Part shown: positions 1-64,000 of the stretch, piece after piece
Layout: each line of letters starts with the position of its first letter
Numbering within the stretch: position 1 is the first letter of the stretch
From: Oscillospiraceae bacterium
Lineage (GTDB): Bacteria; Bacillota; Clostridia; Oscillospirales; Oscillospiraceae
Assembly (NCBI GenBank): GCA_017406005.1
Contig: JAFQZI010000093.1
Coordinates: forward strand, 1-64,000
Reading direction: 5' to 3'
DNA length: 64,000 nt
Notes under the pieces: model-generated
The model's database searches: none
The model's input: the letters and a program-made list of their open reading frames with translations, nothing else
What the model was told of the DNA's origin: nothing
Translations under genes and position numbers: made by a program

Positions 1-621
1 CATCTTATCAGAAGCGTCCGCACCGAGGATGATAGTTCCGGACGCTGCATGGGCTTTAATGATTTCGGTGTCTTCCATCATCAGGTCGATCTTGCCGGAG
101 GCTGCACTGCAGGTGATCTCCTTTGCCTTTGCTGCTGCAAAAATCTCACCTGAGGTCACATCCAGCTTGAGGAATTCTGCCTGGAGATCGGGAATACTCA
201 GCGTGGCGGAGGTTGCGCTGATATCCACATCCCCAAAGGCTGTGCCTTCCGGCAGCGTTACAGTCAGATCCTTCGGCTGGTTGCCGTTCAGAAGGAAGCC
301 TGCTTTTGCAAATCGGATCCGCAGTGTGTCTCCGTCGAGGTACCAGCGCATTTGCAAATCCTTGCTGATCGGTTTGTTCGACTTTTCGCTGATCTCGATC
401 GAACTGCCCCTGTGATAGGCAATGTTCACTTTTCCGTTGACCCAGTCGATATCAAGGTTCTTGACCGGCTTCGTGATTTCCGCGTCTCCGGATGTATATT
501 TCTCTGCCTTGGAGTAGGTGTAGTCGGCAAAACCGATCCCGTGGTTCACCATCGGGAAGATAGATACGATGAGCAGTATGGCACAGATAAGCTGTGCGGC
601 TTTCAGTACAGTATTATTCAT
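1..621 (-). CDS. DUF4097-type beta-strand repeat protein (partial, C-terminus beyond window)
   Basis: The reading frame is open to the window edge; 207 codons are visible. The N-terminus has one hydrophobic segment (residues about 6-22, signal or anchor), followed by repetitive short beta-strand text (runs such as LDIDWVNGKVNIAY, LDVTSGEIFAAA, ITCSAASGKIDLMM). This is typical of DUF4097/DUF4098 adhesin-like proteins, which form a right-handed beta structure on the outer membrane face. The ATG overlaps the TGA of the anti-sigma gene (ATGA), so translation is probably coupled. In Bacillota, proteins of this kind often sit behind an ECF sigma/anti-sigma pair and are thought to belong to cell-envelope stress responses. 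The exact role is unknown. Family call is by sequence character only. Confidence 0.75.
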   Translation of the reverse strand, partial: MNNTVLKAAQLICAILLIVSIFPMVNHGIGFADYTYSKAEKYTSGDAEITKPVKNLDIDWVNGKVNIAYHRGSSIEISEKSNKPISKDLQMRWYLDGDTLRIRFAKAGFLLNGNQPKDLTVTLPEGTAFGDVDISATSATLSIPDLQAEFLKLDVTSGEIFAAAKAKEITCSAASGKIDLMMEDTEIIKAHAASGTIILGADASDKM

Positions 622-1355
622 TTCTTGGTTCCTCTTTTCCGGAAATAGTCAATAGCAATCAATATAAGAACGACAATGATCCCACGTGAAAGCAGCATTC
701 TTCTGGATATTCTGCCGTAGGAGGTGATCGTGGTCATCATGTTTACGAACAGTGCAGCATCCAGCCCGAGCACAAGCAGCAGTTTGTTGGTGTTGCCGAT
801 GAATTTCTGAACCGGTCTGGCTTTGACCAGAAAAGGCAGGAAGATAACAGCCAGTCCGAACAGCGTAGCGCTGGAGGCAATCCAGAACCAGTTTCCGTGT
901 GTGCACAGGCAAATCACGCCCAGCAAAAAGATAAGGCTTACACAGAATGCACAGAATGTCCAGAACAGTTTGTCTTCCTGCACCATCAGCGGGACGGCGA
1001 TCAGAGATGCCGCTACGCACAAAGCTGCCAGCACGATGAAGACCCAGCTCAGAGAAGTCCCGAAGACAAAACTGAGATACAGGCACACCAGAATCGGGAT
1101 CATGAATGATCCGGAAACGGCAGATCCTACCGCAGCGGAGCGGCGCTTGAAACGCTGGGCACCGTATTGGATTACCGCATTTTTCTCGTTGCGCAGATCA
1201 TCTTCTATTTCGGTTTCCTGCAGTTTGTGCAGCAAGTCACTGCAGGTCGGGCACTCCTGTAAATGTTCCTCTACCAGTTCGCGGCTTTTTTTGCTGCAGG
1301 CATCGTCGGCGTACAGCGGAAGCAGGTCGCGAATCACATCACAATCGGTTTTCAT
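618..1355 (-). CDS. Anti-sigma factor with N-terminal zinc finger and multi-pass membrane domain
   Basis: 245 residues. Residues 1-40 form a zf-HC2 anti-sigma zinc-binding domain with the H31-x3-C35-x2-C38 motif and an upstream C20. This is the fold that holds an ECF sigma factor inactive. Residues about 75-240 contain five to six hydrophobic segments, so the protein is membrane embedded and could sense envelope state. It overlaps the sigma gene upstream by 4 bp and the DUF4097 gene downstream by 4 bp, which makes a tightly coupled three-gene operon. Release of sigma would need regulated proteolysis or a conformational change; nothing in the sequence shows which signal is used. Confidence 0.88.
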   Translation of the reverse strand: MKTDCDVIRDLLPLYADDACSKKSRELVEEHLQECPTCSDLLHKLQETEIEDDLRNEKNAVIQYGAQRFKRRSAAVGSAVSGSFMIPILVCLYLSFVFGTSLSWVFIVLAALCVAASLIAVPLMVQEDKLFWTFCAFCVSLIFLLGVICLCTHGNWFWIASSATLFGLAVIFLPFLVKARPVQKFIGNTNKLLLVLGLDAALFVNMMTTITSYGRISRRMLLSRGIIVVLILIAIDYFRKRGTKK

Positions 1356-1843
1356 GTTTTATCCATCCTTTCCTGGAGTTTGAGTTTTGCGCGGTGATAT
1401 GTAACCCGGGCCCAGTTTTCGGTCTTTCCGAAGATCATTCCGATCTCTCGGAAGCTCAATTCTCCGAAGACTCTCAGCTCGAAGGCTTCCCGATACGGTT
1501 CCTCCAGAGCGTGCAGTGCCACATGAATTCGGAAGGAGGTGTCCCGATCCATGGTTTTCTGCTCCATGCTCTTTTCCGTATCCGGCACATCTTCCTCAGG
1601 GATTGGCTCAGTTCTGCGCTGGCGCCGTTTTTCATCAAGAAAGAAGTTTTTGGCAATCGCGCATAGCCAGGTTATTTCGTCCGATTCCCCGCGAAAGTCA
1701 TTTCGTTTGGAAAAAGCGCGGAAAAAGGTTTCCTGTGTAATATCCTCTGCTTGTGTCCGATCTCCTTCAGCAAGAGTCATCGCATAGGAAAACACCCGCA
1801 TATAATAGGTTTCATATAGCTTTTCACAGCTGTCCTGGGTCAC
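1352..1843 (-). CDS. RNA polymerase sigma factor, ECF subfamily
   Basis: 163 residues, normal ECF length. Sigma region 2 covers residues about 5-75 (YMRVFSYAMTLAEGD, then AEDITQETFFRAF) and region 4 about 100-160 (LEEPYREAFELRVFGELSFREIGMIF, helix-turn-helix), with no region 3. The start is GTG at 1843, preceded by AAGGAGG with a 7-nt gap, a near-perfect ribosome binding site. The 3' end overlaps the anti-sigma gene by 4 bp. An ECF-type promoter lies directly upstream (see 1875-1903), which points to autoregulation. The target regulon is unknown apart from its own operon. Confidence 0.92.
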   Translation of the reverse strand: MTQDSCEKLYETYYMRVFSYAMTLAEGDRTQAEDITQETFFRAFSKRNDFRGESDEITWLCAIAKNFFLDEKRRQRRTEPIPEEDVPDTEKSMEQKTMDRDTSFRIHVALHALEEPYREAFELRVFGELSFREIGMIFGKTENWARVTYHRAKLKLQERMDKT

Positions 1844-1874
1844 ATTTTCACCTCCTTTTTTTCGGACTCATCAA

Positions 1875-1903
1875 TTAGACGGATAAAGCCTGAATTCGTT
1901 ACA
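1875..1903 (-). promoter_or_regulatory. Putative ECF autoregulatory promoter
   Basis: On the minus strand TGTAAC (1903-1898) is followed after exactly 16 bp by CGTCTAA (1881-1875). A TGTAAC/TGAAAC -35 with a CGTC-type -10 and 16 bp spacing is the usual form of ECF-dependent promoters in Bacillota. Transcription would start about 25-30 nt before the GTG of the sigma gene. Confidence 0.65.
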
Positions 1904-2057
1904 AGGAAAATAAAAAATTTTTCTTTTTTTCTCTGCCTGATTTTAATGCAGTCACAGGCAAAAGACAAGCGTTGTTTTGCCCGTGTTCCTCCGGCGGCTT
2001 GAAATCCCTGTCAGATTCTGATAAAATCATGAAAAATCGAAGAAAAAACAGGATTAT

Positions 2058-2088
2058 TTGGCAGTTGCAACCGCCGGTTGCGTATATT
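2058..2088 (+). promoter_or_regulatory. Possible promoter with 15-bp palindrome between -35 and -10
   Basis: A perfect inverted repeat GCAACCG-C-CGGTTGC lies at 2067-2081. TTGGCA (2058-2063) and TATATT (2083-2088) flank it with a 19-bp spacer. It precedes the XRE regulator by 79 bp and could be its operator. The rest of the 1844-2166 gap holds only the ECF promoter and A/T-rich sequence. Confidence 0.35.
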
Positions 2089-2166
2089 CCAGGCGGAGTT
2101 GGTAGTATGCAACGGCCTTTTTCGCTATCATGTGCTTGAAAAATCTGATAGAAAAGGGGCACAGAA

Positions 2167-3153
2167 ATGATTTTGGCAGAAAAAATAATGGAACTGAGAA
2201 AGAAGAATGGCTGGTCTCAGGAAGAACTCGCTGAGAAGATGGAAGTAAGCCGCCAGTCCATTTCAAAATGGGAAAGCGCTCAGTCCGTTCCTGATATGGG
2301 GCGCATCGTGCGCCTGTCTGATCTGTTTGGCGTCAGCACAGACTATCTTTTAAAAGATGACATAGAAGCGGAAGAACCAATCTCGCTTACGGATCCCGGT
2401 ACATCCCTGCGCACGGTATCCATCGAGGAGGCATCTTCCTTTCTGAGGTGGAAAGAAAAAGAAGCACCGCGTATTGCATTGGGTGTCATGCTGTGCATTC
2501 TTTCTCCGGTTCTGCTGATGTTCCTCGGCGGAGCACAGGAGATGGGCAGAATATCCCTCACAGAAAACCAGGCAGCCGGAATCGGCATGGCCGTTCTGCT
2601 GATTATGGTAAGCTGTGCTGTCGGCATCTTTGTAACGACCTCAATTCATGCCAGACCGTTTGAGTATCTGGAGAAAGAACCCATAGAAACGCTCTATGGA
2701 GTCAGCGGCATGGTACGTGAACGGAAGGCTAGTTTTCAGCCGGTCTTTACCCGTCAGCTTACAATTGGAATTATGCTCTGCGTCATGGCGGTTCTTCCTC
2801 TGTTTGTCACTATGATCTTTGTGGAAGATGGGAGTTTCTCTCAGGTCTATGCAATTTGTCTGCTGCTGGTTCTGGTTTCCATCGGCGCCCTTCTGATCGT
2901 TCGCTCCTCGATTATCTGGGGCAGTTATCAGCAGCTTCTGGAAGAAGGGGATTACACCCGTGAAGCAAAAGCGGAATCCAGAAAATACGGATGGATCGCA
3001 GGCAGCTACTGGATGCTTGTGACAGCAGGATATCTTGCCTGGAGTTTTATTACCAAAAAGTGGGATCAGACCTGGATCGTCTGGCCTGTCGCCGGAGTCG
3101 CTTTCGGTGCAATCTATGAGATTGCAAAAGCCCTCAGGCGCAAAAACGGCTGA
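2167..3153 (+). CDS. XRE-family regulator with C-terminal membrane domain
   Basis: 328 residues. Residues 1-65 form a classic Cro/CI helix-turn-helix ([20 protein letters not shown], then SISKWES) of the type common in Bacillota. Residues about 95-325 contain roughly six hydrophobic segments in pairs, so the DNA-binding head is tethered to the membrane. Such fusions usually act on neighbouring genes in response to membrane or peptide stress, but no specific partner is evident here. The start follows a GGGG-type ribosome site (about 2153-2160). It is monocistronic and ends at a terminator shared with the convergent thioredoxin gene. Confidence 0.85.
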
Positions 3154-3177
3154 AGAAATCTGAAAACTGAATAAAAA

Positions 3178-3222
3178 GAAAAAGGCAGCTATGCGGAACA
3201 GATCCGTTAGCTGTCTTTTTAA
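3178..3222. terminator. Bidirectional rho-independent terminator
   Basis: The stem AAAGGCAGCTA pairs with TAGCTGTCTTT around a loop of about 16 nt, with A-tract and T-tract on opposite sides. It lies between convergent genes. Confidence 0.8.
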
Positions 3223-3238
3223 AGTGGTACGTACGTTA

Positions 3239-4258
3239 TTACTCGGCAAGAAGTGCATCCACGGCCGCTTCGTATTTGTCTACATAGGCGCCGACAATCG
3301 GTTCACTGAGGATTTTTCCTTCACTGTCAACGAAGTATGTGGTTGGGTAAGCTTCCATCGGAAAGAGCGAATCAACATTTTCCGGCGGCAGGATGACGGG
3401 ATAGGTAACACCGTTGTCTGCCATTATTTGCTTTCCTGTTTCCAGCGCTTCGAGATCATTGCCGTCATAAAGCAGTCCGATCAAGCCGCAGCCCTTCTCC
3501 TGCAGTCGTTCACTGATTGCCTGCAGCTCCGGCAGCTCACGGACACAAGGGCCGCACCAGCTTGCCCAGATGTTTATCATGGTGACCTTGTTGCTGCCGA
3601 ACAGATCTTTGCTCGTTACAGGATTCCCTTCCGTGTCAGTCGTTTCAAAGGAGATAGTTTTTCCGATGATATCCGCATAAAGGCTGACTGGCTCGTAGAA
3701 ATCGGATTTGCTGATAAGTTCATCAATGGCTTCCGTAACTGCCTTATACTCACTGGCATATGGTTCTTCCTGAGAGCCGATAAAGGCATCATTTTGTGCC
3801 TCATCAACGTAGCAGTAATAGGAAAATCCGTTTTCGCTGTAGACTTCCTTGGCGTATTCCGGATTGAACTCACCATCAAAAAACTCATTGATGGCAGAAA
3901 AATCACGAGAGTTGTCGATGCCGATCAGGAAAAGAGGATAGCAGACGCAAGCTCCGAGCCTTTCAATGTCTTCGTCGGTGAATTCGTCATTTTCAAATCT
4001 GTTGGCCAGATCGAGATACTCTTCTTCCGACAATGCGTAATAAACAAACTCTGTGTAAAAGATGCCGTCATCAATTTCATATCCGCCGCCCGGGCTTAGC
4101 AGTCCCTGTGTGTTCTGGAATGCATCGGGGATGCGAAGAGTCATTCCGATTTGCGGAACTTCTATAGTTTTTGCTTCGTTTTCAGCGAAAGCCGTCGGCA
4201 GAACCGAAAGAATCAGTATTGCTGCGAGGAAGATGGATAGAACTTTTCCGAGTTTCAT
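3239..4258 (-). CDS. TlpA/ResA-like extracytoplasmic thioredoxin
   Basis: 339 residues. There is a Sec signal peptide at residues 1-25 (cleavage after PTAFA), then about 170 residues of unassigned sequence, then a thioredoxin-fold domain (about 195-339) with the redox motif WCGPC near residues 234-238 and a cis-Pro region (YPTTYFVD). TlpA/ResA-like proteins reduce disulfides outside the membrane, for example in apo-cytochrome c before haem attachment. This genome encodes cytochrome c maturation (resB-ccsA, 35.8-37.9 kb) and a CxxCH protein, so that role is plausible, although the gene is not linked to them. SD AGGAG precedes the ATG. The N-terminal half could be a substrate or partner domain; I do not recognise it. 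Confidence 0.85.
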   Translation of the reverse strand: MKLGKVLSIFLAAILILSVLPTAFAENEAKTIEVPQIGMTLRIPDAFQNTQGLLSPGGGYEIDDGIFYTEFVYYALSEEEYLDLANRFENDEFTDEDIERLGACVCYPLFLIGIDNSRDFSAINEFFDGEFNPEYAKEVYSENGFSYYCYVDEAQNDAFIGSQEEPYASEYKAVTEAIDELISKSDFYEPVSLYADIIGKTISFETTDTEGNPVTSKDLFGSNKVTMINIWASWCGPCVRELPELQAISERLQEKGCGLIGLLYDGNDLEALETGKQIMADNGVTYPVILPPENVDSLFPMEAYPTTYFVDSEGKILSEPIVGAYVDKYEAAVDALLAE

Positions 4259-4303
4259 AAGTACACTCCTGTCTTAAAACTAATGCTATAAGCATCGAAT
4301 GAA

Positions 4304-4332
4304 ATTATACACAGACAATTTCATGAAAGCAA
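4304..4332 (-). promoter_or_regulatory. Promoter of the thioredoxin gene
   Basis: Minus strand TTGCTT (4332-4327), 17 bp, TATAAT (4309-4304), about 45 nt before the ATG at 4258. Confidence 0.6.
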
Positions 4333-4500
4333 GTGCCTTTGCAATAAGTTTATTAATTGGTAATATATAATCAGAGGCGGATTCGGTTAAGGCGTAATTT
4401 CGGTTATTCAATACGATAGGGAGAAAGGTTTGCCGGGTGAGCTGCTGTTCGTTGGTTTATAGAGTAAAATAAATACATAATTCAGCCAAAGTTGTGTATT

Positions 4501-4530
4501 TTGAAAGACTAAGAAGATCTGCACTATAAT
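4501..4530 (+). promoter_or_regulatory. Promoter of the hybrid kinase operon
   Basis: TTGAAA (4501-4506), 18 bp, TATAAT (4525-4530). This predicts a leader of about 120 nt before the kinase ATG at 4660. Apart from the two divergent promoters, the 4259-4659 gap shows no other recognisable element. Confidence 0.6.
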
Positions 4531-4659
4531 ATGAACAGGCTCTCATAGGACAAATCTGCGCAGTCTCCAGAAAAGTTTTGCCAAGAGGTAGATTTCTTCG
4601 CTTTTTCGTGATAATATAATAAAATAGGATGAAGTGCTGTTTCCAAGGGAGATTTGAGC

Positions 4660-7200
4660 ATGAAGAAGACTTTGATTGTCATTGTAAATGCGCTCATTAT
4701 AGCTGCCATATTGATCTTTGTTGTGCTCTACTCCAGATTTGAAAGCAAAGATGCTTATCAGAGACAGATAGAACACTTTGAGAACACAACGGTCACCATG
4801 CAACGCGTGACGGAGAATTATATGGAAGGCGAGCAGCGCATTTGCGATGTGTGGGCCCGTTACATCAACAACGAAGCTATGAACATGAAAGAGGCGGCCG
4901 ATTATATCCGCGCCTCTCATGTGCTTCCAAATACATCGGCGCATCTGATTTCGCTTGATACACTCACGGGTCTCTCTACGCGTCCGAAGCAGGGCACGAC
5001 CGATGACTATGATGTTTCTTATACACGGGTGGGTCTCCTTGAAAACGTGGATTGGATTAATGAAATAGGAGAATCAATCAACATTACCCGCGCTTACACC
5101 AATCCAATGAACGGCGAGCAATCACTGGCTTTCTGCAACAGGATTACCCTGCAGGATCCGGAAAGTGGAACCTCCGGAGCTGCGGTCCTGCTGCGTGTAG
5201 TTCCCGTATCGGAGCTTGAGCAGAAATGGGTTTTCCCGCAGGCAGAGTTTGTGGACGCTGAGCTCTCCATGATCGACGCCAACGGCGATTATATCCTCAA
5301 AGGATACAGCTTTAAGAATTCCAGCTTTTTTGAGTTCTACAAATCTTATAATCCCACAGAGCTCGCATCATCGAAAGAGTTGTTCGACAGGGTTACTTCG
5401 TCGACAGGTTCCATCTCAATGGTCGACTCGCATGGACAGGAATGTATACTCGCCTTTACCCCTGTTGCTGCCGCTGCCGGGTGGACACTGCTGGGGTTCG
5501 TTCCGGCGAAGGATCTCAATGTGGAAATAGGGAACTGGATGCTGGTCGGCGTCATTTCTGCCGGTTTACTGATCCTGTTCCTCTTTGATCTGTTCTATAT
5601 GCTTTATTTGAATAAGCGCCTTCAGGCCGCGGCCAGGGAAGCGGAATACGCAAATAAGGCAAAGACTGATTTTCTCTCCACTATGTCCCACGACATTCGC
5701 ACACCGATGAATGCCATCATTGGCCTTACAACCATTGCCGAAAAGAATTTTGGGGACGTGGAGGCAACAAGGGACAATCTTAGAAAAATCAGTCTTGCTG
5801 GCAATCATCTGCTGACATTGATCAACGATATCCTCGATATATCCAAGGTAGAAAGCGGAAAGCTGAAGTTGAATCCCCTGACGTTCTCCGTCGTGGAAAC
5901 GGTAGAAAACCTTGTAAACCTTTCACAGCCGATGGTCAAGGAAAAGAATATTGAATTCAGCTTCAATATCAATCGGATGGAAAAGGAATACCTGTATGCA
6001 GACCAGCTCCGTCTGAATCAAATCTATATCAACATTCTCTCCAACGCCATCAAGTACACGGAACCCGGTGGGCGTGTCAGTGTAGAAATGCGAGAAGAAG
6101 AGAGTTCCTTGCCCGGATGTGTACGGCTGACTTATGTTGTAGCCGATACGGGTATCGGTATGAGTCCGGAGTTCATGGAAACTATGTATCAGCCTTTCTC
6201 CCGTCAGACAGACAGCCGTATCAACAGCATTCAGGGAACGGGCCTTGGTCTGGCCATAACAAAGCAGATGGTCGAGCTGATGGGTGGGACGATTGAATGT
6301 CAGAGCGAGCAAGGAAAAGGAACAACCTTTACTGTCGTGTTGGATATCCCTGTGGCAGACAGGCAGCGGGATGAAATGCGGCTTGAATCAATTGATGCTC
6401 TTATTGTTGACGACGATGAAATCCTTTTGTGGACAGCATCTGATATACTTGAATCCCTGGGTGCCACAGTGGAACAGGCACACAGTGGAGCGGTTGCGCT
6501 TGAAATGATCATCCGCAGACATGAAGCCGGAAGGGATTACAGCATTGTACTGCTTGATTGGAAAATGCCGGATACGGACGGCATTGAGACGATCCGCCGG
6601 ATTCGCGCGGAGGTTGACGCAAACATCCCCATACTGTTGATCTCCTCATATGACTGGTCGGACATTGAAGATCTGGCAAAGGAGGCAGGCGCAAACGGTT
6701 TTGTCAGCAAACCGCTCTTCCGGTCCACCCTCTATGATAAGATCAATGCGATTATTGGCACAGAACCCGAATCTGTCGAACCGGAAGATGATTATTCCGA
6801 TCTGGAGGGGTTGCACATCCTGGTCGCAGAGGATAACGACATTAACTGGGAAATCATATCCACAATGCTCGGCATGTTCGGCATCACAAGTGACCGTGCG
6901 GAAAACGGGCGTATCTGCGTGGATAGGATGCGCACGGCCGCAGAGGGCAGTTATGAGCTGATTTTCATGGACATACAGATGCCCGAGATGAACGGCCTCG
7001 ATGCGACCCGGGCAATCCGAAAACTGGAGAACCCCTGGGCGTCCTCCATTCCGATTGTTGCGATGACGGCAGACGCATTCTCCGAAAACGTCATGGAATG
7101 CCTGAACGCAGGAATGAATGGGCATATTGCAAAGCCCATCGATATAAAATTGGTCATCAAAGAGATCCGAAGGATCAAGGAAGGAAAGGAACAGATATGA
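4660..7200 (+). CDS. Hybrid sensor histidine kinase with two receiver domains
   Basis: 846 residues from the ATG at 4660, chosen over an in-frame TTG six bases upstream because AAGGGA ends 9 nt before it. Order: membrane segment (about 4-23), extracytoplasmic sensor region (about 25-290, Cache/PAS-like), second membrane segment (about 292-314), HisKA dimerisation domain with phospho-acceptor H344 in SHDIRTP, HATPase domain (N- and G-boxes, NILSNAIKYTE, GTGLGLAI), first receiver (phospho-site D633 in LLDWKMPD) and second receiver (D771 in FMDIQMPE). No output domain or separate regulator is present in the operon, so it must phosphorelay to a partner elsewhere. Its stop overlaps the start of the solute-binding lipoprotein gene, which suggests that this protein delivers the ligand to the kinase sensor. 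Confidence 0.93.
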   Translation: MKKTLIVIVNALIIAAILIFVVLYSRFESKDAYQRQIEHFENTTVTMQRVTENYMEGEQRICDVWARYINNEAMNMKEAADYIRASHVLPNTSAHLISLDTLTGLSTRPKQGTTDDYDVSYTRVGLLENVDWINEIGESINITRAYTNPMNGEQSLAFCNRITLQDPESGTSGAAVLLRVVPVSELEQKWVFPQAEFVDAELSMIDANGDYILKGYSFKNSSFFEFYKSYNPTELASSKELFDRVTSSTGSISMVDSHGQECILAFTPVAAAAGWTLLGFVPAKDLNVEIGNWMLVGVISAGLLILFLFDLFYMLYLNKRLQAAAREAEYANKAKTDFLSTMSHDIRTPMNAIIGLTTIAEKNFGDVEATRDNLRKISLAGNHLLTLINDILDISKVESGKLKLNPLTFSVVETVENLVNLSQPMVKEKNIEFSFNINRMEKEYLYADQLRLNQIYINILSNAIKYTEPGGRVSVEMREEESSLPGCVRLTYVVADTGIGMSPEFMETMYQPFSRQTDSRINSIQGTGLGLAITKQMVELMGGTIECQSEQGKGTTFTVVLDIPVADRQRDEMRLESIDALIVDDDEILLWTASDILESLGATVEQAHSGAVALEMIIRRHEAGRDYSIVLLDWKMPDTDGIETIRRIRAEVDANIPILLISSYDWSDIEDLAKEAGANGFVSKPLFRSTLYDKINAIIGTEPESVEPEDDYSDLEGLHILVAEDNDINWEIISTMLGMFGITSDRAENGRICVDRMRTAAEGSYELIFMDIQMPEMNGLDATRAIRKLENPWASSIPIVAMTADAFSENVMECLNAGMNGHIAKPIDIKLVIKEIRRIKEGKEQI

Positions 7201-8489
7201 AAAAGGCAATTTGTGTGTTTTTTGCGGTGCTGATGATTCTGAGTTTGACTGTATGCGGCTCAGGGTGGCAGGAAGCGAATGCGGAGGAGGGTTTCCGGCC
7301 TGCTTTGGACACTTCCATTAGCTGTCAGATCAACGTTATCGGCGGTTACAGCAACTTTGAAGCGCTGGAAGCCGAATTTGACCGTTTCAACGAGTATTAT
7401 CCCAAAGTAAAACTGATGTACACGAAGATCGATGACTATAACAACATGGTCGGCACGGTTCTAAACGGAAACAATGCCCCGGACATCTACGTCAACAACT
7501 CCTGGATGTACGGCCGGGAGCAGTATAAGGACGCCATAGAGCATGCCGAAAACCTGGCTGATTCCGCCTTGAAGCTGGATCTGGGCTGTATTCGCCCCAA
7601 TATCATGCTGAAGACGGATGACGGTACGCTCCCTATGGTCCCGGTCTTTTCGACCACCTATGGCATGCTCGTGAACAACGATCTTTTTGTAAAAGAGGGC
7701 CTGAGCGTTCCAACGACCTATCCCGAACTGGTGGCTGTGTGCAATGCGTTCCGTGAAAAGGGATATGAAAACCCGATGATGGGCTTTTCCAGAGAGGAGA
7801 CAACCTCGCTTTTCACTGTGACGATTTATCCGTTCTTCTGCGGAACTGTCGCACATGATGCAGAGGCTGTCAAAAAGCTCAATGCTCTTGATCCCGCAGC
7901 CGGCGAGTATATGCGGCCCTCCCTTGAGAAGATAGTGCAGTTCCTGAACGACGGCTGTGTGGACCTTGATGCCTGCTCAGAAATCGAAAACAACTATGAT
8001 GCCGTGATCCTTCGCTTCTTTGAAGGCGACGTACCCATGATGACCTGCTCCGGAGATACCGTCTCCGGGACAAAGAAGCGGGAGGGACGTTCCGAGGCAT
8101 TTATCGCCGACCCATTTACGTACAGCTTTGCCCCTGTTCCCATGTCGGACGAAGGCGCGTACTTCCTTGACATGCCGAATCTGCAGTTCTCTGTCAACAA
8201 AGACAGCTCGAATCTGGACGTGGCAAACGAATTCATGCGGTTCCTGATCACGTCACGGGAGCTGAACGAGATGGCGCAGAACAAAGGCCTGGTCTCTCCA
8301 ACCAAAGACCTTTCTTTTAACAGAATGTATGCCGCATTCGGGAGCGTTCCGGAATCCCGGATTCTGTCACCGGAGGAATTCGGTTTGATGGATGACGCTG
8401 TCAAACAGTTAAGGCAGGCGGTTTATGGGGTTGGAACCGGCACAATGACCATAGATGAGGCAGTTGCCGGCTATGGCTCTTTCGAGTAA
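7197..8489 (+). CDS. Extracellular solute-binding lipoprotein (family 1 type)
   Basis: 430 residues from the ATG at 7197, which overlaps the kinase stop codon (ATGA) and follows a GGAAAGGA site. The signal peptide ends in a lipobox (SLTVC, Cys about residue 19). The body matches ABC sugar/solute-binding proteins: INVIGGYSNFEALEAEFDRF, then NAPDIYVNNSWM, then a late DEAVAGYG. No permease or ATPase gene is nearby. With the coupled kinase, it is more likely to act as a sensing subunit than as part of a transporter. The ligand is unknown; the family typically binds sugars or oligosaccharides. Confidence 0.85.
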   Translation: MKKAICVFFAVLMILSLTVCGSGWQEANAEEGFRPALDTSISCQINVIGGYSNFEALEAEFDRFNEYYPKVKLMYTKIDDYNNMVGTVLNGNNAPDIYVNNSWMYGREQYKDAIEHAENLADSALKLDLGCIRPNIMLKTDDGTLPMVPVFSTTYGMLVNNDLFVKEGLSVPTTYPELVAVCNAFREKGYENPMMGFSREETTSLFTVTIYPFFCGTVAHDAEAVKKLNALDPAAGEYMRPSLEKIVQFLNDGCVDLDACSEIENNYDAVILRFFEGDVPMMTCSGDTVSGTKKREGRSEAFIADPFTYSFAPVPMSDEGAYFLDMPNLQFSVNKDSSNLDVANEFMRFLITSRELNEMAQNKGLVSPTKDLSFNRMYAAFGSVPESRILSPEEFGLMDDAVKQLRQAVYGVGTGTMTIDEAVAGYGSFE

Positions 8490-8499
8490 TAAAGTATAA

Positions 8500-8545
8500 A
8501 AACAGGCCGCACCAATGGATTCGTCCGGAGGTGTGGCCTTTTTTG
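8500..8545 (+). terminator. Terminator of the kinase/lipoprotein operon
   Basis: AGGCCGCACC (8504-8513) pairs with GGTGTGGCCT (8530-8539), one G-T wobble, followed by a run of T. Confidence 0.85.
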
Positions 8546-8567
8546 GCTCTTAGATTTCTGATCGTCC

Positions 8568-8596
8568 TTGAAATGAGGGGAGTTTTTTGGTAAAAT
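8568..8596 (+). promoter_or_regulatory. Probable original nifJ promoter, now cut off by the IS
   Basis: TTGAAA (8568-8573), 17 bp, TAAAAT (8591-8596). The IS1380 element begins at 8598, immediately after the -10 box. If the IS is removed, the predicted start site falls about 40 nt upstream of the nifJ ATG. No other gene follows this promoter apart from the IS transposase. Confidence 0.6.
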
Positions 8597-8597
8597 T

Positions 8598-8614
8598 AAA
8601 CCTGAAATATTCAT
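8598..8614 (+). repeat. Left terminal inverted repeat of the IS1380 element
   Basis: Reads AAACCTGAAATATTCAT and matches the inverted right end at 15 of 17 positions. Confidence 0.8.
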
Positions 8615-8773
8615 TAAAGATATAATTCAACGGCCAAAAGCCGCATGGATACTATAAAATTATAGAGTTGTGCTTTCATCCAACAAGTGAAGATCCCAAG
8701 GAATAGAAAAAGGACTTCAAGTTTGGTATAATGCAGTCACCACAACAAACAATAAACCAAAAGGAGAAGTCCC

Positions 8774-10099
8774 ATGGCTATTGTAAATGGAATTGCATTG
8801 GAAAGCAACAAAAATATTCATATAAATTTCGAAGGCGGCACGCTTTCTTCGGACGCGGGTCTTCTTCTGATGAAGGAATTCTATCACAAGATCGGCATAG
8901 ACTCCTTGGCAAGGACGAAGTTTCACACTACAGATCCTGATCGCATCAGAATTCATAAAGACTATGAGAATCTGTTGCAGATGTTTTATCAGATCACGGC
9001 AGCTTACTTTCAGGATGATCATGCAGATACTTTGAGAAGAGATCCTGTTATCACAGCAGCAGTTGGAAAAGAAGCTCTGGCATCGCAACCCACCTTATCG
9101 CGTTTTCACAACCGCTTGGATAGGAACACCTTAAACCAATTGGAGGAGATGCAGCGGATCCTTCAGGCACGTGTTTACTCAGTTGAAGAGCCCGAGCATG
9201 TGCTCTTTGACATGGATTCCACGCTGCTGCCGACCTATGGGAAACAGGCAGGCGAAGCATACAACTATCACTATGGGGCACATGGATATCATCCTCTTCT
9301 GTGCTTTGATGGGCTGACCGGAGATTTGTTGAAGGTAGAACTTAGATCCGGCAACAAGCACTGCAGCAACGGAGCTGCGAACTTTATGAAGCCTTTACTG
9401 GAGGAGTATCAGTCAAAATATCCGGAGATTTCCCTGTTTCTAAGAGGCGATAGCGGTTTTGCAACAGATGAGCTGTTTAGCCTTTGTGAAACAAATGGGA
9501 CTTCTTACGTAATCCGCCTGAAAGAGAACAATGTCCTGAGACAATTGGCAAAAGAGTTGGATTCGGAACTATATGATCTGACGCAAGTAGATATTGTCTC
9601 GTATGCAGTTGTATATGGGGAATTTGAGTACAAAGCTGGGACGTGGGATTATCCGAGACGTGTCGTCTGCAAGATCGAGAAACCTTACGGGCAAATGATC
9701 CATATGAACACCTTTGTTGTTACAAACATGGATTCTTCTCCTGAGGAGCTGATTTGTTTCTACTGCAAACGTGGTCAGATGGAGAATTTCATCAAGGAAT
9801 GCAAATCCGGTTTTGACATGGAGTATGCCAGCAGTTCTTCGCAAATCGTCAATGCAAACCGCGTTCAGATTCATGCCCTGGCATACAACCTGTTTAACTG
9901 GTTCCGCAGACTCACTTTGCCGGAAAAACTGAGAAAAGACCGTATTGACACTGTGCGTCTGAAATTATTGAAAATTGCTGCCAGAATTGTCCGAAGTGCC
10001 AGATATGTCGTGTTCAAACTTTGTACCAGCTGCCCGTTCCAGGCCGAATTTTATGAAACCCTGCAAAATATCTGGAGGATTAGACCTCTACTGGAATAG
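8774..10099 (+). CDS. IS1380-family DDE transposase
   Basis: 441 residues, full length for the family. Recognisable blocks are the N-terminal GGTLSSDAGLLLMKEF, the first catalytic Asp region (LFDMDSTLLPTYG), the second in SLFLRGDSGFAT, and a late KRGQMENFIKECKSGFDM segment carrying the Glu. It catalyses cut-and-paste transposition of the element. SD AAGGAG precedes the ATG. A TATAAT (8727-8732) inside the element may be its own -10. No frameshift or stop is present. Confidence 0.95.
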   Translation: MAIVNGIALESNKNIHINFEGGTLSSDAGLLLMKEFYHKIGIDSLARTKFHTTDPDRIRIHKDYENLLQMFYQITAAYFQDDHADTLRRDPVITAAVGKEALASQPTLSRFHNRLDRNTLNQLEEMQRILQARVYSVEEPEHVLFDMDSTLLPTYGKQAGEAYNYHYGAHGYHPLLCFDGLTGDLLKVELRSGNKHCSNGAANFMKPLLEEYQSKYPEISLFLRGDSGFATDELFSLCETNGTSYVIRLKENNVLRQLAKELDSELYDLTQVDIVSYAVVYGEFEYKAGTWDYPRRVVCKIEKPYGQMIHMNTFVVTNMDSSPEELICFYCKRGQMENFIKECKSGFDMEYASSSSQIVNANRVQIHALAYNLFNWFRRLTLPEKLRKDRIDTVRLKLLKIAARIVRSARYVVFKLCTSCPFQAEFYETLQNIWRIRPLLE

Positions 10100-10147
10100 C
10101 TACCAACATATGTACCTTGAAAGCTGTAGAGTTTCCTTTGCCGATCT

Positions 10148-10170
10148 AAGGGCGTATTGCGCCCTTTTTG
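10148..10170 (+). terminator. Terminator inside the IS, after the transposase
   Basis: AAGGGCG, loop TATTG, CGCCCTT, then T-rich. It would reduce read-through from the IS or from the displaced promoter into nifJ. Confidence 0.7.
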
Positions 10171-10260
10171 TGGGGGAAAAATTCAGTATTTTCCCTACTT
10201 TAGCGAGAATTCTTCAGCTATAGCATTTAATTGCCATTTTCGGTATCTTTTTACATCGTC

Positions 10261-10277
10261 ATGAATAATTCAGGTTA
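10261..10277 (-). repeat. Right terminal inverted repeat of the IS1380 element
   Basis: Inverted copy of the left end with two mismatches. Only 46 bp separate it from the nifJ start codon. Confidence 0.8.
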
Positions 10278-10323
10278 AATTATCCATTATAACAATACTT
10301 TCATCAATACCGGAGGAGAAAAC

Positions 10324-13300
10324 ATGGCAAAAAACAAAGTATTTAAATCTATGGATGGGAATGAGGCTGCCTCATATATTTCCTATGCCTTTACGGAGAC
10401 GGCCGCAATCTATCCTATTACCCCTTCAAGTCCGATGGCTACCCATGTCGACGAGTGGGCTGCCAACGGATTGAAAAATATCTTCGGCACACAGGTCCAG
10501 ATCGTGGAAATGCAGGCGGAAGCCGGTGCCTGCGGTGCCCTGCAGGGGATGCTGGAGGCGGGGTCCCTCGCAGCGACATATACGTCATCCCAGGGGTTGA
10601 TGCTGATGATTCCGCCCATGTATCGTATTGCCGGTCTTCAGCTCCCGGCTGTCATGCATGTGGCTGCCCGTTCTTTGAGCATTCACTCCATTTCCATTTT
10701 CGGTGACCATTCCGACGTGATGGCCTGCCGGCAGACCGGTTGGGCGCAGCTGGCTTCTTCCAGTGTGCAGGAGTGTATGGATATGGGTGCCGTAGCCCAT
10801 TTGTCTGCCATCAAGGGGCATATCCCTGTTCAGCATTTCTTTGATGGGTTCCGTACCAGTCATGAAATCCAGAAAATTGAAGTGCTTGATTTTGACGACA
10901 TGGCAAAGCTGGTGGATTACAAAGAACTGAAAAAGTTCCGTGATCACGCCCTGAATCCTGAGCATCCGACGATCCGGCATACCGGTGAGAATGACGATAC
11001 TTACTTCCAGCATCGTGAGACGATCAATCCGATCTATGAGGCATTTCCTGATGTAGTGGAAGAGTATATGGAGAAGATCTCTGCCCTTACGGGGAGAGAG
11101 TATAAACTCTTCAACTATTTTGGGGCGCCTGATGCGGAACGGGTGATTATCGCCATGGGTTCCGTCAGTGATACCGTTCGCGAAGTGGTCGATTATCTCA
11201 CAGAGAGAGGAGAAAAGGTCGGATTTGTGCAGGTGCACCTGTATCGTCCGTTTTCTCTGAAGCATTTCCTTGCCGCGGTTCCGGAAAGCTGCAAAGTGCT
11301 CACGGTCCTCGATCGCACCAAGGAACCGGGATCCCTCGGAGAGCCGCTTTTTGAAGACGTCAGTACAGCGCTGATGGAAGCTGGCAGAAATCTTACAGTT
11401 TTGGGCGGTCGCTATGGCCTCTCCTCAAAGGATACGACGCCTGCCCAGATCAAAGCCGTGTTTGACAATATGGCAGGGGAGAAAAAGAACCACTTCACCG
11501 TCGGCATTACGGACGATGTGGGCTTCAAGTCTCTTCCTGTCGGAGAGAATATCGTCACCTCCGGCAAAAGCATTATTTCGTGCAAATTCTGGGGGCTCGG
11601 ATCAGACGGTACTGTGGGTGCCAATAAAAACTCCTGCAAGATCATCGGCGATAATACCGACCAGTATGTCCAGGCTTACTTCCAGTACGACAGCAAAAAA
11701 TCCGGCGGTCTCACGAGAAGCCATCTCCGCTTCGGTCATGAGCCGATCCTCAGTACCTACTATGTTACGATGGCGGATTTCGTAGCCTGCCACAAACAGA
11801 GCTACATGCACAGCTATGATATTGTAAAGGAAGTAAAGCCGGGAGGCATTTTCCTTCTGAATACCCGCTGGAAGGGAGAGCAGCTTGTTGCGAACCTGCC
11901 GAATCGTGCCAAGAGGATTCTGGCAGAGAGAAAAATAAACTTCTATGTGATTGATGCCACGGATATCGCGGAAGAAATCGGCCTCGGGAACCGCACTAGC
12001 ACAGTTCTTCAGGCAGCCTTTTTCAAACTCTCCGGGGTGCTGCCGGTTGCGGAAGCGGAAAAGTACATGAAAGAAGCCGCTGTAAAGACCTTCTCCCGCA
12101 AAGGCGAAAAGATCGTGAATATGAACCTGGCAGCCATTGAGCGCGGCCTGACGGATGCTGTCAAATTTGGTGTTCCGGAAGAGTGGGCATTGCTGAAGGA
12201 TGAAGATAGCACTGTTGACGAGAACCTGCCGGAATTCGTACGCGACATTCTGATCCCTATGAACCGCGCAGAAGGAGATCTGCTTCCGGTCAGTGCCTTT
12301 GCCAAATATACCGACGGCGTTATGCCTGTCGATACAGCACGGTTCGAAAAACGCGGCGTGGCAGACAATGTTCCTGTCTGGGAAGCAGCGAAGTGCATCG
12401 GCTGCAATCGCTGTGCGCTTGTATGTCCGCATGCCGCCATCCGCCCCTTCCTCTTTACGGAAGAAGAAGCAGTGGCTGCTCCGGAGGCCTGTGAAACCAA
12501 AAAGGCAGCAGGCAAAGGATTTGAGAATCTTCGTTACCGCATTCAGGTGGATGTGCTTGACTGCCAGGGCTGCGGAAGTTGTGTAAATGTTTGCCCCGCA
12601 AAAGAGAAGGCTCTTCATATGGTTCCGCTGGATGATGTACTGGCCGAACAGAAGAACTGGGATTTCTGTCTCACGCTCAGCAGGAAAGAGAATCCGATGA
12701 ATCGGTTTTCTGCCAAGGGCAGCCAGTATGAACAGCCGCTGTATGAGTTTTCCGGAGCCTGCCCGGGATGCGGTGAGACCCCTTATATCAAGCTTCTGAC
12801 GCAGCTGTTCGGAGACAGGCTGTATGTGGCCAACGCAACCGGCTGTTCTCAGGCCTATGGATTTTACACGCCATCATACCCGCAGACGGTTACGGAGCGC
12901 GGCTTCGGGCCGGCCTTCACCAACTCCCTGTTTGAGAACAACGCGGAGTTCGCCCTCGGCATCAGCATTTCCGCCGGGCAGATGCGGGACCAGGTCAAAA
13001 TGCATGCCAGACGCGTTGTGGAAACAACAAGCGATCAGTCTCTGAAAACAGCGCTGGAGGTCTGGCTTTCGGAGGGGGATGACATGGATAAAACCCTTGC
13101 CCTGTCCGACGCTGTCCGTGCAGCGATAGCGAAAACCGATGAAGAGAATCCCAACATCACCTTTATTCGCGACAGAGAGGATGCTCTCACCAAGAAAGCA
13201 GTCTGGATGGTCGGCGGTGACGGTTGGGCTTACGACATCGGTTATGGCGGATTGGATCATGTGATAGCCAGCGGGCGAGACCTGAATGTCCTTGTTATGG

Positions 13301-13842
13301 ATAACGAGCTCTATGCGAATACCGGCGGGCAGGCTTCGAAAGCGACACCGACCGGGGCTTCTGTGCAGTTCGCTGCAGCGGGGAAGGAAACACCGAAGAA
13401 GGATCTCGGCCTGATTCTTTCCACCTATGGCTATGTCTATGTGGCCCATGTGTCGATCGGGGCAAATCCCGAACATCTGATCAAATGCCTCAAAGAAGCC
13501 GCTGCATACAATGGTCCGTCCATTGTGATCGCATATGCGCCGTGCATTAACCATGGCCTTTCCAAGGGCATGGGCTATTCCATGGAGGAAGGAAAGGCAG
13601 CCGTTGAATGCGGTTTCTGGCCCCTTTTCCATTACAATCCGGATTATGAGAATGAAGGAAAGAACCCGTTCTCGCTGGATTCCGGTGAGCCAAACGGCAG
13701 GCTTCGGGAATACATGATGGGTGAAAACCGCTTTGCCTCTCTGACGCGCACCTTCCCTGACCGTGCCGAACGTCTCTTTGCAGAAGCAGAGGAATTCACT
13801 GCCCGCCGGTACGCAAAATACAAAAAAATGGCAGAGGCATAA
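10324..13842 (+). CDS. nifJ: Pyruvate:ferredoxin (flavodoxin) oxidoreductase
   Basis: 1172 residues, the full length of the single-chain homodimeric enzyme. It oxidises pyruvate with CoA to acetyl-CoA and CO2 and reduces ferredoxin. Domains in order: pyrimidine-binding thiamine domain (residues 1-250, ITPSSPMATHVDEW), transketolase C-like domain, CoA/gamma domain (about 415-620), two 4Fe-4S clusters (CIGCNRCALVCP near 690, CQGCGSCVNVCP near 747), a proximal cluster (GACPGCGETPY) and the C-terminal TPP-binding domain with GDGWAYDIG near 965. SD GGAGG sits 7 nt before the ATG. Reduced ferredoxin from this enzyme is the likely electron source for the Rnf complex at 41-46 kb. Expression may be altered because an IS element lies 46 bp upstream, between the gene and its probable promoter. 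Confidence 0.97.
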   Translation: MAKNKVFKSMDGNEAASYISYAFTETAAIYPITPSSPMATHVDEWAANGLKNIFGTQVQIVEMQAEAGACGALQGMLEAGSLAATYTSSQGLMLMIPPMYRIAGLQLPAVMHVAARSLSIHSISIFGDHSDVMACRQTGWAQLASSSVQECMDMGAVAHLSAIKGHIPVQHFFDGFRTSHEIQKIEVLDFDDMAKLVDYKELKKFRDHALNPEHPTIRHTGENDDTYFQHRETINPIYEAFPDVVEEYMEKISALTGREYKLFNYFGAPDAERVIIAMGSVSDTVREVVDYLTERGEKVGFVQVHLYRPFSLKHFLAAVPESCKVLTVLDRTKEPGSLGEPLFEDVSTALMEAGRNLTVLGGRYGLSSKDTTPAQIKAVFDNMAGEKKNHFTVGITDDVGFKSLPVGENIVTSGKSIISCKFWGLGSDGTVGANKNSCKIIGDNTDQYVQAYFQYDSKKSGGLTRSHLRFGHEPILSTYYVTMADFVACHKQSYMHSYDIVKEVKPGGIFLLNTRWKGEQLVANLPNRAKRILAERKINFYVIDATDIAEEIGLGNRTSTVLQAAFFKLSGVLPVAEAEKYMKEAAVKTFSRKGEKIVNMNLAAIERGLTDAVKFGVPEEWALLKDEDSTVDENLPEFVRDILIPMNRAEGDLLPVSAFAKYTDGVMPVDTARFEKRGVADNVPVWEAAKCIGCNRCALVCPHAAIRPFLFTEEEAVAAPEACETKKAAGKGFENLRYRIQVDVLDCQGCGSCVNVCPAKEKALHMVPLDDVLAEQKNWDFCLTLSRKENPMNRFSAKGSQYEQPLYEFSGACPGCGETPYIKLLTQLFGDRLYVANATGCSQAYGFYTPSYPQTVTERGFGPAFTNSLFENNAEFALGISISAGQMRDQVKMHARRVVETTSDQSLKTALEVWLSEGDDMDKTLALSDAVRAAIAKTDEENPNITFIRDREDALTKKAVWMVGGDGWAYDIGYGGLDHVIASGRDLNVLVMDNELYANTGGQASKATPTGASVQFAAAGKETPKKDLGLILSTYGYVYVAHVSIGANPEHLIKCLKEAAAYNGPSIVIAYAPCINHGLSKGMGYSMEEGKAAVECGFWPLFHYNPDYENEGKNPFSLDSGEPNGRLREYMMGENRFASLTRTFPDRAERLFAEAEEFTARRYAKYKKMAEA

Positions 13843-13850
13843 CCTCTGCC
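13830..13850 (+). other. Hairpin over the nifJ stop codon
   Basis: GGCAGAGG, loop CATAA (containing the TAA stop), CCTCTGCC: a perfect 8-bp stem. There is no T-tract after it, so it may stabilise the mRNA 3' end or be a weak terminator. Confidence 0.5.
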
Positions 13851-13937
13851 TGAACCCGGGACTGTCTGATTCTACGCTCCGTAGGGTGATTCTTCCTTGC
13901 GTTTATGGTAGACTGAACCCGTAAGGAGGCGATAAGC

Positions 13938-14522
13938 ATGGACAGATATGTTACCGGCGATGTAGTACGCAGGCTTCGTGAGGGCAAGAAGCTGACGCAG
14001 GAAGAGCTGGCGGAAAGGCTCTTTGTCAGCAGCAAAACGGTGAGCAAATGGGAGACGGGAAAAGGATTTCCTGACATCGGTTTGCTGGAACCGCTTGCCA
14101 AGGCACTTGATATTTCTGTGATTGAATTGCTGTCCGGCGAGGATATTCGGAACAGAAATCGTTCTTCCAATATGATGAAAAGCAAATTCTGTGTCTGCCC
14201 GATCTGCGGGAATGTGATTCAGTCGATCGGCGAGGCAGTTGTCAGCTGCTGCGGCATTACATTGCCGTCACTGGAGCCCGAAGCTGCGGATGAAGACCAT
14301 GGAATTCAAGTGTCAAATGTGGAAGATGAAATCTTTGTTTCCGTTCATCACCCGATGACAAGGGAACACTATATTTCTTTCCTGGCTGCCGTGTCGGATA
14401 TGGGGATACAGTTTGTGAAGCTGTATCCGGAAGGAAACGCCGAGGCGAGATTCAAGAAATACCGCATAAAAACCCTTTACGCATACTGTAACCGCCATGG
14501 TTTATTTCAACTGAAGTTATAA
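13938..14522 (+). CDS. XRE-family transcriptional regulator with C-terminal Cys-rich domain
   Basis: 194 residues. Helix-turn-helix at residues 1-65 (LREGKKLTQEELAERLFVSS, then KTVSKWETG). The C-terminal 110 residues include a short knuckle C-x2-C (CVCPICGNVIQ) and a further CC pair, then sequence resembling the small desulfoferrodoxin-like/SHOCT-type tails seen in Clostridia regulators. The Cys residues suggest a bound metal. SD AAGGAGG precedes the ATG. It is monocistronic, between nifJ and a convergent operon. Target unknown. Confidence 0.8.
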   Translation: MDRYVTGDVVRRLREGKKLTQEELAERLFVSSKTVSKWETGKGFPDIGLLEPLAKALDISVIELLSGEDIRNRNRSSNMMKSKFCVCPICGNVIQSIGEAVVSCCGITLPSLEPEAADEDHGIQVSNVEDEIFVSVHHPMTREHYISFLAAVSDMGIQFVKLYPEGNAEARFKKYRIKTLYAYCNRHGLFQLKL

Positions 14523-14552
14523 TGATTGTTCAGCTCTGTTCTCCCCACTAAT

Positions 14553-14600
14553 CAAAAAATCCCGGCCCTTTCTGCGGTTAAGCAGAGAGGGCCGGGATGA
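14553..14600 (-). terminator. Strong terminator of the GGGtGRT/NifU-like operon
   Basis: A 17-bp stem (14559-14575 with 14582-14598, one wobble) with a 6-nt loop. A T6 tract follows on the minus strand. It may also stop the convergent XRE gene. Confidence 0.9.
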
Positions 14601-14625
14601 TTTATAAAGTTTTTCCGGGATTGAA

Positions 14626-15627
14626 TTATTTGCCCAGGCTGTTCTGTACTGCGACTGCCACAGCGACAGTTGCGCCAACCATCGGGTTGTTGCCCATGCC
14701 GAGGAAGCCCATCATTTCTACGTGGGCGGGAACGGAGGAGGATCCTGCAAACTGAGCATCGGAGTGCATTCTGCCCATGGTATCGGTCATGCCGTAAGAG
14801 GCAGGGCCTGCTGCCATGTTATCCGGGTGCAGCGTGCGGCCCGTGCCGCCGCCGGAAGCCACGGAGAAGTACTTCTTGCCCTGTTCCACGCACTCTTTCT
14901 TGTAAGTGCCGGCCACCGGATGCTGGAAGCGGGTGGGGTTGGTGGAGTTGCCCGTGATGGAGACGTCGACCTGCTCGAAGTGCATGATCGCTACGCCTTC
15001 ACGAACATCGTCTGCACCGTAGCAGCGGACGTTGGCGCGCTCGCCTTCGGAATAGCGGATCTCGCGGACAATCTTCAGCTCACCGGTGAAGTAATCAAAC
15101 TGCGTCTGAACATAGGTGAAGCCGTTGATACGGGAAATGATCTGGGCAGCGTCCTTGCCGAGACCGTTGAGGATGACGCGCAGAGGCTCTTTGCGTACTT
15201 TGTTTGCATTGCGGACAATGCCGATTGCGCCTTCAGCGGCTGCAAAGGATTCGTGGCCGGCGAGGAAAGCGAAGCACTTTGTCTCGTCGCTCAGCAGCAT
15301 GGCAGCCAGATTGCCGTGGCCGATACCGACTTTGCGGTTGTCTGCCACAGAGCCGTCGATGCAGAAGCTCTGCAGGCCGATTCCGATGGCGCGGGCAGCT
15401 TCTTCAGCGTTCTTTACCCCGGATTTCAGGGCGATCGCTGCGCCGACACAGTAAGCCCAGCATACGTTTTCAAAGCAGATGGGCTGAATGCCCTTGGCGA
15501 TTTCGTAGGGATCAAATCCGGCGTTCTTGCAGATTTCCCTGCTCTCTTCTACAGAGGCGATGCCGTATTGAGCCAGTACACCGTTGATCTTTCCGATCCG
15601 GCGATCATAGTTTTCAAATAATGCCAT
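14626..15627 (-). CDS. GGGtGRT family protein
   Basis: 333 residues. The family-defining glycine motif is present near residue 255 (ASGGGTGRTLHPDN), with conserved Cys in GIQPICFENVCWAYCVGAAI and FCIDGS. The biochemical function of the family is not established. It is found mainly in anaerobes and is commonly encoded beside a NifU-like scaffold protein, exactly as here (14-bp gap), which suggests a role in Fe-S cluster or sulfur chemistry. SD AAGGAGG is present. The operon ends at a strong terminator. Confidence 0.85.
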   Translation of the reverse strand: MALFENYDRRIGKINGVLAQYGIASVEESREICKNAGFDPYEIAKGIQPICFENVCWAYCVGAAIALKSGVKNAEEAARAIGIGLQSFCIDGSVADNRKVGIGHGNLAAMLLSDETKCFAFLAGHESFAAAEGAIGIVRNANKVRKEPLRVILNGLGKDAAQIISRINGFTYVQTQFDYFTGELKIVREIRYSEGERANVRCYGADDVREGVAIMHFEQVDVSITGNSTNPTRFQHPVAGTYKKECVEQGKKYFSVASGGGTGRTLHPDNMAAGPASYGMTDTMGRMHSDAQFAGSSSVPAHVEMMGFLGMGNNPMVGATVAVAVAVQNSLGK

Positions 15628-15641
15628 CGTTTGGTCCTCCT

Positions 15642-16334
15642 TTATTCCTTGCGGGGATCAATGTACTTGACGGCTGCATCCCACTGGCCATAATGACCGG
15701 TAGCCTTTTTCAGAGCTTCGTTTGCATCCATGCCGCCTTTGATGAAATCCATCATCTTGCCGAGGCTGACGAACTCGTAGCCGATGATCTCGTCTTCGGC
15801 ATTGAGTGCCATACGGGAGCAGTAGCCCTCGGTCATTTCCAGATAACGCGGGCCCTTTTCCTTCGTGGCAAACATTGTTCCGATCTGGGAACGCAGGCCC
15901 TTGCCGAGGTCCTCCAGGGAGGCGCCGACCAGAAGGCCGCCTTCTGAGAAGGCACTCTGTGTACGGCCGTATACGATCTGCAGGAACAGCTCACGCATAG
16001 CCGTGTTGATGGCGTCACAGACAAGGTCCGTGTTCAGAGCTTCCAAAAGGGTCTTGCCGATCAGGATCTCCGAAGCCATAGCTGCAGAGTGGGTCATGCC
16101 GGAGCAGCCGAGTGTTTCAACCAGTGCTTCTTCAATGATGCCGTCCTTAACGTTCAGCGTCAGCTTGCAGGCGCCCTGCTGCGGTGCGCACCAGCCTACG
16201 CCGTGGGTAAAACCGGAGATATCTCCGATCTCTTTTGCCTGGACCCATTTCCCCTCTTCAGGGATCGGGGCAGGGCCGTGATATGCGCCTTTGGCGACAG
16301 GGCACATATGCGTTACTTCTGCGGTGTAATTCAT
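15642..16334 (-). CDS. NifU-like iron-sulfur cluster scaffold-type protein
   Basis: 230 residues. The N-terminal half resembles the NifU/IscU scaffold fold: GWCAPQQGACKLTLNVKDGIIEEALVETLGCSGMTHSAAMASEI contains Cys in positions like those that hold a transient cluster, and FMDGGC-like segments are replaced by its own GYCSRMALN. Longer than IscU (about 130 residues), it belongs to the long form paired with GGGtGRT proteins. It lies directly upstream of that gene in the same operon. No IscS-type desulfurase is in the window. Whether it builds general clusters or serves one partner is unknown. Confidence 0.8.
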   Translation of the reverse strand: MNYTAEVTHMCPVAKGAYHGPAPIPEEGKWVQAKEIGDISGFTHGVGWCAPQQGACKLTLNVKDGIIEEALVETLGCSGMTHSAAMASEILIGKTLLEALNTDLVCDAINTAMRELFLQIVYGRTQSAFSEGGLLVGASLEDLGKGLRSQIGTMFATKEKGPRYLEMTEGYCSRMALNAEDEIIGYEFVSLGKMMDFIKGGMDANEALKKATGHYGQWDAAVKYIDPRKE

Positions 16335-16447
16335 AGGCGTTCCTCCTGAAAAAATTTAAAAACAAGAAAACTTTTTGCGGGGAGATATTGATTCCCAACA
16401 GATATATGATACCAGAAGACTTACCTGAATGCAAGCATTTTTCTGCA

Positions 16448-17386
16448 TCAGAACGCTCCCAGCGTTTTGAACAGAACACACCAGCCGAAGAGCGTCAGAC
16501 AGGAGAAGAGAGAAGTGAGAATCACAATGCCGCCGGCAAGTTCTGCGTCTCCGCCCATCTGCTGGCTCATTGTGAAGGAGGAAACCGCGGCAGACGAAGC
16601 GAATACTCCGATCAACCCTGCAAATTCTATACCGCGAAAACCTAACAGGTAACCGATCGCCAGAAAGATAGCCGGATTGAAAACAAGCTTGAAAAGTGTT
16701 GTTATTGTGAGCTGTTTTGCACATCTGCCGAGGCTGTCAAATCGGAAAAATGCCCCCAGCAGAAACAGCATCAGCGGGGTTGCGACGCCGGCCAGGCCGT
16801 TAATGGCGCTTTCCACACTTTCCGGGAAGTGTACTTTCAGCAGCAGGCACACAATGCCTGCCACTGTCGCAAGGATAAGCGGATTCTTCGCAATTCGAAG
16901 GGCGATCTCCTTTGGCTGAATCTTTTCTCCCCCGTAAAGGGACAGTGCAATCACTGCCAGTACGTTGAATTCCGGCACCACAATTGCACATAACAGCGCG
17001 ACCGGGGCGATGTCGTCGTATGGTGCAAGCACCCGGGCTATTGCCATCCCGATCAGCACAAAGTTGGAGCGGAAAACTCCCTGCACAATTACGCCTTTCT
17101 GGTTCTCTTGTGCGGCGATTTTCTTCGCAACGAGAAAAGCGTACAGGAATTCAATGAAGATTCCGCATATGGTGTATGCAACCAGCCTCGGCCTGAAAGC
17201 TGTGCTCAGGTCAGATCCATAGACAGCGCTGAATACACTCATGCTCATAAATACGCGATAGGCTACTTTGTTGAAACGAAAAATGTCCTTTTCGTCAAGC
17301 AGCCCGCGCCGTCTGGCAAGGTATCCCACTGCCATGTACAAAAACAGCGGCAATACAGCGTTTGTACTTATCCGAAGGCTTTCCAT
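16448..17386 (-). CDS. AEC-family transporter (auxin efflux carrier / malate-type permease)
   Basis: 312 residues with about ten hydrophobic segments arranged as two inverted halves, typical of AEC carriers. In bacteria these carry malate, malonate, lactate or other small organic acids. It sits 24 bp downstream of a D-2-hydroxyacid dehydrogenase in the same direction and close to a LarA-type racemase and malic enzyme. A hydroxy-acid such as lactate or malate is therefore the most likely cargo (inference from context). Confidence 0.87.
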   Translation of the reverse strand: MESLRISTNAVLPLFLYMAVGYLARRRGLLDEKDIFRFNKVAYRVFMSMSVFSAVYGSDLSTAFRPRLVAYTICGIFIEFLYAFLVAKKIAAQENQKGVIVQGVFRSNFVLIGMAIARVLAPYDDIAPVALLCAIVVPEFNVLAVIALSLYGGEKIQPKEIALRIAKNPLILATVAGIVCLLLKVHFPESVESAINGLAGVATPLMLFLLGAFFRFDSLGRCAKQLTITTLFKLVFNPAIFLAIGYLLGFRGIEFAGLIGVFASSAAVSSFTMSQQMGGDAELAGGIVILTSLFSCLTLFGWCVLFKTLGAF

Positions 17387-17410
17387 AAAAAGACCTCTTC
17401 GAAAAAAGAA

Positions 17411-18388
17411 TTATGCCTCCCGCGGGCGATTGACTACATGGATCGGGTCTCCGTTCAGATAGGAACGGAGATTCTCAACAGAGCAGTCCATAATGCGGAC
17501 TCTGGCTTCTTTCGGTGCCCATGAGATATGCGGAGTGATCAGGCAGTTTTTTGCAGTCAGCAGGGGGTTGTCGCCTTTAATCGGCTCTGAAGAGACGACA
17601 TCCAGCCCGGCAGCATAGATTTTTCCGGAATTGAGAGCATCTGCAAGATCCTGTTCCACAACAAGCTGACCGCGGCTGTTGTTAATGAAAATAACACCGT
17701 CTTTCATTTTGGCGATGCTCTCTTTGTTGATCATGCCCTCCGTCTCCGGGAAGAGCGGGCAATGCAGCACTACAACATCTGAACGCGCAAAGAGTGTATC
17801 CCGGTCGACATATTCAGCAATTGCCCGTCCTTCCTCTGTCGGCCTGCTCCCGTTGGCGAGCACCGTCATGCCGAGCGCTTTTGCGATCCGGCCGGTCGTC
17901 TGCCCGATTTTTCCGAAGCCGATAATCCCCATTGTCTTTCCGGCCAGTTCAATGAGAGGATAATCCCAGAAACACCAGTCGGCATTTGTTTCCCACCGCC
18001 CTTCATGCACAGCTTGAGAATGATGTGCCACATGGTGGCAGATTTCAAGCAGTAAGGCAATGGCAAACTGTCCGACGGCTGCTGTTCCATAGGTAGGCAC
18101 GTTGGATACCGGGATTCCCTTTTCCCAGGCATACGTGTAATCTACAATGTTATAGCCCGTCGCCAGAACGGAAATATATTTCAGGTTGGGGCATTGGTCA
18201 ATGACAGCCTTGCGGATCGGGCACTTGTTGGTGAACACCACCTCTGCATCTCCGATGCGTTTTGCAATTTCCGCATCGTCATAGGGAGTGCGGTCATATA
18301 CTGTGAGATCGCCGAAGGTGCGCAGTACATCCCAGTTCAGATCGCCGGGATTTTCGGTATAACCGTCCAGAATCACAATTTTCATCAT
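17411..18388 (-). CDS. D-2-hydroxyacid dehydrogenase (NAD-dependent)
   Basis: 325 residues, standard for the family. The Rossmann motif is GIIGFGKIGQTTGR (about 148-161). Catalytic Arg lies in NNSRGQLV, Glu in SSEP and His in ITPHISWAP, as in glycerate/hydroxypyruvate and lactate dehydrogenases. It interconverts a 2-oxoacid and a D-2-hydroxyacid with NAD(H). Substrate cannot be fixed from sequence; glycerate or hydroxyisocaproate-type enzymes are the nearest in style. Two consecutive ATGs are possible starts; the first follows AGGAGAG. Operonic with the AEC carrier. Confidence 0.88.
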   Translation of the reverse strand: MMKIVILDGYTENPGDLNWDVLRTFGDLTVYDRTPYDDAEIAKRIGDAEVVFTNKCPIRKAVIDQCPNLKYISVLATGYNIVDYTYAWEKGIPVSNVPTYGTAAVGQFAIALLLEICHHVAHHSQAVHEGRWETNADWCFWDYPLIELAGKTMGIIGFGKIGQTTGRIAKALGMTVLANGSRPTEEGRAIAEYVDRDTLFARSDVVVLHCPLFPETEGMINKESIAKMKDGVIFINNSRGQLVVEQDLADALNSGKIYAAGLDVVSSEPIKGDNPLLTAKNCLITPHISWAPKEARVRIMDCSVENLRSYLNGDPIHVVNRPREA

Positions 18389-18472
18389 ACTATCTCTCCT
18401 GCTTTTTTCTGTATTGTCGCATCCGGTGAAACAAATGTCAACGCTTTTTTACCGGTGTGGCTACTTTTCTTC

Positions 18473-18501
18473 TTGCTGCATCCGAAAAAATAAGGTATAC
18501 T
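18473..18501 (+). promoter_or_regulatory. Promoter of the larA-malic enzyme operon
   Basis: TTGCTG (18473-18478), 17 bp, TATACT (18496-18501), about 50 nt before the start codon at 18558. Confidence 0.5.
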
Positions 18502-18557
18502 GAAAACACCGGGCCATGATGTATGACCCGGTATTTTCCAACAGGAGAAGAATTGTA

Positions 18558-19814
18558 ATGCGTTACGAATTAGGCTTCGGCAAAGGTACACAGGCAGTAG
18601 AAGTGAAGGAAAGCTGCCTGCTGGATGTGCTGCTGCCGAACCCCGTCCTGAAAGAACTGACGGGAGAAGAGGAAGTCCGCCGGGCATTAATGGCGCCGAT
18701 CGGCTCGGCACCCTTGCGGGAGATCGTCAGGCCGGGGGAAAAAATCGCTGTTATAACGAGTGACGTCACACGCCCTGTCCCCACGTGGAAGATTATGCCT
18801 GCCCTGCTGGACGAGCTCTATGCCGCAGGATGCAGCCCCGAAGATCTGCTGCTCGTTTTTGCGCTTGGGAGCCATCGAAAGCATACCGAAGAAGAGCAGC
18901 GTCATCTGGCAGGGGAGAGGGCATGGGCGGAAATCCGATGCATCGACTCCGATGGGCTTGACTGTGTGCATCTTGGCGTAACAGCCAACGGGACGCCGGT
19001 CGATATCTTTCGCCCGGTTGTTGAAGCTGACAAGGTGATCTGCATCGGCAATATTGAATACCATTATTTTGCCGGATATTCCGGCGGAGCAAAGGCGGTA
19101 ATGCCTGGGGTATCCACGCGGGAAGCGATCCAGGCGAACCACAGCAGAATGGTGAAGCCCGAAGCCTGCGCCGGCAGGCTGGAAGGGAATCCTGTTCGGG
19201 AAGATATCGAAGAAGCGGCAGCTATGCTCGGCGTCGATTTTATTGTCAACGTGGTGCTGGATGAGCACAAGGAAATCATCCGTGCCTTTGCCGGTGACGT
19301 GACGCAAGCCCACAGGGCAGGCTGCACTTTCCTGGATACGCTTTACAGTAAGCCTGTTGCACAGCGTGCGGATATCGTTATCGTCTCTCAGGGCGGTGCT
19401 CCAAAGGACCTTAACCTCTACCAGACGCAAAAAGCTCTGGATAATGCCAAACATGCGGTGCGGGACGGCGGTATCATCATTCTGGTCGGCTCCTGCAGGG
19501 AAGGCCTCGGAGAGAAGACCTTTGAGGAATGGCTTACTGCTGCACCGGATCCACATTCCCTTGTCGTACGGATCGAACAGGAGTTTCGATTGGGTGGCCA
19601 TAAAGCAGCGGCAATTGCTATGGTGCAGGAGCGGGCGGAGATCTACCTCGTTTCGGAAATGGAGCCGAATTTTGTGAGAAGCCTCTTCATGACGCCCTTT
19701 ACATCTGTTGAGGAAGCCTATTCTGCCGCCAGGAAAAAACTCGGGGAAGATGCCGGTGTTATCCTGATGCCTTACGGCGGATCGACCCTGCCGAAATTCT
19801 TTGCTGAGATATAA
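18558..19814 (+). CDS. larA: Nickel-dependent lactate racemase family protein (LarA-like)
   Basis: 418 residues from the ATG at 18558. This start has AGGAG 10 nt upstream, whereas an in-frame ATG at 18516 has none. N-terminal domain with TSDVTRPVPTWKI, catalytic His region (GSHRKHTEEE), the YSGGAKAVMPGVSTREAI segment with the Lys that holds the pyridinium dithiocarboxylate-nickel pincer in characterised LarA, and a C-terminal domain. It should racemise a 2-hydroxyacid such as lactate; the family also includes malate and other racemases. The cofactor makers larB, larC and larE are not in the window. Followed after 26 bp by malic enzyme. Confidence 0.85.
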   Translation: MRYELGFGKGTQAVEVKESCLLDVLLPNPVLKELTGEEEVRRALMAPIGSAPLREIVRPGEKIAVITSDVTRPVPTWKIMPALLDELYAAGCSPEDLLLVFALGSHRKHTEEEQRHLAGERAWAEIRCIDSDGLDCVHLGVTANGTPVDIFRPVVEADKVICIGNIEYHYFAGYSGGAKAVMPGVSTREAIQANHSRMVKPEACAGRLEGNPVREDIEEAAAMLGVDFIVNVVLDEHKEIIRAFAGDVTQAHRAGCTFLDTLYSKPVAQRADIVIVSQGGAPKDLNLYQTQKALDNAKHAVRDGGIIILVGSCREGLGEKTFEEWLTAAPDPHSLVVRIEQEFRLGGHKAAAIAMVQERAEIYLVSEMEPNFVRSLFMTPFTSVEEAYSAARKKLGEDAGVILMPYGGSTLPKFFAEI

Positions 19815-19840
19815 ACAAAATACTGTAAGGAGGTAATAGC

Positions 19841-21016
19841 ATGGACTACGCAAAAGAATCCCTGAAAAAACATTATGAATGGAAAGGGAAAATAGAAGTC
19901 ATCTCCCGTGCACCGGTTGACAGCAAAGAGAGCCTCTCTCTTGCCTATACGCCCGGAGTGGCGCAGGCGTGTCTGGAAATCCAGAAAGATGAGAAGCTCA
20001 GTTACGATCTTACCCGCCGCTGGAATACCGTTGCCGTTGTGACGGACGGTACAGCAGTTCTTGGCCTGGGGGATATTGGCCCGGTTGCCGGAATGCCGGT
20101 GATGGAAGGGAAATGCGTTCTGTTTAAAGCGTTTGGTGATGTAGATGCCATTCCGCTTTGCGTCGCTTCCAAGGATGTGGATGAAATCGTCAATACGATT
20201 GCCCTTCTGGAGGGATCTTTCGGCGGCGTCAATCTGGAAGATATTTCAGCTCCCCGCTGCTTTGAGATTGAAAGGAAACTGAAGGAACGCTGTAGCATTC
20301 CTATCTTCCACGATGACCAGCACGGCACGGCTGTGATTACGTTGGCCGGGCTGACCAATGCACTGAAGCTGGTAAAAAAGAATCTTCCCGAGATTCGCAT
20401 CGTTGTCAACGGAGCGGGTGCCGCTGCAACAGCTATTACGAAGCTGCTGATTTCAGCCGGAGCTGTCGATGTAACACTCTGTGACCGCAGCGGGGCAATC
20501 TATGACGGGCGACAGGATCATATGAATCCTGCCAAGCAGGAGATCGCCTCTCTCACCAACCCGCATAAACGGCAAGGAAGCCTGGCAGAAGTCCTGAAAG
20601 GCGCAGATGTCTTTATCGGTGTTTCGGTACCGGGAATGGTCACAACCGAAATGGTGAAAACGATGAATCAAGATGCGATCATTTTTGCCTGTGCCAATCC
20701 CACGCCGGAGATCTTCCCGGAAGACGCCAAGGCAGGTGGAGCTGTGGTGGTTTCTACAGGCCGCAGCGACTATCCCAACCAGATCAATAATGTGCTCGCT
20801 TTCCCGGGGATTTTCCGCGGAGCGCTGGATGTTCGTGCAAGCGATATCAATGACGCGATGAAAATCGCGGCAGCGAAAGCGCTTGCCAGGTTGATTTCTG
20901 ATGAGGAGCTCTCGACAGATTATATAATTCCTGCAGCGTTCGATCCACGTGTCAAGGATGCTGTTGCTGATGCGGTCAAAGCTGCTGCCTACGAGACAGG
21001 AGTTGCCAGGATCTGA
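19841..21016 (+). CDS. NAD(P)-dependent malic enzyme (malate dehydrogenase, decarboxylating)
   Basis: 391 residues, the short bacterial form. Motifs are the catalytic Tyr in AYTPGVAQ, LGDIGPVAGMPVMEGK with the catalytic Lys, the metal site in IPIFHDDQHGTAVI, and a NAD(P) site in NGAGAAATAI. It converts malate to pyruvate and CO2. It is in an operon with the LarA-like racemase (26 bp gap, SD AAGGAGG), so the two may convert a D-hydroxyacid to the L form and then to pyruvate, which would feed NifJ (inference). Confidence 0.95.
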   Translation: MDYAKESLKKHYEWKGKIEVISRAPVDSKESLSLAYTPGVAQACLEIQKDEKLSYDLTRRWNTVAVVTDGTAVLGLGDIGPVAGMPVMEGKCVLFKAFGDVDAIPLCVASKDVDEIVNTIALLEGSFGGVNLEDISAPRCFEIERKLKERCSIPIFHDDQHGTAVITLAGLTNALKLVKKNLPEIRIVVNGAGAAATAITKLLISAGAVDVTLCDRSGAIYDGRQDHMNPAKQEIASLTNPHKRQGSLAEVLKGADVFIGVSVPGMVTTEMVKTMNQDAIIFACANPTPEIFPEDAKAGGAVVVSTGRSDYPNQINNVLAFPGIFRGALDVRASDINDAMKIAAAKALARLISDEELSTDYIIPAAFDPRVKDAVADAVKAAAYETGVARI

Positions 21017-21026
21017 TTTCCTGCCA

Positions 21027-21075
21027 AAACATTCAGCCTGAGAAGCGTTGTGTTTCTCAGGCTGGATGTTTTATA
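21027..21075. terminator. Bidirectional terminator between malic enzyme and ylmH
   Basis: AACATTCAGCCTGAGAA pairs with TTCTCAGGCTGGATGTT, loop about 9 nt, T-rich 3' side. Confidence 0.85.
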
Positions 21076-21085
21076 GTGGATTCTG

Positions 21086-21835
21086 CTACAGATAGATTTC
21101 TGCCTCAACGAACAATCGGTCTTTTCTGGACCGCCCGCCGATCTGTGTAATTCTGCCTTTCCCTTTGCCGCGAACGGAGAGCGTGTCGCCCTCTTTAACC
21201 GGTGCGTCCGCTTTTTCACAAATTGTATAATTGAGGGTGACTGCACCCAGACGGATCAGCTCAGCAGCGGTCGTGCGGGACACTCCGAAGAGATCTCCGG
21301 TGACTGCATCAAGGCGAAGGCTTTTAACGGTAAAAGAGATCTTTTTTACTCGCTTTTCAGGTGCGGGGACATCAGAGAGGGCGACCTGCTCTGTTTTTAC
21401 GCTGACCCTACCGACCTTTTCCAACTCCTGCAGCAATACGGAAACGACCGATGAAAGGCAGAAAACATAAGCAGTATCGTCAAATAACAGGAGATCCCCG
21501 ATCCTGTCCCGTTCAATTCCGAGTCCGAGAATGGCACCGAGATAATCCCTGTGTCCCGGCTTTCCAAAAAAGCTTGTGATTTTAACAGCTTTGATATATT
21601 CTGCGATATCAAAGTCAGTCTCCTCAAGATAGTAGGGGAGAAAGAAGGCAACCTTTCGTTCGCATTCTTCTCTGCCGCCGGTGAGGTACAGCTTTGCTTC
21701 TCCGATAGGGGTTTTCCTTGTTTCCAGCAGATAGCACTCCGCCGGCGTAAGAAAGGTTGAATTTGTAATACAGCCGTTCCTGTCACATCGGAGGGCGAGA
21801 TCCGATATTCTTTTTAGTAATTCATTCTGTTCCAT
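21086..21835 (-). CDS. ylmH: YlmH-type S4-domain RNA-binding protein
   Basis: 249 residues. The C-terminal S4 domain (about 180-245) includes LRLDAVTGDLFGVSRTTAAE and VKEGDTLSVRGKG. The N-terminal and middle domains match the YlmH layout (FLTPAECYLLE, GHRDYLGAILGLGIERDRIGD). YlmH binds ribosomes/tRNA and has been linked in Bacillus to rescue of stalled 50S subunits and to the division gene cluster. Here it stands alone, not beside sepF or divIVA. Monocistronic. Confidence 0.9.
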   Translation of the reverse strand: MEQNELLKRISDLALRCDRNGCITNSTFLTPAECYLLETRKTPIGEAKLYLTGGREECERKVAFFLPYYLEETDFDIAEYIKAVKITSFFGKPGHRDYLGAILGLGIERDRIGDLLLFDDTAYVFCLSSVVSVLLQELEKVGRVSVKTEQVALSDVPAPEKRVKKISFTVKSLRLDAVTGDLFGVSRTTAAELIRLGAVTLNYTICEKADAPVKEGDTLSVRGKGKGRITQIGGRSRKDRLFVEAEIYL

Positions 21836-21958
21836 ATTGCCGTATCATAGTATAAGAGTGTTTCTCCGTCAAGGAAAACATCAATAGAACGCATCTTTTA
21901 TACCCTTTGGATTCTCTGTGAAAGATAACAAAAAAGTTCCTGAATCATACAACTATTG

Positions 21959-21987
21959 TTGACATGTTGCTGCCTGTGAGGTAAAAT
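21959..21987 (+). promoter_or_regulatory. Strong promoter of the 2-hydroxyacyl-CoA dehydratase operon
   Basis: TTGACA (21959-21964), 17 bp, TAAAAT (21982-21987). The leader contains a small hairpin (ACCCG, loop TTTCTTT, CGGGT at 21996-22012) about 30 nt before the start codon. Confidence 0.75.
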
Positions 21988-22045
21988 AATTTAAAACCCG
22001 TTTCTTTCGGGTGAGCATGTACCACAATTATAGGAGGGAGAAATA

Positions 22046-23257
22046 GTGAAAGATCTGAAGCACCTAATCTATTTCGAGAATCTACTTCAGGAAGCAAATA
22101 ATGAGCTTGTTCGAAAAGGCAAAGAGGAAGGCCTCCGCGCCATCGGATACACGTGCTTTTTCATGCCTGAGGTTCTTCTCGATCTGCCGGGCTGCTTCTC
22201 TGTGCGTTTGCGTGCACCGAGATGCACCTCACCTGACATAGCCACCTACTATCTGTCTGCTCGTGTGTGCCATTATGCCCGTTCTCTGCTGGAACGTGCT
22301 TTGGAGGGGGGATATAACTTCCTGGATGCACAGATGGCTACAGAAACCTGCACGGCAACCTGCCGTTTTCAGGAGCATTTACAGCAGAAGCATCTCGATT
22401 CTGTCCAGGATATGCAGATCATCCAGAATCCGGACTTCTTTGTAAGCTTCAGCGATGTCCCCTTTAAAAACAGTGAAAACAGCTACGATCACTTCCGCAA
22501 ACAGCTACGTACACATGTGCTGGATGAACTGACTGCCCATTTCGGCATCGATACCTCAGACGAAGCAATCCTTAAAGCTGTTGAACAGCATAATGAGGTT
22601 TGCCGTCTCATCAATGAAATCGGCGATTACCGTAAGCTTGACAATCCAACCATCACCGGATATGAGTTTGCTGTCATTCAACTCTGCACGCTGACCTGCC
22701 CGAAGCATCTTATTCTGCCTTATCTGCGTGAAACTGCAGAAGAGATGAAAACGCGGGAACCTGATGAAAAGAAGCAGTTCCGTTGCAAGGCAGTACTCTG
22801 CGGTTCAGAGAACGACGACCCTGATTTTGTCAAACTTATCGAAAGCTGCGGTGCTCTTGTCGTATGTGACAGATATTGCTACGGTGCTGTGGAATCCCGT
22901 ATCCCCATAGAAATTAAGGAAGGCCAGGATCCGCTGGATGCCATTGCACGCCATTATCTGCTTACCAGCAACTGCCCGCGCTTTATGCCGCAGGACGAAA
23001 TGCGCGGCCGTAAAAAGCGTCTTGCCGAACTCTGCAAAGAGTATCATGCTGACGGCCTAATCGTGGCTTCCAACAAATTCTGCGAATACTGGAGCTATGA
23101 GCGCGTAATTGACACTGTTGTGATGAAGCGTGACTACGGTATTCCGGTCTGCTCCATTGAAAAAGAGTATATCAACGCTGCATCCGGGCAGCTGCGTACG
23201 CGCTTCCAGGCCTTTGTGGAAAGTGTAGAACTGAAACAGATCAAGGAGGACAATTAA
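22046..23257 (+). CDS. 2-hydroxyacyl-CoA dehydratase-type subunit (HgdB/FldC-like)
   Basis: 403 residues, HGD-D family. The start is GTG after a TAGGAGG site. Conserved Cys and surrounding blocks are visible: RVCHYARSLLERAL, MATETCTATCRFQ, and a late SNKFCEYWSYER. Enzymes of this family hold 4Fe-4S clusters and remove water from (R)-2-hydroxyacyl-CoA by a ketyl-radical route after ATP-driven one-electron reduction by an activator ATPase. It is 1 bp from the next gene, the partner subunit. No activator (HgdC type) and no CoA-transferase are in the window, so the substrate is open; lactoyl-, phenyllactyl- or hydroxyglutaryl-CoA are family options. Confidence 0.85.
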   Translation: MKDLKHLIYFENLLQEANNELVRKGKEEGLRAIGYTCFFMPEVLLDLPGCFSVRLRAPRCTSPDIATYYLSARVCHYARSLLERALEGGYNFLDAQMATETCTATCRFQEHLQQKHLDSVQDMQIIQNPDFFVSFSDVPFKNSENSYDHFRKQLRTHVLDELTAHFGIDTSDEAILKAVEQHNEVCRLINEIGDYRKLDNPTITGYEFAVIQLCTLTCPKHLILPYLRETAEEMKTREPDEKKQFRCKAVLCGSENDDPDFVKLIESCGALVVCDRYCYGAVESRIPIEIKEGQDPLDAIARHYLLTSNCPRFMPQDEMRGRKKRLAELCKEYHADGLIVASNKFCEYWSYERVIDTVVMKRDYGIPVCSIEKEYINAASGQLRTRFQAFVESVELKQIKEDN

Positions 23258-23258
23258 G

Positions 23259-24860
23259 ATGGATAAGAAAAAAGTCAAAAAAGCCCTTCGTGATTTCTGG
23301 TATGGAAAACCGCACGGAGAGCGGCGCCTCGGTGATATTCTGGAAGATAAAACCGGCCTTTACAAGCACAGAGAGTGGCGTGGAGTAAAAGACACAAGTT
23401 ACTATTTCTGGAATATCTGGTGTTACAACTATGCCCAGATGGTGATGGATATCATGAAGATGGGCGGTCCGATTGCCTTTGCAAAGGGTGTATGGCGTTA
23501 TCGCTGGGTAGGCCAGAGCTATCTGCCCGTTATCCACTGGTTTGACCGTGGGCTTCAGGGCCTTCGCGGCGAGGCAATGAAAGCGTCCGCATGGCACTAT
23601 CGTGCTATGGTTGCCACGACCATCCGCCAGTTCCAGAGAATGTTTGAAGCCGATTCCAAAATCAACGGCGGAAAGATCAATGACAAGCACGAGCACACCA
23701 TTGCAATTAATGAAACAGTGTGGGGCGGTATCTTCTATCCGTGGGACGGCAAGCTTGTCTCTGTCCCGATGGAAATGATTCCTTATTTTGTTACCTGCCA
23801 CGTAAACTCTCATACCGTTCTGAACTATATTGATGCAGTTCAGTCCATAGGCCTTCCGGGTGACCCCTGCCCGATGTGCCAGGCGGAGTCCGGCTTGTTT
23901 GTTCTGGACGATATGCCGGACTATGCGAAAACCGTAATTACGGCCAATGAAGCCTGCGATGCTTCAGTCGCAACCTCTATCCTGCAGGACTGGTTCTTTG
24001 ACAAGCCTCTCTTTGCTCTTCCGATGCCGATGCAGTTTGATGATCCGCTGGTCAAGGAAAACTGCATGAAGGAGATTGAGCAGTGCTGGCGATTCATTGA
24101 GCAGCAGTACGGCATCCCGTTCAACTGGGATAAGCTGAAAGAGAAACTGGAGAAGCAGAACGAACTTCAGCGTTTTGAGTGGGAAAAGTGGGATGTAGCA
24201 GCCCATACGAACCATTACCCGATCAATGGCGTGGCCCAGGCACTCTACCGTATCTATCAGACGCAGTACGGCGATTGGGAAATCTGGCATGAAGTGGACA
24301 AGAAAGTCCGCAAGATTATGGAGAAGTGTGTACAGAAAAATATCGACACCTTCCCCAATACCCGCCACAGAGTAATTGCATGGTCCTGCGCACCGCTGTA
24401 TTATTCCAACTGGTGCACCTGGGCGTATAATTGCTGGGGCCTCAATGTTATTATCAATATGGACTCGCTGATGTTCGATATGACAATACGAACGGATTCC
24501 TATGACCATGCGCTTGAAGATATGGCACAGTATCATATGTGGGCTCCGATGCGCCGTATGGCTGTTGGCGGTATGAATCACATCTTTGAGCTCTGGGAGT
24601 ATATGGAGAAATTTAACTGTGATATGGTTGCCATGTATGACCAGCTGCAATGCAAGGGTATGCAGGGTGTTCACGGCCTCTTTGAAGATGAGTTCCGCCG
24701 CAGAAATATTCATGCTTTCTGGCTGCCGCATGCTCTTCCTGACAGCAGAACGGTCTCCCGTGCAGAAATCCGCAATGCGATCAATGACTACATGACCACC
24801 GTCATGCATGAAGAGCCTCTTGATCCGTCTCTTCTTGATTTTGACGATTCCATGACCTGA
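23259..24860 (+). CDS. 2-hydroxyacyl-CoA dehydratase-type subunit, long form
   Basis: 533 residues, clearly longer than the usual 380-480 of the family. Cys-rich and Trp-rich; blocks include CPMCQAESGLFVLDD, ANEACDASVATS, VIAWSCAPLYYSNWCTWAYNCWG and CDMVAMYDQLQCKG, consistent with a cluster-binding HGD-D fold. SD AAGGAGG is inside the end of the upstream gene. The two subunits probably form the heterodimer. The extra length and the lack of linked activator make this an atypical pair, possibly acting on a substrate other than those of the known enzymes. Confidence 0.8.
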   Translation: MDKKKVKKALRDFWYGKPHGERRLGDILEDKTGLYKHREWRGVKDTSYYFWNIWCYNYAQMVMDIMKMGGPIAFAKGVWRYRWVGQSYLPVIHWFDRGLQGLRGEAMKASAWHYRAMVATTIRQFQRMFEADSKINGGKINDKHEHTIAINETVWGGIFYPWDGKLVSVPMEMIPYFVTCHVNSHTVLNYIDAVQSIGLPGDPCPMCQAESGLFVLDDMPDYAKTVITANEACDASVATSILQDWFFDKPLFALPMPMQFDDPLVKENCMKEIEQCWRFIEQQYGIPFNWDKLKEKLEKQNELQRFEWEKWDVAAHTNHYPINGVAQALYRIYQTQYGDWEIWHEVDKKVRKIMEKCVQKNIDTFPNTRHRVIAWSCAPLYYSNWCTWAYNCWGLNVIINMDSLMFDMTIRTDSYDHALEDMAQYHMWAPMRRMAVGGMNHIFELWEYMEKFNCDMVAMYDQLQCKGMQGVHGLFEDEFRRRNIHAFWLPHALPDSRTVSRAEIRNAINDYMTTVMHEEPLDPSLLDFDDSMT

Positions 24861-24877
24861 TAACGGAGGACAGACCA

Positions 24878-25114
24878 ATGAAAAAATGTGAATGCTCCCT
24901 GGGGAAAACGCTTTTTAAACTGTTCCTGAAGATCTTCGGAATCTGTTTTGCTGCTATCGCCGTTTTGTTTACAATTTTCTTCTTTGATCTTGACGGTAAA
25001 CTTCTCTTTTATGTGGTCGAACCGTTCCTGAAGAAGCATTATGATGATATGGAGCGAAAAGATGTCCTGAAGGATCTCTACGATGTAGACAAGTATCCCA
25101 AGCGTGAATTCTGA
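24878..25114 (+). CDS. Small single-pass membrane protein
   Basis: 78 residues. A Cys pair (KKCECS) near the N-terminus, one membrane helix (about 17-40, LFLKIFGICFAAIAVLFTIFFF), then a charged tail. 17 bp behind the dehydratase subunit with its own SD (GGAGGA), so it is part of that operon. No family recognised. It could anchor or assist the dehydratase, but nothing in the sequence shows it. Confidence 0.7.
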   Translation: MKKCECSLGKTLFKLFLKIFGICFAAIAVLFTIFFFDLDGKLLFYVVEPFLKKHYDDMERKDVLKDLYDVDKYPKREF

Positions 25115-25128
25115 TTAAAAAACAACAG

Positions 25129-25163
25129 AATGCTCAGCTGCGAAAAGCGGCTGGGCATTTTTA
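25129..25163 (+). terminator. Terminator of the dehydratase operon
   Basis: AATGCTCAGCTGC pairs with GCGGCTGGGCATT, loop GAAAA, then TTTT. Confidence 0.9.
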
Positions 25164-25218
25164 TAATAATGCTTTTATTCCCGATAAAGATACAGAAGAG
25201 TGCAGCCCAAAAAAGCAG

Positions 25219-25257
25219 AGGGAAGCGCTTCCCTTTTTTGGCAAATTACGGTATAAT
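25219..25257 (+). promoter_or_regulatory. LacI-type palindromic operator overlapping the enolase-like promoter
   Basis: A perfect 16-bp palindrome AGGGAAGCGCTTCCCT (25219-25234) with central CG, like LacI/GalR or CcpA sites. It covers the -35 region of a promoter whose -10 is TATAAT (25252-25257), upstream of the mini-enolase gene. Confidence 0.5.
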
Positions 25258-25291
25258 ACATCAACAACTTTCTTCACGGAGATGGAACGTT

Positions 25292-25942
25292 ATGAAACAG
25301 TATTTTGAAATTGTAGATGTGACGGCCAGAGAAGTGGTCGGTTTGAAATTTGAGCCGACAGTCGAGGTTGAGATAACACTGGATGATGAGACGGTCGGCA
25401 GGGCATCCGTGCCTGCAGGCATGAAAAACGCGCGCGAAATTTCCATCGCAGTGGATAATGTCAATATGGAAATATCAGAAGCACTTGTTGCAATGAATGC
25501 GCTGGACCAGGCGTCAATAGACAGGCTCCTTCTGGAGATTGACGGGACGGAAAATACCTCCCGACTCGGTGCAAATGCGTTAATGGCAGTGTCTCTCGCC
25601 TGTGCAAAAGCAGCTGCGATATCTTCTGGCCTTTCTCTGTATAATTATATCGGTGGCGTGAACGCAAAGATGATCCCGAACCTTATGGAAGACGGAGAGG
25701 CTCTCTGCCTTACGGAGTTTGCGACACTCACACAGTTCCTGGATGCTGCAGCACGGGAAAAGAAGACGGGGAAAAGGCTTATCCTCTCAGCAGGTACCGG
25801 GGAAGGCGAGGATGCCGTGATAGCTGATCTCGCCGTTGCTCTCAATGCAGAAGGCCTGGTGTCCTCCTCACCGTCTGTATACAATGAATTGATGCGGATA
25901 GAGGAAGAGTTGTTTGATGTGCCGGAATATCCGGAAGAATGA
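25292..25942 (+). CDS. Enolase-like protein lacking most of the catalytic barrel
   Basis: 216 residues from the ATG at 25292, against about 430 in enolase. Residues 1-125 follow the enolase N-terminal domain (YFEIVDVTAREV, then PTVEVEITLDDETVGRASVP, and LLEIDGTENTSRLGANALMAVSLACAKAAA). Residues about 135-216 follow the last part of enolase (ATLTQFLDAA, GEGEDAVIADLAVALNAEG, ELMRIEEEL). About 200 residues of barrel between them are missing. The metal ligands and catalytic Glu/Lys/His are gone: DSRGNPT is replaced by GLKFEPT, and SHRSGETED by SAGTGEGED. The frame is fully open with no stops, so this looks like a retained non-catalytic paralogue and not debris. No function can be assigned. Confidence 0.7.
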   Translation: MKQYFEIVDVTAREVVGLKFEPTVEVEITLDDETVGRASVPAGMKNAREISIAVDNVNMEISEALVAMNALDQASIDRLLLEIDGTENTSRLGANALMAVSLACAKAAAISSGLSLYNYIGGVNAKMIPNLMEDGEALCLTEFATLTQFLDAAAREKKTGKRLILSAGTGEGEDAVIADLAVALNAEGLVSSSPSVYNELMRIEEELFDVPEYPEE

Positions 25943-25954
25943 GAATGGTCTGTA

Positions 25955-27109
25955 ATGAGGAATCGAAGTACGGAAATCGTCAATCATGGGGGAAGATGGC
26001 TGATTTTCCTTATAGTTCTGACTTTTTTTGCAACGGTGCTGGCAGCTTGCGGGGTTAAAAAAGTTCAGGTCTCCGCTGTTACATCCGGTGAGGTACGGCT
26101 CAATGAGGGCAAACCTTTGGAGATTGCATTTTCTGCTGAGGATACCCGGGCAATGTCAAATTATATGCTGGAAGGGCGATTCCTGCACAGTGGAAAAACA
26201 CTGTATGGTTCCAGGCATGATGAATCGGGAGATCCATATCTCTGCTGTATGAAGTTTTCGGCAGGGCAGAAAGGGATGCATGTCCGGGAGACGGAAGTAA
26301 TGGACACAAAAACAGATGCGAAGTATCTTCTGCTGGATAACGGGTTTCTCTATTATCTGCGGAAGGACCGGCTTTCCGGGAATACTTCCATCGTACGGAT
26401 TCCGTCAGCTATGGGGTCAGAAACCAGGCCTGAAACACTTTATTCCGAACCGTGTGATTTTCTGTTCAGAAGGGGTGGCCAGCTTTACTTTACAGACGCT
26501 AACGGCCATTTATGCTCAATGCCTCTTGCCGGGGGAGATGTGCAGCCTGTGGTTTCTGATAAAACGATCTGTTATCCGTATCTTTTGACGGAGGATCTGT
26601 TGCTGTTCCAGGACGATGCGGACGGTGAGAGCCTGCATATGCGATACCTGCCGACTGGGTTTGAGCTGAAAATATCGAACGGTCGGGTTTTATGTTATGT
26701 AGTAAAGGGCAGCGACGTATGGTTTTTACGGGCGGAGGAACTCGGCAGTGAAAAATGCAGATTATGCCGTGCAGATCTTAATGAATTCTTGCATGGGTTT
26801 GACCCGACCGCTCGACCGGACGCTTCCTTTCAATTCACAATAGAGGAATCGTCAGAGTCTATGGGCCCGCTTTTTTCCATCAACGGCGGACATATCAATG
26901 CATCCAACTATCAGACTGCGGATTTCTCAAACTGGCGTTCGCTTGCCGACAATGCCTGGGAGAAAGGTTATTTGGCAGCCTGCCAGTATGTATCGGAAGA
27001 TTTTGAGATATTCTATGACTATAATGAAGAGGGCAGGATTGATAAGATGCTGTTCTACGAGCCATCCGTAAAGCGCAGAAGCAATATTGAACTGTACAAA
27101 TATTCCTGA
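25955..27109 (+). CDS. Lipoprotein, DUF5050-like beta-propeller type
   Basis: 384 residues. A long N-terminal leader with a membrane segment and lipobox LAAC (Cys about residue 32). The body repeats short strands with aromatic-rich turns (GFLYYLRKD, GGQLYFTDANGHLCSMPLAGG, DLLLFQDDADG), like DUF5050 proteins, which are predicted propellers. Anchored on the outer membrane face. 12 bp after the enolase-like gene and probably co-transcribed. No good ribosome site is visible. Function unknown. Confidence 0.65.
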   Translation: MRNRSTEIVNHGGRWLIFLIVLTFFATVLAACGVKKVQVSAVTSGEVRLNEGKPLEIAFSAEDTRAMSNYMLEGRFLHSGKTLYGSRHDESGDPYLCCMKFSAGQKGMHVRETEVMDTKTDAKYLLLDNGFLYYLRKDRLSGNTSIVRIPSAMGSETRPETLYSEPCDFLFRRGGQLYFTDANGHLCSMPLAGGDVQPVVSDKTICYPYLLTEDLLLFQDDADGESLHMRYLPTGFELKISNGRVLCYVVKGSDVWFLRAEELGSEKCRLCRADLNEFLHGFDPTARPDASFQFTIEESSESMGPLFSINGGHINASNYQTADFSNWRSLADNAWEKGYLAACQYVSEDFEIFYDYNEEGRIDKMLFYEPSVKRRSNIELYKYS

Positions 27110-27172
27110 TATAATCTGCACTGTCTTTGTATGGCAACAATACAAAAGGAATGTCAATTTACAGGAAAAATA

Positions 27173-27201
27173 TTTACACAAAACGTAATTTGTAGTATAT
27201 T
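27173..27201 (+). promoter_or_regulatory. Promoter of the CofE-like gene
   Basis: TTTACA (27173-27178), 17 bp, TATATT (27196-27201), about 37 nt before the ATG. Confidence 0.55.
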
Positions 27202-27244
27202 AATCAAGTTGTTGATCCAATTCCATAGATAAAGGAGAAATACT

Positions 27245-28444
27245 ATGAGCCGTTTGGTTGGAACTGTTTCCCGCGGAATCCGGGCTCCGATTATCCGCGA
27301 GGGAGATGATATTGCGAAGCTGGTTACAGAGTCTGTTTTGGCCGCTTCAGAAGATGAAGAGTGGGGGTTTCGTATCCGCAACAGGGATATTATTGCCATG
27401 ACTGAGGCAATAGTTGCCCGGGCACAGGGCAATTATGCCACGGTGGATGATATTGCAGCAGACGTCAAAACAAAATTCGGCGGGGATACCGTCGGAGTGA
27501 TCTTCCCAATCCTCAGCCGCAATCGTTTTGCAATCTGTCTTCGCGGAATTGCGAAAGGAGCAAAAAAAATCGTTCTGATGCTCTCCTACCCGGCAGACGA
27601 AGTCGGTAATCACCTGGTGTCCCTCGACGATGTGGAGAAAGCCGGTGTCGATCCGTATACGGACGTGCTGTCTCTGGAGAAATACCGGGAATTATTCGGA
27701 TATAAAAAGCATCGTTTTACCGGGGTAGACTATGTAGAGTATTATGAGCAGCTGATTCGGGAAGCTGGTGCAGACTGCGAAATTGTTTTTGCGAACAATC
27801 CTGTTGCCATTCTGGGATATACGGATCATGTCCTTTGCTGCGATATCCATACTTGTCCCCGCACCAAGCGTATTCTGAAAAAAGCCGGTGCGGCTGTGGT
27901 CCTGGGTATGGATGAGATCCTCAATGCTCCGGTCAATGGCTCCGGCTATAACGAAAAATATGGCTTGCTTGGTACGAACAAGGCCAATGAAGATATGGTA
28001 AAGCTCTTTCCGCGTGACAGCCAGAAGCTTGTGGAAGAGATTCAGAAGAATATTTTTGATGCTACCGGAAAGCATGTAGAGGTGCTTGTCTATGGTGACG
28101 GAGCCTTCAAGGATCCGGTCGGAGAAATCTGGGAATTCGCGGATCCGATCGTGGCACCGTTCTATACGAGCGGCCTGGAGGGAACACCAAATGAATTGAA
28201 GATCAAATATCTTGCGGACAATGATTTTTCCAATCTCAGCGGTGAGGAACTGCGGAATGCCATAAAGGGAGAGATAGAGAAGAAGGATGCAAACCTTGTC
28301 GGGAAAATGGCTTCTGAGGGCACGACGCCCCGCCGCCTGACTGATCTGATCGGCTCTCTCTGTGACCTTACCTCCGGTTCCGGTGACAAAGGAACTCCGA
28401 TTGTTTATATCCAGGGATATTTTGACAACTATACAACGGAATAA
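27245..28444 (+). CDS. Coenzyme F420-0:L-glutamate ligase family protein (CofE-like)
   Basis: 399 residues, longer than archaeal CofE (about 250). The F420 ligase fold is recognisable in VGTVSRGIRAPIIREGDD, DIIAMTEAIVARAQGNY and KHVEVLVYGDGAFKDPVGEIWEFADP. CofE adds glutamate to F420-0 with GTP, but no other F420 genes are in the window and Bacillota of this type usually lack F420. The protein probably ligates an amino acid to another molecule; the acceptor is unknown. SD AAGGAG. Monocistronic. Confidence 0.8.
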   Translation: MSRLVGTVSRGIRAPIIREGDDIAKLVTESVLAASEDEEWGFRIRNRDIIAMTEAIVARAQGNYATVDDIAADVKTKFGGDTVGVIFPILSRNRFAICLRGIAKGAKKIVLMLSYPADEVGNHLVSLDDVEKAGVDPYTDVLSLEKYRELFGYKKHRFTGVDYVEYYEQLIREAGADCEIVFANNPVAILGYTDHVLCCDIHTCPRTKRILKKAGAAVVLGMDEILNAPVNGSGYNEKYGLLGTNKANEDMVKLFPRDSQKLVEEIQKNIFDATGKHVEVLVYGDGAFKDPVGEIWEFADPIVAPFYTSGLEGTPNELKIKYLADNDFSNLSGEELRNAIKGEIEKKDANLVGKMASEGTTPRRLTDLIGSLCDLTSGSGDKGTPIVYIQGYFDNYTTE

Positions 28445-28495
28445 GGAACGGATTTATTCGGCATAACTATTCAGTGCTATCCTTCCCACTATATT

Positions 28496-28580
28496 GAGCT
28501 CGCGACGGAGCACTGAAATCGAAGTATAATGTTATTTTCGCGAGCCATAGAATGCACTTATTACGAAGTGACTGAACAGT
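28496..28580 (+). repeat. Intergenic repeat element, copy A
   Basis: Hairpin arms GCTCGCGA (28498-28505) and TCGCGAGC (28538-28545) enclose the core AAATCGAAGTATAATGTT. They are followed by TGCACTTATTACGAAGTGA. It shares arms, core and distal block with copies near 37.95, 50.25 and 57.88 kb. Lies between convergent genes. Confidence 0.75.
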
Positions 28581-28593
28581 TGCTGTTTAGTTT

Positions 28594-28632
28594 AAAAAAG
28601 CAGAGCAGGCAGGATTTCCTGCCTGTTCTGTT
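28594..28632 (-). terminator. Terminator of the family 39 glycosyltransferase gene
   Basis: AGAGCAGGCAGG and CCTGCCTGTTCT around loop ATTT. A T-tract follows on the minus strand. Confidence 0.85.
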
Positions 28633-30182
28633 TATCTGGGTTGAATTACGTAAAACTTGCCATAGCTGTTGATCTGGTAGTAATTTTCAGAGAAGTACAG
28701 TAAGTCGTCAGCTGCTGCAACATAAACTGCATCTTCTGAAGGATCGGGATCGGGAGGGATATGAAAAGTAAAGCGCCGGGAAAACTCCGGACTCTGATAA
28801 TACTTTTCATCGGTTTCCATATAAAACAGCGTGAGGATTTCACTGACGTGTGAGTAGCCCTTATACTGTGCGTCCGCAGAGATATAGATTTTTTCTGCAT
28901 CAGTGTCCTTGATTGCAGTTACGGCATTACCAAAATCCAGCATGAAGTCATCGGCTGCCTGATCGGCATAAGTCGTAAAATAGGTTCCGGCAAAAATACA
29001 GAATGCGGTGATGTAAGCAATCGGAATAAGGAGTTTCAGGATTCTCCCGATTGTTTTCCCATCGAAATAATGAATAGAAGCATAAATGCCGATGCCTGTA
29101 AAGAGAATCAGGGGATAGAAGATAATGTTGATGCGGTTGATGTTCACATTTGCGGTAATCAACCCGGCAGCCAAAGAAGTCAGAAACCAGATTACCGTTA
29201 AGGCAGCAGCGATACTTTTTCGATAACGCCTGAAGACGAGCACCATACCGATCAGTATAAACGGAACGGAAAAGACATAGAGAGTTCCGAATCCGCGGAT
29301 CTCATTCCACGCCGGGCCCCGATAGATCTGAAAGAGAATCCGGAGAAGCGCTTCCGCATTTTGCTGCAGTTGTTTTATCGGTTCTTTGGAAAAGAAAAGG
29401 ACATCACTTGAGCGCATAGAGTATGGGAAATACGGAATCGTGAAAAACGGAGTTTCAATCGTGTCAATCCCGAATGTGTTGATTGCCATACAGGCGAGAA
29501 AGGGCCATGCAATCAATAAATAAATAATTGCACAGATAAGAATCTGCAGGAAAGACACTTTTTTGCGCCGCAACAGCATGATTCCGGAAGCGAATAACAT
29601 CACCGGAACAGTATAGACAGAGATACCGTAGCAATACATGCTCAGGGCAAAAAACACCATAGAGAGGTAAAGCCATCCGGACTTTCGGGAAATACCCCGG
29701 TTCAGAAAACAAATGCCGGCAAGGAGAAAATGCGGGAACAGATTGCAGTCAAGCGCCCAGCGGCTTTGAATGATATGCCAGGGATTGATTGCGGTAAAAC
29801 AGAGAACAACCAACGCGGTGTTCTTCCCTGCGAAATCAGTGGAAAAAAGATACAGCAGATAAATAGAAGCAAGGCTTACCAGCAGCATAGGGAGCCTGGC
29901 AGAAAAGACAGACAGGCCGAACAGCTTAATGCTCGGTATCATCAGATAGCTCAGGAGAGCACTCATCTGCCCGAATCCCCACGCTGTCAGATGAACCGGA
30001 TACCGCATGCCGAGACGGTCTGTCCCGTAATCGGCAAGTGCTTTTGCGTCCACTGCCGCCATTGCTCCGTCCTGATTCATTCCTCCGGGGACAACCCCAA
30101 ACTGGTAAACTCGGATAGAAACAGCAATAATACATGCCAGGAAGAGCAGCAAATAATAGTTTTTTTTCTTGTACATTTTCAT
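28632..30182 (-). CDS. Membrane glycosyltransferase, family 39 (PMT/ArnT-like)
   Basis: 516 residues with about eleven membrane helices. The first extracytoplasmic loop carries the acidic motif expected for GT39/GT83 enzymes (GGMNQDGAMAAVDAKALADYG), and SRWALDCNLFPHFLL lies in a later loop. Such enzymes move a sugar from a polyprenyl-phosphate carrier to protein or cell-wall glycan outside the membrane. A promoter (30189-30217) places the predicted transcript start at or next to the ATG, and no Shine-Dalgarno is visible, so the message may be leaderless. Stands alone; acceptor unknown. Confidence 0.82.
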   Translation of the reverse strand: MKMYKKKNYYLLLFLACIIAVSIRVYQFGVVPGGMNQDGAMAAVDAKALADYGTDRLGMRYPVHLTAWGFGQMSALLSYLMIPSIKLFGLSVFSARLPMLLVSLASIYLLYLFSTDFAGKNTALVVLCFTAINPWHIIQSRWALDCNLFPHFLLAGICFLNRGISRKSGWLYLSMVFFALSMYCYGISVYTVPVMLFASGIMLLRRKKVSFLQILICAIIYLLIAWPFLACMAINTFGIDTIETPFFTIPYFPYSMRSSDVLFFSKEPIKQLQQNAEALLRILFQIYRGPAWNEIRGFGTLYVFSVPFILIGMVLVFRRYRKSIAAALTVIWFLTSLAAGLITANVNINRINIIFYPLILFTGIGIYASIHYFDGKTIGRILKLLIPIAYITAFCIFAGTYFTTYADQAADDFMLDFGNAVTAIKDTDAEKIYISADAQYKGYSHVSEILTLFYMETDEKYYQSPEFSRRFTFHIPPDPDPSEDAVYVAAADDLLYFSENYYQINSYGKFYVIQPR

Positions 30183-30188
30183 AAATAT

Positions 30189-30217
30189 ATTATACTATGG
30201 GCATAACAATAGAGCAA
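30189..30217 (-). promoter_or_regulatory. Promoter of the glycosyltransferase gene
   Basis: Minus strand TTGCTC (30217-30212), 17 bp, TATAAT (30194-30189). The predicted start is about 30182, the position of the start codon. Confidence 0.55.
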
Positions 30218-30254
30218 GAGAGAAGCAGCTTTTTGAAAGAACGGAGAAGAAAAA

Positions 30255-31139
30255 ATGTTTGACGTTGTGTGTGTCGGTCAGGCTGTGCTGGACTGCATTA
30301 CCCGAGGGAAAGAGGCAGAGCCATATAAACCCAATGTCTACCGGGCGGAGACAATCCGCCTCCATACAGGAGGAGATGCGGTAAATGAAGCAATGGCACT
30401 TTCGGGAATGGGCTTTTCTACGGCAGCCGTATGCGGAGTAGGAAAAGACATTGCCGGGAATATCCTGATTGATGAGTTGTCAAAAGCAGGGGTAAATTCA
30501 GACTATGTCAGAAGGGTGGAAATGGATACTCCGATTGCGAACCTGCAGGTAGCCGAAGACGGCAGCAGGGTCTCAGTCAACTCCCAGGCGACAAAGCTGC
30601 CGGGATACAGAATCTCTGCCGATGAACTGCCCTGTGCAAGAATTGTTTCCCTGGCCAGTATTTTCCGGCCGCCTCTGGAAGATCGAGCGGTATTGGAGGA
30701 ACTGATCCGGGCAGCGAAGGCTAAAAATGCGGTTGTTTGTGCGGATACGAAACTCCCATTGCGAGGATTGATAGAGATCGGCGAATATGCGAGTTTGTTG
30801 CCTTTCATCGATTATCTGTTCCCGAATGAAAAGGAGGCTGCTTATTATACCCGAAGAAACACATATTCCGAAATGGCAGCAGCCTTCAGGGATATGGGAA
30901 TAAAAAATGTGGTAATCAAAGCCGGACCGGAAGGGTGTTATGTCAGCGGAGGAGAAGGGGAATATTCTTTGCCCGCAGTTCCGGTGCCGAATGTGGTGGA
31001 TACGACCGGCGCCGGGGATAATTTTGTAGCAGGTTTTATCTCTGGCATTCTTCAGAATGCTTCTCTCCGCGACTGTGCTGATCTTGGCCTCCGCCAGGCG
31101 GCTAAAGCCATCATGCATACCGGAGGCGGAGTTCTATAA
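30255..31139 (+). CDS. PfkB-family carbohydrate kinase
   Basis: 294 residues. N-terminal glycine motif in LHTGGDAVNEAMALSGMG and the C-terminal PfkB signature with catalytic Asp (DTTGAGDNFVAGFISG, about 248-263). These enzymes phosphorylate sugars or nucleosides with ATP; ribokinase and 2-keto-3-deoxygluconate kinase are common substrates. There is no linked transporter or catabolic gene, so the substrate cannot be inferred. SD GGAGAAG. Divergent from the glycosyltransferase. Confidence 0.88.
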   Translation: MFDVVCVGQAVLDCITRGKEAEPYKPNVYRAETIRLHTGGDAVNEAMALSGMGFSTAAVCGVGKDIAGNILIDELSKAGVNSDYVRRVEMDTPIANLQVAEDGSRVSVNSQATKLPGYRISADELPCARIVSLASIFRPPLEDRAVLEELIRAAKAKNAVVCADTKLPLRGLIEIGEYASLLPFIDYLFPNEKEAAYYTRRNTYSEMAAAFRDMGIKNVVIKAGPEGCYVSGGEGEYSLPAVPVPNVVDTTGAGDNFVAGFISGILQNASLRDCADLGLRQAAKAIMHTGGGVL

Positions 31140-31146
31140 AATAAAA

Positions 31147-31186
31147 GAAAAAACGACATGGTTCTTGGCCATGCCGTTTTTCTTTC
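31147..31186 (+). terminator. Terminator after the PfkB kinase
   Basis: AAAAACGACATGG pairs with CCATGCCGTTTTT, one mismatch. It may serve both convergent genes. Confidence 0.85.
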
Positions 31187-31192
31187 TGGGAG

Positions 31193-34100
31193 TTATGATC
31201 CCGCCTGACGCCAGATAGCGTAGAGGGTAACGGTTTCTCCGTTTGTGGTGGCGAGATCAGTGACCTTTGATCTGTTAAGATAAGTCGGGGTATCGGCGTT
31301 CGGGTCAGTGCTCCACCCGAGGAACACATAACCGGAAAGCCTGTAACTGCAGCTTGTGAGCATATAGGTTCTGCCGAAGAGGCGGTTTGTAAGGTCTCGC
31401 ATGGTTCCCGTCACAGCTCCGCGGCCCTGGGCATTGCTGTCAAAAGAAATATTATATTTTAGCTGAGCCCATTTTGCATATACTGTGACGGCGCCTCCCG
31501 TAAGGCTGATATTGATAACGGTGATCTTTGTTCGGAAAGAGGACTCGCTGTACCATCCCTCAAAGACATAGCCAGATCGGCTTATATCCTGCAGAATAAC
31601 AGTTTCTGTGGAACTGTAAGTTGACGGATTCGGATTTGCATCAGAGGAAGTGACATTCCGATAATTGATCCGGTATGTTACGGGTGCCCATTGTGCATAA
31701 AGAGTTACTACAGCACCGTTCTCCGTGGAAAGGGAAGTGACGCGTGCCCGATTGGCGAAACTGCTGCCGGATCCGTCAGGTGCGGTATTCCATCCGGCAA
31801 AGCCATATCCGCTGCGTTTAAAGGTGTTGTTTTTAAGAGAATAACTCCGTCCGCAGATACATCCGGTTAGAGGATCCATAGTCCCACTCCCGCCATTGGC
31901 ATCAAATGCAACCGTATAGGAGTATGGTGACCATTTGGCGTAGAGCGTCAGGTTGCCGGAGGTGCCGTGTGGGATGGACGTAATTGCACTGGAGTAGCGG
32001 GAATCTGTATACCATCCGCCGAACACATATCCGGCACGGCTGAGCCCGGAGAGCGTTATGGTCGGATCTTCCGCGGAGTATACAGCGGGATTGCTGTTCC
32101 CGTCGGACTCTATGACATTCCTGTATGTAATCCGATATTGTACGGGAGACCATTGTGCATAAAGGGTCAGCATTGCCCCGTCACCGGAAGCAAAGTTTGC
32201 CTGCCGCGCGCGGTTGCTGTATGCGGTGCCGCTGCCGTCAGGCGCAGTATTCCACCCAGTAAAGGTGTAGCCTGATCTTCGGAAAGAATTGGAAGTAAGT
32301 GTAACGGTATTCCCGTACTGGCGATTTTCCAGCGCTCTCATCGTGCCGGAAGTTGCACCGTTGCCGTCAAACACGATGCTGTACTGATGCGCAGCCCAGA
32401 TAGCGTAGAGAGTAACGGTTTTTCCGTTTGTCGCAGTCAGGTTGGAAAAAGATGCGCGATCTTCATAAGCAACCTTTCCGCGTGCAGACAAAGCCCAGCC
32501 GATGAAACTGAAACCTTCTCTCGTGTAGGTGCAGGCAGGAAGCGTGTAGGTCTCGCCATAGTTGCAGATCTTTCCCTGGGAAGGCATTTCTCCAATGCCG
32601 CCGTTTGCATCGAAGGCAAGTATGTAGGCATTTGTTACCCAGACCGCATAAAGCGTTACGGTTCCGCCTGCAGAAGCTGTCAGGTTTATGACATTCTGCC
32701 TGTCCGTATAATCAGCAGAAGAGGCGGAAGGATTGGTAGACCAGCCTGCAAAGGCAGAGCCGTCTTTCCGATAAGAATTTGCAGTGAGTACAGCCTGCTT
32801 GTCGTAAGTTAAAGTCTGGGTTCTCTGACTGCCTGTACCTCCGTTAGGGTCGAAAACAACCGTATAGGTATTGGCTTTCCATTTTGCATATAGCGTCAGG
32901 TCTCCTGAGGTTCCTGAAGTGATGGCTGTGATCGGAGTACCGGCGAGAGAGGACGTTTTGAACCAGCCTTCAAAGGAGTATCCTGTGCGGGAAGGATTTA
33001 GGAGCATAACTTCTGTTCCTGCATTATAGGAAGACGGATTGCCAGCTACATTTGTTCCACCGTTGCATTCATAACTGATCTGATAAGAGAGAGCGTCTCC
33101 GCACCTTGAGCAAGTACCGTTGACATAGTCATGCCCGAGAGCTTTTACTACAAGGGCTTCCGGGGTTACGGAGTTTTTATGTTCTTCCGTGAGGAAGAGC
33201 TCTCCGCACTCATCGCATGTCCAGTAGGCAAGTGTTCCGTCTTTGATGCAGGTTGCCTCAACAGCTTTGTGGAAGGTGAGAGATTTATGCGTCTCATCGG
33301 CCGGGTCAACAGTGCCGTCGGAATAATCCGTATCGGGAACCGGATAAGAGGAGCTGAAGGAAGCACTATTGAATTTATCTCCTTTGACGGAAACGCCATT
33401 TTGCTTATGATTCTTCAGCCACCAGGTGTTTCCTCTCAGGAAATAGAGATAAGAGGAACGCCCGGCATCCCATGTCGCGTCGAGATGGTAATACTTATCT
33501 CCTAAACGGACTATATTCCAGGCATGCAGCATCTGCTGGCTGTCAATGACGCGAGCATTGATACCTGCTTCCAGACATAGCCGATAAAATGCTACCGAGT
33601 AACCCTGGCATACGGCTGTTTTCTGAACGAGTGCAGCATAGCCCGTAAACTTTAGAGTATAGGAACTATCATCGGCATGGACATTGTCGTAGGTAACATG
33701 CGTGCAAAGATAGTCATAGATTGCTTTAATTTTCTGATAGTCTGTTTTTCCGGAAAGGCTGAGCTGATTGAGAACAGAATTTACAGTATTGGTTACCTCA
33801 TCTTCCTGTGCTGCTGTGGTATAGTAAAGCGGAGCATAATTGAAAAGATAGGAATACTGATTCGAGCCGCTCAGCTTTACAGGCCCGGCACCTGTGGCAT
33901 TATATCCGCCGAATTCATACAGTAGATAATCACCTTCCGTCGGGATGCCGGTGTGGGAAACAGCATTGGAATAAATATTAGAGCAGAGGGTATTCCAGTC
34001 AATTTCTTCGGTAGATTGGTAATAAATCTTGATTTCTGTATTACGGGAGATCATTGCGGTTTTCAATGCAGTCCCTGCAGAAGAGAGATCTTTATGGTAG

Positions 34101-35062
34101 GTATCTGCAGACGAAAATGGGGATGCCTTGAAAGCGGTACGGAACTTTATCCCGCCGTCAAAAGATTGGAGCCCAACTTCAGGGTTGGCGGGATTTTCTT
34201 TGTTCTGCAGAAGGTCTCCGCATTCCTCAGGAGTCGTTTCCGCAGCTGGAATATCAGAGACATCGACTACATCAGAGTAAATCGGATTAACCATAGTGAC
34301 GGAGTGAAGCTCCATCCCGGCAAAGGGATCTTCTATCGGCTCCGAGTCTGTTAGAACAAGATCAAATTTCTGCTCGGCCTCATCAGGTTTTACCGTAAAG
34401 AGAATATTGCTAAGCTCTTCGTATGTACCGGTTTCATCAAAAAAGCTGTAAGTGTAATCTCCCGGTGCAAGAAGATAAGTGCCGTAACCAGGAGCCTTCT
34501 CAATCTCATCATAGAAGGGATCAATGGGCTTCCCGTATTCATCTGAAACGGATAGACCGGAAAGGTCTTCCAGTTGATCACAGGCGAATGTGACGATGAC
34601 AATAGAATATTTTGTTGTACCTGGCTGTTCGGGAGTTTGTGTGGCTTCCGGTACCGGAGTTGTAGTTACCTCCGGGTTTGAGATCTGCTCAGGAGTCGGT
34701 TCGGGAGTCGGTGCAAGAGTCGGATCCGGGGTCGGCTCTGGAGTTGGTTCGGGAGTCGGCTCCGGAGTGGGCTCGGGAGTCGGCTCAGAGGTCGGTTCGG
34801 GAGTCGGCTCAGGAGTCGGTTCGGGATCCGGCTCAGGAGTCGGTTCGGGATCCGGTGCAGGAGTCGGTTCGGGATCCGGTGCAGGGGAAGGGGTAACCTC
34901 CGGCTCAGAGGCCAAATCAGAGGCAAAAAGCTGAATATTTCCCTGCTGACCGGGATCGGGGTTTTCCCACCCGTCACTTGTTACAGCAAAAGCAGAAGCC
35001 TGTACCAGCGAGAGGCACATGGCAAAAACCAGTATGAAAGAAAGCAGCTTTCTGTTGGACAT
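31193..35062 (-). CDS. Large secreted protein: Pro-rich stalk, transglutaminase-like domain, eight InlB-type repeats
   Basis: 1289 residues from the ATG at 35062, chosen because AGGAGGG lies 8 nt upstream and a signal peptide follows directly (cleavage near QASAFA, residue 26). Residues about 54-131 are a Pro-Glu-Pro-Thr repeat, a likely wall-spanning stalk. A transglutaminase/protease-like core follows near 485-527 with Cys (AVCQGYSVAFYR), His (LHAWNIV) and Asp (YHLDATWD). Residues about 667-1285 are eight InlB B/Listeria-Bacteroides repeats, each ending in LYAxW. No LPXTG motif or C-terminal anchor is seen, so surface retention is uncertain. Such repeats are usual in adhesins of gut Bacillota. 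Monocistronic. Confidence 0.9.
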   Translation of the reverse strand: MSNRKLLSFILVFAMCLSLVQASAFAVTSDGWENPDPGQQGNIQLFASDLASEPEVTPSPAPDPEPTPAPDPEPTPEPDPEPTPEPTPEPTSEPTPEPTPEPTPEPTPEPTPDPTLAPTPEPTPEQISNPEVTTTPVPEATQTPEQPGTTKYSIVIVTFACDQLEDLSGLSVSDEYGKPIDPFYDEIEKAPGYGTYLLAPGDYTYSFFDETGTYEELSNILFTVKPDEAEQKFDLVLTDSEPIEDPFAGMELHSVTMVNPIYSDVVDVSDIPAAETTPEECGDLLQNKENPANPEVGLQSFDGGIKFRTAFKASPFSSADTYHKDLSSAGTALKTAMISRNTEIKIYYQSTEEIDWNTLCSNIYSNAVSHTGIPTEGDYLLYEFGGYNATGAGPVKLSGSNQYSYLFNYAPLYYTTAAQEDEVTNTVNSVLNQLSLSGKTDYQKIKAIYDYLCTHVTYDNVHADDSSYTLKFTGYAALVQKTAVCQGYSVAFYRLCLEAGINARVIDSQQMLHAWNIVRLGDKYYHLDATWDAGRSSYLYFLRGNTWWLKNHKQNGVSVKGDKFNSASFSSSYPVPDTDYSDGTVDPADETHKSLTFHKAVEATCIKDGTLAYWTCDECGELFLTEEHKNSVTPEALVVKALGHDYVNGTCSRCGDALSYQISYECNGGTNVAGNPSSYNAGTEVMLLNPSRTGYSFEGWFKTSSLAGTPITAITSGTSGDLTLYAKWKANTYTVVFDPNGGTGSQRTQTLTYDKQAVLTANSYRKDGSAFAGWSTNPSASSADYTDRQNVINLTASAGGTVTLYAVWVTNAYILAFDANGGIGEMPSQGKICNYGETYTLPACTYTREGFSFIGWALSARGKVAYEDRASFSNLTATNGKTVTLYAIWAAHQYSIVFDGNGATSGTMRALENRQYGNTVTLTSNSFRRSGYTFTGWNTAPDGSGTAYSNRARQANFASGDGAMLTLYAQWSPVQYRITYRNVIESDGNSNPAVYSAEDPTITLSGLSRAGYVFGGWYTDSRYSSAITSIPHGTSGNLTLYAKWSPYSYTVAFDANGGSGTMDPLTGCICGRSYSLKNNTFKRSGYGFAGWNTAPDGSGSSFANRARVTSLSTENGAVVTLYAQWAPVTYRINYRNVTSSDANPNPSTYSSTETVILQDISRSGYVFEGWYSESSFRTKITVINISLTGGAVTVYAKWAQLKYNISFDSNAQGRGAVTGTMRDLTNRLFGRTYMLTSCSYRLSGYVFLGWSTDPNADTPTYLNRSKVTDLATTNGETVTLYAIWRQAGS

Positions 35063-35320
35063 AAACAGAACCCTCCTGAGGGAAGATAGGTAGATAAACT
35101 GAGCACGTTTAAATATAAACCGATTTTTCAACAAACATACTATACATCAAATGAAATTATTTTGCAATAAAATTTTCTATTTTGAAAAATATTGACTATA
35201 AATTGTAGATATTGCAAAAATGAGAGAGAAAAATCCCCTCCGGGGGGTTCCGAATTTTCATAATTCGTGGTATGATATCATCTATAAAACGATAGATTCA
35301 TTTGGGAAAGGCGGCAGGAT

Positions 35321-35683
35321 ATGCACGACGAAGAAGTCTATTATCATGACCATGGGGACGGGGTCGTTCACAGTCATGCCGTGATACATGATGAAAAGGG
35401 GGAATTCCACGGGCATGCTCATCCGCATGTCCATACCCAGACGAAAGTGGTACTAAATCGCCTGGCGAGAGCGATCGGGCATCTGGAACATGTGAAGAAA
35501 ATGGTGGAAGAGGGGAGAGACTGTACGGAGGTTCTCGTCCAGCTTGCTGCAGTACGGTCGGCATTGAACAACACAGCAAAAATAATCATCAAAGACCATA
35601 TTGAGCACTGTATTACAGATGTCGATGGAGGCAAGGACGAAAGCCTGAAAGAACTGAATGAAGCAATCGACAAATTCATATAA
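35321..35683 (+). CDS. CsoR/FrmR-family metal-sensing repressor with His-rich N-terminus
   Basis: 120 residues. The DUF156 four-helix body starts near residue 40 (NRLARAIGHLEHVKKMVEEGRDC). Metal-site residues C68, H93 and C97 have the same 25- and 29-residue spacings as the Cu(I) site of CsoR (36/61/65). Residues 1-38 hold eleven His, a likely additional metal-binding tail that ordinary CsoR lacks. The protein would bind operator DNA without metal and release it with metal. No copper or nickel exporter is adjacent, so the target lies elsewhere or includes the respiratory genes nearby. It is followed by a terminator. Confidence 0.85.
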   Translation: MHDEEVYYHDHGDGVVHSHAVIHDEKGEFHGHAHPHVHTQTKVVLNRLARAIGHLEHVKKMVEEGRDCTEVLVQLAAVRSALNNTAKIIIKDHIEHCITDVDGGKDESLKELNEAIDKFI

Positions 35684-35708
35684 ATATAAATGGAATATAA
35701 ATAATGAA

Positions 35709-35757
35709 AAGCAGATCTGCAAAACCCAAAGGAAGGCTCGCAGATCTGCTTTTTTGT
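35709..35757. terminator. Bidirectional terminator between csoR-like gene and ccsA
   Basis: AAAGCAGATCTGC and GCAGATCTGCTTT with a loop of about 19 nt, then T6. Confidence 0.85.
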
Positions 35758-35780
35758 TTGAATGTTTGAAAAAATAACGA

Positions 35781-36596
35781 TCAGGCGTAGCTGTGCACAC
35801 CGGGGAGGAGCGTATTTACACCGATATAGGTAAATATCACACAGATAAAGCCCGCCACAGCAAAAATCGCTGCTGATTTTCCTTGCCAACTGCGGCGTAT
35901 CCGGAGATGCAGATAAACAGCATAGATGATCCATGTTACCAGGCTCCAGGTTTCTTTCGGATCCCAGGACCAATAGCTTCCCCAGGCACGCTCTGCCCAG
36001 ATCGCTCCGGTGATGATTGTGAAAGTGAGGAACAGAAGGCCGAGAGCCACGCTCCTGTAGCTGATGGTATCCAGCTTTTCCCGATTCGGAATATGCTGAT
36101 CCAGAAACCCTTTTTCTTTCATCCTGTCCCGCAGCAGGAAGATGATCGACAATACAAACGAAACTCCGAAGGAGCCGTAGGCAATGATTGCTGTGGATAC
36201 ATGAAATCCCAGCCAGTTGCTGCGGAGGGCGGGCATCAGCTCACGGACGTCTTTGCTTTGCATGGCGGCATATCCGATGATCAGGAAGATTACCGGCGCG
36301 GCAAAGGCCCCAAGCACAGGGAAATGAAAGCGAAGTACAAAGATCAAGCTCACAAGACAGAGCCCCCAGGCAAAGCAGGTGGCAAACTCATACTGGTTCG
36401 TCAGAGGCAGTCTTCCAGCACCGATCCCTCTGCAGATCAGTGCTGCTGTATGCAGCACAAATCCGGCTGCCTGCAGAAGCACAGCAATTCTGGAAAGAGC
36501 ATCACGCTTGACTGCAATGAATACAAAATACAGGATCATTGCAGCAAAGTACAGAAGCATAACAATGGTAAAGAGTGTGTTTTCAGCCTGAAGCAT
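35781..36596 (-). CDS. ccsA: Cytochrome c biogenesis protein CcsA/ResC
   Basis: 271 residues from the ATG at 36596 (AAGGAGA 6 nt upstream; a longer in-frame start would overlap resB with no ribosome site). About eight membrane helices and the haem-handling tryptophan motif WGSYWSWDPKETWSL (WWD domain). With ResB it forms the System II synthase that exports haem and joins it to CxxCH motifs outside the membrane. The gene lies 13 bp behind resB and downstream of the operon whose last gene encodes a pentahaem protein, its obvious substrate. Confidence 0.95.
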   Translation of the reverse strand: MLQAENTLFTIVMLLYFAAMILYFVFIAVKRDALSRIAVLLQAAGFVLHTAALICRGIGAGRLPLTNQYEFATCFAWGLCLVSLIFVLRFHFPVLGAFAAPVIFLIIGYAAMQSKDVRELMPALRSNWLGFHVSTAIIAYGSFGVSFVLSIIFLLRDRMKEKGFLDQHIPNREKLDTISYRSVALGLLFLTFTIITGAIWAERAWGSYWSWDPKETWSLVTWIIYAVYLHLRIRRSWQGKSAAIFAVAGFICVIFTYIGVNTLLPGVHSYA

Positions 36597-36609
36597 TGTT
36601 GTTCTCCTT

Positions 36610-37887
36610 TCAGGGACTGCCGGATCGTACAGCCTCCTCAAATTTTTCCTTAAAGAGCACCCCGCCTTTTGGGCTGCTGCCAAAGACAGTCCAGGTGCCG
36701 GAATCATCCTGCACAGCCCAGACTCTGGTCGGCTGAATATAGAAGGCGAGTATGAGCCCGATCATGGTTACAATTCCCCCGAGAAACGCCAGCTGGGTGA
36801 AGGAATCCTTCTTGGCCTGGATCAGGGTATAACTCTGCGGCTCGGAAAAAACAACCGTATACTCATCGATAGTCAGTTCTTCTTCGCCCATCAGAACATT
36901 CATCCCGAGGATCTGATCCTGATAATAGACCGAATAAAGTGTCGCAGGATTGTTGATTTTCCCGGACAGCGTCTGCGGCCCGCTCCCGGGAACAAGCACA
37001 TAGTCAGGATAGAATGCGTTGAAATAGACAACCAGATCAGGCTTATCGGAGATGCGGAGATATTCACCCGCGCAGAGAACTTCGCTCTGCAGGGGTTCAC
37101 CGTTCTCGGTGACGGTTACAAGCTCTGCCCATCCGGTGGAATTCTGATAAAACTTCCACCCGAAAAGAGCAGCCGGGTAGTTGACGCTAATGGAGGCGTT
37201 CTGCACATCCCCGCTCTTTGTATCGTGCACGGTAATGTCGGCAGTATACTGTTCTACTGTGTCGTCGTCACGCAGTCCGATGCGGAAGTCATCGATGGTC
37301 AAAATAAGACCGGAGTTCCCGACAGGCTTTGTCTGCCCCGCAACGCCGTAGACGCTTTCCTGCTGCTGGGTAAACTGACCCAGGCTGAACCCTGCAATCA
37401 GGAACAGAATCCCCAGGTGGCAGATCCAGGCACCCCACAGGCCGATTGTATTTCTGGAGGAATAAAGCAATTCCCGCCCCTCCCGGTCCGCGGTCTTCAC
37501 CGGATTCATATGGAGGCGGTGAAATACACTGATCGGGTCTTTCACGTTTTCTTCCGAAAACCCGGCAGCGTGTTCACTGCCCGGGGGAGAAGACTGCGCT
37601 TTCATTCTTCTGATCAGCTGCGGAAGGCAAATCACATTGCAAAGCAGCAGATTCAGGCATAAGAAGCCGGTAATCAGCAAAAACCACCAGCTGTGAAATG
37701 CATCGTCCAGATGCAAAGCAAGGATCAGTGCGGCAGTCCTCTCGGAATAGTGCTGGGCATACCAGGCATAGGATTGCCCCTGCGTCACAAAACTTCCAGC
37801 AGAGCAGGCGGCTGCCAGAATAACCAGCAGGAGTATGGCAAAACGCATGGAAGAGAGGAACTTCCAAATTTTCTTGATAGTCAGCAT
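36610..37887 (-). CDS. resB: Cytochrome c biogenesis protein ResB
   Basis: 425 residues. Three N-terminal membrane helices (about 12-32, 60-82, 150-172), a large extracytoplasmic domain and a final helix near 370-390, the usual ResB/Ccs1 layout. Partner of CcsA in System II cytochrome c maturation. The NrfA-type CxxCK haem site of the neighbouring fusion protein might need special handling; no NrfE/F/G genes are present, so this pair presumably deals with all five sites. No strong SD is seen before the ATG. Confidence 0.92.
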   Translation of the reverse strand: MLTIKKIWKFLSSMRFAILLLVILAAACSAGSFVTQGQSYAWYAQHYSERTAALILALHLDDAFHSWWFLLITGFLCLNLLLCNVICLPQLIRRMKAQSSPPGSEHAAGFSEENVKDPISVFHRLHMNPVKTADREGRELLYSSRNTIGLWGAWICHLGILFLIAGFSLGQFTQQQESVYGVAGQTKPVGNSGLILTIDDFRIGLRDDDTVEQYTADITVHDTKSGDVQNASISVNYPAALFGWKFYQNSTGWAELVTVTENGEPLQSEVLCAGEYLRISDKPDLVVYFNAFYPDYVLVPGSGPQTLSGKINNPATLYSVYYQDQILGMNVLMGEEELTIDEYTVVFSEPQSYTLIQAKKDSFTQLAFLGGIVTMIGLILAFYIQPTRVWAVQDDSGTWTVFGSSPKGGVLFKEKFEEAVRSGSP

Positions 37888-37939
37888 GATCAGTATTGTT
37901 CTTTCTTTAAAATATAGCCCATTAGTTGCTTACCCTTCA

Positions 37940-38028
37940 ATTCCTGTTCGCGCGACCGAGCAGTCAGTACGTGGTACTATATTGTCCTCGCGCGAAACTT
38001 ACCTGGCAATGACCACGAGGTGAGAGAG
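37940..38028 (+). repeat. Intergenic repeat element, copy B
   Basis: Perfect 9-bp arms TTCGCGCGA (37947-37955) and TCGCGCGAA (37988-37996) enclose a diverged core (GTACGTGGTACTATATTG), followed by GACCACGAGGTGA. Lies between the nrfA-fusion gene and resB, both on the minus strand. Confidence 0.7.
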
Positions 38029-38033
38029 TTACC

Positions 38034-38086
38034 TTAAGAAAAAACCGGCAGAAGAAAGCAGGAACAAGACCGCTCTCTTCTGCCTT
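38034..38086 (-). terminator. Terminator of the Rnf/FAD-NrfA operon
   Basis: GGCAGAAGAAAGC (38047-38059) and GCTCTCTTCTGCC (38072-38084), one wobble, followed on the minus strand by T6. A second, smaller hairpin (GGAGTT-TGC-AACTCC, 38155-38169) lies just behind the stop codon. Confidence 0.85.
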
Positions 38087-38169
38087 AACAGATGGATCAA
38101 ATGGATTCTTTTGTTTCGTGCGGCCCCTTGTCGGAATAATAACACAAAACAAGGGGAGTTTGCAACTCC

Positions 38170-41091
38170 TTATGTGCCGAGGAGAGCCATTGCCTCGGCT
38201 ATTTTTGCCTCAGAGGTATCCAGGCAGGAGAAAGCAAGCGCGGAATTGTGTGCGCCTTCGGAGTTCTCCACATAGCAGAAATCGAAGAACCATTGTGCTT
38301 CACGGTGCAGCTTGCGCACGGCATCAAGTTCCGCCTCGCTCATTTTGCCGTCTGTGACAGCCTGTGCGAGCGTATCTTTCAGCTCGGAAAGCTTATTGCC
38401 GACTTCTGTTTCCCTGGCTGTGACACGATCCTGCAGCTCCCGCACCATGTTCACAACATCGACATTAGCGTGGCAGCTGGCACAGGATGACAGCAGAGTC
38501 TCATTCTCCAGAGGACTGGAAAGGAAATGGCTGCGGTAAACCGTGCCGTCATCCGCCTGTTCAGTCGCCATGTGGCAGTCGGCACAGTTGAGCACGGCCG
38601 CATGCTTGCCCTGCAGATAGGTTTCAAACTCCGGGTGCTGTGCTTTCAGCATTTTAGTGCCGGTTGCTTCCTGAACCCAATCATAGAAGTCGAAGGAATC
38701 ATAATAGGCAAGGATTGTTTCCGGTTTCATATCTGCCACAGTATGATAGGGCATCATGGTCTCGCTGTCTTCTCTGGTGAAGTAATATTCGATATGGCAC
38801 TGTCCGCAGGACATGGTAGCGGGATCGATTGTGCTGACGGTGTCACCCAGAGCCTTGTTGACGTACGAATGGGTGACTTCCAGTTTTCCGGCTTCCCCGG
38901 CGTTGTTGGCATGGCAGGTGTAGCAGCTGATGTTCTCTACCATCATGCTCTGCACTTCTTCAAACGGCATCGAGTACACGCCGACGCCCTGGTCGTTGAC
39001 CAGCTTGGCAAAATTCGGAGATTTGCAGGTCAGGCAGTTTGCTTTGGGATGCGGGCGCTGTGTTTTTGCCACGTCTTCCAGCGTATACTCATGTCCGCGG
39101 GCACTGCCGTAATCCTTGGCAAATCCGTACCCTTCATAGATGTTGACCAGATACGGATCCTGTTCCAGATAATCCGTAACATAGCTGTTCTTGTCATTGT
39201 CGTGCATGGAAGTGACAATATAGGGATAAGTTTCTGCCCAGTCTGCTGCAGTGATGGTTCCGTCGCTGCTGGTGGCTTCCGGAACCTCGACAGGCTTGAA
39301 ACCGGCAAAGCTTGCAGCGTTCTTTCCTGCGATGCTGCCGAAAATTGTGAAGTCAGCCACAGCGTTGCCGCCCACACGGTTGCCGCCGTGGATGCCGCCC
39401 GTGGTCTCGCCGCATGCAAAGAGGCCCGGAATGACCTTGCCCTCGGTGCTGATGACCTCGGCGCTGGTATCGATCTTGATTCCGCCCATTGTGTGGTGGA
39501 TGCCCGGCGCGATCTTGATCGCATAATACGGGGCTGTGGAGATGTCGATCATGCTGACCTGGCTGCGGCCGAAGTCCTTATCCTCACCGGCTGCAACATA
39601 GGTTTCCCAGTTCTGCATGGTCTCAACAAAGTTCTTGACCGCCTCATCCTCAAGTCCCATAGCCTTGCCCAGTGCTTCATAGGTATCACCGCTCAATGCA
39701 TAGCCGCCGTCGATGAACTTGTGGGTCAGGGCAACCTCGTCGACCAGAGCCTGGTCGAAGATGATGTAGGCATAGGCGCCGGGCTGCTTGAGCTCGGCCT
39801 GGGATACAACGTCACGGCCCGCCATGTCATTAACAAAGCGCTTGCCTTCGTTGTTTACGATGATTGCACCGTGGCTGCGCAGAGACTCGGAAACGAGCAG
39901 ACCGTTGGACTGGATGACGGTCGGGTGAAGCTGGATCTGCTCCATGTCGACAGTGGCAGCGCCAACCGCTTCAGCCATTGCAATGCCGTCTCCGGTCGCG
40001 CCGGAATGGTTGGTGGTGACTGCATCGGCGAGGGTCGGATCATAGCTTGCCATCAGCTCAAAGTTGGAGCCAAAGCCGCCGGTCGCAAGGACGACAGACT
40101 TCGCGTTTACGGTATAGATATGTGCCTTGTCCTCGGCGACGACACCGACAGCCTTTCCGTTATCCATGAGGATCTCGGTGGCGCGGGTGTTGAGCATGAT
40201 TTCAATGCCGAGCTCCTCAGCCTTGGCAGAGAGCCTGTCCACGAGATACTCGCCGACGGGCCGTCCGTCCTCGGGCTTGTGCAGATACTTGTGCTCGGTA
40301 CCGCCGGTGGCTGCGACTTTGGTCAGCGGTGCACCGATGGACTCGAGCCAATCGACAGCTTCCGCGCCTCCTTCACCGAGGGTGCGCACCAGCTCGGGAT
40401 CTGCAAGATCATGGCCGAGTCGGAGGGTGTCCGCAACATAGTTGTCGACAGTGCTGTCGTCGAGGCCGAGTGCTGCCTGCACCTTTGTCCCGGCTGCATT
40501 CATGCCGCCCTCGGCGCGCAGGCTGTTGCCGCCGACGTTGGGCATCTTTTCGAGCACAAGCACTTTCGCGCCGGCCTGGGTGGCACGTACGGCGGAGGTC
40601 AGGCCTGCACCGCCTGCACCCACAATGACGACATCGCAGTCGAGGGTTACGGGTGTCTTCTCGCCTACTTCCTCAGAGGCGAGCTCGACAACGGTAAAGT
40701 TTGCAGGATCGATGCCGGCCTCGGTCAGGGCAGTGAGAACGGCAGTCTTAATGGCGTTGGAAGTCATCGTTGCACCGCTGGTGCCGTCGATCTCGACACT
40801 CTGGGTAGCTATGATTCTCTCAGGCAGATCAGCGATGGCGTTGGTGCCGATGCCCTGCGTCTCATTGTGCTCGGTGACGGTGACGGAGTAAATGGCGTTC
40901 TCGTCTGCTACAACCTCGACGACAACAGGCTCACCGAAGACACCGGGCGCTGAGGCGGTCAGAGTCTCACCCCCCCCGCTGGCTTTCGGGGGATACGTCA
41001 TGTCCTCGCCCAAAATTCCGCTTATAAAAACGACAGCCAGAACAAGAATCACTGCGGCAATAATTACCTTGTGTAATTTCAGTTTTTCCAT
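38170..41091 (-). CDS. Fusion of FMN-binding domain, fumarate-reductase-type flavoprotein and pentahaem NrfA nitrite reductase
   Basis: 973 residues. Order: signal anchor (7-28); FMN_bind domain (about 45-128) with covalent-flavin motif DGTSGATMT (Thr 108); FAD_binding_2 domain (about 150-598) with GAGGAG at 158-163, Arg 405 in SLRSHGAI, HHTMGG at 532-537 and Arg 572 in NRVGGN, matching the substrate-handling residues of soluble fumarate reductases; then NrfA (about 615-973). The NrfA part has CLTCK (686-690, Lys-ligated active haem), CYTCH (723), CGQCH-IEYYF (762), CADCH (836) and CASCH (870), and keeps the catalytic Arg 679, Tyr 769, Gln 818 and His 819. Separate proteins elsewhere, here joined in one chain. 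NrfA reduces nitrite to ammonium; the flavin part should reduce an enoate or similar acceptor. Last gene of the Rnf operon (28-bp gap after rnfB). Confidence 0.93.
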   Translation of the reverse strand: MEKLKLHKVIIAAVILVLAVVFISGILGEDMTYPPKASGGGETLTASAPGVFGEPVVVEVVADENAIYSVTVTEHNETQGIGTNAIADLPERIIATQSVEIDGTSGATMTSNAIKTAVLTALTEAGIDPANFTVVELASEEVGEKTPVTLDCDVVIVGAGGAGLTSAVRATQAGAKVLVLEKMPNVGGNSLRAEGGMNAAGTKVQAALGLDDSTVDNYVADTLRLGHDLADPELVRTLGEGGAEAVDWLESIGAPLTKVAATGGTEHKYLHKPEDGRPVGEYLVDRLSAKAEELGIEIMLNTRATEILMDNGKAVGVVAEDKAHIYTVNAKSVVLATGGFGSNFELMASYDPTLADAVTTNHSGATGDGIAMAEAVGAATVDMEQIQLHPTVIQSNGLLVSESLRSHGAIIVNNEGKRFVNDMAGRDVVSQAELKQPGAYAYIIFDQALVDEVALTHKFIDGGYALSGDTYEALGKAMGLEDEAVKNFVETMQNWETYVAAGEDKDFGRSQVSMIDISTAPYYAIKIAPGIHHTMGGIKIDTSAEVISTEGKVIPGLFACGETTGGIHGGNRVGGNAVADFTIFGSIAGKNAASFAGFKPVEVPEATSSDGTITAADWAETYPYIVTSMHDNDKNSYVTDYLEQDPYLVNIYEGYGFAKDYGSARGHEYTLEDVAKTQRPHPKANCLTCKSPNFAKLVNDQGVGVYSMPFEEVQSMMVENISCYTCHANNAGEAGKLEVTHSYVNKALGDTVSTIDPATMSCGQCHIEYYFTREDSETMMPYHTVADMKPETILAYYDSFDFYDWVQEATGTKMLKAQHPEFETYLQGKHAAVLNCADCHMATEQADDGTVYRSHFLSSPLENETLLSSCASCHANVDVVNMVRELQDRVTARETEVGNKLSELKDTLAQAVTDGKMSEAELDAVRKLHREAQWFFDFCYVENSEGAHNSALAFSCLDTSEAKIAEAMALLGT

Positions 41092-41119
41092 TTTCAGTTC
41101 CTCAACAGCATGTACAGCT

Positions 41120-41935
41120 TCAGGCGGAGGCTTCCGGCTTACTCATGCCGAGAGGAGGCGTTATAACCTTCGCAGGGCACTTTTCGGCACATTTGCCGCA
41201 CTGTACACAGTTTTCGTAGGTCACACGGGCAAGGTTGTCCGTTACATGGATAGCGTCATGTTCGCATTGCCGCTGGCACATTCCGCATCCGATGCAGCCT
41301 GCAGAGCAGGCTTTCTTCACGAGCGGGCCTTTGTCTCTGTTGGAACACTGGACAAACACATGCTTGCTCTCCGGGACGAGGTCAATCAACCCGCGCGGGC
41401 AGGCTTTTGCGCAGAGGCCGCAGCCGACGCATTTCATGCGGTTCACGACCGCCACGCCGTTGATTACATGGATGGCATCGTGCGGGCACGCGGCAACGCA
41501 GGATCCGAATCCGAGGCATCCGTAGCTGCATTCGGTCACTGGGATCCCGGCGAGCACGGCGCTGCGGCAGTCCTGAATGCCGACGTAGTTGCCCTGGTTG
41601 TGGGTTACGTCACAGCTCCCTTTGCACTGCACAAAAGCGACCTTCCGCTCTACAGCTTCTGCGGTGGTGCCCATAATTGCGGCAACTTTCGCACCGACCG
41701 GAGCCCCGCCGACAGGGCACCCGTTAACCGGCGCCTGGCCGGAGACGATGGCCGCCGCCATAGCGTCACATCCTGCGAATCCGCAGGCACCGCAGTTGTT
41801 GCCGGGGAGGCATTCCCTGACAGCTGTCACACGCTCGTCCACTTCCACGTAGAACTTCTTTCCGGTGTAGACAAGCCCGTATCCGACGATAATACCGACG
41901 ATGGTGATAACAAGAGTCGTAATTAAAATGATCAT
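41120..41935 (-). CDS. rnfB: Electron transport complex subunit RnfB
   Basis: 271 residues. N-terminal membrane helix (1-22), the cluster motif CGACGFAGCDAM (about 48-60), then a polyferredoxin region with CVGCGLCAKACP, CIGCGMCQRQC and CVQCGKCAEKCP. RnfB takes electrons from reduced ferredoxin on the cytoplasmic side. It is followed after 28 bp by the FAD-NrfA fusion gene, an addition not found in ordinary rnf operons. Confidence 0.95.
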   Translation of the reverse strand: MIILITTLVITIVGIIVGYGLVYTGKKFYVEVDERVTAVRECLPGNNCGACGFAGCDAMAAAIVSGQAPVNGCPVGGAPVGAKVAAIMGTTAEAVERKVAFVQCKGSCDVTHNQGNYVGIQDCRSAVLAGIPVTECSYGCLGFGSCVAACPHDAIHVINGVAVVNRMKCVGCGLCAKACPRGLIDLVPESKHVFVQCSNRDKGPLVKKACSAGCIGCGMCQRQCEHDAIHVTDNLARVTYENCVQCGKCAEKCPAKVITPPLGMSKPEASA

Positions 41936-41948
41936 AAAGCCCCTCCTA

Positions 41949-42527
41949 TCAGAAATTCAGACTTGAGAAGCCCATGAATGCGATGGACATCAGTGCCGCG
42001 GAAATCAGCACGATAGGTGCTCCGCGCAGAGGTGCCGGGATGTCTTCCTCATGGATTCTGGAGCGGATGCTTGCCAGCAGGATAATTGCGATGGTGTAGC
42101 CCAAAGCTGTGCCGAACCCGCAGAGGACGCTCTCAATAAAGTTGTATCCGTTCTGCACGTTCGTCAGAGCCACACCGAGAACAGCGCAGTTTGTGGTGAT
42201 CAGCGGGAGGAAAATGCCGAGTGCCGTGTAGATCGCGGGAGACGTCTTTTTCAGGAACATCTCAACAATCTGGACGAGGGCTGCAATGACAAGGATGAAG
42301 ATGATGGTCTTCATAAAGTCCATGCCCAGAGGAGCGAGGATAAAGTCATACAGCAGGTTCGCAACGGCGGAAGCAATCGTGATGACAAAGATAACGGCAA
42401 CGCCCAGGCTGGCGGAGGCTTTGATCTGCTTGGAAACGCCGAGGAAGGAACAGATTCCGAGGAACTGGTTCAGAACAACGTTGCTGATCAGTGCGCTCGT
42501 GATGACAATCAAAAACAGGCTTTTCAC
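41949..42527 (-). CDS. rnfA: Electron transport complex subunit RnfA
   Basis: 192 residues, six membrane helices, starting with VLNQFLGICSFLGVS, which carries the conserved Cys of the intramembrane Fe-S site shared with RnfE. Overlaps rnfE by 4 bp. The highly conserved core subunit of the ion-pumping complex. Confidence 0.96.
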   Translation of the reverse strand: MKSLFLIVITSALISNVVLNQFLGICSFLGVSKQIKASASLGVAVIFVITIASAVANLLYDFILAPLGMDFMKTIIFILVIAALVQIVEMFLKKTSPAIYTALGIFLPLITTNCAVLGVALTNVQNGYNFIESVLCGFGTALGYTIAIILLASIRSRIHEEDIPAPLRGAPIVLISAALMSIAFMGFSSLNF

Positions 42528-43207
42528 TTTTCATCTCCTCCTTCCGCTTTTTCACACCGGGAAGCACAGGTGCTGCAGCATCCGTCGCATCCGCTTTCCA
42601 CAAGCTTCCTCTGCCGCGTCTTGATGCCGATGGCATTGAGGATCATAATGCAGAAGGCAAGCACGAGAAACGCTCCGGGAGGCTGGACGAAGATGCCGAT
42701 GGGCTCATAACCGGCAGGCATCACGTTGGAGCCGAAAAGCGTTCCGTTGCCGATCAGCTCACGCAGAGCGCCGACGATGGTCAGGGCGATCGTGAAGCCG
42801 AGGCCCATTCCGAGGCCGTCCATCGCGGAGACGCCGGGTTCATTCTTGTTGGCGTAGGCTTCCGCGCGACCGAGGATGATGCAGTTGACAACGATCAGCG
42901 GGATATAGATGCCGAGCGCTTCGTAGAGGGATGGCAGATAGGCTTCGATCAGCAGCTCAGTCACCGTGACGAGAGAGGCAACAATAACAATGTAGGCCGG
43001 CAGGCGGACTTCATCGGGTATTGCCTTGCGCAGGATGGAAATGACCACGTTCGAAAGGATCAAAACCGCCGTTGTGGACAAGCCCATCCCGATGCCGTTA
43101 GCGGCGCGGGTGGAAACGGCAAGCGTCGGGCACATGCCGAGCATGAGGATAAAGGTCGGGTTCTCTTTGATAATACCGTTGTACAGGCGTTCAAGATATT
43201 TATTCAT
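42524..43207 (-). CDS. rnfE: Electron transport complex subunit RnfE
   Basis: 227 residues, six membrane helices, with FILMLGMCPTLAVS near the N-terminus (Cys of the intramembrane cluster). The C-terminal tail is unusually Cys-rich (CDGCCSTCASRC, six Cys in the last 25 residues), beyond the usual RnfE end, and could bind a metal or cluster. Two bp from the rnfDG gene. Confidence 0.95.
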   Translation of the reverse strand: MNKYLERLYNGIIKENPTFILMLGMCPTLAVSTRAANGIGMGLSTTAVLILSNVVISILRKAIPDEVRLPAYIVIVASLVTVTELLIEAYLPSLYEALGIYIPLIVVNCIILGRAEAYANKNEPGVSAMDGLGMGLGFTIALTIVGALRELIGNGTLFGSNVMPAGYEPIGIFVQPPGAFLVLAFCIMILNAIGIKTRQRKLVESGCDGCCSTCASRCEKAEGGDEK

Positions 43208-43209
43208 CT

Positions 43210-44793
43210 TTACATCGCTCCCTTCACAACAGAATGATAGAAGTCAAGGGCGGCATTCACAGCATTGACGACCGCGCCGGATGTGGTGGAAGCACCGGAT
43301 ACGGAGTCAATCTCATTGTCGGCCGTAGAGCCTCCGGCTTTGTTGAGCGTAAATTTGGTCACATCTTTGTCGTTGAACTGATCCCTGAAAGCAGGTTCGT
43401 CAACACGCATGCCCATGCCCGGCGTCTCATTGAGCTCCGTGAAGGAAATGCCGTTGACTTTTCCGCTGCTGTCAATACCGACAGACAGTGTCACGTTTCC
43501 GTCAAAACCGTCACCGCTCGTTACGCTGATCGCATGGCCGACGACTGCGCCGCTCTCATCTTTTCCGGTCACAACCTGGTTGATGGTAGCGCGCCCGAAT
43601 TCCGTGCCGTAGACGGCACCGTCAAGATCGGCGATGGCCTTGTCTGCCGCGTCATTGCCTTCAAAAGTAACTGCATCGGGCAGCACCGCCTGGAAGGAGG
43701 CTGCATTGGCAGCAAACTTCTGTGCTTCAATGGTATCCTTCGTCATGGCAAACACGCCGCTGAGCGCTGCGCCTGCGATGAGGGAGATAACCGTCAGCAC
43801 AATGACGGGTTTCGGGAAGAAGTCTTTCGCGGATTTCTTTTCCTGAACTTCTCCGGAGCGTGATGCGATGCCCTTCTTCGTGTAGGCAAACGGCTTCGGA
43901 TAGATGAACATATCAATCAGCGGGACAAACAGGTTTGCAATGATGATGGAATAGCTGAACGAATCCGATGCGCCGCTTTTCACACGGAAGAGCCCGCCGA
44001 GCACACCGATGATAATGCCGTATACCATCTGGCCGAGTTTGCTGACCGGGGAAGTGGCATAATCGGAAGCCATGAAGAAAGCACCCATCACCACACCGCC
44101 GCCGCAGATGTGCGACAGCAGGAATCTCGGGTCAAACCCCTTCCCGCCGAAGAGCCCCATAAAGATCGTAAAGGAGACGAGCACGGAAAAGCAGATCTCA
44201 CCGTGGATAATGTCCATAGCCCACAGAACGAGACCGCCGATCAGCATGCAGAGAGTGGAGCTTCCGATTACGTCGTTCGGAACACCGAGGAACATTTTGG
44301 TCACATTCACGGTCTTGCCCTGCATCAGCATGGCAACCGGTGTCGCGCTGGAAACCCCGTCCACCGCATACGTGGTCATGAGCGTGCCGAAGGAGATCAG
44401 CAAAAAGCATCTCGCCGCGAGCGCGGGGTTGACGAAGTTCTTGCCGAGGCCGCCGAAAGCGCACTTCACAACCAGAATGGCAAACACGGAACCGAGGATC
44501 GGGATGAAAAGGGGAATGCTGGGGGGCAGCGTCAGGGCGAGCATCAGTCCGGTTACCACTGCGCTTCCGTCCAGCCAGGTATCCGGCTTTTCGGCAAAGT
44601 AATCGAAGATGAACTCCGTCAGCACTGCTGTCGCGACGGAACAGAGAACCACATAAAACGCGTGGAGCCCATTCATCGCAATGCCGACAACCGTTGCCGG
44701 GAGGAGGGAGAGAATGACCGTATACATGATGAACTTGGTCGTCCATCTGTCCCTCACATGCGGTACGGGAGAAATATTCAATGCATTATTCAT
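43210..44793 (-). CDS. rnfD: RnfD-RnfG fusion protein
   Basis: 527 residues. Residues 1-320 are RnfD (about nine to ten helices; covalent FMN site DGVSSATP near 150). Residues about 330-527 are RnfG: one anchor helix then an FMN_bind domain with motif DSVSGASTTSG near 500. In most organisms these are two genes; here they are one continuous frame with no stop or internal start. The fusion would fix the two flavins close together on the outer side of the membrane. Overlaps rnfC by 4 bp with a good SD (GGAGGG). Confidence 0.94.
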   Translation of the reverse strand: MNNALNISPVPHVRDRWTTKFIMYTVILSLLPATVVGIAMNGLHAFYVVLCSVATAVLTEFIFDYFAEKPDTWLDGSAVVTGLMLALTLPPSIPLFIPILGSVFAILVVKCAFGGLGKNFVNPALAARCFLLISFGTLMTTYAVDGVSSATPVAMLMQGKTVNVTKMFLGVPNDVIGSSTLCMLIGGLVLWAMDIIHGEICFSVLVSFTIFMGLFGGKGFDPRFLLSHICGGGVVMGAFFMASDYATSPVSKLGQMVYGIIIGVLGGLFRVKSGASDSFSYSIIIANLFVPLIDMFIYPKPFAYTKKGIASRSGEVQEKKSAKDFFPKPVIVLTVISLIAGAALSGVFAMTKDTIEAQKFAANAASFQAVLPDAVTFEGNDAADKAIADLDGAVYGTEFGRATINQVVTGKDESGAVVGHAISVTSGDGFDGNVTLSVGIDSSGKVNGISFTELNETPGMGMRVDEPAFRDQFNDKDVTKFTLNKAGGSTADNEIDSVSGASTTSGAVVNAVNAALDFYHSVVKGAM

Positions 44794-46139
44794 TTGTTCC
44801 CTCCCGCTTCTGCGCGTTTCCGCGCGAGTATTTCAGCTTTTGTGCGCATAAAGGTCTGCGTCAGAGGTCTCTTGGCCGGGCAGATATAGCTACAGCAGCC
44901 GCACTGGATGCATTCCAGCCCGTACAGCTTTTTCTCGTAACGCTCCAGATCCCCGGAGGTCACTGCATCCGCCATCATCTGGGGCAGGAGGCCGACCGGG
45001 CAAACGGTCGTGCATCTTCCGCAGCGCAGGCACGACGTCATAAGCTCCTGGGCTTTCTCGCTGCCGTCTTCCGTCACAAGGGCGACGCCGCTGCTGGTCT
45101 TCTGGATCGGCACATCGAGATTGGGGATGGAAATGCCCATAATCGGGCCACCGACGATGGCTTTTTTCACTTCTGCACCGTCTTTCAGCCCGCCTGCGGC
45201 TTCAATCAGCTCCGCAAAGCTCATCCCGTCACGCACGATGAAGTTCCCCGGCGTCTTGACCGCGTCACCCGTGAGCGTAAAGGTATGGGTGAAGAGCGGT
45301 TCGCGGTAAGCGACAGCGCGGTCAATGGCATAGATTGTGCCGATGCTCTGCACGATGCATCCGACGTCTGCCGGCAGCATGGAAGAAGGATAATTGATTC
45401 CGGCAACGGTTTCAATCAGCATCTTTTCTCCGCCTTGGCCGTATTTTGTTTTTGCCGCGAGGACGGAAATCCTCTCGTTCCCGGCCGAAGCCTGCTGCAT
45501 GGCTGCAATCGCCTCCGGCTTGTTGTCCTCAATCACCACAACGCCCTTCGCATTCGGGAAGAGGCGGAGCATCAGCGAGAAGCCCTCGATAATTGCGTCG
45601 GCGTGGGTACGCATGAGCTGGTCGATTCCGGTGAGGTACGGCTCACACTCGGAGCCGTTTGCAATCACATACCTGATTGCTTCGGGGTTTTTGGGGGAAA
45701 GCTTCACATGAGTGGGAAACCCTGCCCCGCCCAGGCCGATAATCCCGGCATCGCGAATGCGTTGAATGATCTCTTCTCCGGTGATTCCGGAGATATCCTG
45801 CCGTACGCCGATACCCTCGGCGCACGTATACTGCCCGTCATTGTCTATAATGACGCATTCAACCATCTGCCCGTTCTGCACACGGCGCTTTTCCACCGCC
45901 TTGACCTTGCCGGAGCACGAAGAAATGACATGGGCCGAAAACAGCCCGTCCGCTTCGCCGATCCGCTGTCCGACAAGGACCTCATCACCTTTCTTGACAA
46001 GAGGCTTGGCCGGTTTTCCGATGTGCTGCAGAAGGGGAAAAACCATTTCTCCTTTCGCATCCAGGACACGCAGCGGTACATCCCGCGTCAGCTCTTTGTG
46101 GCCGATCGGGTGGACACCGCCGCGAAACGTGTTCTTCAC
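44790..46139 (-). CDS. rnfC: Electron transport complex subunit RnfC
   Basis: 449 residues. I place the start at the GTG at 46139: AAGGAG lies 8 nt upstream, whereas the GTG nine bases earlier overlaps that site. The protein then begins (M)KNTFRGGVHPIGHKELT, the normal RnfC start. NADH/flavin region GLGGAGFPTHVKLSP, SLBB domain, and two 4Fe-4S motifs CLRCGRCTTVCPVG and CIQCGCCSYICPAKRP near the C-terminus. RnfC exchanges electrons with NAD(H). First gene of the operon. Confidence 0.95.
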   Translation of the reverse strand: MKNTFRGGVHPIGHKELTRDVPLRVLDAKGEMVFPLLQHIGKPAKPLVKKGDEVLVGQRIGEADGLFSAHVISSCSGKVKAVEKRRVQNGQMVECVIIDNDGQYTCAEGIGVRQDISGITGEEIIQRIRDAGIIGLGGAGFPTHVKLSPKNPEAIRYVIANGSECEPYLTGIDQLMRTHADAIIEGFSLMLRLFPNAKGVVVIEDNKPEAIAAMQQASAGNERISVLAAKTKYGQGGEKMLIETVAGINYPSSMLPADVGCIVQSIGTIYAIDRAVAYREPLFTHTFTLTGDAVKTPGNFIVRDGMSFAELIEAAGGLKDGAEVKKAIVGGPIMGISIPNLDVPIQKTSSGVALVTEDGSEKAQELMTSCLRCGRCTTVCPVGLLPQMMADAVTSGDLERYEKKLYGLECIQCGCCSYICPAKRPLTQTFMRTKAEILARKRAEAGGNK

Positions 46140-46208
46140 ATACTTCACTCCTTTCGGGGAATTCTAAGAAACTGAGGTCGCGATAAGCATACTACACCAG
46201 TTTTGATT

Positions 46209-46238
46209 ATTCTAACAAAAACTATGGTTGTTTGTAAA
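46209..46238 (-). promoter_or_regulatory. Promoter of the Rnf/FAD-NrfA operon
   Basis: Minus strand TTTACA (46238-46233), 18 bp, TAGAAT (46214-46209), about 65 nt before the rnfC start. Confidence 0.5.
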
Positions 46239-46359
46239 GCCTAACTATCAAAAATTTTATGAAAAAGTGCCGAAAAATGCGTGAAAAAGATATCGCAGAA
46301 AAAGAACGGAGGTTTTGTCGAAAAAGAAAAAACTCAATGTCTGTTTTGCATCGATTTTG

Positions 46360-46389
46360 TTGACGAATCAGACCATAATAGAGTATAAT
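46360..46389 (+). promoter_or_regulatory. Promoter of the XpaC-type gene
   Basis: TTGACG (46360-46365), 18 bp, TATAAT (46384-46389), about 35 nt before the ATG at 46430. Confidence 0.65.
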
Positions 46390-46429
46390 AAATTGGTTAA
46401 TAATTTATTGTCTGGATAAAGGTGAATCT

Positions 46430-47650
46430 ATGGATAACAGGAACAACAGAGACAACAATAAATCGGATTTTTTCTCATGGTTTGTGATTATTCTTCTATT
46501 CGCTGCACCTGGATGGGGATGGCCAATAGCACTTTTCCTGCTGATCAGAAAGCTGTTTTCTTCTGATATTCCCCGTTCCCAGCGGCGGGAAGCGCCTTCT
46601 CTCTCCCGAGAAGAGGAGCTGAGGCAGCAGCAGGCCGAGCTCGAGCGCATGCGGAAGAAAGTCCAGCAGGTTGAAACGACGCAGAAGGCCAGAAAGGCGA
46701 TCCGTTCCTTCCTGCAGTCGCCGAAGGAGGATAAAAATACTTCCTGGCTGCTGACGATTGCAGGTGCTTTGATTTTGGCACTGGCGGTCTTCTGGGGGAT
46801 CCCCACAGCGATAAAGGGCGGATCCGTCTACGCAATCAGCACTGCTTTGGGGGCCCTGTTCGGCGGCGGCTGTCTGCTCACGAGCGGGATTCTGACACGC
46901 CGTGCTCTCCAGCGTTATACAGCCTACCTGGCCATTATCGGCCCGAATGAAGCCATGGAGATCGACACGATCGCCAAAAAGGTCGGTGTGAAGCGCAGCC
47001 AAGCCGAGAAGGATCTCCAGAAAATGATTGAAAAAGGTTACTTTGGTGACGCCGCTTACATCAACAAAGAGCTGGGATATATCTTCATGAGCAGCCGGGC
47101 GGATGAGGAGCTTGCCAAAGCGAGGGAAGCCGCCATGCAGAAGACCCGCGAAGCGTCGAAAAAGGAAGCCGTCAAGCAGAATGCGGAAGCGTATGACCAG
47201 ATCCTTGAAAAGATCCGCGATGTGAACGACAGGATTCCGGACGCTACTATGACGGAAAAAATCAACCAGATTGAATCCATCACCAGAGAAATCTTCCGTG
47301 CCGTGGAGCAGGAACCGGAAAAACGCGGCAAGATTGACCGGTTTATGAGTTACTTCCTCCCGACTACGCTGAAGCTGCTGGAATCCTATGCAAATCTGGA
47401 GCGAACCAATATCGACGGCAAAAACATCAGCCAGAGCAAAAAGTCCATCGAAATCGCAATGGACACCGTGGTCGACGGGTTCAAACATCAGCTGGATGAG
47501 CTGTATAAGTCCGATGCGGTCTCCATTGAAACCGAGGTGGACGTGCTCACCAAGCTGATCAACCGCGAAACGGTCACGGCTAAGCAGGAATTCGGCCTGG
47601 GCGGGCAGGCGGTGCAGATGGCTCCGGAACAGAAGAAACAAAAGGATTAA
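46430..47650 (+). CDS. XpaC-type (5-bromo-4-chloroindolyl phosphate hydrolysis family) membrane protein
   Basis: 406 residues. A short hydrophilic start, membrane segments near 15-35 and a pair near 105-165, a coiled-coil (about 60-85, RREEELRQQQAELERMRKKV-like), a winged-helix-like stretch (IDTIAKKVGVKRSQAEKDLQKMIEKGYF) and a helical C-terminal domain. The last includes FMSYFLPTTLKLLESYANLE and IEIAMDTVVDGFKHQLDELY, the signature of the XpaC family. That family is often linked to toxic-anion resistance proteins (TelA), but none is here. Function not established. Confidence 0.8.
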   Translation: MDNRNNRDNNKSDFFSWFVIILLFAAPGWGWPIALFLLIRKLFSSDIPRSQRREAPSLSREEELRQQQAELERMRKKVQQVETTQKARKAIRSFLQSPKEDKNTSWLLTIAGALILALAVFWGIPTAIKGGSVYAISTALGALFGGGCLLTSGILTRRALQRYTAYLAIIGPNEAMEIDTIAKKVGVKRSQAEKDLQKMIEKGYFGDAAYINKELGYIFMSSRADEELAKAREAAMQKTREASKKEAVKQNAEAYDQILEKIRDVNDRIPDATMTEKINQIESITREIFRAVEQEPEKRGKIDRFMSYFLPTTLKLLESYANLERTNIDGKNISQSKKSIEIAMDTVVDGFKHQLDELYKSDAVSIETEVDVLTKLINRETVTAKQEFGLGGQAVQMAPEQKKQKD

Positions 47651-47691
47651 AAGCCGACGAAAGAAAGTTAGCGGATTATAGTTGGATTTTC

Positions 47692-47721
47692 TTGACAAAC
47701 CGCAAATCCCCGTATTAATAT
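47692..47721 (+). promoter_or_regulatory. Promoter of the Tat flavoprotein gene
   Basis: TTGACA (47692-47697), 18 bp, TAATAT (47716-47721), about 45 nt before the ATG. Confidence 0.6.
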
Positions 47722-47772
47722 TAAATATACTGTATTTTCAGCCAAGAATACTTACGAGAAGGAGACGAAGAA

Positions 47773-50154
47773 ATGAGCAAAAATCTTTCCCGCAGAGACT
47801 TTCTGAAAGGCTCTGTAGCAGGCGCGGCGACAGCTGCCCTGGTCGGGCTCGGCATTGCCAACCCGCCGAAACCGAAGGCTCCGGAACCCACCCCTGCTCC
47901 CACGGCGGATCTGAGCCTGCCGGAAATCTATACACCCGGCACCTATTCTGCTTCTGCCAAGGGCATTTTCAGCGATGTCAAAGTCACCATGACGTTTGAC
48001 AGCCGCAGCATTACGGATGTTCAGATTGATGTTTCCGGTGAGACGCCCGATATCGGCGGCAAGATCGGCGATCAGATGGCACAGGCCATCCTGAGCGGGC
48101 AGACGGCGGATGTCGACGGTGTTTCCGGTGCAACCATCACGGCAGATGCCGTCAAGGCTGCAGCGGCTGACTGTATCTCCCAGGCTTCCGGCAAGGAAGT
48201 CGTCCTGGAGGAAAAGAAAGCCGACACGTCCGACTGGCTTGGTGAAGCTCCCGAAATTGCCGAAAGTGACATTACCGAGACGCTGGAGACAGAAGTCCTG
48301 GTCTGCGGCTGCGGCACCGGCGGCTGGATTGCAACGATGACAGCTGCCGAAGAAGGCGCCAAGGTTCTTGTCCTCGAAAAGCGCGAGACGCCTACCGGCA
48401 TCCGTGAAGATATCGGCGGCATTAATTCCAAACTGCAGCTTGAAGCCTTCAAAGAATTCCCCGAGTTTAAAATTGACAAAATCGAAGCCCTGCAGGATAT
48501 CCTTCGTTATGCCAGCGGCTATGTGGACAGCGATCTCATCAAAGTCTGGATGAACAATTCCGGCGAACTGGTTGACTGGCTGACCAACCTGATGGAATCC
48601 ACCGGCAACTGGTATATGAGCCTCGAAGGCGGCATCGGCGATCAGGAATACCCCGAGCGCGATAAAGCCTACGCCACTGGCCACAGCCCGCACAAGACGG
48701 ATTCCGCACCCGCCGATGTGACGACAAGCTCCACCTTCCGTGATTTCTGTGATGCCACCGGCAATGTCGACTGGCGCTTCTCCACAGCCCTTGTCAAGCT
48801 GGAGCAGGACAGCAAAGGGAAAGTCACCGGCGTCATTGCGAAGGATCTGACGGATGAGCATTACGTCCGTGTTAAGGTCAGCAAGGGCGTCATCATGGCA
48901 ACCGGCGGATATGCAACCAACACCGAGATGATGCTCGCCCTCCAGCCCATGACGATGAAGATGAAGGCAAACGTCCCCATCGGCTCCACGGACGACGGCT
49001 CCGGCATCAAGGCGATGCTCTGGGCAGGCGGCGAGATGGATCCCTGCCACGCCTCCATGATGTTCAACCGCTGCAGCGTCCTCCCGACGGAGACGGCCGG
49101 CTACAAGACCAACGGCAAGTGGTACTGGTTCGGCGAGCAGCCGTTCCTGAAGGTCAACCTCAACGGCAAGCGCTTCTGCAACGAATCCGGCCCGTATGAA
49201 TTTATGCTGCACAGCATGTACATGCAGCCCTTCCACACCTACTGCGACATCTTCGATGCCAACAATAAGAAGTACTGCGAGCAGTTTGACGAAGTTGGCT
49301 GCTGCCGCCTCTTCCCGTTTGACAACGGCGCGGCATCGAACATGGGCTATGACTATGTCTGGGGCCAGATGACGGAAGGGGAGAATTCCCACCTGGCACT
49401 TGGCTATCTGCAGAAGGCGGATACCCTCGAAGAGCTGGCGGAAAAGCTGAACATCCCCGTGGACAACTTTGTCGAATCCGTCAAGCACTACAACGAGCTC
49501 TGCTACAAGGGCATTGATGAAGATTACGGTAAGAGCCCCCACCGCATGACGCCTGTGGATACGCCTCCTTATTACGGCATCCGCACCTGTGCCTGGCACC
49601 TCACCACGATGGACGGCTGCCGCATCAATACCAACATGCAGGTCATCCGCGAAGACGGCACTCCCATCGAAGGCCTCTGGGCAACGGGTGACTGCACCGG
49701 TGGCTTCTTTGCCAACAACTACCCCAACCTCTTCACCGGCCTCGCCTGCGGCAGAACCATGACGTTCGGCCGCCGTGCCGCAAAGATCGTAGTCAACGGC
49801 AACGCAGACACTCCCGTGAAAGCTGCTGAAGAAGAACCCGCAGCACCGGCCGAAGAGCCTGCGGCAGAAGCTGCAGCCGAAACAGCCGGCGGATTTGTCG
49901 ACGGCGAATATGAAGGCGTCGGCGGCGGCGGAATGGGCGGAGACGTAAAAGTCAAAGTCACCATCGAAGGCGGCAAAATCACAGCCATCACCTATGAAGA
50001 CAATGAAACACCTGCCATCGGCGGCATCGCCCTTCCGGATCTTGTGGATCAGGCCATCGCCAATGACGGCGCTGTAGACAGTGTCAGCGGCGCAACGATG
50101 ACGAGCAGTGCCTTCGCCGCGGCAGTATCCGATGCCCTGAGCAAGGCAATGTAA
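47773..50154 (+). CDS. Tat-exported FAD/FMN reductase with FMN-binding domains at both ends
   Basis: 793 residues. The Tat signal has SRRDFLK (6-12) and a hydrophobic stretch ending near residue 30, without a lipobox. First FMN_bind domain (about 52-138, DGVSGATIT, Thr 121), FAD_binding_2 domain (about 172-690, GCGTGG at 179-184, GHGG-like late block replaced by WATGDCTGGFFANNYPN), an Ala/Glu/Pro linker, and a second FMN_bind domain (about 708-793, DSVSGATMT, Thr 775). The usual fumarate reductase HHTMGG is replaced by HLTTMDGC, so the substrate is probably not fumarate. Electrons would pass from covalent FMN to FAD to an outside acceptor. The tat genes are 0.7 kb downstream. Confidence 0.88.
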   Translation: MSKNLSRRDFLKGSVAGAATAALVGLGIANPPKPKAPEPTPAPTADLSLPEIYTPGTYSASAKGIFSDVKVTMTFDSRSITDVQIDVSGETPDIGGKIGDQMAQAILSGQTADVDGVSGATITADAVKAAAADCISQASGKEVVLEEKKADTSDWLGEAPEIAESDITETLETEVLVCGCGTGGWIATMTAAEEGAKVLVLEKRETPTGIREDIGGINSKLQLEAFKEFPEFKIDKIEALQDILRYASGYVDSDLIKVWMNNSGELVDWLTNLMESTGNWYMSLEGGIGDQEYPERDKAYATGHSPHKTDSAPADVTTSSTFRDFCDATGNVDWRFSTALVKLEQDSKGKVTGVIAKDLTDEHYVRVKVSKGVIMATGGYATNTEMMLALQPMTMKMKANVPIGSTDDGSGIKAMLWAGGEMDPCHASMMFNRCSVLPTETAGYKTNGKWYWFGEQPFLKVNLNGKRFCNESGPYEFMLHSMYMQPFHTYCDIFDANNKKYCEQFDEVGCCRLFPFDNGAASNMGYDYVWGQMTEGENSHLALGYLQKADTLEELAEKLNIPVDNFVESVKHYNELCYKGIDEDYGKSPHRMTPVDTPPYYGIRTCAWHLTTMDGCRINTNMQVIREDGTPIEGLWATGDCTGGFFANNYPNLFTGLACGRTMTFGRRAAKIVVNGNADTPVKAAEEEPAAPAEEPAAEAAAETAGGFVDGEYEGVGGGGMGGDVKVKVTIEGGKITAITYEDNETPAIGGIALPDLVDQAIANDGAVDSVSGATMTSSAFAAAVSDALSKAM

Positions 50155-50178
50155 AAAAATCAATCAATAAAAAACTCG

Positions 50179-50207
50179 GGAGAGGCAAACGCCTCTCCTT
50201 TCTTTAT
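50179..50207 (+). terminator. Terminator of the Tat flavoprotein gene
   Basis: GGAGAGGC, loop AAAC, GCCTCTCC, then TTTCTTT. Confidence 0.9.
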
Positions 50208-50239
50208 TAAAACCCATATAAATCCAGTATCGCTATTTG

Positions 50240-50330
50240 CTAAACTATAGTTCGCGCGACGGAGCAACAAAATCGAGGTACAATGTTCCCTTCGCGCGAA
50301 ACAGGCATTGCACTCCCCACGAAGCTACAA
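50240..50330 (+). repeat. Intergenic repeat element, copy C
   Basis: Perfect 9-bp arms TTCGCGCGA (50251-50259) and TCGCGCGAA (50292-50300) enclose AAATCGAGGTACAATGTT, followed by TTGCACTCCCCACGAAG. Lies between convergent genes. Confidence 0.75.
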
Positions 50331-50352
50331 AAAACCCGCCGCGGCGAGACCC

Positions 50353-50718
50353 CTACGCAACCGCATCCACTTCCGCTTCTTCTCCGCCTTCAACCGAAAC
50401 AATCAGCTTGTTCGGCAGACAAACGATTATCTGCCCGTTCCTGCTGATTTTCCCGAAGCCCGTGCAGAGCTTGTCCGGGCAGTTCGCCTCGCTCACCCAC
50501 GCTTCTCCGTCCTCAATAACCAGCGTATTGGACCCTCCATTCAAAAGAAACGTCCCATCCCGGCTCAGCGGATAACGCCCGATTTCCGTTCCGTCCACCG
50601 TTACAACCGCAACGGCTCCCTCCTCTTTGCGCTGCCCGCCTTTCAGCACGAAAAGCAGAAGGAGCGCGCATAAAAGCAGAACACCAATCAGTATAAAATC
50701 TCTTTTATGTTCTTTCAT
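50353..50718 (-). CDS. NusG domain II-containing membrane protein
   Basis: 121 residues. One N-terminal membrane helix (9-26), then a small beta domain with the family motif CPDKLCTGFGKISRNGQIIVCLPNKLIV. This is a NusG domain II without the RNA-polymerase-binding NGN domain, and it faces outside the membrane. In Bacillota such proteins are often encoded with rnf or FMN-transferase (apbE) genes, which fits its location here between flavoprotein and Tat genes. Function unproven. Confidence 0.88.
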   Translation of the reverse strand: MKEHKRDFILIGVLLLCALLLLFVLKGGQRKEEGAVAVVTVDGTEIGRYPLSRDGTFLLNGGSNTLVIEDGEAWVSEANCPDKLCTGFGKISRNGQIIVCLPNKLIVSVEGGEEAEVDAVA

Positions 50719-50824
50719 AATAATCTCTTCCGCTCTTCCCCTTTCCGCACTTTCTCTCGTTCTCTCTCAATTTCTCATTCATAATTTATTCTAACATGTT
50801 TCCCCATAAGATAAAAGAGCATTG

Positions 50825-50853
50825 TTGACAAAAAAAATGAGAACTGCTATAAT
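50825..50853 (+). promoter_or_regulatory. Consensus promoter of the tat operon
   Basis: TTGACA (50825-50830), 17 bp, TATAAT (50848-50853): a perfect housekeeping promoter, about 37 nt before the GTG start. Confidence 0.85.
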
Positions 50854-50889
50854 TTTCCCAGTTCATTCCACAGCGAAGGGGGAAGATCC

Positions 50890-51420
50890 GTGAAGCTTGG
50901 TTTTTGGGAAATCGCCGTTATCATTATCGTTGCCTTGCTCGTCATCGGGCCGGATAAACTGCCGTATTATGCCAAAAAGTTCGGCCTCGCCATGAAGGAA
51001 TTCCGCAAGGTCTCCGAGGACATGACGAAGGAAGTCCGTGAAAGTGTGATTGAGCCTCTGGAAGAGATTCAGAAGCCCCTGAAGGAAGCCATGGAGCCTC
51101 TGGAAGACCTTACAAAGGATATCAAAGATAATATCACCGGCGTCGAAAAGGATCTGAAAAACATCGGCAAACCGAAGAAGGATTCCGCTCCGAAAGAGAA
51201 AGAAAAGAAGTCGGAGGAAAAGGCAGCCGAGCCTTCCGAACCGGAAAAACCTGCAGAAGAACCTGCAGAAAGACCCGCGGAAGAGCCTGCGAAAGAAGCT
51301 TCCGAAGTCGCGGAAGAAGCCCAACCTGTGAAAACCGAGCCTGAGGCGGAAGAGCCGGTTCAGGCCGCAGAAAAACCGGAAGAATCCAACGAAACCACCG
51401 AAGGAGGAGAAACAGAATGA
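50890..51420 (+). CDS. tatB: TatA/TatB-type translocase subunit with long acidic tail
   Basis: 176 residues, starting at GTG after AGGGGGAAG. Membrane helix 5-21 with Glu 7 and the hinge GPDKLP (20-25), then an amphipathic helix (YYAKKFGLAMKEFRKV) as in TatB. The remaining 110 residues are an unusually long Glu/Pro/Lys/Ala-rich tail. Bacillota normally have only TatA and TatC; a separate TatB-like gene first in the operon suggests a three-component translocase. The TatB call rests on length, motif and order. Overlaps the next gene by 4 bp. Confidence 0.8.
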   Translation: MKLGFWEIAVIIIVALLVIGPDKLPYYAKKFGLAMKEFRKVSEDMTKEVRESVIEPLEEIQKPLKEAMEPLEDLTKDIKDNITGVEKDLKNIGKPKKDSAPKEKEKKSEEKAAEPSEPEKPAEEPAERPAEEPAKEASEVAEEAQPVKTEPEAEEPVQAAEKPEESNETTEGGETE

Positions 51421-51635
51421 GGATTGGTGTTCAACAGCTTTTGATTGTTCTTGTCATTGTCATTATTATCTTTGGGCCCACCCAGATCCCGAAGCTTACC
51501 AAAATGCTCGGGAAGAGCGTAAAGGGCTTCAAAGAAGGCATCGAAGAGGCTGAAGAAGAAGTCGAAGAGAAGCCTGTCAAGAAAGTAAAGAAAGCTGCCG
51601 TAAAGACGGAATCCGACGAAGAGGATGAAGAATAA
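51417..51635 (+). CDS. tatA: Twin-arginine translocase subunit TatA
   Basis: 72 residues. Short helix (6-20), hinge FGPTQIP, amphipathic helix KLTKMLGKSVKGFKEG, acidic tail. Forms the variable-size pore that passes folded proteins. Start ATG overlaps the TatB-like stop (ATGA); its end overlaps tatC by 11 bp. Confidence 0.93.
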   Translation: MRIGVQQLLIVLVIVIIIFGPTQIPKLTKMLGKSVKGFKEGIEEAEEEVEEKPVKKVKKAAVKTESDEEDEE

Positions 51636-52416
51636 GCAGAAAAAAAAGCCTGAAGCTTCTCCCGACGGAAGCATGAGCTTATCCGGGCACCTGAAAGAAT
51701 TGCGCAATCGTGTTCTGATCTGCGTGATTGTTCTGGTGGCCGGTTTCTGCGCATGCCTTGGTTTTGCTCCGAAGCTTGTTACGCTGTTTACAGACATGGG
51801 GCAGAATTTCGGCTATGTTTTTGTCTATATCGCCCCGCAGGAACTGCTGATGGAGTATTTCTCCATGGCGTTTGTCGGCAGCCTTGTGGTCTGCTTCCCT
51901 GTTCTGGCATACCATATCTATGCCTTCTGCAGCCCGGGCCTCAGCACGAAAGAACGGAATTATTTTAAAGTCGGCCTCTTTGCCGGCACGTTGTTTTTCC
52001 TGCTCGGCGTAACGTTTGCCAGGCTCGTCAGCGTGCCCTTTATGCTCCGTTTCCTGATCTCTTTCACGGGCGAAGTTGACGTCAACGCATCTATCAGCAT
52101 TCAGGCGTATATTTCGTTCCTGCTGTCCGTCTTCCTGATCTTCGGCATTGTTTTTGAGATGCCGGTAATCACGGTGGTTCTCACGGCACTCGGAGTTCTG
52201 AAGGCGGAGTGGCTCGCAAAGGGAAGAAAAATCATGATTGTTGCGATCTTCTTCCTCGCAGCCGTCATTACGCCTCCGGATGTCATCTCCCAGATCCTGA
52301 TTGCAGTCCCGATGCTTCTCCTGTATGAGATCAGCATTCTGCTCTGCAAGCTTGTGCGGAAGAGGAAAAAGGCCGCCGAAGACGACGAGGACGAAGACGA
52401 CGACGAAGACGAATAA
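51625..52416 (+). CDS. tatC: Twin-arginine translocase subunit TatC
   Basis: 263 residues, six membrane helices. Conserved N-terminal SGHLKELRNRV, the extracytoplasmic loop with FVYIAPQELLMEYF, and SPGLSTKERNYF. It ends in a run of Asp/Glu. TatC recognises the twin-Arg signal; the only clear substrate in the window is the flavoprotein at 47773. The start lies inside the end of tatA. Confidence 0.95.
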   Translation: MKNKQKKKPEASPDGSMSLSGHLKELRNRVLICVIVLVAGFCACLGFAPKLVTLFTDMGQNFGYVFVYIAPQELLMEYFSMAFVGSLVVCFPVLAYHIYAFCSPGLSTKERNYFKVGLFAGTLFFLLGVTFARLVSVPFMLRFLISFTGEVDVNASISIQAYISFLLSVFLIFGIVFEMPVITVVLTALGVLKAEWLAKGRKIMIVAIFFLAAVITPPDVISQILIAVPMLLLYEISILLCKLVRKRKKAAEDDEDEDDDEDE

Positions 52417-52420
52417 AACC

Positions 52421-52451
52421 GAACCGCAGTGAAAAAACTGCGGTTCTTTTT
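52421..52451 (+). terminator. Terminator of the tat operon
   Basis: GAACCGCAGT, loop GAAAAA, ACTGCGGTTC, then T6. Confidence 0.93.
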
Positions 52452-52461
52452 TACTGCGCGG

Positions 52462-52490
52462 TTGACTTTACCGCCGCTTAGGTATATTCT
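52462..52490 (+). promoter_or_regulatory. Promoter of galK
   Basis: TTGACT (52462-52467), 17 bp, TATTCT (52485-52490). Confidence 0.5.
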
Positions 52491-52542
52491 GTTATTTGTA
52501 GGAAGTTCGGCAAAATAGCGAACAATCAGGAGAGAAATTGAT

Positions 52543-53622
52543 ATGAAAAAAATGATTTTTACACCTGGCAGAACAGAACTTGCCGGTAATCACACCGACC
52601 ATCAGAAAGGCCGCATCCTGGCAGCCGGTGTCGCACTTGGGCTCACGGCGGTTTATGAGGCCAATGACTCTGATATTGTGCATGTCCACTCCGCAGGCTA
52701 CGATCCTTTCGAGGTAAAACTGAACCAACTCGTCCCGATCCCGGCAGAATTCGGCTCCAGCAAATCGCTGGTGCGCGGGATGCTCGCGACTTATCGGGAG
52801 TGGGGGCTGAACATTGGTGGGTTCGATGCTGAAATCACCAGTACGCTCCCGGCCGGTTCCGGCCTCAGCTCTTCCGCTGCGTTCTCGGTTCTGATCGGCA
52901 AAATCCTCAGTGAGCTGTTCAATGACGGCACAGTCGATCCCGTTGTTGTCGCACGTGCGGCAAGGGAGGCCGAAAACCGCTTCTTCGGCAAGCCCTGCGG
53001 CCTGATGGACCAGCTGGCCTGCTCGCTCGGCCACTGTGTATATGTGGATTTCAGCACCAATGAAATCACTCCCATCAAGGCAGATTTTAATGAAATGGGG
53101 CTTACCCTCTGCCTGACGGACACCGGCGGAAGCCATGCCGGGCTTGACTCTTCTTATGCCCGTATTCCCGCAGATATGGTCTATATTGCCAATCTGTTTG
53201 ACAAAGGTGTTCTTGCAGACGTCGATCCGGCCGAGTTCTATGCCAAAGGCTGGTCCCAGGAAGACAGGCCCGTACGCCGTGCCATGCACTTCTTCGGAGA
53301 GAACGAGAGAGTGCCAAAGATGCGGGATGCCCTCATCGCGGGTGACGGAAAGACTTACATGAAGCTCATGAATGAGTCTGGCCGTTCTTCCGAGCAGCTT
53401 CTCAACAACATCGTCACAAGTGCCACCGGCGACACGAAGCTGGAGGAAGGCCTCGAGCTCAGTCGCAAACTGCTGGAAGGCAAGGGCGCCTGGAGAGTGC
53501 ACGGTGGCGGATTTGCAGGCTGCGTCCAGGCACTGATGCCCACGGATTATTTCCCCGTCTATAAGGAAGAGATGGAAAAGGTCTTTGGTGCAAATACCTG
53601 CTTCGAAATCAAGCTCGCCTGA
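52543..53622 (+). CDS. galK: Galactokinase-family GHMP kinase
   Basis: 359 residues, a little shorter than E. coli GalK. Substrate motif [15 protein letters not shown] (the galactokinase signature in a variant form), the GHMP ATP loop [13 protein letters not shown] (about 104-116), and motif 3 [15 protein letters not shown]. It phosphorylates galactose or a related sugar at C1. No galT or galE nearby. SD AGGAGAG. Followed after 14 bp by pepT, probably co-transcribed. Confidence 0.88.
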
Positions 53623-53636
53623 CGAGAGGGGAGAAT

Positions 53637-54851
53637 ATGGAAAGCGTCAAAGAGAAGTTTCTGCGTTACGTCGTGGTTGACACGCAGTCAGCGGAATCCG
53701 AAAACGTGCCCAGTACGGAAAAGCAGTTCAACCTTGCCCGCATGCTGCGGGATGAACTGCAGGCAATGGGCGCCGAAGATGTGCGCATGGATGAAGTGCA
53801 TGCCTATGTCTACGGCTATGTCCCTTCAACCGTTGGGCAGGATATCCCGACCCTCGGCTTTATTGCCCATATGGACACTTCTCCCGCCCTCACGGATGAA
53901 AATGTGAAGTCGCGCTGCATCCCTGACTATGACGGGCAGGATATCTGCCTGAATGAAGATCTCCAGATTTTTATGCGGGTGAAGGACTTCCCGGAGCTTC
54001 CCGGTTATGCCGGCAAGGAGCTCATCGTGACTGACGGCACCACGCTTCTCGGCGCGGATGATAAGGCCGGTATTGCGGAAATCATGTGCATGGCAGAGTA
54101 CCTGCTGCATCATCCGGAGATCCCGCACGGCCGTATCGGCATTGCCTTCACACCGGATGAAGAAGTCGGCCGCGGGGTGGACTTCTTTGACATCCCGGGT
54201 TTTGGTGCGGCGGGTGCCTATACGGTAGACGGCGGAGCACTCGGCGGCATCGAGTATGAAACCTTCAATGCCGCCTCCGCGAGAGTTCGGATCAACGGCA
54301 GAAGCATCCATCCGGGCAGTGCAAAAAACAAGATGCGCAATGCCCTTCGCATCGCCTTTGAGCTGGACAAGCTCCTCCCCGAAGCCGCCCGCCCGGAACA
54401 TACCGAAGGCTATGAGGGCTTCTACCATCTTGACGCAATGCACGGCACGGTGGAATCCGCCGTGATGGATTATATCATCCGTGACCACGACAGGGCGAAA
54501 TTCGAAGCCAAAAAAGAGTTCTTTGCTTCCTGCTGCGCTTTCCTGAACACCAAATACGGTGAAGACACGGTAGTGCCCCTCATCAAAGACACCTATTATA
54601 ACCTGAAAGACGCCCTCACCGACCATATGGACCTGGTTGACCGTGCCTGTGATGCCATGCGCTCCATCGGCGTCGAGCCTGTGATCACGCCCGTCCGGGG
54701 CGGAACGGATGGCTGCCATCTCTCTTATTCCGGCCTCCCGTGTCCGAATCTCTTCACCGGCGGCCACAACTATCATGGCAAGTACGAGTATATCGTGGTC
54801 GAATCCATGGAAAAAGCCGTCGAGCTCTTAATTGCGCTTGCAAAATGCTAA
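53637..54851 (+). CDS. pepT: Peptidase T (tripeptide aminopeptidase)
   Basis: 404 residues, M20 metallopeptidase of standard length. Zn ligands are visible in [10 protein letters not shown] (His), [11 protein letters not shown] (Asp), TPDEEVGRG (catalytic and ligand Glu), YTVDGG (Asp) and [12 protein letters not shown] (His). Removes N-terminal residues from tripeptides in the cytoplasm. SD GAGGGGAG. Confidence 0.95.
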
Positions 54852-54874
54852 TTTGGTTTTCTCCAGAATATTTT

Positions 54875-54922
54875 AAGTGCCAGTTTTGCGAAAGGTTCCT
54901 GCAAAAATGGCACTTATTTTGC
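54875..54922 (+). terminator. Terminator after pepT
   Basis: A 15-bp stem AAGTGCCAGTTTTGC / GCAAAAATGGCACTT (one mismatch), loop 11 nt, then ATTTT. Confidence 0.8.
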
Positions 54923-54930
54923 AGAGCTTA

Positions 54931-54959
54931 TGGACAAAAATGGCATATAAAGATATACT
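54931..54959 (+). promoter_or_regulatory. Promoter of the NAD salvage operon
   Basis: TGGACA (54931-54936), 17 bp, TATACT (54954-54959), about 38 nt before the nadE ATG. Confidence 0.6.
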
Positions 54960-54997
54960 CTTTCCATATGAGGTAAAGTAAAACTGGGGAGGAAAAA

Positions 54998-55768
54998 ATG
55001 AACCGGAATCTGAGTGACTATCTGGAAAAGAGAGATTATGAGAAAACTGCGCAGGAATGCATTCTGTGGATTCAGGAGTGGTTTGCCGAAAACGGGCCGG
55101 AATCTCCTGCCGTGATCGGGATTTCCGGCGGGAAGGACTCGTCGACGGTGGCAGCCCTTTGCGTAAAAGCGCTCGGGAAGGATCGGGTATTCGGTGTCCT
55201 GATGCCGGATGGTGTGCAGAAGGATATTGATGCTTCCCGCCGTGTGGTGGAGCACCTCGGCATCAGAAGTGCCGTGGTTGACATTCACAGCAGTGTCGAA
55301 GCCGTGAAGGCTTCCGTGGCAGGCGGCATGGAAAACGCTGCGTTTAATACGCAGTCCCTGACGAATATTCCGCCCCGGATCAGGATGACGACGCTCTATG
55401 CCGTTTCCCAGACGATGAACGGAAGGGTGTCCAACAACTGCAACCGTTCCGAGAACTACGTGGGCTATTCCACTATTTTCGGGGATGCGGCGGGAGACTT
55501 TTCCCCTCTCGCGAACCTGACGGTTGCGGAAGTCAAGGAGGTCGGCAAGGCGCTCGGCCTCCCGCGGGAGTTCGTGGAAAAAGTCCCTGCCGACGGGCTG
55601 TCGGACAAGACGGACGAGGATGCATTCGGCTTTACCTATGAGCAGCTTGATACGCTGATTCTCACCGGATTCTGTGAAGATCAGGAAGTCAGGGAGAAAA
55701 TAGAGAAACGCCATGCGGCGAATCTTTTCAAGCTGCGCCCCATGCCGGAATTTCATCCTGAGAGCTGA
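54998..55768 (+). CDS. nadE: Ammonia-dependent NAD+ synthetase
   Basis: 256 residues. PP-loop GISGGKDSSTVAALCVKALG (about 44-63) and NCNRSENYVGYSTIFGDAAGDFSPLANL for nicotinic-acid adenine dinucleotide binding. There is no N-terminal glutaminase domain, so it uses free ammonia. Final step of NAD formation. First gene of nadE-pncB-nadD. Confidence 0.95.
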   Translation: MNRNLSDYLEKRDYEKTAQECILWIQEWFAENGPESPAVIGISGGKDSSTVAALCVKALGKDRVFGVLMPDGVQKDIDASRRVVEHLGIRSAVVDIHSSVEAVKASVAGGMENAAFNTQSLTNIPPRIRMTTLYAVSQTMNGRVSNNCNRSENYVGYSTIFGDAAGDFSPLANLTVAEVKEVGKALGLPREFVEKVPADGLSDKTDEDAFGFTYEQLDTLILTGFCEDQEVREKIEKRHAANLFKLRPMPEFHPES

Positions 55769-55780
55769 GGAGAGAAAACC

Positions 55781-57238
55781 ATGAAAAAACAGCACGAGAA
55801 CAGAAACCTGTCCATGGTGATGGACTTTTATGAAATGACAATGGCGAACGGGTATTTTGCGGCTAAGGATACGGATACTCTCGCCGTATTTGATGTATTC
55901 TATCGAAAGAACCCGGACAATGCCGGTTTTGCCATTTTTGCCGGGCTGGAACAGATCATTGACTATATCAACAATCTTCATTTTGAGGAGGAGGATATCG
56001 CCTACCTCCGCTCGCAGAATCTCTTCTCGGAAGAGTTTCTGGACTATCTCCGGGATTATCATTTCCACGGGGATATCTATGCCATGCCGGAGGGCACGGT
56101 TATCTATCCTTACGAACCACTGGTTACGGTTGTTGCACCGCTCCTGGACGCGCAGCTGATTGAAACGGCAATGCTGCTCGAGGTCAACCACCAGTCTCTC
56201 ATCGCCACGAAGGCAAACAGGATTGTGCGTGCTGCAAAGGGCAGGCTGGTTTCGGATTTTGGCGCACGGCGTGCACATAATGTGGATGCGGCGGTTTACG
56301 GAGCGAGAGCTGCCTATATCGGCGGAGTTTCGGGTACTGCTACTGTTTTTGCCGGGGAGCTGTTCGACATCCCGATTTCCGGCACGATGGCTCACAGCTG
56401 GGTCATGTTCTGTGACAATGAATATGACGCGTTTAAAAAATATGCCGAAACATATCCGGACAGCACGGTTCTCCTTGTTGATACCTATGATGTTCTAAAG
56501 AGCGGGATTCCGAATGCAATCAAAGTGGCAAAGGAAGTCTTGGAGCCGATGGGAAAGCGCCTGAAAGGGGTGCGCATCGATTCCGGAGACCTTGCCTATC
56601 TCTCCAAAGAGTCCAGAAAACTGCTTGACGAGGCGGGCCTGGAAGACTGCAAAATCGTAGCCTCCAACGGCCTTGATGAATATACCATTCGCTCCCTCAT
56701 CCATCAGGGTGCTGAGATTGACAGCTTCGGCGTAGGGGAGCGGCTGATTACTTCCGCCTCCAACCCGGTCTTCGGTGCGGTGTATAAACTCGCAGCAATA
56801 AAAAAAGGCGATAAGTTTATCCCCAAGATTAAGGTTTCCGAAACCGCGGAAAAGATAACGGATCCGGGTCTGAAAAAGATCTACCGTGTTTATAACGAAG
56901 AAGGCAAAGCCATTGCCGACTATCTTGCCTGCTATGACGAGAAAATCGATTCTTCCAAACCGGTCCGTTATGTTGATCCGCAGAAATACTGGAAGGAAAG
57001 AAGCTTTGAGAACTGCACCTTTAAGAATCTTCAGGTAAAAGTAATTGAAGACGGGAAGCAGATTTATCAGTGCCCGTCTGTCGAAGAGATCCGCAGCTAT
57101 GTGCAGCGGCAGCTGAAAGAAGAAATCTGGGTGGAAGAGCAGAGGTTCGAAAATCCGCACGGGCATTATTATGATATGAGCCCAGCTATGTATGAGCTGA
57201 AGATGAATCTGCTTTACACGCTTGGCAAAGCCAAATGA
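55781..57238 (+). CDS. pncB: Nicotinate phosphoribosyltransferase
   Basis: 485 residues. DFYEMTMANGYFAA at the start binds substrate, SGTMAHSWVM contains the phospho-His, and GVRIDSGDLAYLSKESR is a phosphate-binding segment. It makes nicotinate mononucleotide from nicotinate and PRPP with ATP. 12 bp behind nadE; the next start codon overlaps its stop. Confidence 0.96.
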   Translation: MKKQHENRNLSMVMDFYEMTMANGYFAAKDTDTLAVFDVFYRKNPDNAGFAIFAGLEQIIDYINNLHFEEEDIAYLRSQNLFSEEFLDYLRDYHFHGDIYAMPEGTVIYPYEPLVTVVAPLLDAQLIETAMLLEVNHQSLIATKANRIVRAAKGRLVSDFGARRAHNVDAAVYGARAAYIGGVSGTATVFAGELFDIPISGTMAHSWVMFCDNEYDAFKKYAETYPDSTVLLVDTYDVLKSGIPNAIKVAKEVLEPMGKRLKGVRIDSGDLAYLSKESRKLLDEAGLEDCKIVASNGLDEYTIRSLIHQGAEIDSFGVGERLITSASNPVFGAVYKLAAIKKGDKFIPKIKVSETAEKITDPGLKKIYRVYNEEGKAIADYLACYDEKIDSSKPVRYVDPQKYWKERSFENCTFKNLQVKVIEDGKQIYQCPSVEEIRSYVQRQLKEEIWVEEQRFENPHGHYYDMSPAMYELKMNLLYTLGKAK

Positions 57239-57837
57239 AAATTGCATTTTATGGCGGGAGTTTTAACCCTCCCCATGCGGGGCATGCCCGCTGCGCTCAG
57301 GCTGCAGCGGACTTCCTTCTTCCGGATCTGTTTCTGATTGTCCCGGATTATCTGCCTCCGCATAAGCTGCTTGCAGAAAACAGCCCTTCCCCGGAGGCGA
57401 GGCTGGAAATGTGCAGGATCGCTTTTCGCTCCGTCGCAGCAGCCCGTGTCAGCGATCTTGAGTTGCAGCGCGTCGGCAGAAGCTATACCTCTGATACAAT
57501 CAGAGAGCTTCGGCTGAAGTATCCCGACGACGAATTGTTTCTTGTGATCGGATCGGATATGCTTTTCACGTTTCCGGAATGGCACGAATACCGGTTTATT
57601 CTCTCGCAGTGCACCCTGGTTGTGGCAGCCAGGATGGTCGGAGAATCGGAAGAACTCAGCCGTGCCGTTCAGCGCTTGCGGGAAGCAGAGCGAGCGAAAA
57701 TACTTCTGCTCTCTTACGAGCCTTATCCGGCGAGCTCCACCGAGATCAGAAAAGCCCTTGCAGAGGGGAAATCCCCTGCAGGGCTTGATGAGGAAGTATA
57801 TCGGTATATCCGGGAGAACGGCTATTATCTTGAATAA
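57235..57837 (+). CDS. nadD: Nicotinate-nucleotide adenylyltransferase
   Basis: 200 residues. GGSFNPPHAGHARCA nucleotide-binding motif and the late SSTEIRKAL motif. Joins nicotinate mononucleotide and ATP to deamido-NAD. The ATG overlaps the pncB stop (ATGA). The order nadE-pncB-nadD gives a full Preiss-Handler salvage route in one operon; no de novo genes (nadA/B/C) are linked. Confidence 0.95.
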   Translation: MKIAFYGGSFNPPHAGHARCAQAAADFLLPDLFLIVPDYLPPHKLLAENSPSPEARLEMCRIAFRSVAAARVSDLELQRVGRSYTSDTIRELRLKYPDDELFLVIGSDMLFTFPEWHEYRFILSQCTLVVAARMVGESEELSRAVQRLREAERAKILLLSYEPYPASSTEIRKALAEGKSPAGLDEEVYRYIRENGYYLE

Positions 57838-57838
57838 C

Positions 57839-57930
57839 TGGTCAACTACCTCGTGGTTGGTGCAGACCAGCTGCTCGCGCGGAAAACATTGTACTTCGAT
57901 TTCAGTGCCCGGGTGCGAGCTTATAAGGTT
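57839..57930 (-). repeat. Intergenic repeat element, copy D (reverse orientation)
   Basis: On the minus strand: arm GCTCGC (57920-57915), core AAATCGAAGTACAATGTT, arm GCGAGC (57878-57873), then TGCACCAACCACGAGGTAG. Lies between the convergent nadD and GMP synthetase genes. Confidence 0.75.
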
Positions 57931-57951
57931 GGGGTACATTACGAAAATAAT

Positions 57952-57993
57952 AAAAATCGGCAGGTCTGTAAGAAAGGCCTGTCGATTTTTCCA
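57952..57993. terminator. Bidirectional terminator between nadD and GMP synthetase
   Basis: AAAAATCGGCAGG pairs with CCTGTCGATTTTT, one wobble. Confidence 0.88.
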
Positions 57994-58001
57994 TTTTTGG
58001 T

Positions 58002-58982
58002 TTATTCGTATTCGATCGTGGCGATCGGTTTCGGGCTGAGGTCGTAGAGTACGCGGTTTACACCCGCAACTTCCGAGAGGATCCTGTCGCGGATTTTATA
58101 GAGCAGCGGATAGGGGAGCTCTTCGATCGTCGCAGAGGTTGCATCAATGCTGTTGACGGCGCGGATGATCACCATCCAGTCATCCGTACGTTTACCGTCC
58201 TTGATACCGGTGGAGGTGAAAGAAGGCACAACGGTGAAATACTGCCATACTTTGCCCTGCAGCCCGGCAGCGGCAAATTCTTCACGAAGAATGGCATCAC
58301 TCTCCCGTACGGCTTCCAGGCGGTCACGTGTAATGGCGCCTACACAGCGCACCCCGAGGCCGGGGCCGGGGAAAGGTTGACGGTAAACCATGCTCTCGGG
58401 AAGACCGAGTGCAATACCGACAACACGAACCTCGTCTTTATAAAGGAACTTGACCGGCTCGACAAGCTCAAACTGAAGATCTGCCGGCAATCCGCCGACA
58501 TTGTGGTGGGCTTTTACGCCGACGCTCTCCAGAATATCCGGATAGATGGTTCCCTGGGCAAGGAATTCGATCCCGTCGAGTTTGCGGGCTTCTTCTGCAA
58601 ACACATCAATAAACTCTTTGCCGATGATTTTACGCTTTTGCTCCGGATCACTGACGCCTGCCAGTTTGTCCAGAAAACGGTCGACGGCATCGACGTAAAT
58701 CAGGTTGGCACCAAGTTGATTTTTAAATACCTGGATGACCTGTTCCGATTCACCCTTGCGGAGCAGCCCGTGGTTGACATGCACGCAGGTAAGCTGTTCG
58801 CCGACTGCCCTGATCAGCAGAGCAGCAACAACAGAAGAATCAACACCGCCGGAGAGTGCGAGAAGCACTTTCTTTGCACCGATCTGACTGTGCAGAGCGG
58901 AAATCTGTTCATCAATGAATGCTTTCGCGAGTTCGGGTGTGGTGATACGCTGCAGGGATTCAGGTCTGAGATTGTCTGCCAT
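58002..58982 (-). CDS. guaA: GMP synthetase, ATP-pyrophosphatase subunit without glutaminase domain
   Basis: 326 residues. It matches only the C-terminal two thirds of normal bacterial GuaA (about 510 residues): PP-loop ALSGGVDSSVVAALL (about 42-56), QGTIYPDILESVG, YRQPFPGPGLGVRC, and the dimerisation end PKPIATIEYE. The type I glutamine amidotransferase domain is absent, and the frame upstream (58983-59064) does not hold it. It either uses free ammonia to turn XMP into GMP or has a separate glutaminase subunit elsewhere, as in archaea. SD AGGAGG. Confidence 0.92.
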   Translation of the reverse strand: MADNLRPESLQRITTPELAKAFIDEQISALHSQIGAKKVLLALSGGVDSSVVAALLIRAVGEQLTCVHVNHGLLRKGESEQVIQVFKNQLGANLIYVDAVDRFLDKLAGVSDPEQKRKIIGKEFIDVFAEEARKLDGIEFLAQGTIYPDILESVGVKAHHNVGGLPADLQFELVEPVKFLYKDEVRVVGIALGLPESMVYRQPFPGPGLGVRCVGAITRDRLEAVRESDAILREEFAAAGLQGKVWQYFTVVPSFTSTGIKDGKRTDDWMVIIRAVNSIDATSATIEELPYPLLYKIRDRILSEVAGVNRVLYDLSPKPIATIEYE

Positions 58983-59064
58983 AGTTGAGCCTCCTAAAAA
59001 AATCTGCCGACATTATACGCGTTGAAACCAAAGAATGCAAGATTATAATTTCCTGCCTGATGCC

Positions 59065-61290
59065 TTAATAATAAAACAGAGGATCTTTCCAGGGGAAAGC
59101 ATAATCCTGTGTGTCATAACCAAACTGCTTTACCAGCAGATCATATCGTTTGTTGCCGTAACGCCAGTCGGAATGCGGGTCTGTCGCTTCAACATTAATC
59201 ACACAGTTGGGAACACGCCTGTGCATTTCTTTCACCTGCTCTTCGGGGATGGAAGTGAACTTCCCGATCCACAGCCGCTCAAGATTTGTCAGCCCGTACA
59301 GCGGAGAGAGATCGGAGATCCCTGTATTGAACCCGATGTTCAGGTGGTGCAGGCCGGTCAGATCCTTTAAAGGAGAAAGATCTGTGATCTTGTTTGTTTG
59401 GATTTCCAGATATTCCAGCTTCGTGCAGTTTTTTAGAGGTGTGAGATCCGTGAAGTTTAGCATCGCAAATATGGCTACTTCAAGGTCAGGCATATAAGCG
59501 GCAAAAGAAATATCACACAGTTCTTCATTGTGGCCAACATCAAGGTACTTGACTTCTGTGCAGTATCTCAGTGCTCCCGTATTGGACACCCGAAGATTTC
59601 CGCCTACGCTCGGCATGGAGGCGAGGATTTTTTTAACGTCGGTACGCACCGTATAGTTGGAGCCAAACCAGATTCTCCACACAACTTTGACATTCGGAAA
59701 ATCATCACGTATACGGGCCATATGGATGTTATCAACACCGCAGGAATCCATATCAAGAGTTCGGAGATACGGCATGCAGGTGATAACCTGCCGTACGAGT
59801 TTACCATTATCTGCTATGGGAATATGGCTCAGATTCATTTCTTCATCAGAGAGAGAAAAAGGCTTTCCGTAAAGCGTGAAGGAATACAAAAACTCTGTAT
59901 CCGGTTTTGCCAGCTGCAGGGTTTGGATGTCATACCACGTCAGATCGGAGAGATCCTCATTCCCCAGATCTACGGTATCCAGGAGCGGGAGCTTCTTCAG
60001 AAGACTCAATACATATGAGATATCAGCGGAAGTCACTCCTGTAAGGTCGAGAAAGTCATCCTCTTCCGATACCTCGATTTCCCGGATGGAGGAAGTTTTC
60101 TCAGCCTGTACGCTCTTCTCATGGGGGATCATTCCCGGCCCCATGTAAAAATAGGGGTCGTTCCCGGCAAAACTCCAGCTTGTATCACTCCCGTAACGGA
60201 AGATGTCGCGGATTTCCTGATACTGCGGCCAGAGCACCGCAGGTGCAGCCATTCCGTGGGTCTCCTGATAACGCCATGTACTGTCAATTTCATCGTCTGT
60301 CAGGTTGATCACACAGTCGGGATGCCTGCGGGAATACTCTTCCACCTGCTCCGGCGGGATGCCGGTTTCCGTCCCGATCCACAGCCTGTCCAGTTCGAGA
60401 TCATAGAGCGGGGAGAGATCCGTCACATTCGGCAGGAGCCCGATTTCAAGATCACGCAGTTCCGTCAACCCGGCGAGAGGGGAGAGGTCCCTAATGCGAG
60501 GGTTCATATAGAGCTCAAGATACCGGAGTTTTTTGCACTCTGCCAGAGCACTGATATCTTTGATGTCATCCTTTGCAACGATCAGCACTTCGAGGTTCGG
60601 CATGTACCGCACAAAATCCACTGTCGTCATGATGTTGTTATGGCCGAGGTCCAGGTTGACGACGTCGATGCAGTAGGTGAGCGGCTTGCAGCTTTCGTCA
60701 TCGGTCAGCCCAAAGTCGCCCACATACGAAGCCAGAATGGTTTTTACATCCGTGCGGACACTATATCCCGTGCTGAAGCTGACGCGCCAGATTACCCTGA
60801 TGTCCGGGAACATCTCCCGAATTTCCAGGATCCGCTTTTCCGGCAGATCACAGGTGTCCAGATCCAGGAATCGAGCCTGTTTCATGCACGGCAGGGCAGA
60901 GATCAGAGTTTCACCATTATCTTTGATGGAAATCCTTCTCAGGTCAATATACTCTTCATCCAGTGTCATTGACACGCCGTAGAGGCGGAAACTGTAATGA
61001 AAACGCGCTTTCGGGGCTGCGTCCATCATTCGCGCAAGTGCCTCCCAGGATAACGAGGTGACACTGTCATCGCCCAGCTCAACTGTTCTCAGCCGTGGCA
61101 GGTTAGGCGCAGCCTTTACAAATGCTTTCACATCCGCGCCGTCTGCAATCCCTGTCAGATCCAGCCGCGCCGTCTTTTCCTGAACTTCCTGCCCATAGAG
61201 CACAAAAGTCTCTGCGTGGGCAGGCAACGCAAAAAAGGCTGCGCACGTCAGTACTGCAGCCCATATAAAAATCCACCGGAATCTCTTCAT
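59065..61290 (-). CDS. Secreted leucine-rich-repeat protein with two tandem modules
   Basis: 741 residues from the ATG at 61290, which is directly followed by a signal peptide (cleavage near LPAHA, residue 26); a longer frame start upstream has no signal sequence. Two copies of one module (about 27-385 and 420-741). Each has a SWEALARMMDAAP-like opening, a Cys-bearing LDLDTCDLP or LDMDSCGVD strand, an IWRVSFS or VWRIWFGSNY block with RTDVKKILAS, a run of LRRs (LDLGHNN, LEVLIVAKDDIKDISAL, LRYLELYMN, LRDLEIGLLPNVTDLSPLY), and a closing DPYFY or DPLFYY. Resembles LRR surface proteins of gut Clostridia. Paralogous to the two genes upstream. Ligand unknown. Confidence 0.8.
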   Translation of the reverse strand: MKRFRWIFIWAAVLTCAAFFALPAHAETFVLYGQEVQEKTARLDLTGIADGADVKAFVKAAPNLPRLRTVELGDDSVTSLSWEALARMMDAAPKARFHYSFRLYGVSMTLDEEYIDLRRISIKDNGETLISALPCMKQARFLDLDTCDLPEKRILEIREMFPDIRVIWRVSFSTGYSVRTDVKTILASYVGDFGLTDDESCKPLTYCIDVVNLDLGHNNIMTTVDFVRYMPNLEVLIVAKDDIKDISALAECKKLRYLELYMNPRIRDLSPLAGLTELRDLEIGLLPNVTDLSPLYDLELDRLWIGTETGIPPEQVEEYSRRHPDCVINLTDDEIDSTWRYQETHGMAAPAVLWPQYQEIRDIFRYGSDTSWSFAGNDPYFYMGPGMIPHEKSVQAEKTSSIREIEVSEEDDFLDLTGVTSADISYVLSLLKKLPLLDTVDLGNEDLSDLTWYDIQTLQLAKPDTEFLYSFTLYGKPFSLSDEEMNLSHIPIADNGKLVRQVITCMPYLRTLDMDSCGVDNIHMARIRDDFPNVKVVWRIWFGSNYTVRTDVKKILASMPSVGGNLRVSNTGALRYCTEVKYLDVGHNEELCDISFAAYMPDLEVAIFAMLNFTDLTPLKNCTKLEYLEIQTNKITDLSPLKDLTGLHHLNIGFNTGISDLSPLYGLTNLERLWIGKFTSIPEEQVKEMHRRVPNCVINVEATDPHSDWRYGNKRYDLLVKQFGYDTQDYAFPWKDPLFYY

Positions 61291-61321
61291 AACAATTATT
61301 CTCTTCTCCCTACTGCCTGTC

Positions 61322-62626
61322 TCATCCATAGAACCATCTGACACGCTCTCCTCCGACAGGCTCGCCGTGGGGAGTTGTGTAATATGGGTCATTTCTGGAA
61401 AAACTGTAGTTTGTATTATCGTCAGCACCATAATGGAAGATGTTCACAATCTCCCGATAAGCCGGTGTTCTGTTTTCTTCCGTGTTGAAAGTGTGGATCG
61501 GATCAATAAACCGCCAGTAATAGCCCACCGAGTCATCTGTGTCATTGACTTCGCACGCGGGATGGTTCTGTTTGAACGCTTCGATCTGTTCTTGAGGAAT
61601 CTGTCCTATGCTCAGCCACAGCCTCTTTATTTTAGGTACACGATCAGCCGGAATAATCGGAGAGATATCATTCAGGTTGTAACATCCGCCGAGCTGGAGA
61701 TCTGTCAGTTCAGTCAATTCTGCAATCGAGTTAATATTGTACATTGAGCTGCCGTAGAGTTCTACATATCGCAGCTTTTTGCAGTAGGCTAAGTCGTCCA
61801 CGTCTCTGAGATAATTGTTGTAAGTGATGAAGATTTCAAGGTTCGGCATGTATTTTAAAAAGCTCAGCGTCCTCATATGATTGTTGTGCCCTACGTCAAG
61901 ATTCACAACCTCTGTACAATAAGTCAGAGGGAGGCAGCTGGCTTCATCGGTCAGTCCTGCGTCACCAGCGAGAGAACAGAGAATGGTTTTTGCATCCGTT
62001 CGGCAGCTGTAATCGAGCGTACTAAACCACACGCGCCATACAACTTTTATGTTGGGGAAAGCGTCGCGGATCATCGCCATATGCTCGTTGTCCACACCGC
62101 TCTGATCCATGTCGAGAGTGGTGCAGCGCTTCATGCAGGGCAGAGCTGCCACAACGGCTGCACCGTTGTCCTCCACGGGGATTTTACGCAGATCGATATA
62201 TTCCGTATCCAGCGTCATGGGTTCCCCATAGAGGATGAAGCTGTAGGCAAAGTGTACGTTCGGCGCAGCATTCTGAAGGCGCGAAATCGTATCCCAACTG
62301 ACAGGAGCACTATATGCATTACCCAGAACAACATTTTTCAGGTTTGCTGCATAAGGTGCCGCACGGCAGAAAGCCTCAATATCCGCATCTGAAGAAATTC
62401 CGGACAGATCAAACTCTTCCGCATCTACGGGGTAGTGCCTTCCGAGCAGGTCAAACCCGTCAGCAAACGGCTGTGCCGTCGGTTCCGGGGTGGGCACAGG
62501 TGTCGGTTCCGGAGTTGCTTCCGGCGCGGCGGCAAACCATGGCAACAGGCTTGGAAACCCTGAAACGGAAATCAGGGCTATAAAGATCGCCAGCAGGAGA
62601 AAGAGAATACGCAAAAAACGCAGCAT
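61322..62626 (-). CDS. Leucine-rich-repeat protein, single module, N-terminal membrane anchor
   Basis: 434 residues. N-terminal hydrophobic segment (3-25), short Pro-Thr-Glu stalk (36-53), then one copy of the module shared with its neighbours (VSWDTISRLQNAAP, LDMDQSGVDN, VVWRVWFSTLDYSCRTDAKTIL, LDVGHNN, LRYVELYGSSMYNINSIAEL, DPYYT near the end). 31 bp upstream of the two-module paralogue on the same strand, so the three probably form one operon. No sortase signal. Function unknown. Confidence 0.78.
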   Translation of the reverse strand: MLRFLRILFLLLAIFIALISVSGFPSLLPWFAAAPEATPEPTPVPTPEPTAQPFADGFDLLGRHYPVDAEEFDLSGISSDADIEAFCRAAPYAANLKNVVLGNAYSAPVSWDTISRLQNAAPNVHFAYSFILYGEPMTLDTEYIDLRKIPVEDNGAAVVAALPCMKRCTTLDMDQSGVDNEHMAMIRDAFPNIKVVWRVWFSTLDYSCRTDAKTILCSLAGDAGLTDEASCLPLTYCTEVVNLDVGHNNHMRTLSFLKYMPNLEIFITYNNYLRDVDDLAYCKKLRYVELYGSSMYNINSIAELTELTDLQLGGCYNLNDISPIIPADRVPKIKRLWLSIGQIPQEQIEAFKQNHPACEVNDTDDSVGYYWRFIDPIHTFNTEENRTPAYREIVNIFHYGADDNTNYSFSRNDPYYTTPHGEPVGGERVRWFYG

Positions 62627-62644
62627 TAGAAGAAAGTCTCCTTA

Positions 62645-64000
62645 TCAGCCATAGTTCAATTCGTCTTCCGGATAGATCGGCTCGAGAATGTCGTGGTCAT
62701 GCCACTCCTCAAAGAGGATAGAAACATCCACGATCTTCATATGAGCCGGTTCAACACCCTCAGCATGCTCGTTATACAGAGGATCATTCCAGGAGAAGGC
62801 ATAGGAAGCGTCCGCCAGGTTATATTGAAATGCGTTGTAGATCACTTTGTAATATCCCAAAGGCCTCTGTGCCGGGAAGTTCATATTGTGTGCACTATAG
62901 TAAGCCCAGTCCTGCGTGAGGTACCGCTGATAAATCTTCCAGTTTTCGGAAGTATAGCCCTCATTCTGGGCACTACCGTCCGCATTGCGCTCAAGGCCGG
63001 TCGGAACTGTTGTATTGACTTCGCATTCCGGATGCAGGCTGCGGTAGGTATCGATCTGCTCCTGCGGCACCGGATCACCTACACCGATCCAAAAGCGGAG
63101 CAGTGGAATGTCGTACATCGCCGTAATGTCGGAAATACCTTTATTTGTGCCGATGTTGAGATGGCGCAGCTTCGTGCAGGCGGCAAGGGGGGAGATATCC
63201 GAAACTCTGGTGTTGCCCATTTCAAGATAAATGAGTTCAGAGCAGCTGCTGAACGGAGACAGATCCGAAATGCCTGTCATCGAGATGACAACCAGCTGGA
63301 GATCCGGCATGTTGCGCACAAACGAAAAGTCAGTCAGCTCGTCATTGTGGCCGAGGTCCAGATAACGTACCTTTGTGCAATAGTATAGTCCGGCGGAATT
63401 TGAATTGGTGATGTCTCCGCCCTTGGAGGGTTTGGAGGCAAGGATTTTAACCACATCCGTCCTGACACTGTATTCACTTCCGAACCACACGCGCCATACC
63501 ACGTTGATGTTCGGATATGCATCTCTTATCTCTGCCATTGCCTGGTCGGGAACACCGCACGAATCCATATCCAATGTCTTCAGGTTCTTCATATAAGGCA
63601 GGAAGTTTTTCACATCTTCGCCATTGTCCTGAACCCGGATATGGTTCAAATCAAGCACTTCATCCGCCAGGTTGAATTCCTTGTCATATACCGCGCAAAC
63701 CATCGAGATGGTGGTCTGCGGGCAGGCGTTTGCTATTGCCTGCAGGTCAGCAAAGGAAAGCCCGTTGCGGTAATGCCCCAGGTTCAGATACTGGAGCTGG
63801 GTCATCCCGGGGAGAACGGCCACCAGGCTGCCCACATCTGCCGGAGTAATATTGCTGAGGTCCAGGCTGGTGTCCGCCGTTGTGGCATTTACACCGCAGA
63901 CGGAGAACTTATAGTCCATGGCGGCGTTCGGCGCTGCGTGTGAAATCGTGGTGAGATCGCTCCACTGTAGGCTTCCGTCGGTCGTGGCGTTGTCAGCAAT
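62645..64000 (-). CDS. Leucine-rich-repeat protein (partial, N-terminus beyond window)
   Basis: The frame stays open to the right edge of the window, 27 codons beyond the first internal ATG at 63919. Those codons read SLQWSDLTTISHAAPNAAMDYKFSV, matching the same opening block in both paralogues, so the true start is outside. At least 451 residues are visible: module blocks LDMDSCGVPD, VVWRVWFGSEYSVRTDVVKILAS, LDLGHNDEL, LRHLNIGTNKGISDITAMYD, then an ending DPLYNE and an acidic tail. Gap of 18 bp to the next paralogue. Confidence 0.8.
   Translation of the reverse strand: MADNATTDGSLQWSDLTTISHAAPNAAMDYKFSVCGVNATTADTSLDLSNITPADVGSLVAVLPGMTQLQYLNLGHYRNGLSFADLQAIANACPQTTISMVCAVYDKEFNLADEVLDLNHIRVQDNGEDVKNFLPYMKNLKTLDMDSCGVPDQAMAEIRDAYPNINVVWRVWFGSEYSVRTDVVKILASKPSKGGDITNSNSAGLYYCTKVRYLDLGHNDELTDFSFVRNMPDLQLVVISMTGISDLSPFSSCSELIYLEMGNTRVSDISPLAACTKLRHLNIGTNKGISDITAMYDIPLLRFWIGVGDPVPQEQIDTYRSLHPECEVNTTVPTGLERNADGSAQNEGYTSENWKIYQRYLTQDWAYYSAHNMNFPAQRPLGYYKVIYNAFQYNLADASYAFSWNDPLYNEHAEGVEPAHMKIVDVSILFEEWHDHDILEPIYPEDELNYG

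Follow-up and report, generated by a model that had tools for sequence, protein, structure and literature searches.

A single reading frame joining FMN_bind, FAD_binding_2, and pentahaem NrfA domains in the Rnf operon of an Oscillospiraceae bacterium

Introduction

The Rnf complex has been tied to extracytosolic haem proteins in Christensenellales, which have a multi-flavinylated, multihaem RnfG (PMC8238504), and in Methanosarcina, in which Rnf is accompanied by a multihaem cytochrome (PMC12174285). RnfG, which has a covalent FMN on the outer side, is proposed to shuttle between RnfA-E and RnfD, and onward electron transfer is expected of the extra multihaem cytochrome in methanogen Rnf (PMC12174285). 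Extracytosolic fumarate reductase-like enzymes are believed to be connected with membrane donors through FMN domains, the label multi-functional reductase platform has been given to chains with several FMN/FAD-type domains, and swapping between cytochromes and FMN has been described (PMC8238504). The sole nitrite reductase in the accessible parts of that paper is NirS, in NapH-like clusters. The motif for flavinylation by ApbE is D-x-x-[ST]-G-A-[ST] (PMC12052999).

The gene analyzed here encodes a membrane-anchored chain in which FMN and FAD domains precede an NrfA domain. It shares with NrfA, the ammonia-forming cytochrome c nitrite reductase (PF02335; PDB 3ubr and 1gu6), the CxxCK catalytic haem and four CxxCH haems, the catalytic Arg, Lys, Tyr, and His, and the Ca-site Glu, Lys, and Gln. 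It differs in its shorter loops and C-terminus, its membrane anchor, its place behind FMN and FAD domains, its location in an Rnf operon, and the lack of an NrfH match in the genome. A whole-length FAD_binding_2 domain and most catalytic residues are common to the fusion, the fumarate reductases of Klebsiella and Listeria, Shewanella UrdA, and flavocytochrome c3 (1qo8, 1p2h), and the covalent-FMN motif is common to the fusion and FMN/FAD fumarate reductase-like enzymes. However, the haem part of flavocytochrome c3 is a small N-terminal tetrahaem carrier, whereas that of the fusion is a C-terminal pentahaem enzyme. The haem proteins of Christensenellales and Methanosarcina have been proposed as carriers (PMC8238504; PMC12174285), whereas the fusion has terminal-reductase active sites.

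No FMN-NrfA chain, FMN-FAD-NrfA chain, or rnf-nrfA operon was found in the accessible text of the literature searched. None was present in the accessible parts of PMC8238504, PMC8840924, PMC11334425, PMC12998184, PMC12578642, PMC6776011, PMC12174285, and PMC12052999, and a search for the terms in the accessible part of PMC10716430 gave no match. The parts and the logic of the fusion are known; their combination was not found in print.

Results and Discussion

Domains and active-site residues

A sequence-only reading of the window (the whole 64,000-nt stretch of DNA that was analyzed) had described a 973-residue frame combining FMN_bind, FAD_binding_2, and five haem motifs. This frame was found there on the minus strand (Table 1), with 973 open codons and zero internal stops, and neither a stop nor a change of frame occurs near residue 600, where a break had been named as evidence that would refute the fusion. 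All three Pfam domains scored above their curated cut-offs: FMN_bind (E 1.5e-12 for the protein), FAD_binding_2 (PF00890; E 1.5e-87, model positions 1-414 of 414), and Cytochrom_C552 (PF02335; E 9.1e-78, model positions 5-379 of 438). The NCBIfam model TIGR01813 (flavo_cyto_c) also matched above its cut-off, over positions 1-444 of 444. In comparisons with solved structures, residues 151-596 matched Shewanella flavocytochrome c3 and residues 152-594 matched urocanate reductase, and the matches to NrfA fell within residues 606-971.

Table 1. Positions in the window of the fusion gene, its parts, and the neighboring genes
Feature	Position	Strand	Length	Basis or detail
Fusion gene: membrane anchor, FMN_bind, FAD_binding_2, pentahaem NrfA	38170..41091	-	973 aa	
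5' end of nrfA itself (start, N-terminal membrane anchor, first half of linker), residues about 1-44	40960..41091	-		Aligned with the free nrfA of L018/L019 as protein and as DNA
FMN_bind, residues 52-122	40726..40938	-		Pfam; flavinylation motif DGTSGAT at 102-108
FAD_binding_2, flavocytochrome c/fumarate reductase type, residues 153-578	39358..40635	-		H389, S401, E402, R405, R426, H532, R572
NrfA pentahaem nitrite reductase domain, residues 618-970	38182..39240	-		Pfam, motif positions, alignment
rnfB	41120..41935	-		Domain matches
rnfA (Rnf-Nqr family)	41949..42527	-		Gene order
rnfE (Rnf-Nqr family)	42524..43207	-		Gene order
Single-frame rnfD-rnfG fusion; the RnfG part includes FMN_bind	43210..44793	-		Domain matches
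rnfC	44790..46148	-		Domain matches
resB, system II cytochrome c biogenesis	36610..37887	-		Domain matches
ccsA/ccsB, system II cytochrome c biogenesis (haem attachment)	35781..36707	-		Domain matches

The motif in the FMN_bind domain fits the ApbE consensus, with T108 as the predicted site of FMN attachment. The catalytic set of Shewanella Fcc3 (H365, T377, E378, R381, R402, H504, and R544) aligns with the seven FAD-domain residues in Table 1. Six of the seven are kept, and the replacement of T377 by S401 is a single conservative change in the putative fumarate-type site.

The haem motifs start at residues 686 (CLTCK) and 723, 762, 836, and 870 (CxxCH). R679, K690, E768, Y769, K816, Q818, and H819 are present and line up with the NrfA-site residues of E. 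coli and related NrfA. These alignments agree with the earlier claim that Arg 679, Lys 690, Tyr 769, Gln 818, and His 819 are kept and, together with the Cytochrom_C552 match and the CxxCK motif, with the assignment of the haem domain to NrfA. The earlier description of this NrfA as complete over its whole length is slightly overstated: it holds for the five haems and the site residues, but the model match ends at position 379 of 438 and the alignment to 1gu6 at residue 388 of 452. The free NrfA of the nearest relatives aligns right up to the C-terminus of the fusion protein, and thus the shortened C-terminus would be the normal end for this clade.

The ratio dN/dS was 0.07-0.09 for the NrfA half (two comparisons, with L018 and L019) and 0.12-0.19 for the FAD half (against three relatives), values that mostly reflect history before the fusion. 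One possibility is that the main role of the haem part is to supply the FAD site with electrons, like the tetrahaem domain of Shewanella Fcc3, with nitrite reduction secondary. Haem and FAD parts are joined in flavocytochrome c fumarate reductases, and the swapping of cytochromes and FMN cited above would be in line with such a role. However, the Lys-ligated haem motif is kept, as are the residues of the nitrite site, the haem part is nested among NrfA genes, and its dN/dS is low, making this explanation very unlikely.

A recurrent operon of rnf and nrfA genes

The genes lie on the same strand in the order rnfC-rnfDG-rnfE-rnfA-rnfB-fusion-resB-ccsA, with Rnf directly upstream and resB-ccsA downstream; rnfA and rnfE were presumptively told apart by this order. 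A scan of GTDB contigs gave 188 candidate stretches and 176 relatives, of which the best 80 were kept, corresponding to 79 loci (L002-L080). None of these 79 loci, drawn from the best 80 of 176 relatives, had flavin and haem parts in one frame. In 43 of them there was an NrfA with 69-85% identity to that of the fusion, and the nearest relatives have a free-standing NrfA in the same operon. Among these 43 loci, which are related to one another so that the counts are not independent, and some of which end at contig ends, rnfB was in view in 40 (within 120 nt in 33), resB in 41, and ccsA in 39. Wherever rnfD was in view it was fused to rnfG (37/37). In a control set of 20 Clostridia Rnf loci, taken from 30 RnfB loci out of 192 genomes with a match, rnfD and rnfG were fused in two, and neither an NrfA gene nor an FMN-FAD gene followed rnfB in the stretch read.

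This gene order suggests that Rnf donates electrons to NrfA, with exceptions: L078 kept the NrfA type with 8.8 kb of upstream sequence free of rnf genes, and L055 and L066 had no resB or ccsA although the sequence continues. An FMN-FAD reductase gene directly follows rnfB in L074, 26 nt away and in place of NrfA, and thus the FMN-FAD module type also occurs in the slot that NrfA occupies. L035 has nrfA next to a flavin reductase gene. From these arrangements and the literature on Rnf and FMN domains we infer that the slot after rnfB holds the outer reductase of Rnf, and that the fusion would combine both kinds. A long frame in L037 that resembled an RnfB-NrfA fusion was ruled out; rnfB lies in another frame.

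Insertion of the FMN-FAD module into nrfA

Residues 1-33 of the fusion are the anchor of nrfA itself (MEKLKLHKVII... versus MEKLKLYKVIV... in L018). The DNA alignment with nrfA of L018 and L019 begins slightly upstream of the start codon, covers the anchor and half of the linker, breaks, and resumes in frame at about codon 600, after the FMN-FAD module, which takes the place of about ten linker codons. These alignments indicate that an Rnf-linked nrfA received the FMN-FAD module in its linker without loss of frame. Identity between this module and the two modules of L004 is 74-76%, and the FAD part is 81% identical to L014 and up to 83% identical to flavin reductases that are not joined to NrfA. 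GC3 was 0.68-0.73 in the module, 0.69-0.72 in the rnf genes, 0.60-0.65 in the NrfA part, 0.53 in the anchor, 0.63 in resB, and 0.56 in ccsA; this codon composition is neutral, neither supporting nor excluding a foreign source of the module.

An assembly error that joined the flavin reductase gene of another organism into nrfA could also yield such a frame. The fusion comes from a single draft genome (3.52 Mb, 174 contigs, 92.9% complete, 6.6% estimated contamination), a run of eight G lies at the left junction, and the GC3 of the module exceeds that of the flanking nrfA parts. However, an error would require two joins, both in frame, with the exit from nrfA and the return to it within about ten codons of each other. 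Neither junction stretch has a 21-mer that recurs in the 64,000-nt window, and the host genome contains no second close copy of the module: the next best matches, ranked by E-value, are 30-31% identical, and short matches reach 45% at most. Moreover, the GC3 of the module equals that of the adjoining rnf genes. An artefact is therefore highly improbable, and the fusion is very probably real. The contig that carries it is 116,883 bases long.

Occurrence of the triple chain

A search of the genus with the whole protein covered 101 genomes, at least 98 of which had a match, and a search with a 183-residue junction peptide covered 102 genomes, at least 85 with a match, in both cases among the strongest matches, which are those listed. 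Only the host genome covered both sides of the junction in full, and the NrfA-type place of the fusion was alone in sharing a frame with an FAD match, again among the matches listed. Searches with an NrfA model were made in family, order, and phylum samples that overlap and all include the host genome. NrfA was found in 30 of 400, 2 of 394, and 71 of 398 genomes, respectively, and open frames longer than 640 residues occurred only in the host for the family and the order and in the host and one other genome (G1305) for the phylum. The FAD-containing triple chain was unique among the genomes searched.

Other long frames or junction matches had different structures. The 787-residue frame of G1305 resolved into an ordinary 443-aa NrfA and a separate open reading frame, read by eye as ResB. 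Matches to the junction peptide in G062 (query 2-153) and G033 (query 1-127) were a multi-FMN/FAD protein and a protein with two FMN-FAD modules, respectively, both without a haem motif. The G052 match (query 27-183) and a 750-residue frame in G050 were FMN_bind-NrfA chains with no FAD domain.

FMN_bind-NrfA chains in the genus

The genus contained at least 68 other NrfA-type places. Two of these (L129 and L130, from G020 and G024) have a free NrfA, five were left out, and 61 (L132-L192) were examined for FMN_bind with a domain model built here. The 61 loci were defined by a similarity-based filter; a haem-motif filter finds 39 of them. FMN_bind preceded NrfA in 38 of the 61, among the matches listed, and 37 of the 38 had a flavinylation-like motif. 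The remaining 23 loci, one of which (L192) is cut by a contig end, had no FMN_bind. Like the fusion, the FMN_bind-NrfA chains (L132, L138, L140, and others) have a predicted covalent-FMN domain before NrfA, and they too are accompanied by resB (within 1.5 kb in 36/38) and ccsA (31/38). They differ in having no FAD module, in an NrfA with 42-48% identity to that of the fusion, in belonging to a separate clade, and in that none has rnfB within 1.5 kb (0/38). A separate FMN-FAD gene was found within 1.5 kb in 5 of the 38. In the 23 loci without FMN_bind, rnfB was that close in two: L133, which belongs to the Rnf clade, and L148, which does not.

These results modify the sequence-only reading. It had foreseen neither the operon nor the place of the NrfA half in an Rnf-linked NrfA clade. 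Its statement that no chain with covalent FMN, FAD, and NrfA had, to its knowledge, been described agrees with the literature searched, but covalent-FMN domains without FAD are frequently joined to NrfA in the genus. A one-chain FMN/FAD-NrfA fusion with no counterpart in the survey is supported; the notion of an unprecedented FMN-NrfA joining needs amending.

An NrfA tree was built from the fusion and 101 of 104 NrfA frames (102 rows; three short or identical frames were dropped) and rooted at the midpoint. The fusion pairs with L018 (100/94) inside a 44-row Rnf clade, and all 36 FMN-NrfA rows fall within the other 58 rows. This separation suggests, most simply, that NrfA gained a flavin domain on two or more occasions.

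The host genome had one NrfA match, three ApbE matches, and, in an assembly that is 92.9% complete, no match to the NrfH family (PF03264). NrfA of the E. coli type use a donor other than NrfH, and thus the lack of NrfH is no bar to membership in NrfA. It also makes it plausible that flavins feed NrfA in place of NrfH. The FMN and FAD domains of the fusion might then serve only to pass electrons on from Rnf to the site of nitrite reduction, replacing NrfH or NrfB, with the FAD site having no substrate of its own. The FMN_bind-NrfA chains of the genus, in which flavin feeding seems to be used, would agree with such a relay. However, those chains indicate that an FMN domain alone would suffice, yet a whole FAD enzyme with the catalytic His/Glu/Arg set has been kept in the fusion, and no flavin domain was found on NrfA in the Rnf-linked set (0/43). 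We consider a relay unlikely and, of the two mechanisms put forward in the sequence-only reading, favor the one with two acceptors.

Proposed function

In the two-acceptor reading, the fusion would be a membrane-anchored terminal reductase with two catalytic sites, serving an Rnf-driven extracytosolic chain. The domains and active-site residues are intact in both halves, and the reading gains support from the in-frame insertion seen in the alignment with L018/L019 and from the relatives that keep a free NrfA in the same operon. Counting against it are the occurrence of the triple fusion in one draft genome, the change from T377 to S401, the exceptions to the gene order (L078, L055, and L066), and the lack of a match to molybdopterin oxidoreductase. 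We give this reading about an even chance. It includes the sub-case of a tandem platform, with two co-anchored enzymes each reduced separately by Rnf and no exchange between the halves. Two FMN-FAD modules do occur in one chain in the genus (L128), and the term multi-functional reductase platform has been applied to proteins with several such domains (PMC8238504). Although no observation speaks directly against this sub-case, we regard it as quite doubtful.

The electron route, both substrates, the function of both sites, and FMN-to-haem transfer are what we infer from domains and gene order. For the two-acceptor reductase, NADH or ferredoxin would reduce Rnf at RnfC/RnfB, and Rnf would reduce the FMN bound covalently to the fused RnfDG on the outer side; this FMN could in turn reduce the covalent FMN of the fusion chain at T108. 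Electrons might then pass from the FMN at T108 through FAD to fumarate or a similar enoate. Either RnfDG or the FMN of the fusion would reduce the NrfA haems, and these would convert nitrite to ammonium. ResB-CcsA would attach the haems and ApbE the FMN. The host genome had no match to molybdopterin oxidoreductase and thus no sign of a nitrate reductase of that type; nitrite would therefore have to come from outside.

A wider picture can be offered tentatively, as possible rather than probable. In gut Clostridia, and in some contigs labeled Spirochaetota, Rnf may serve as a respiratory complex with a fused RnfDG and with a membrane-anchored terminal reductase, either NrfA, an FMN-FAD reductase, or both, encoded in the slot after rnfB. 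The fusion would be the extreme, two-acceptor form, fed by NADH or ferredoxin with no need for quinone, NrfH, or NrfB, and a second, independent lineage would wire covalent FMN into NrfA.

If true, this would let anaerobes that lack NrfH send electrons from NADH or ferredoxin to nitrite by a path tied to an ion-pumping complex. The host is a bacterium related to ruminant-gut Oscillospiraceae. Methanogenesis in ruminants faces competition for reductant from nitrate/nitrite ammonification and from fumarate reduction (PMC4777734; PMC6776011). The data suggest two separate ways by which flavin domains joined NrfA, and direct feeding of NrfA from FMN to haem becomes testable on one polypeptide. The Rnf-NrfA operon with its fused RnfDG and the frequent FMN-NrfA family may outweigh the single chain in importance.

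A search of the host genome for UbiA (PF01040), as a test for quinones, gave one match, on a 10-kb contig, which we take to be an archaeal-type lipid prenyltransferase and possible contamination.

Architectures of NrfA chains and rnf loci

Fusion of NrfA to flavin-binding domains extends beyond the chain in the window. At 38 of the 61 further NrfA loci retrieved from the genus (L132-L192), pentahaem NrfA is directly preceded, within the same chain, by FMN_bind. No mention of FMN_bind-NrfA chains was found in the published text examined.

The place behind rnfB is variably filled among the best 80 of 176 relatives. At L060 the tandem frame there carries eight CxxCH and two CxxCK motifs. No stop codon separates the RnfB and NrfA parts at L065; the joined frame may reflect either a genuine fusion of the two genes or an error in the sequence. 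A flavin reductase takes the place of NrfA at L074, where it begins 26 nt after rnfB; the reductase at L035 has a start that was judged by eye to be twin-arginine-like. At L148, a genus locus in which rnfD and rnfG are separate genes, NrfA lies about 1.4 kb behind the rnf set, which makes this a second and looser association of rnf with nrfA.

Features in the window and at related loci
Feature	Location	Strand	Remarks
Tandem NrfA pair, one 817-residue frame	L060:8827-11277		Behind rnfB
RnfB and NrfA, single 707-residue open frame	L065:8029-10149
FMN_bind-NrfA example	L132:4673-6370
rnfC-rnfDG-E-A-B, then FMN-FAD reductase	L074:3891-10800
Distant FMN/FAD reductase gene	L035:8758-12183		Between rnfB and separate nrfA
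Complete rnf set and NrfA without FMN	L148:6133-13895		NrfA of other clade
Second FMN/FAD reductase-like protein	window:47773-50154	+	Beyond rnfC
tatC	window:51625-52416	+	Farther beyond rnfC than preceding gene
Large repeat-rich protein	window:31193-35134	-	InlB-like repeats, by eye
Large repeat-rich protein	window:59065-61431	-	LRR by Pfam

Contig assignment and other features of the window

Rnf-linked NrfA also occurs on contigs labelled Spirochaetota (L061, L073, L077, and L079), which suggests either mis-binning or transfer between phyla. In the window's own genome, the sole UbiA-family match is on a 10-kb contig (L246). This match appears to be archaeal, which fits the genome's contamination estimate.

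Both junction regions of the fusion gene contain the 9-nt word GTCGAGGTT (about 40912-40920 and 39283-39291). The copy on the left side is not exactly at the left junction, and the word may be shared by chance.

Elsewhere in the window, two stretches of FMN_bind occur in the second reductase-like protein, which also bears a TAT signal. The two large repeat-rich products are probably surface proteins.
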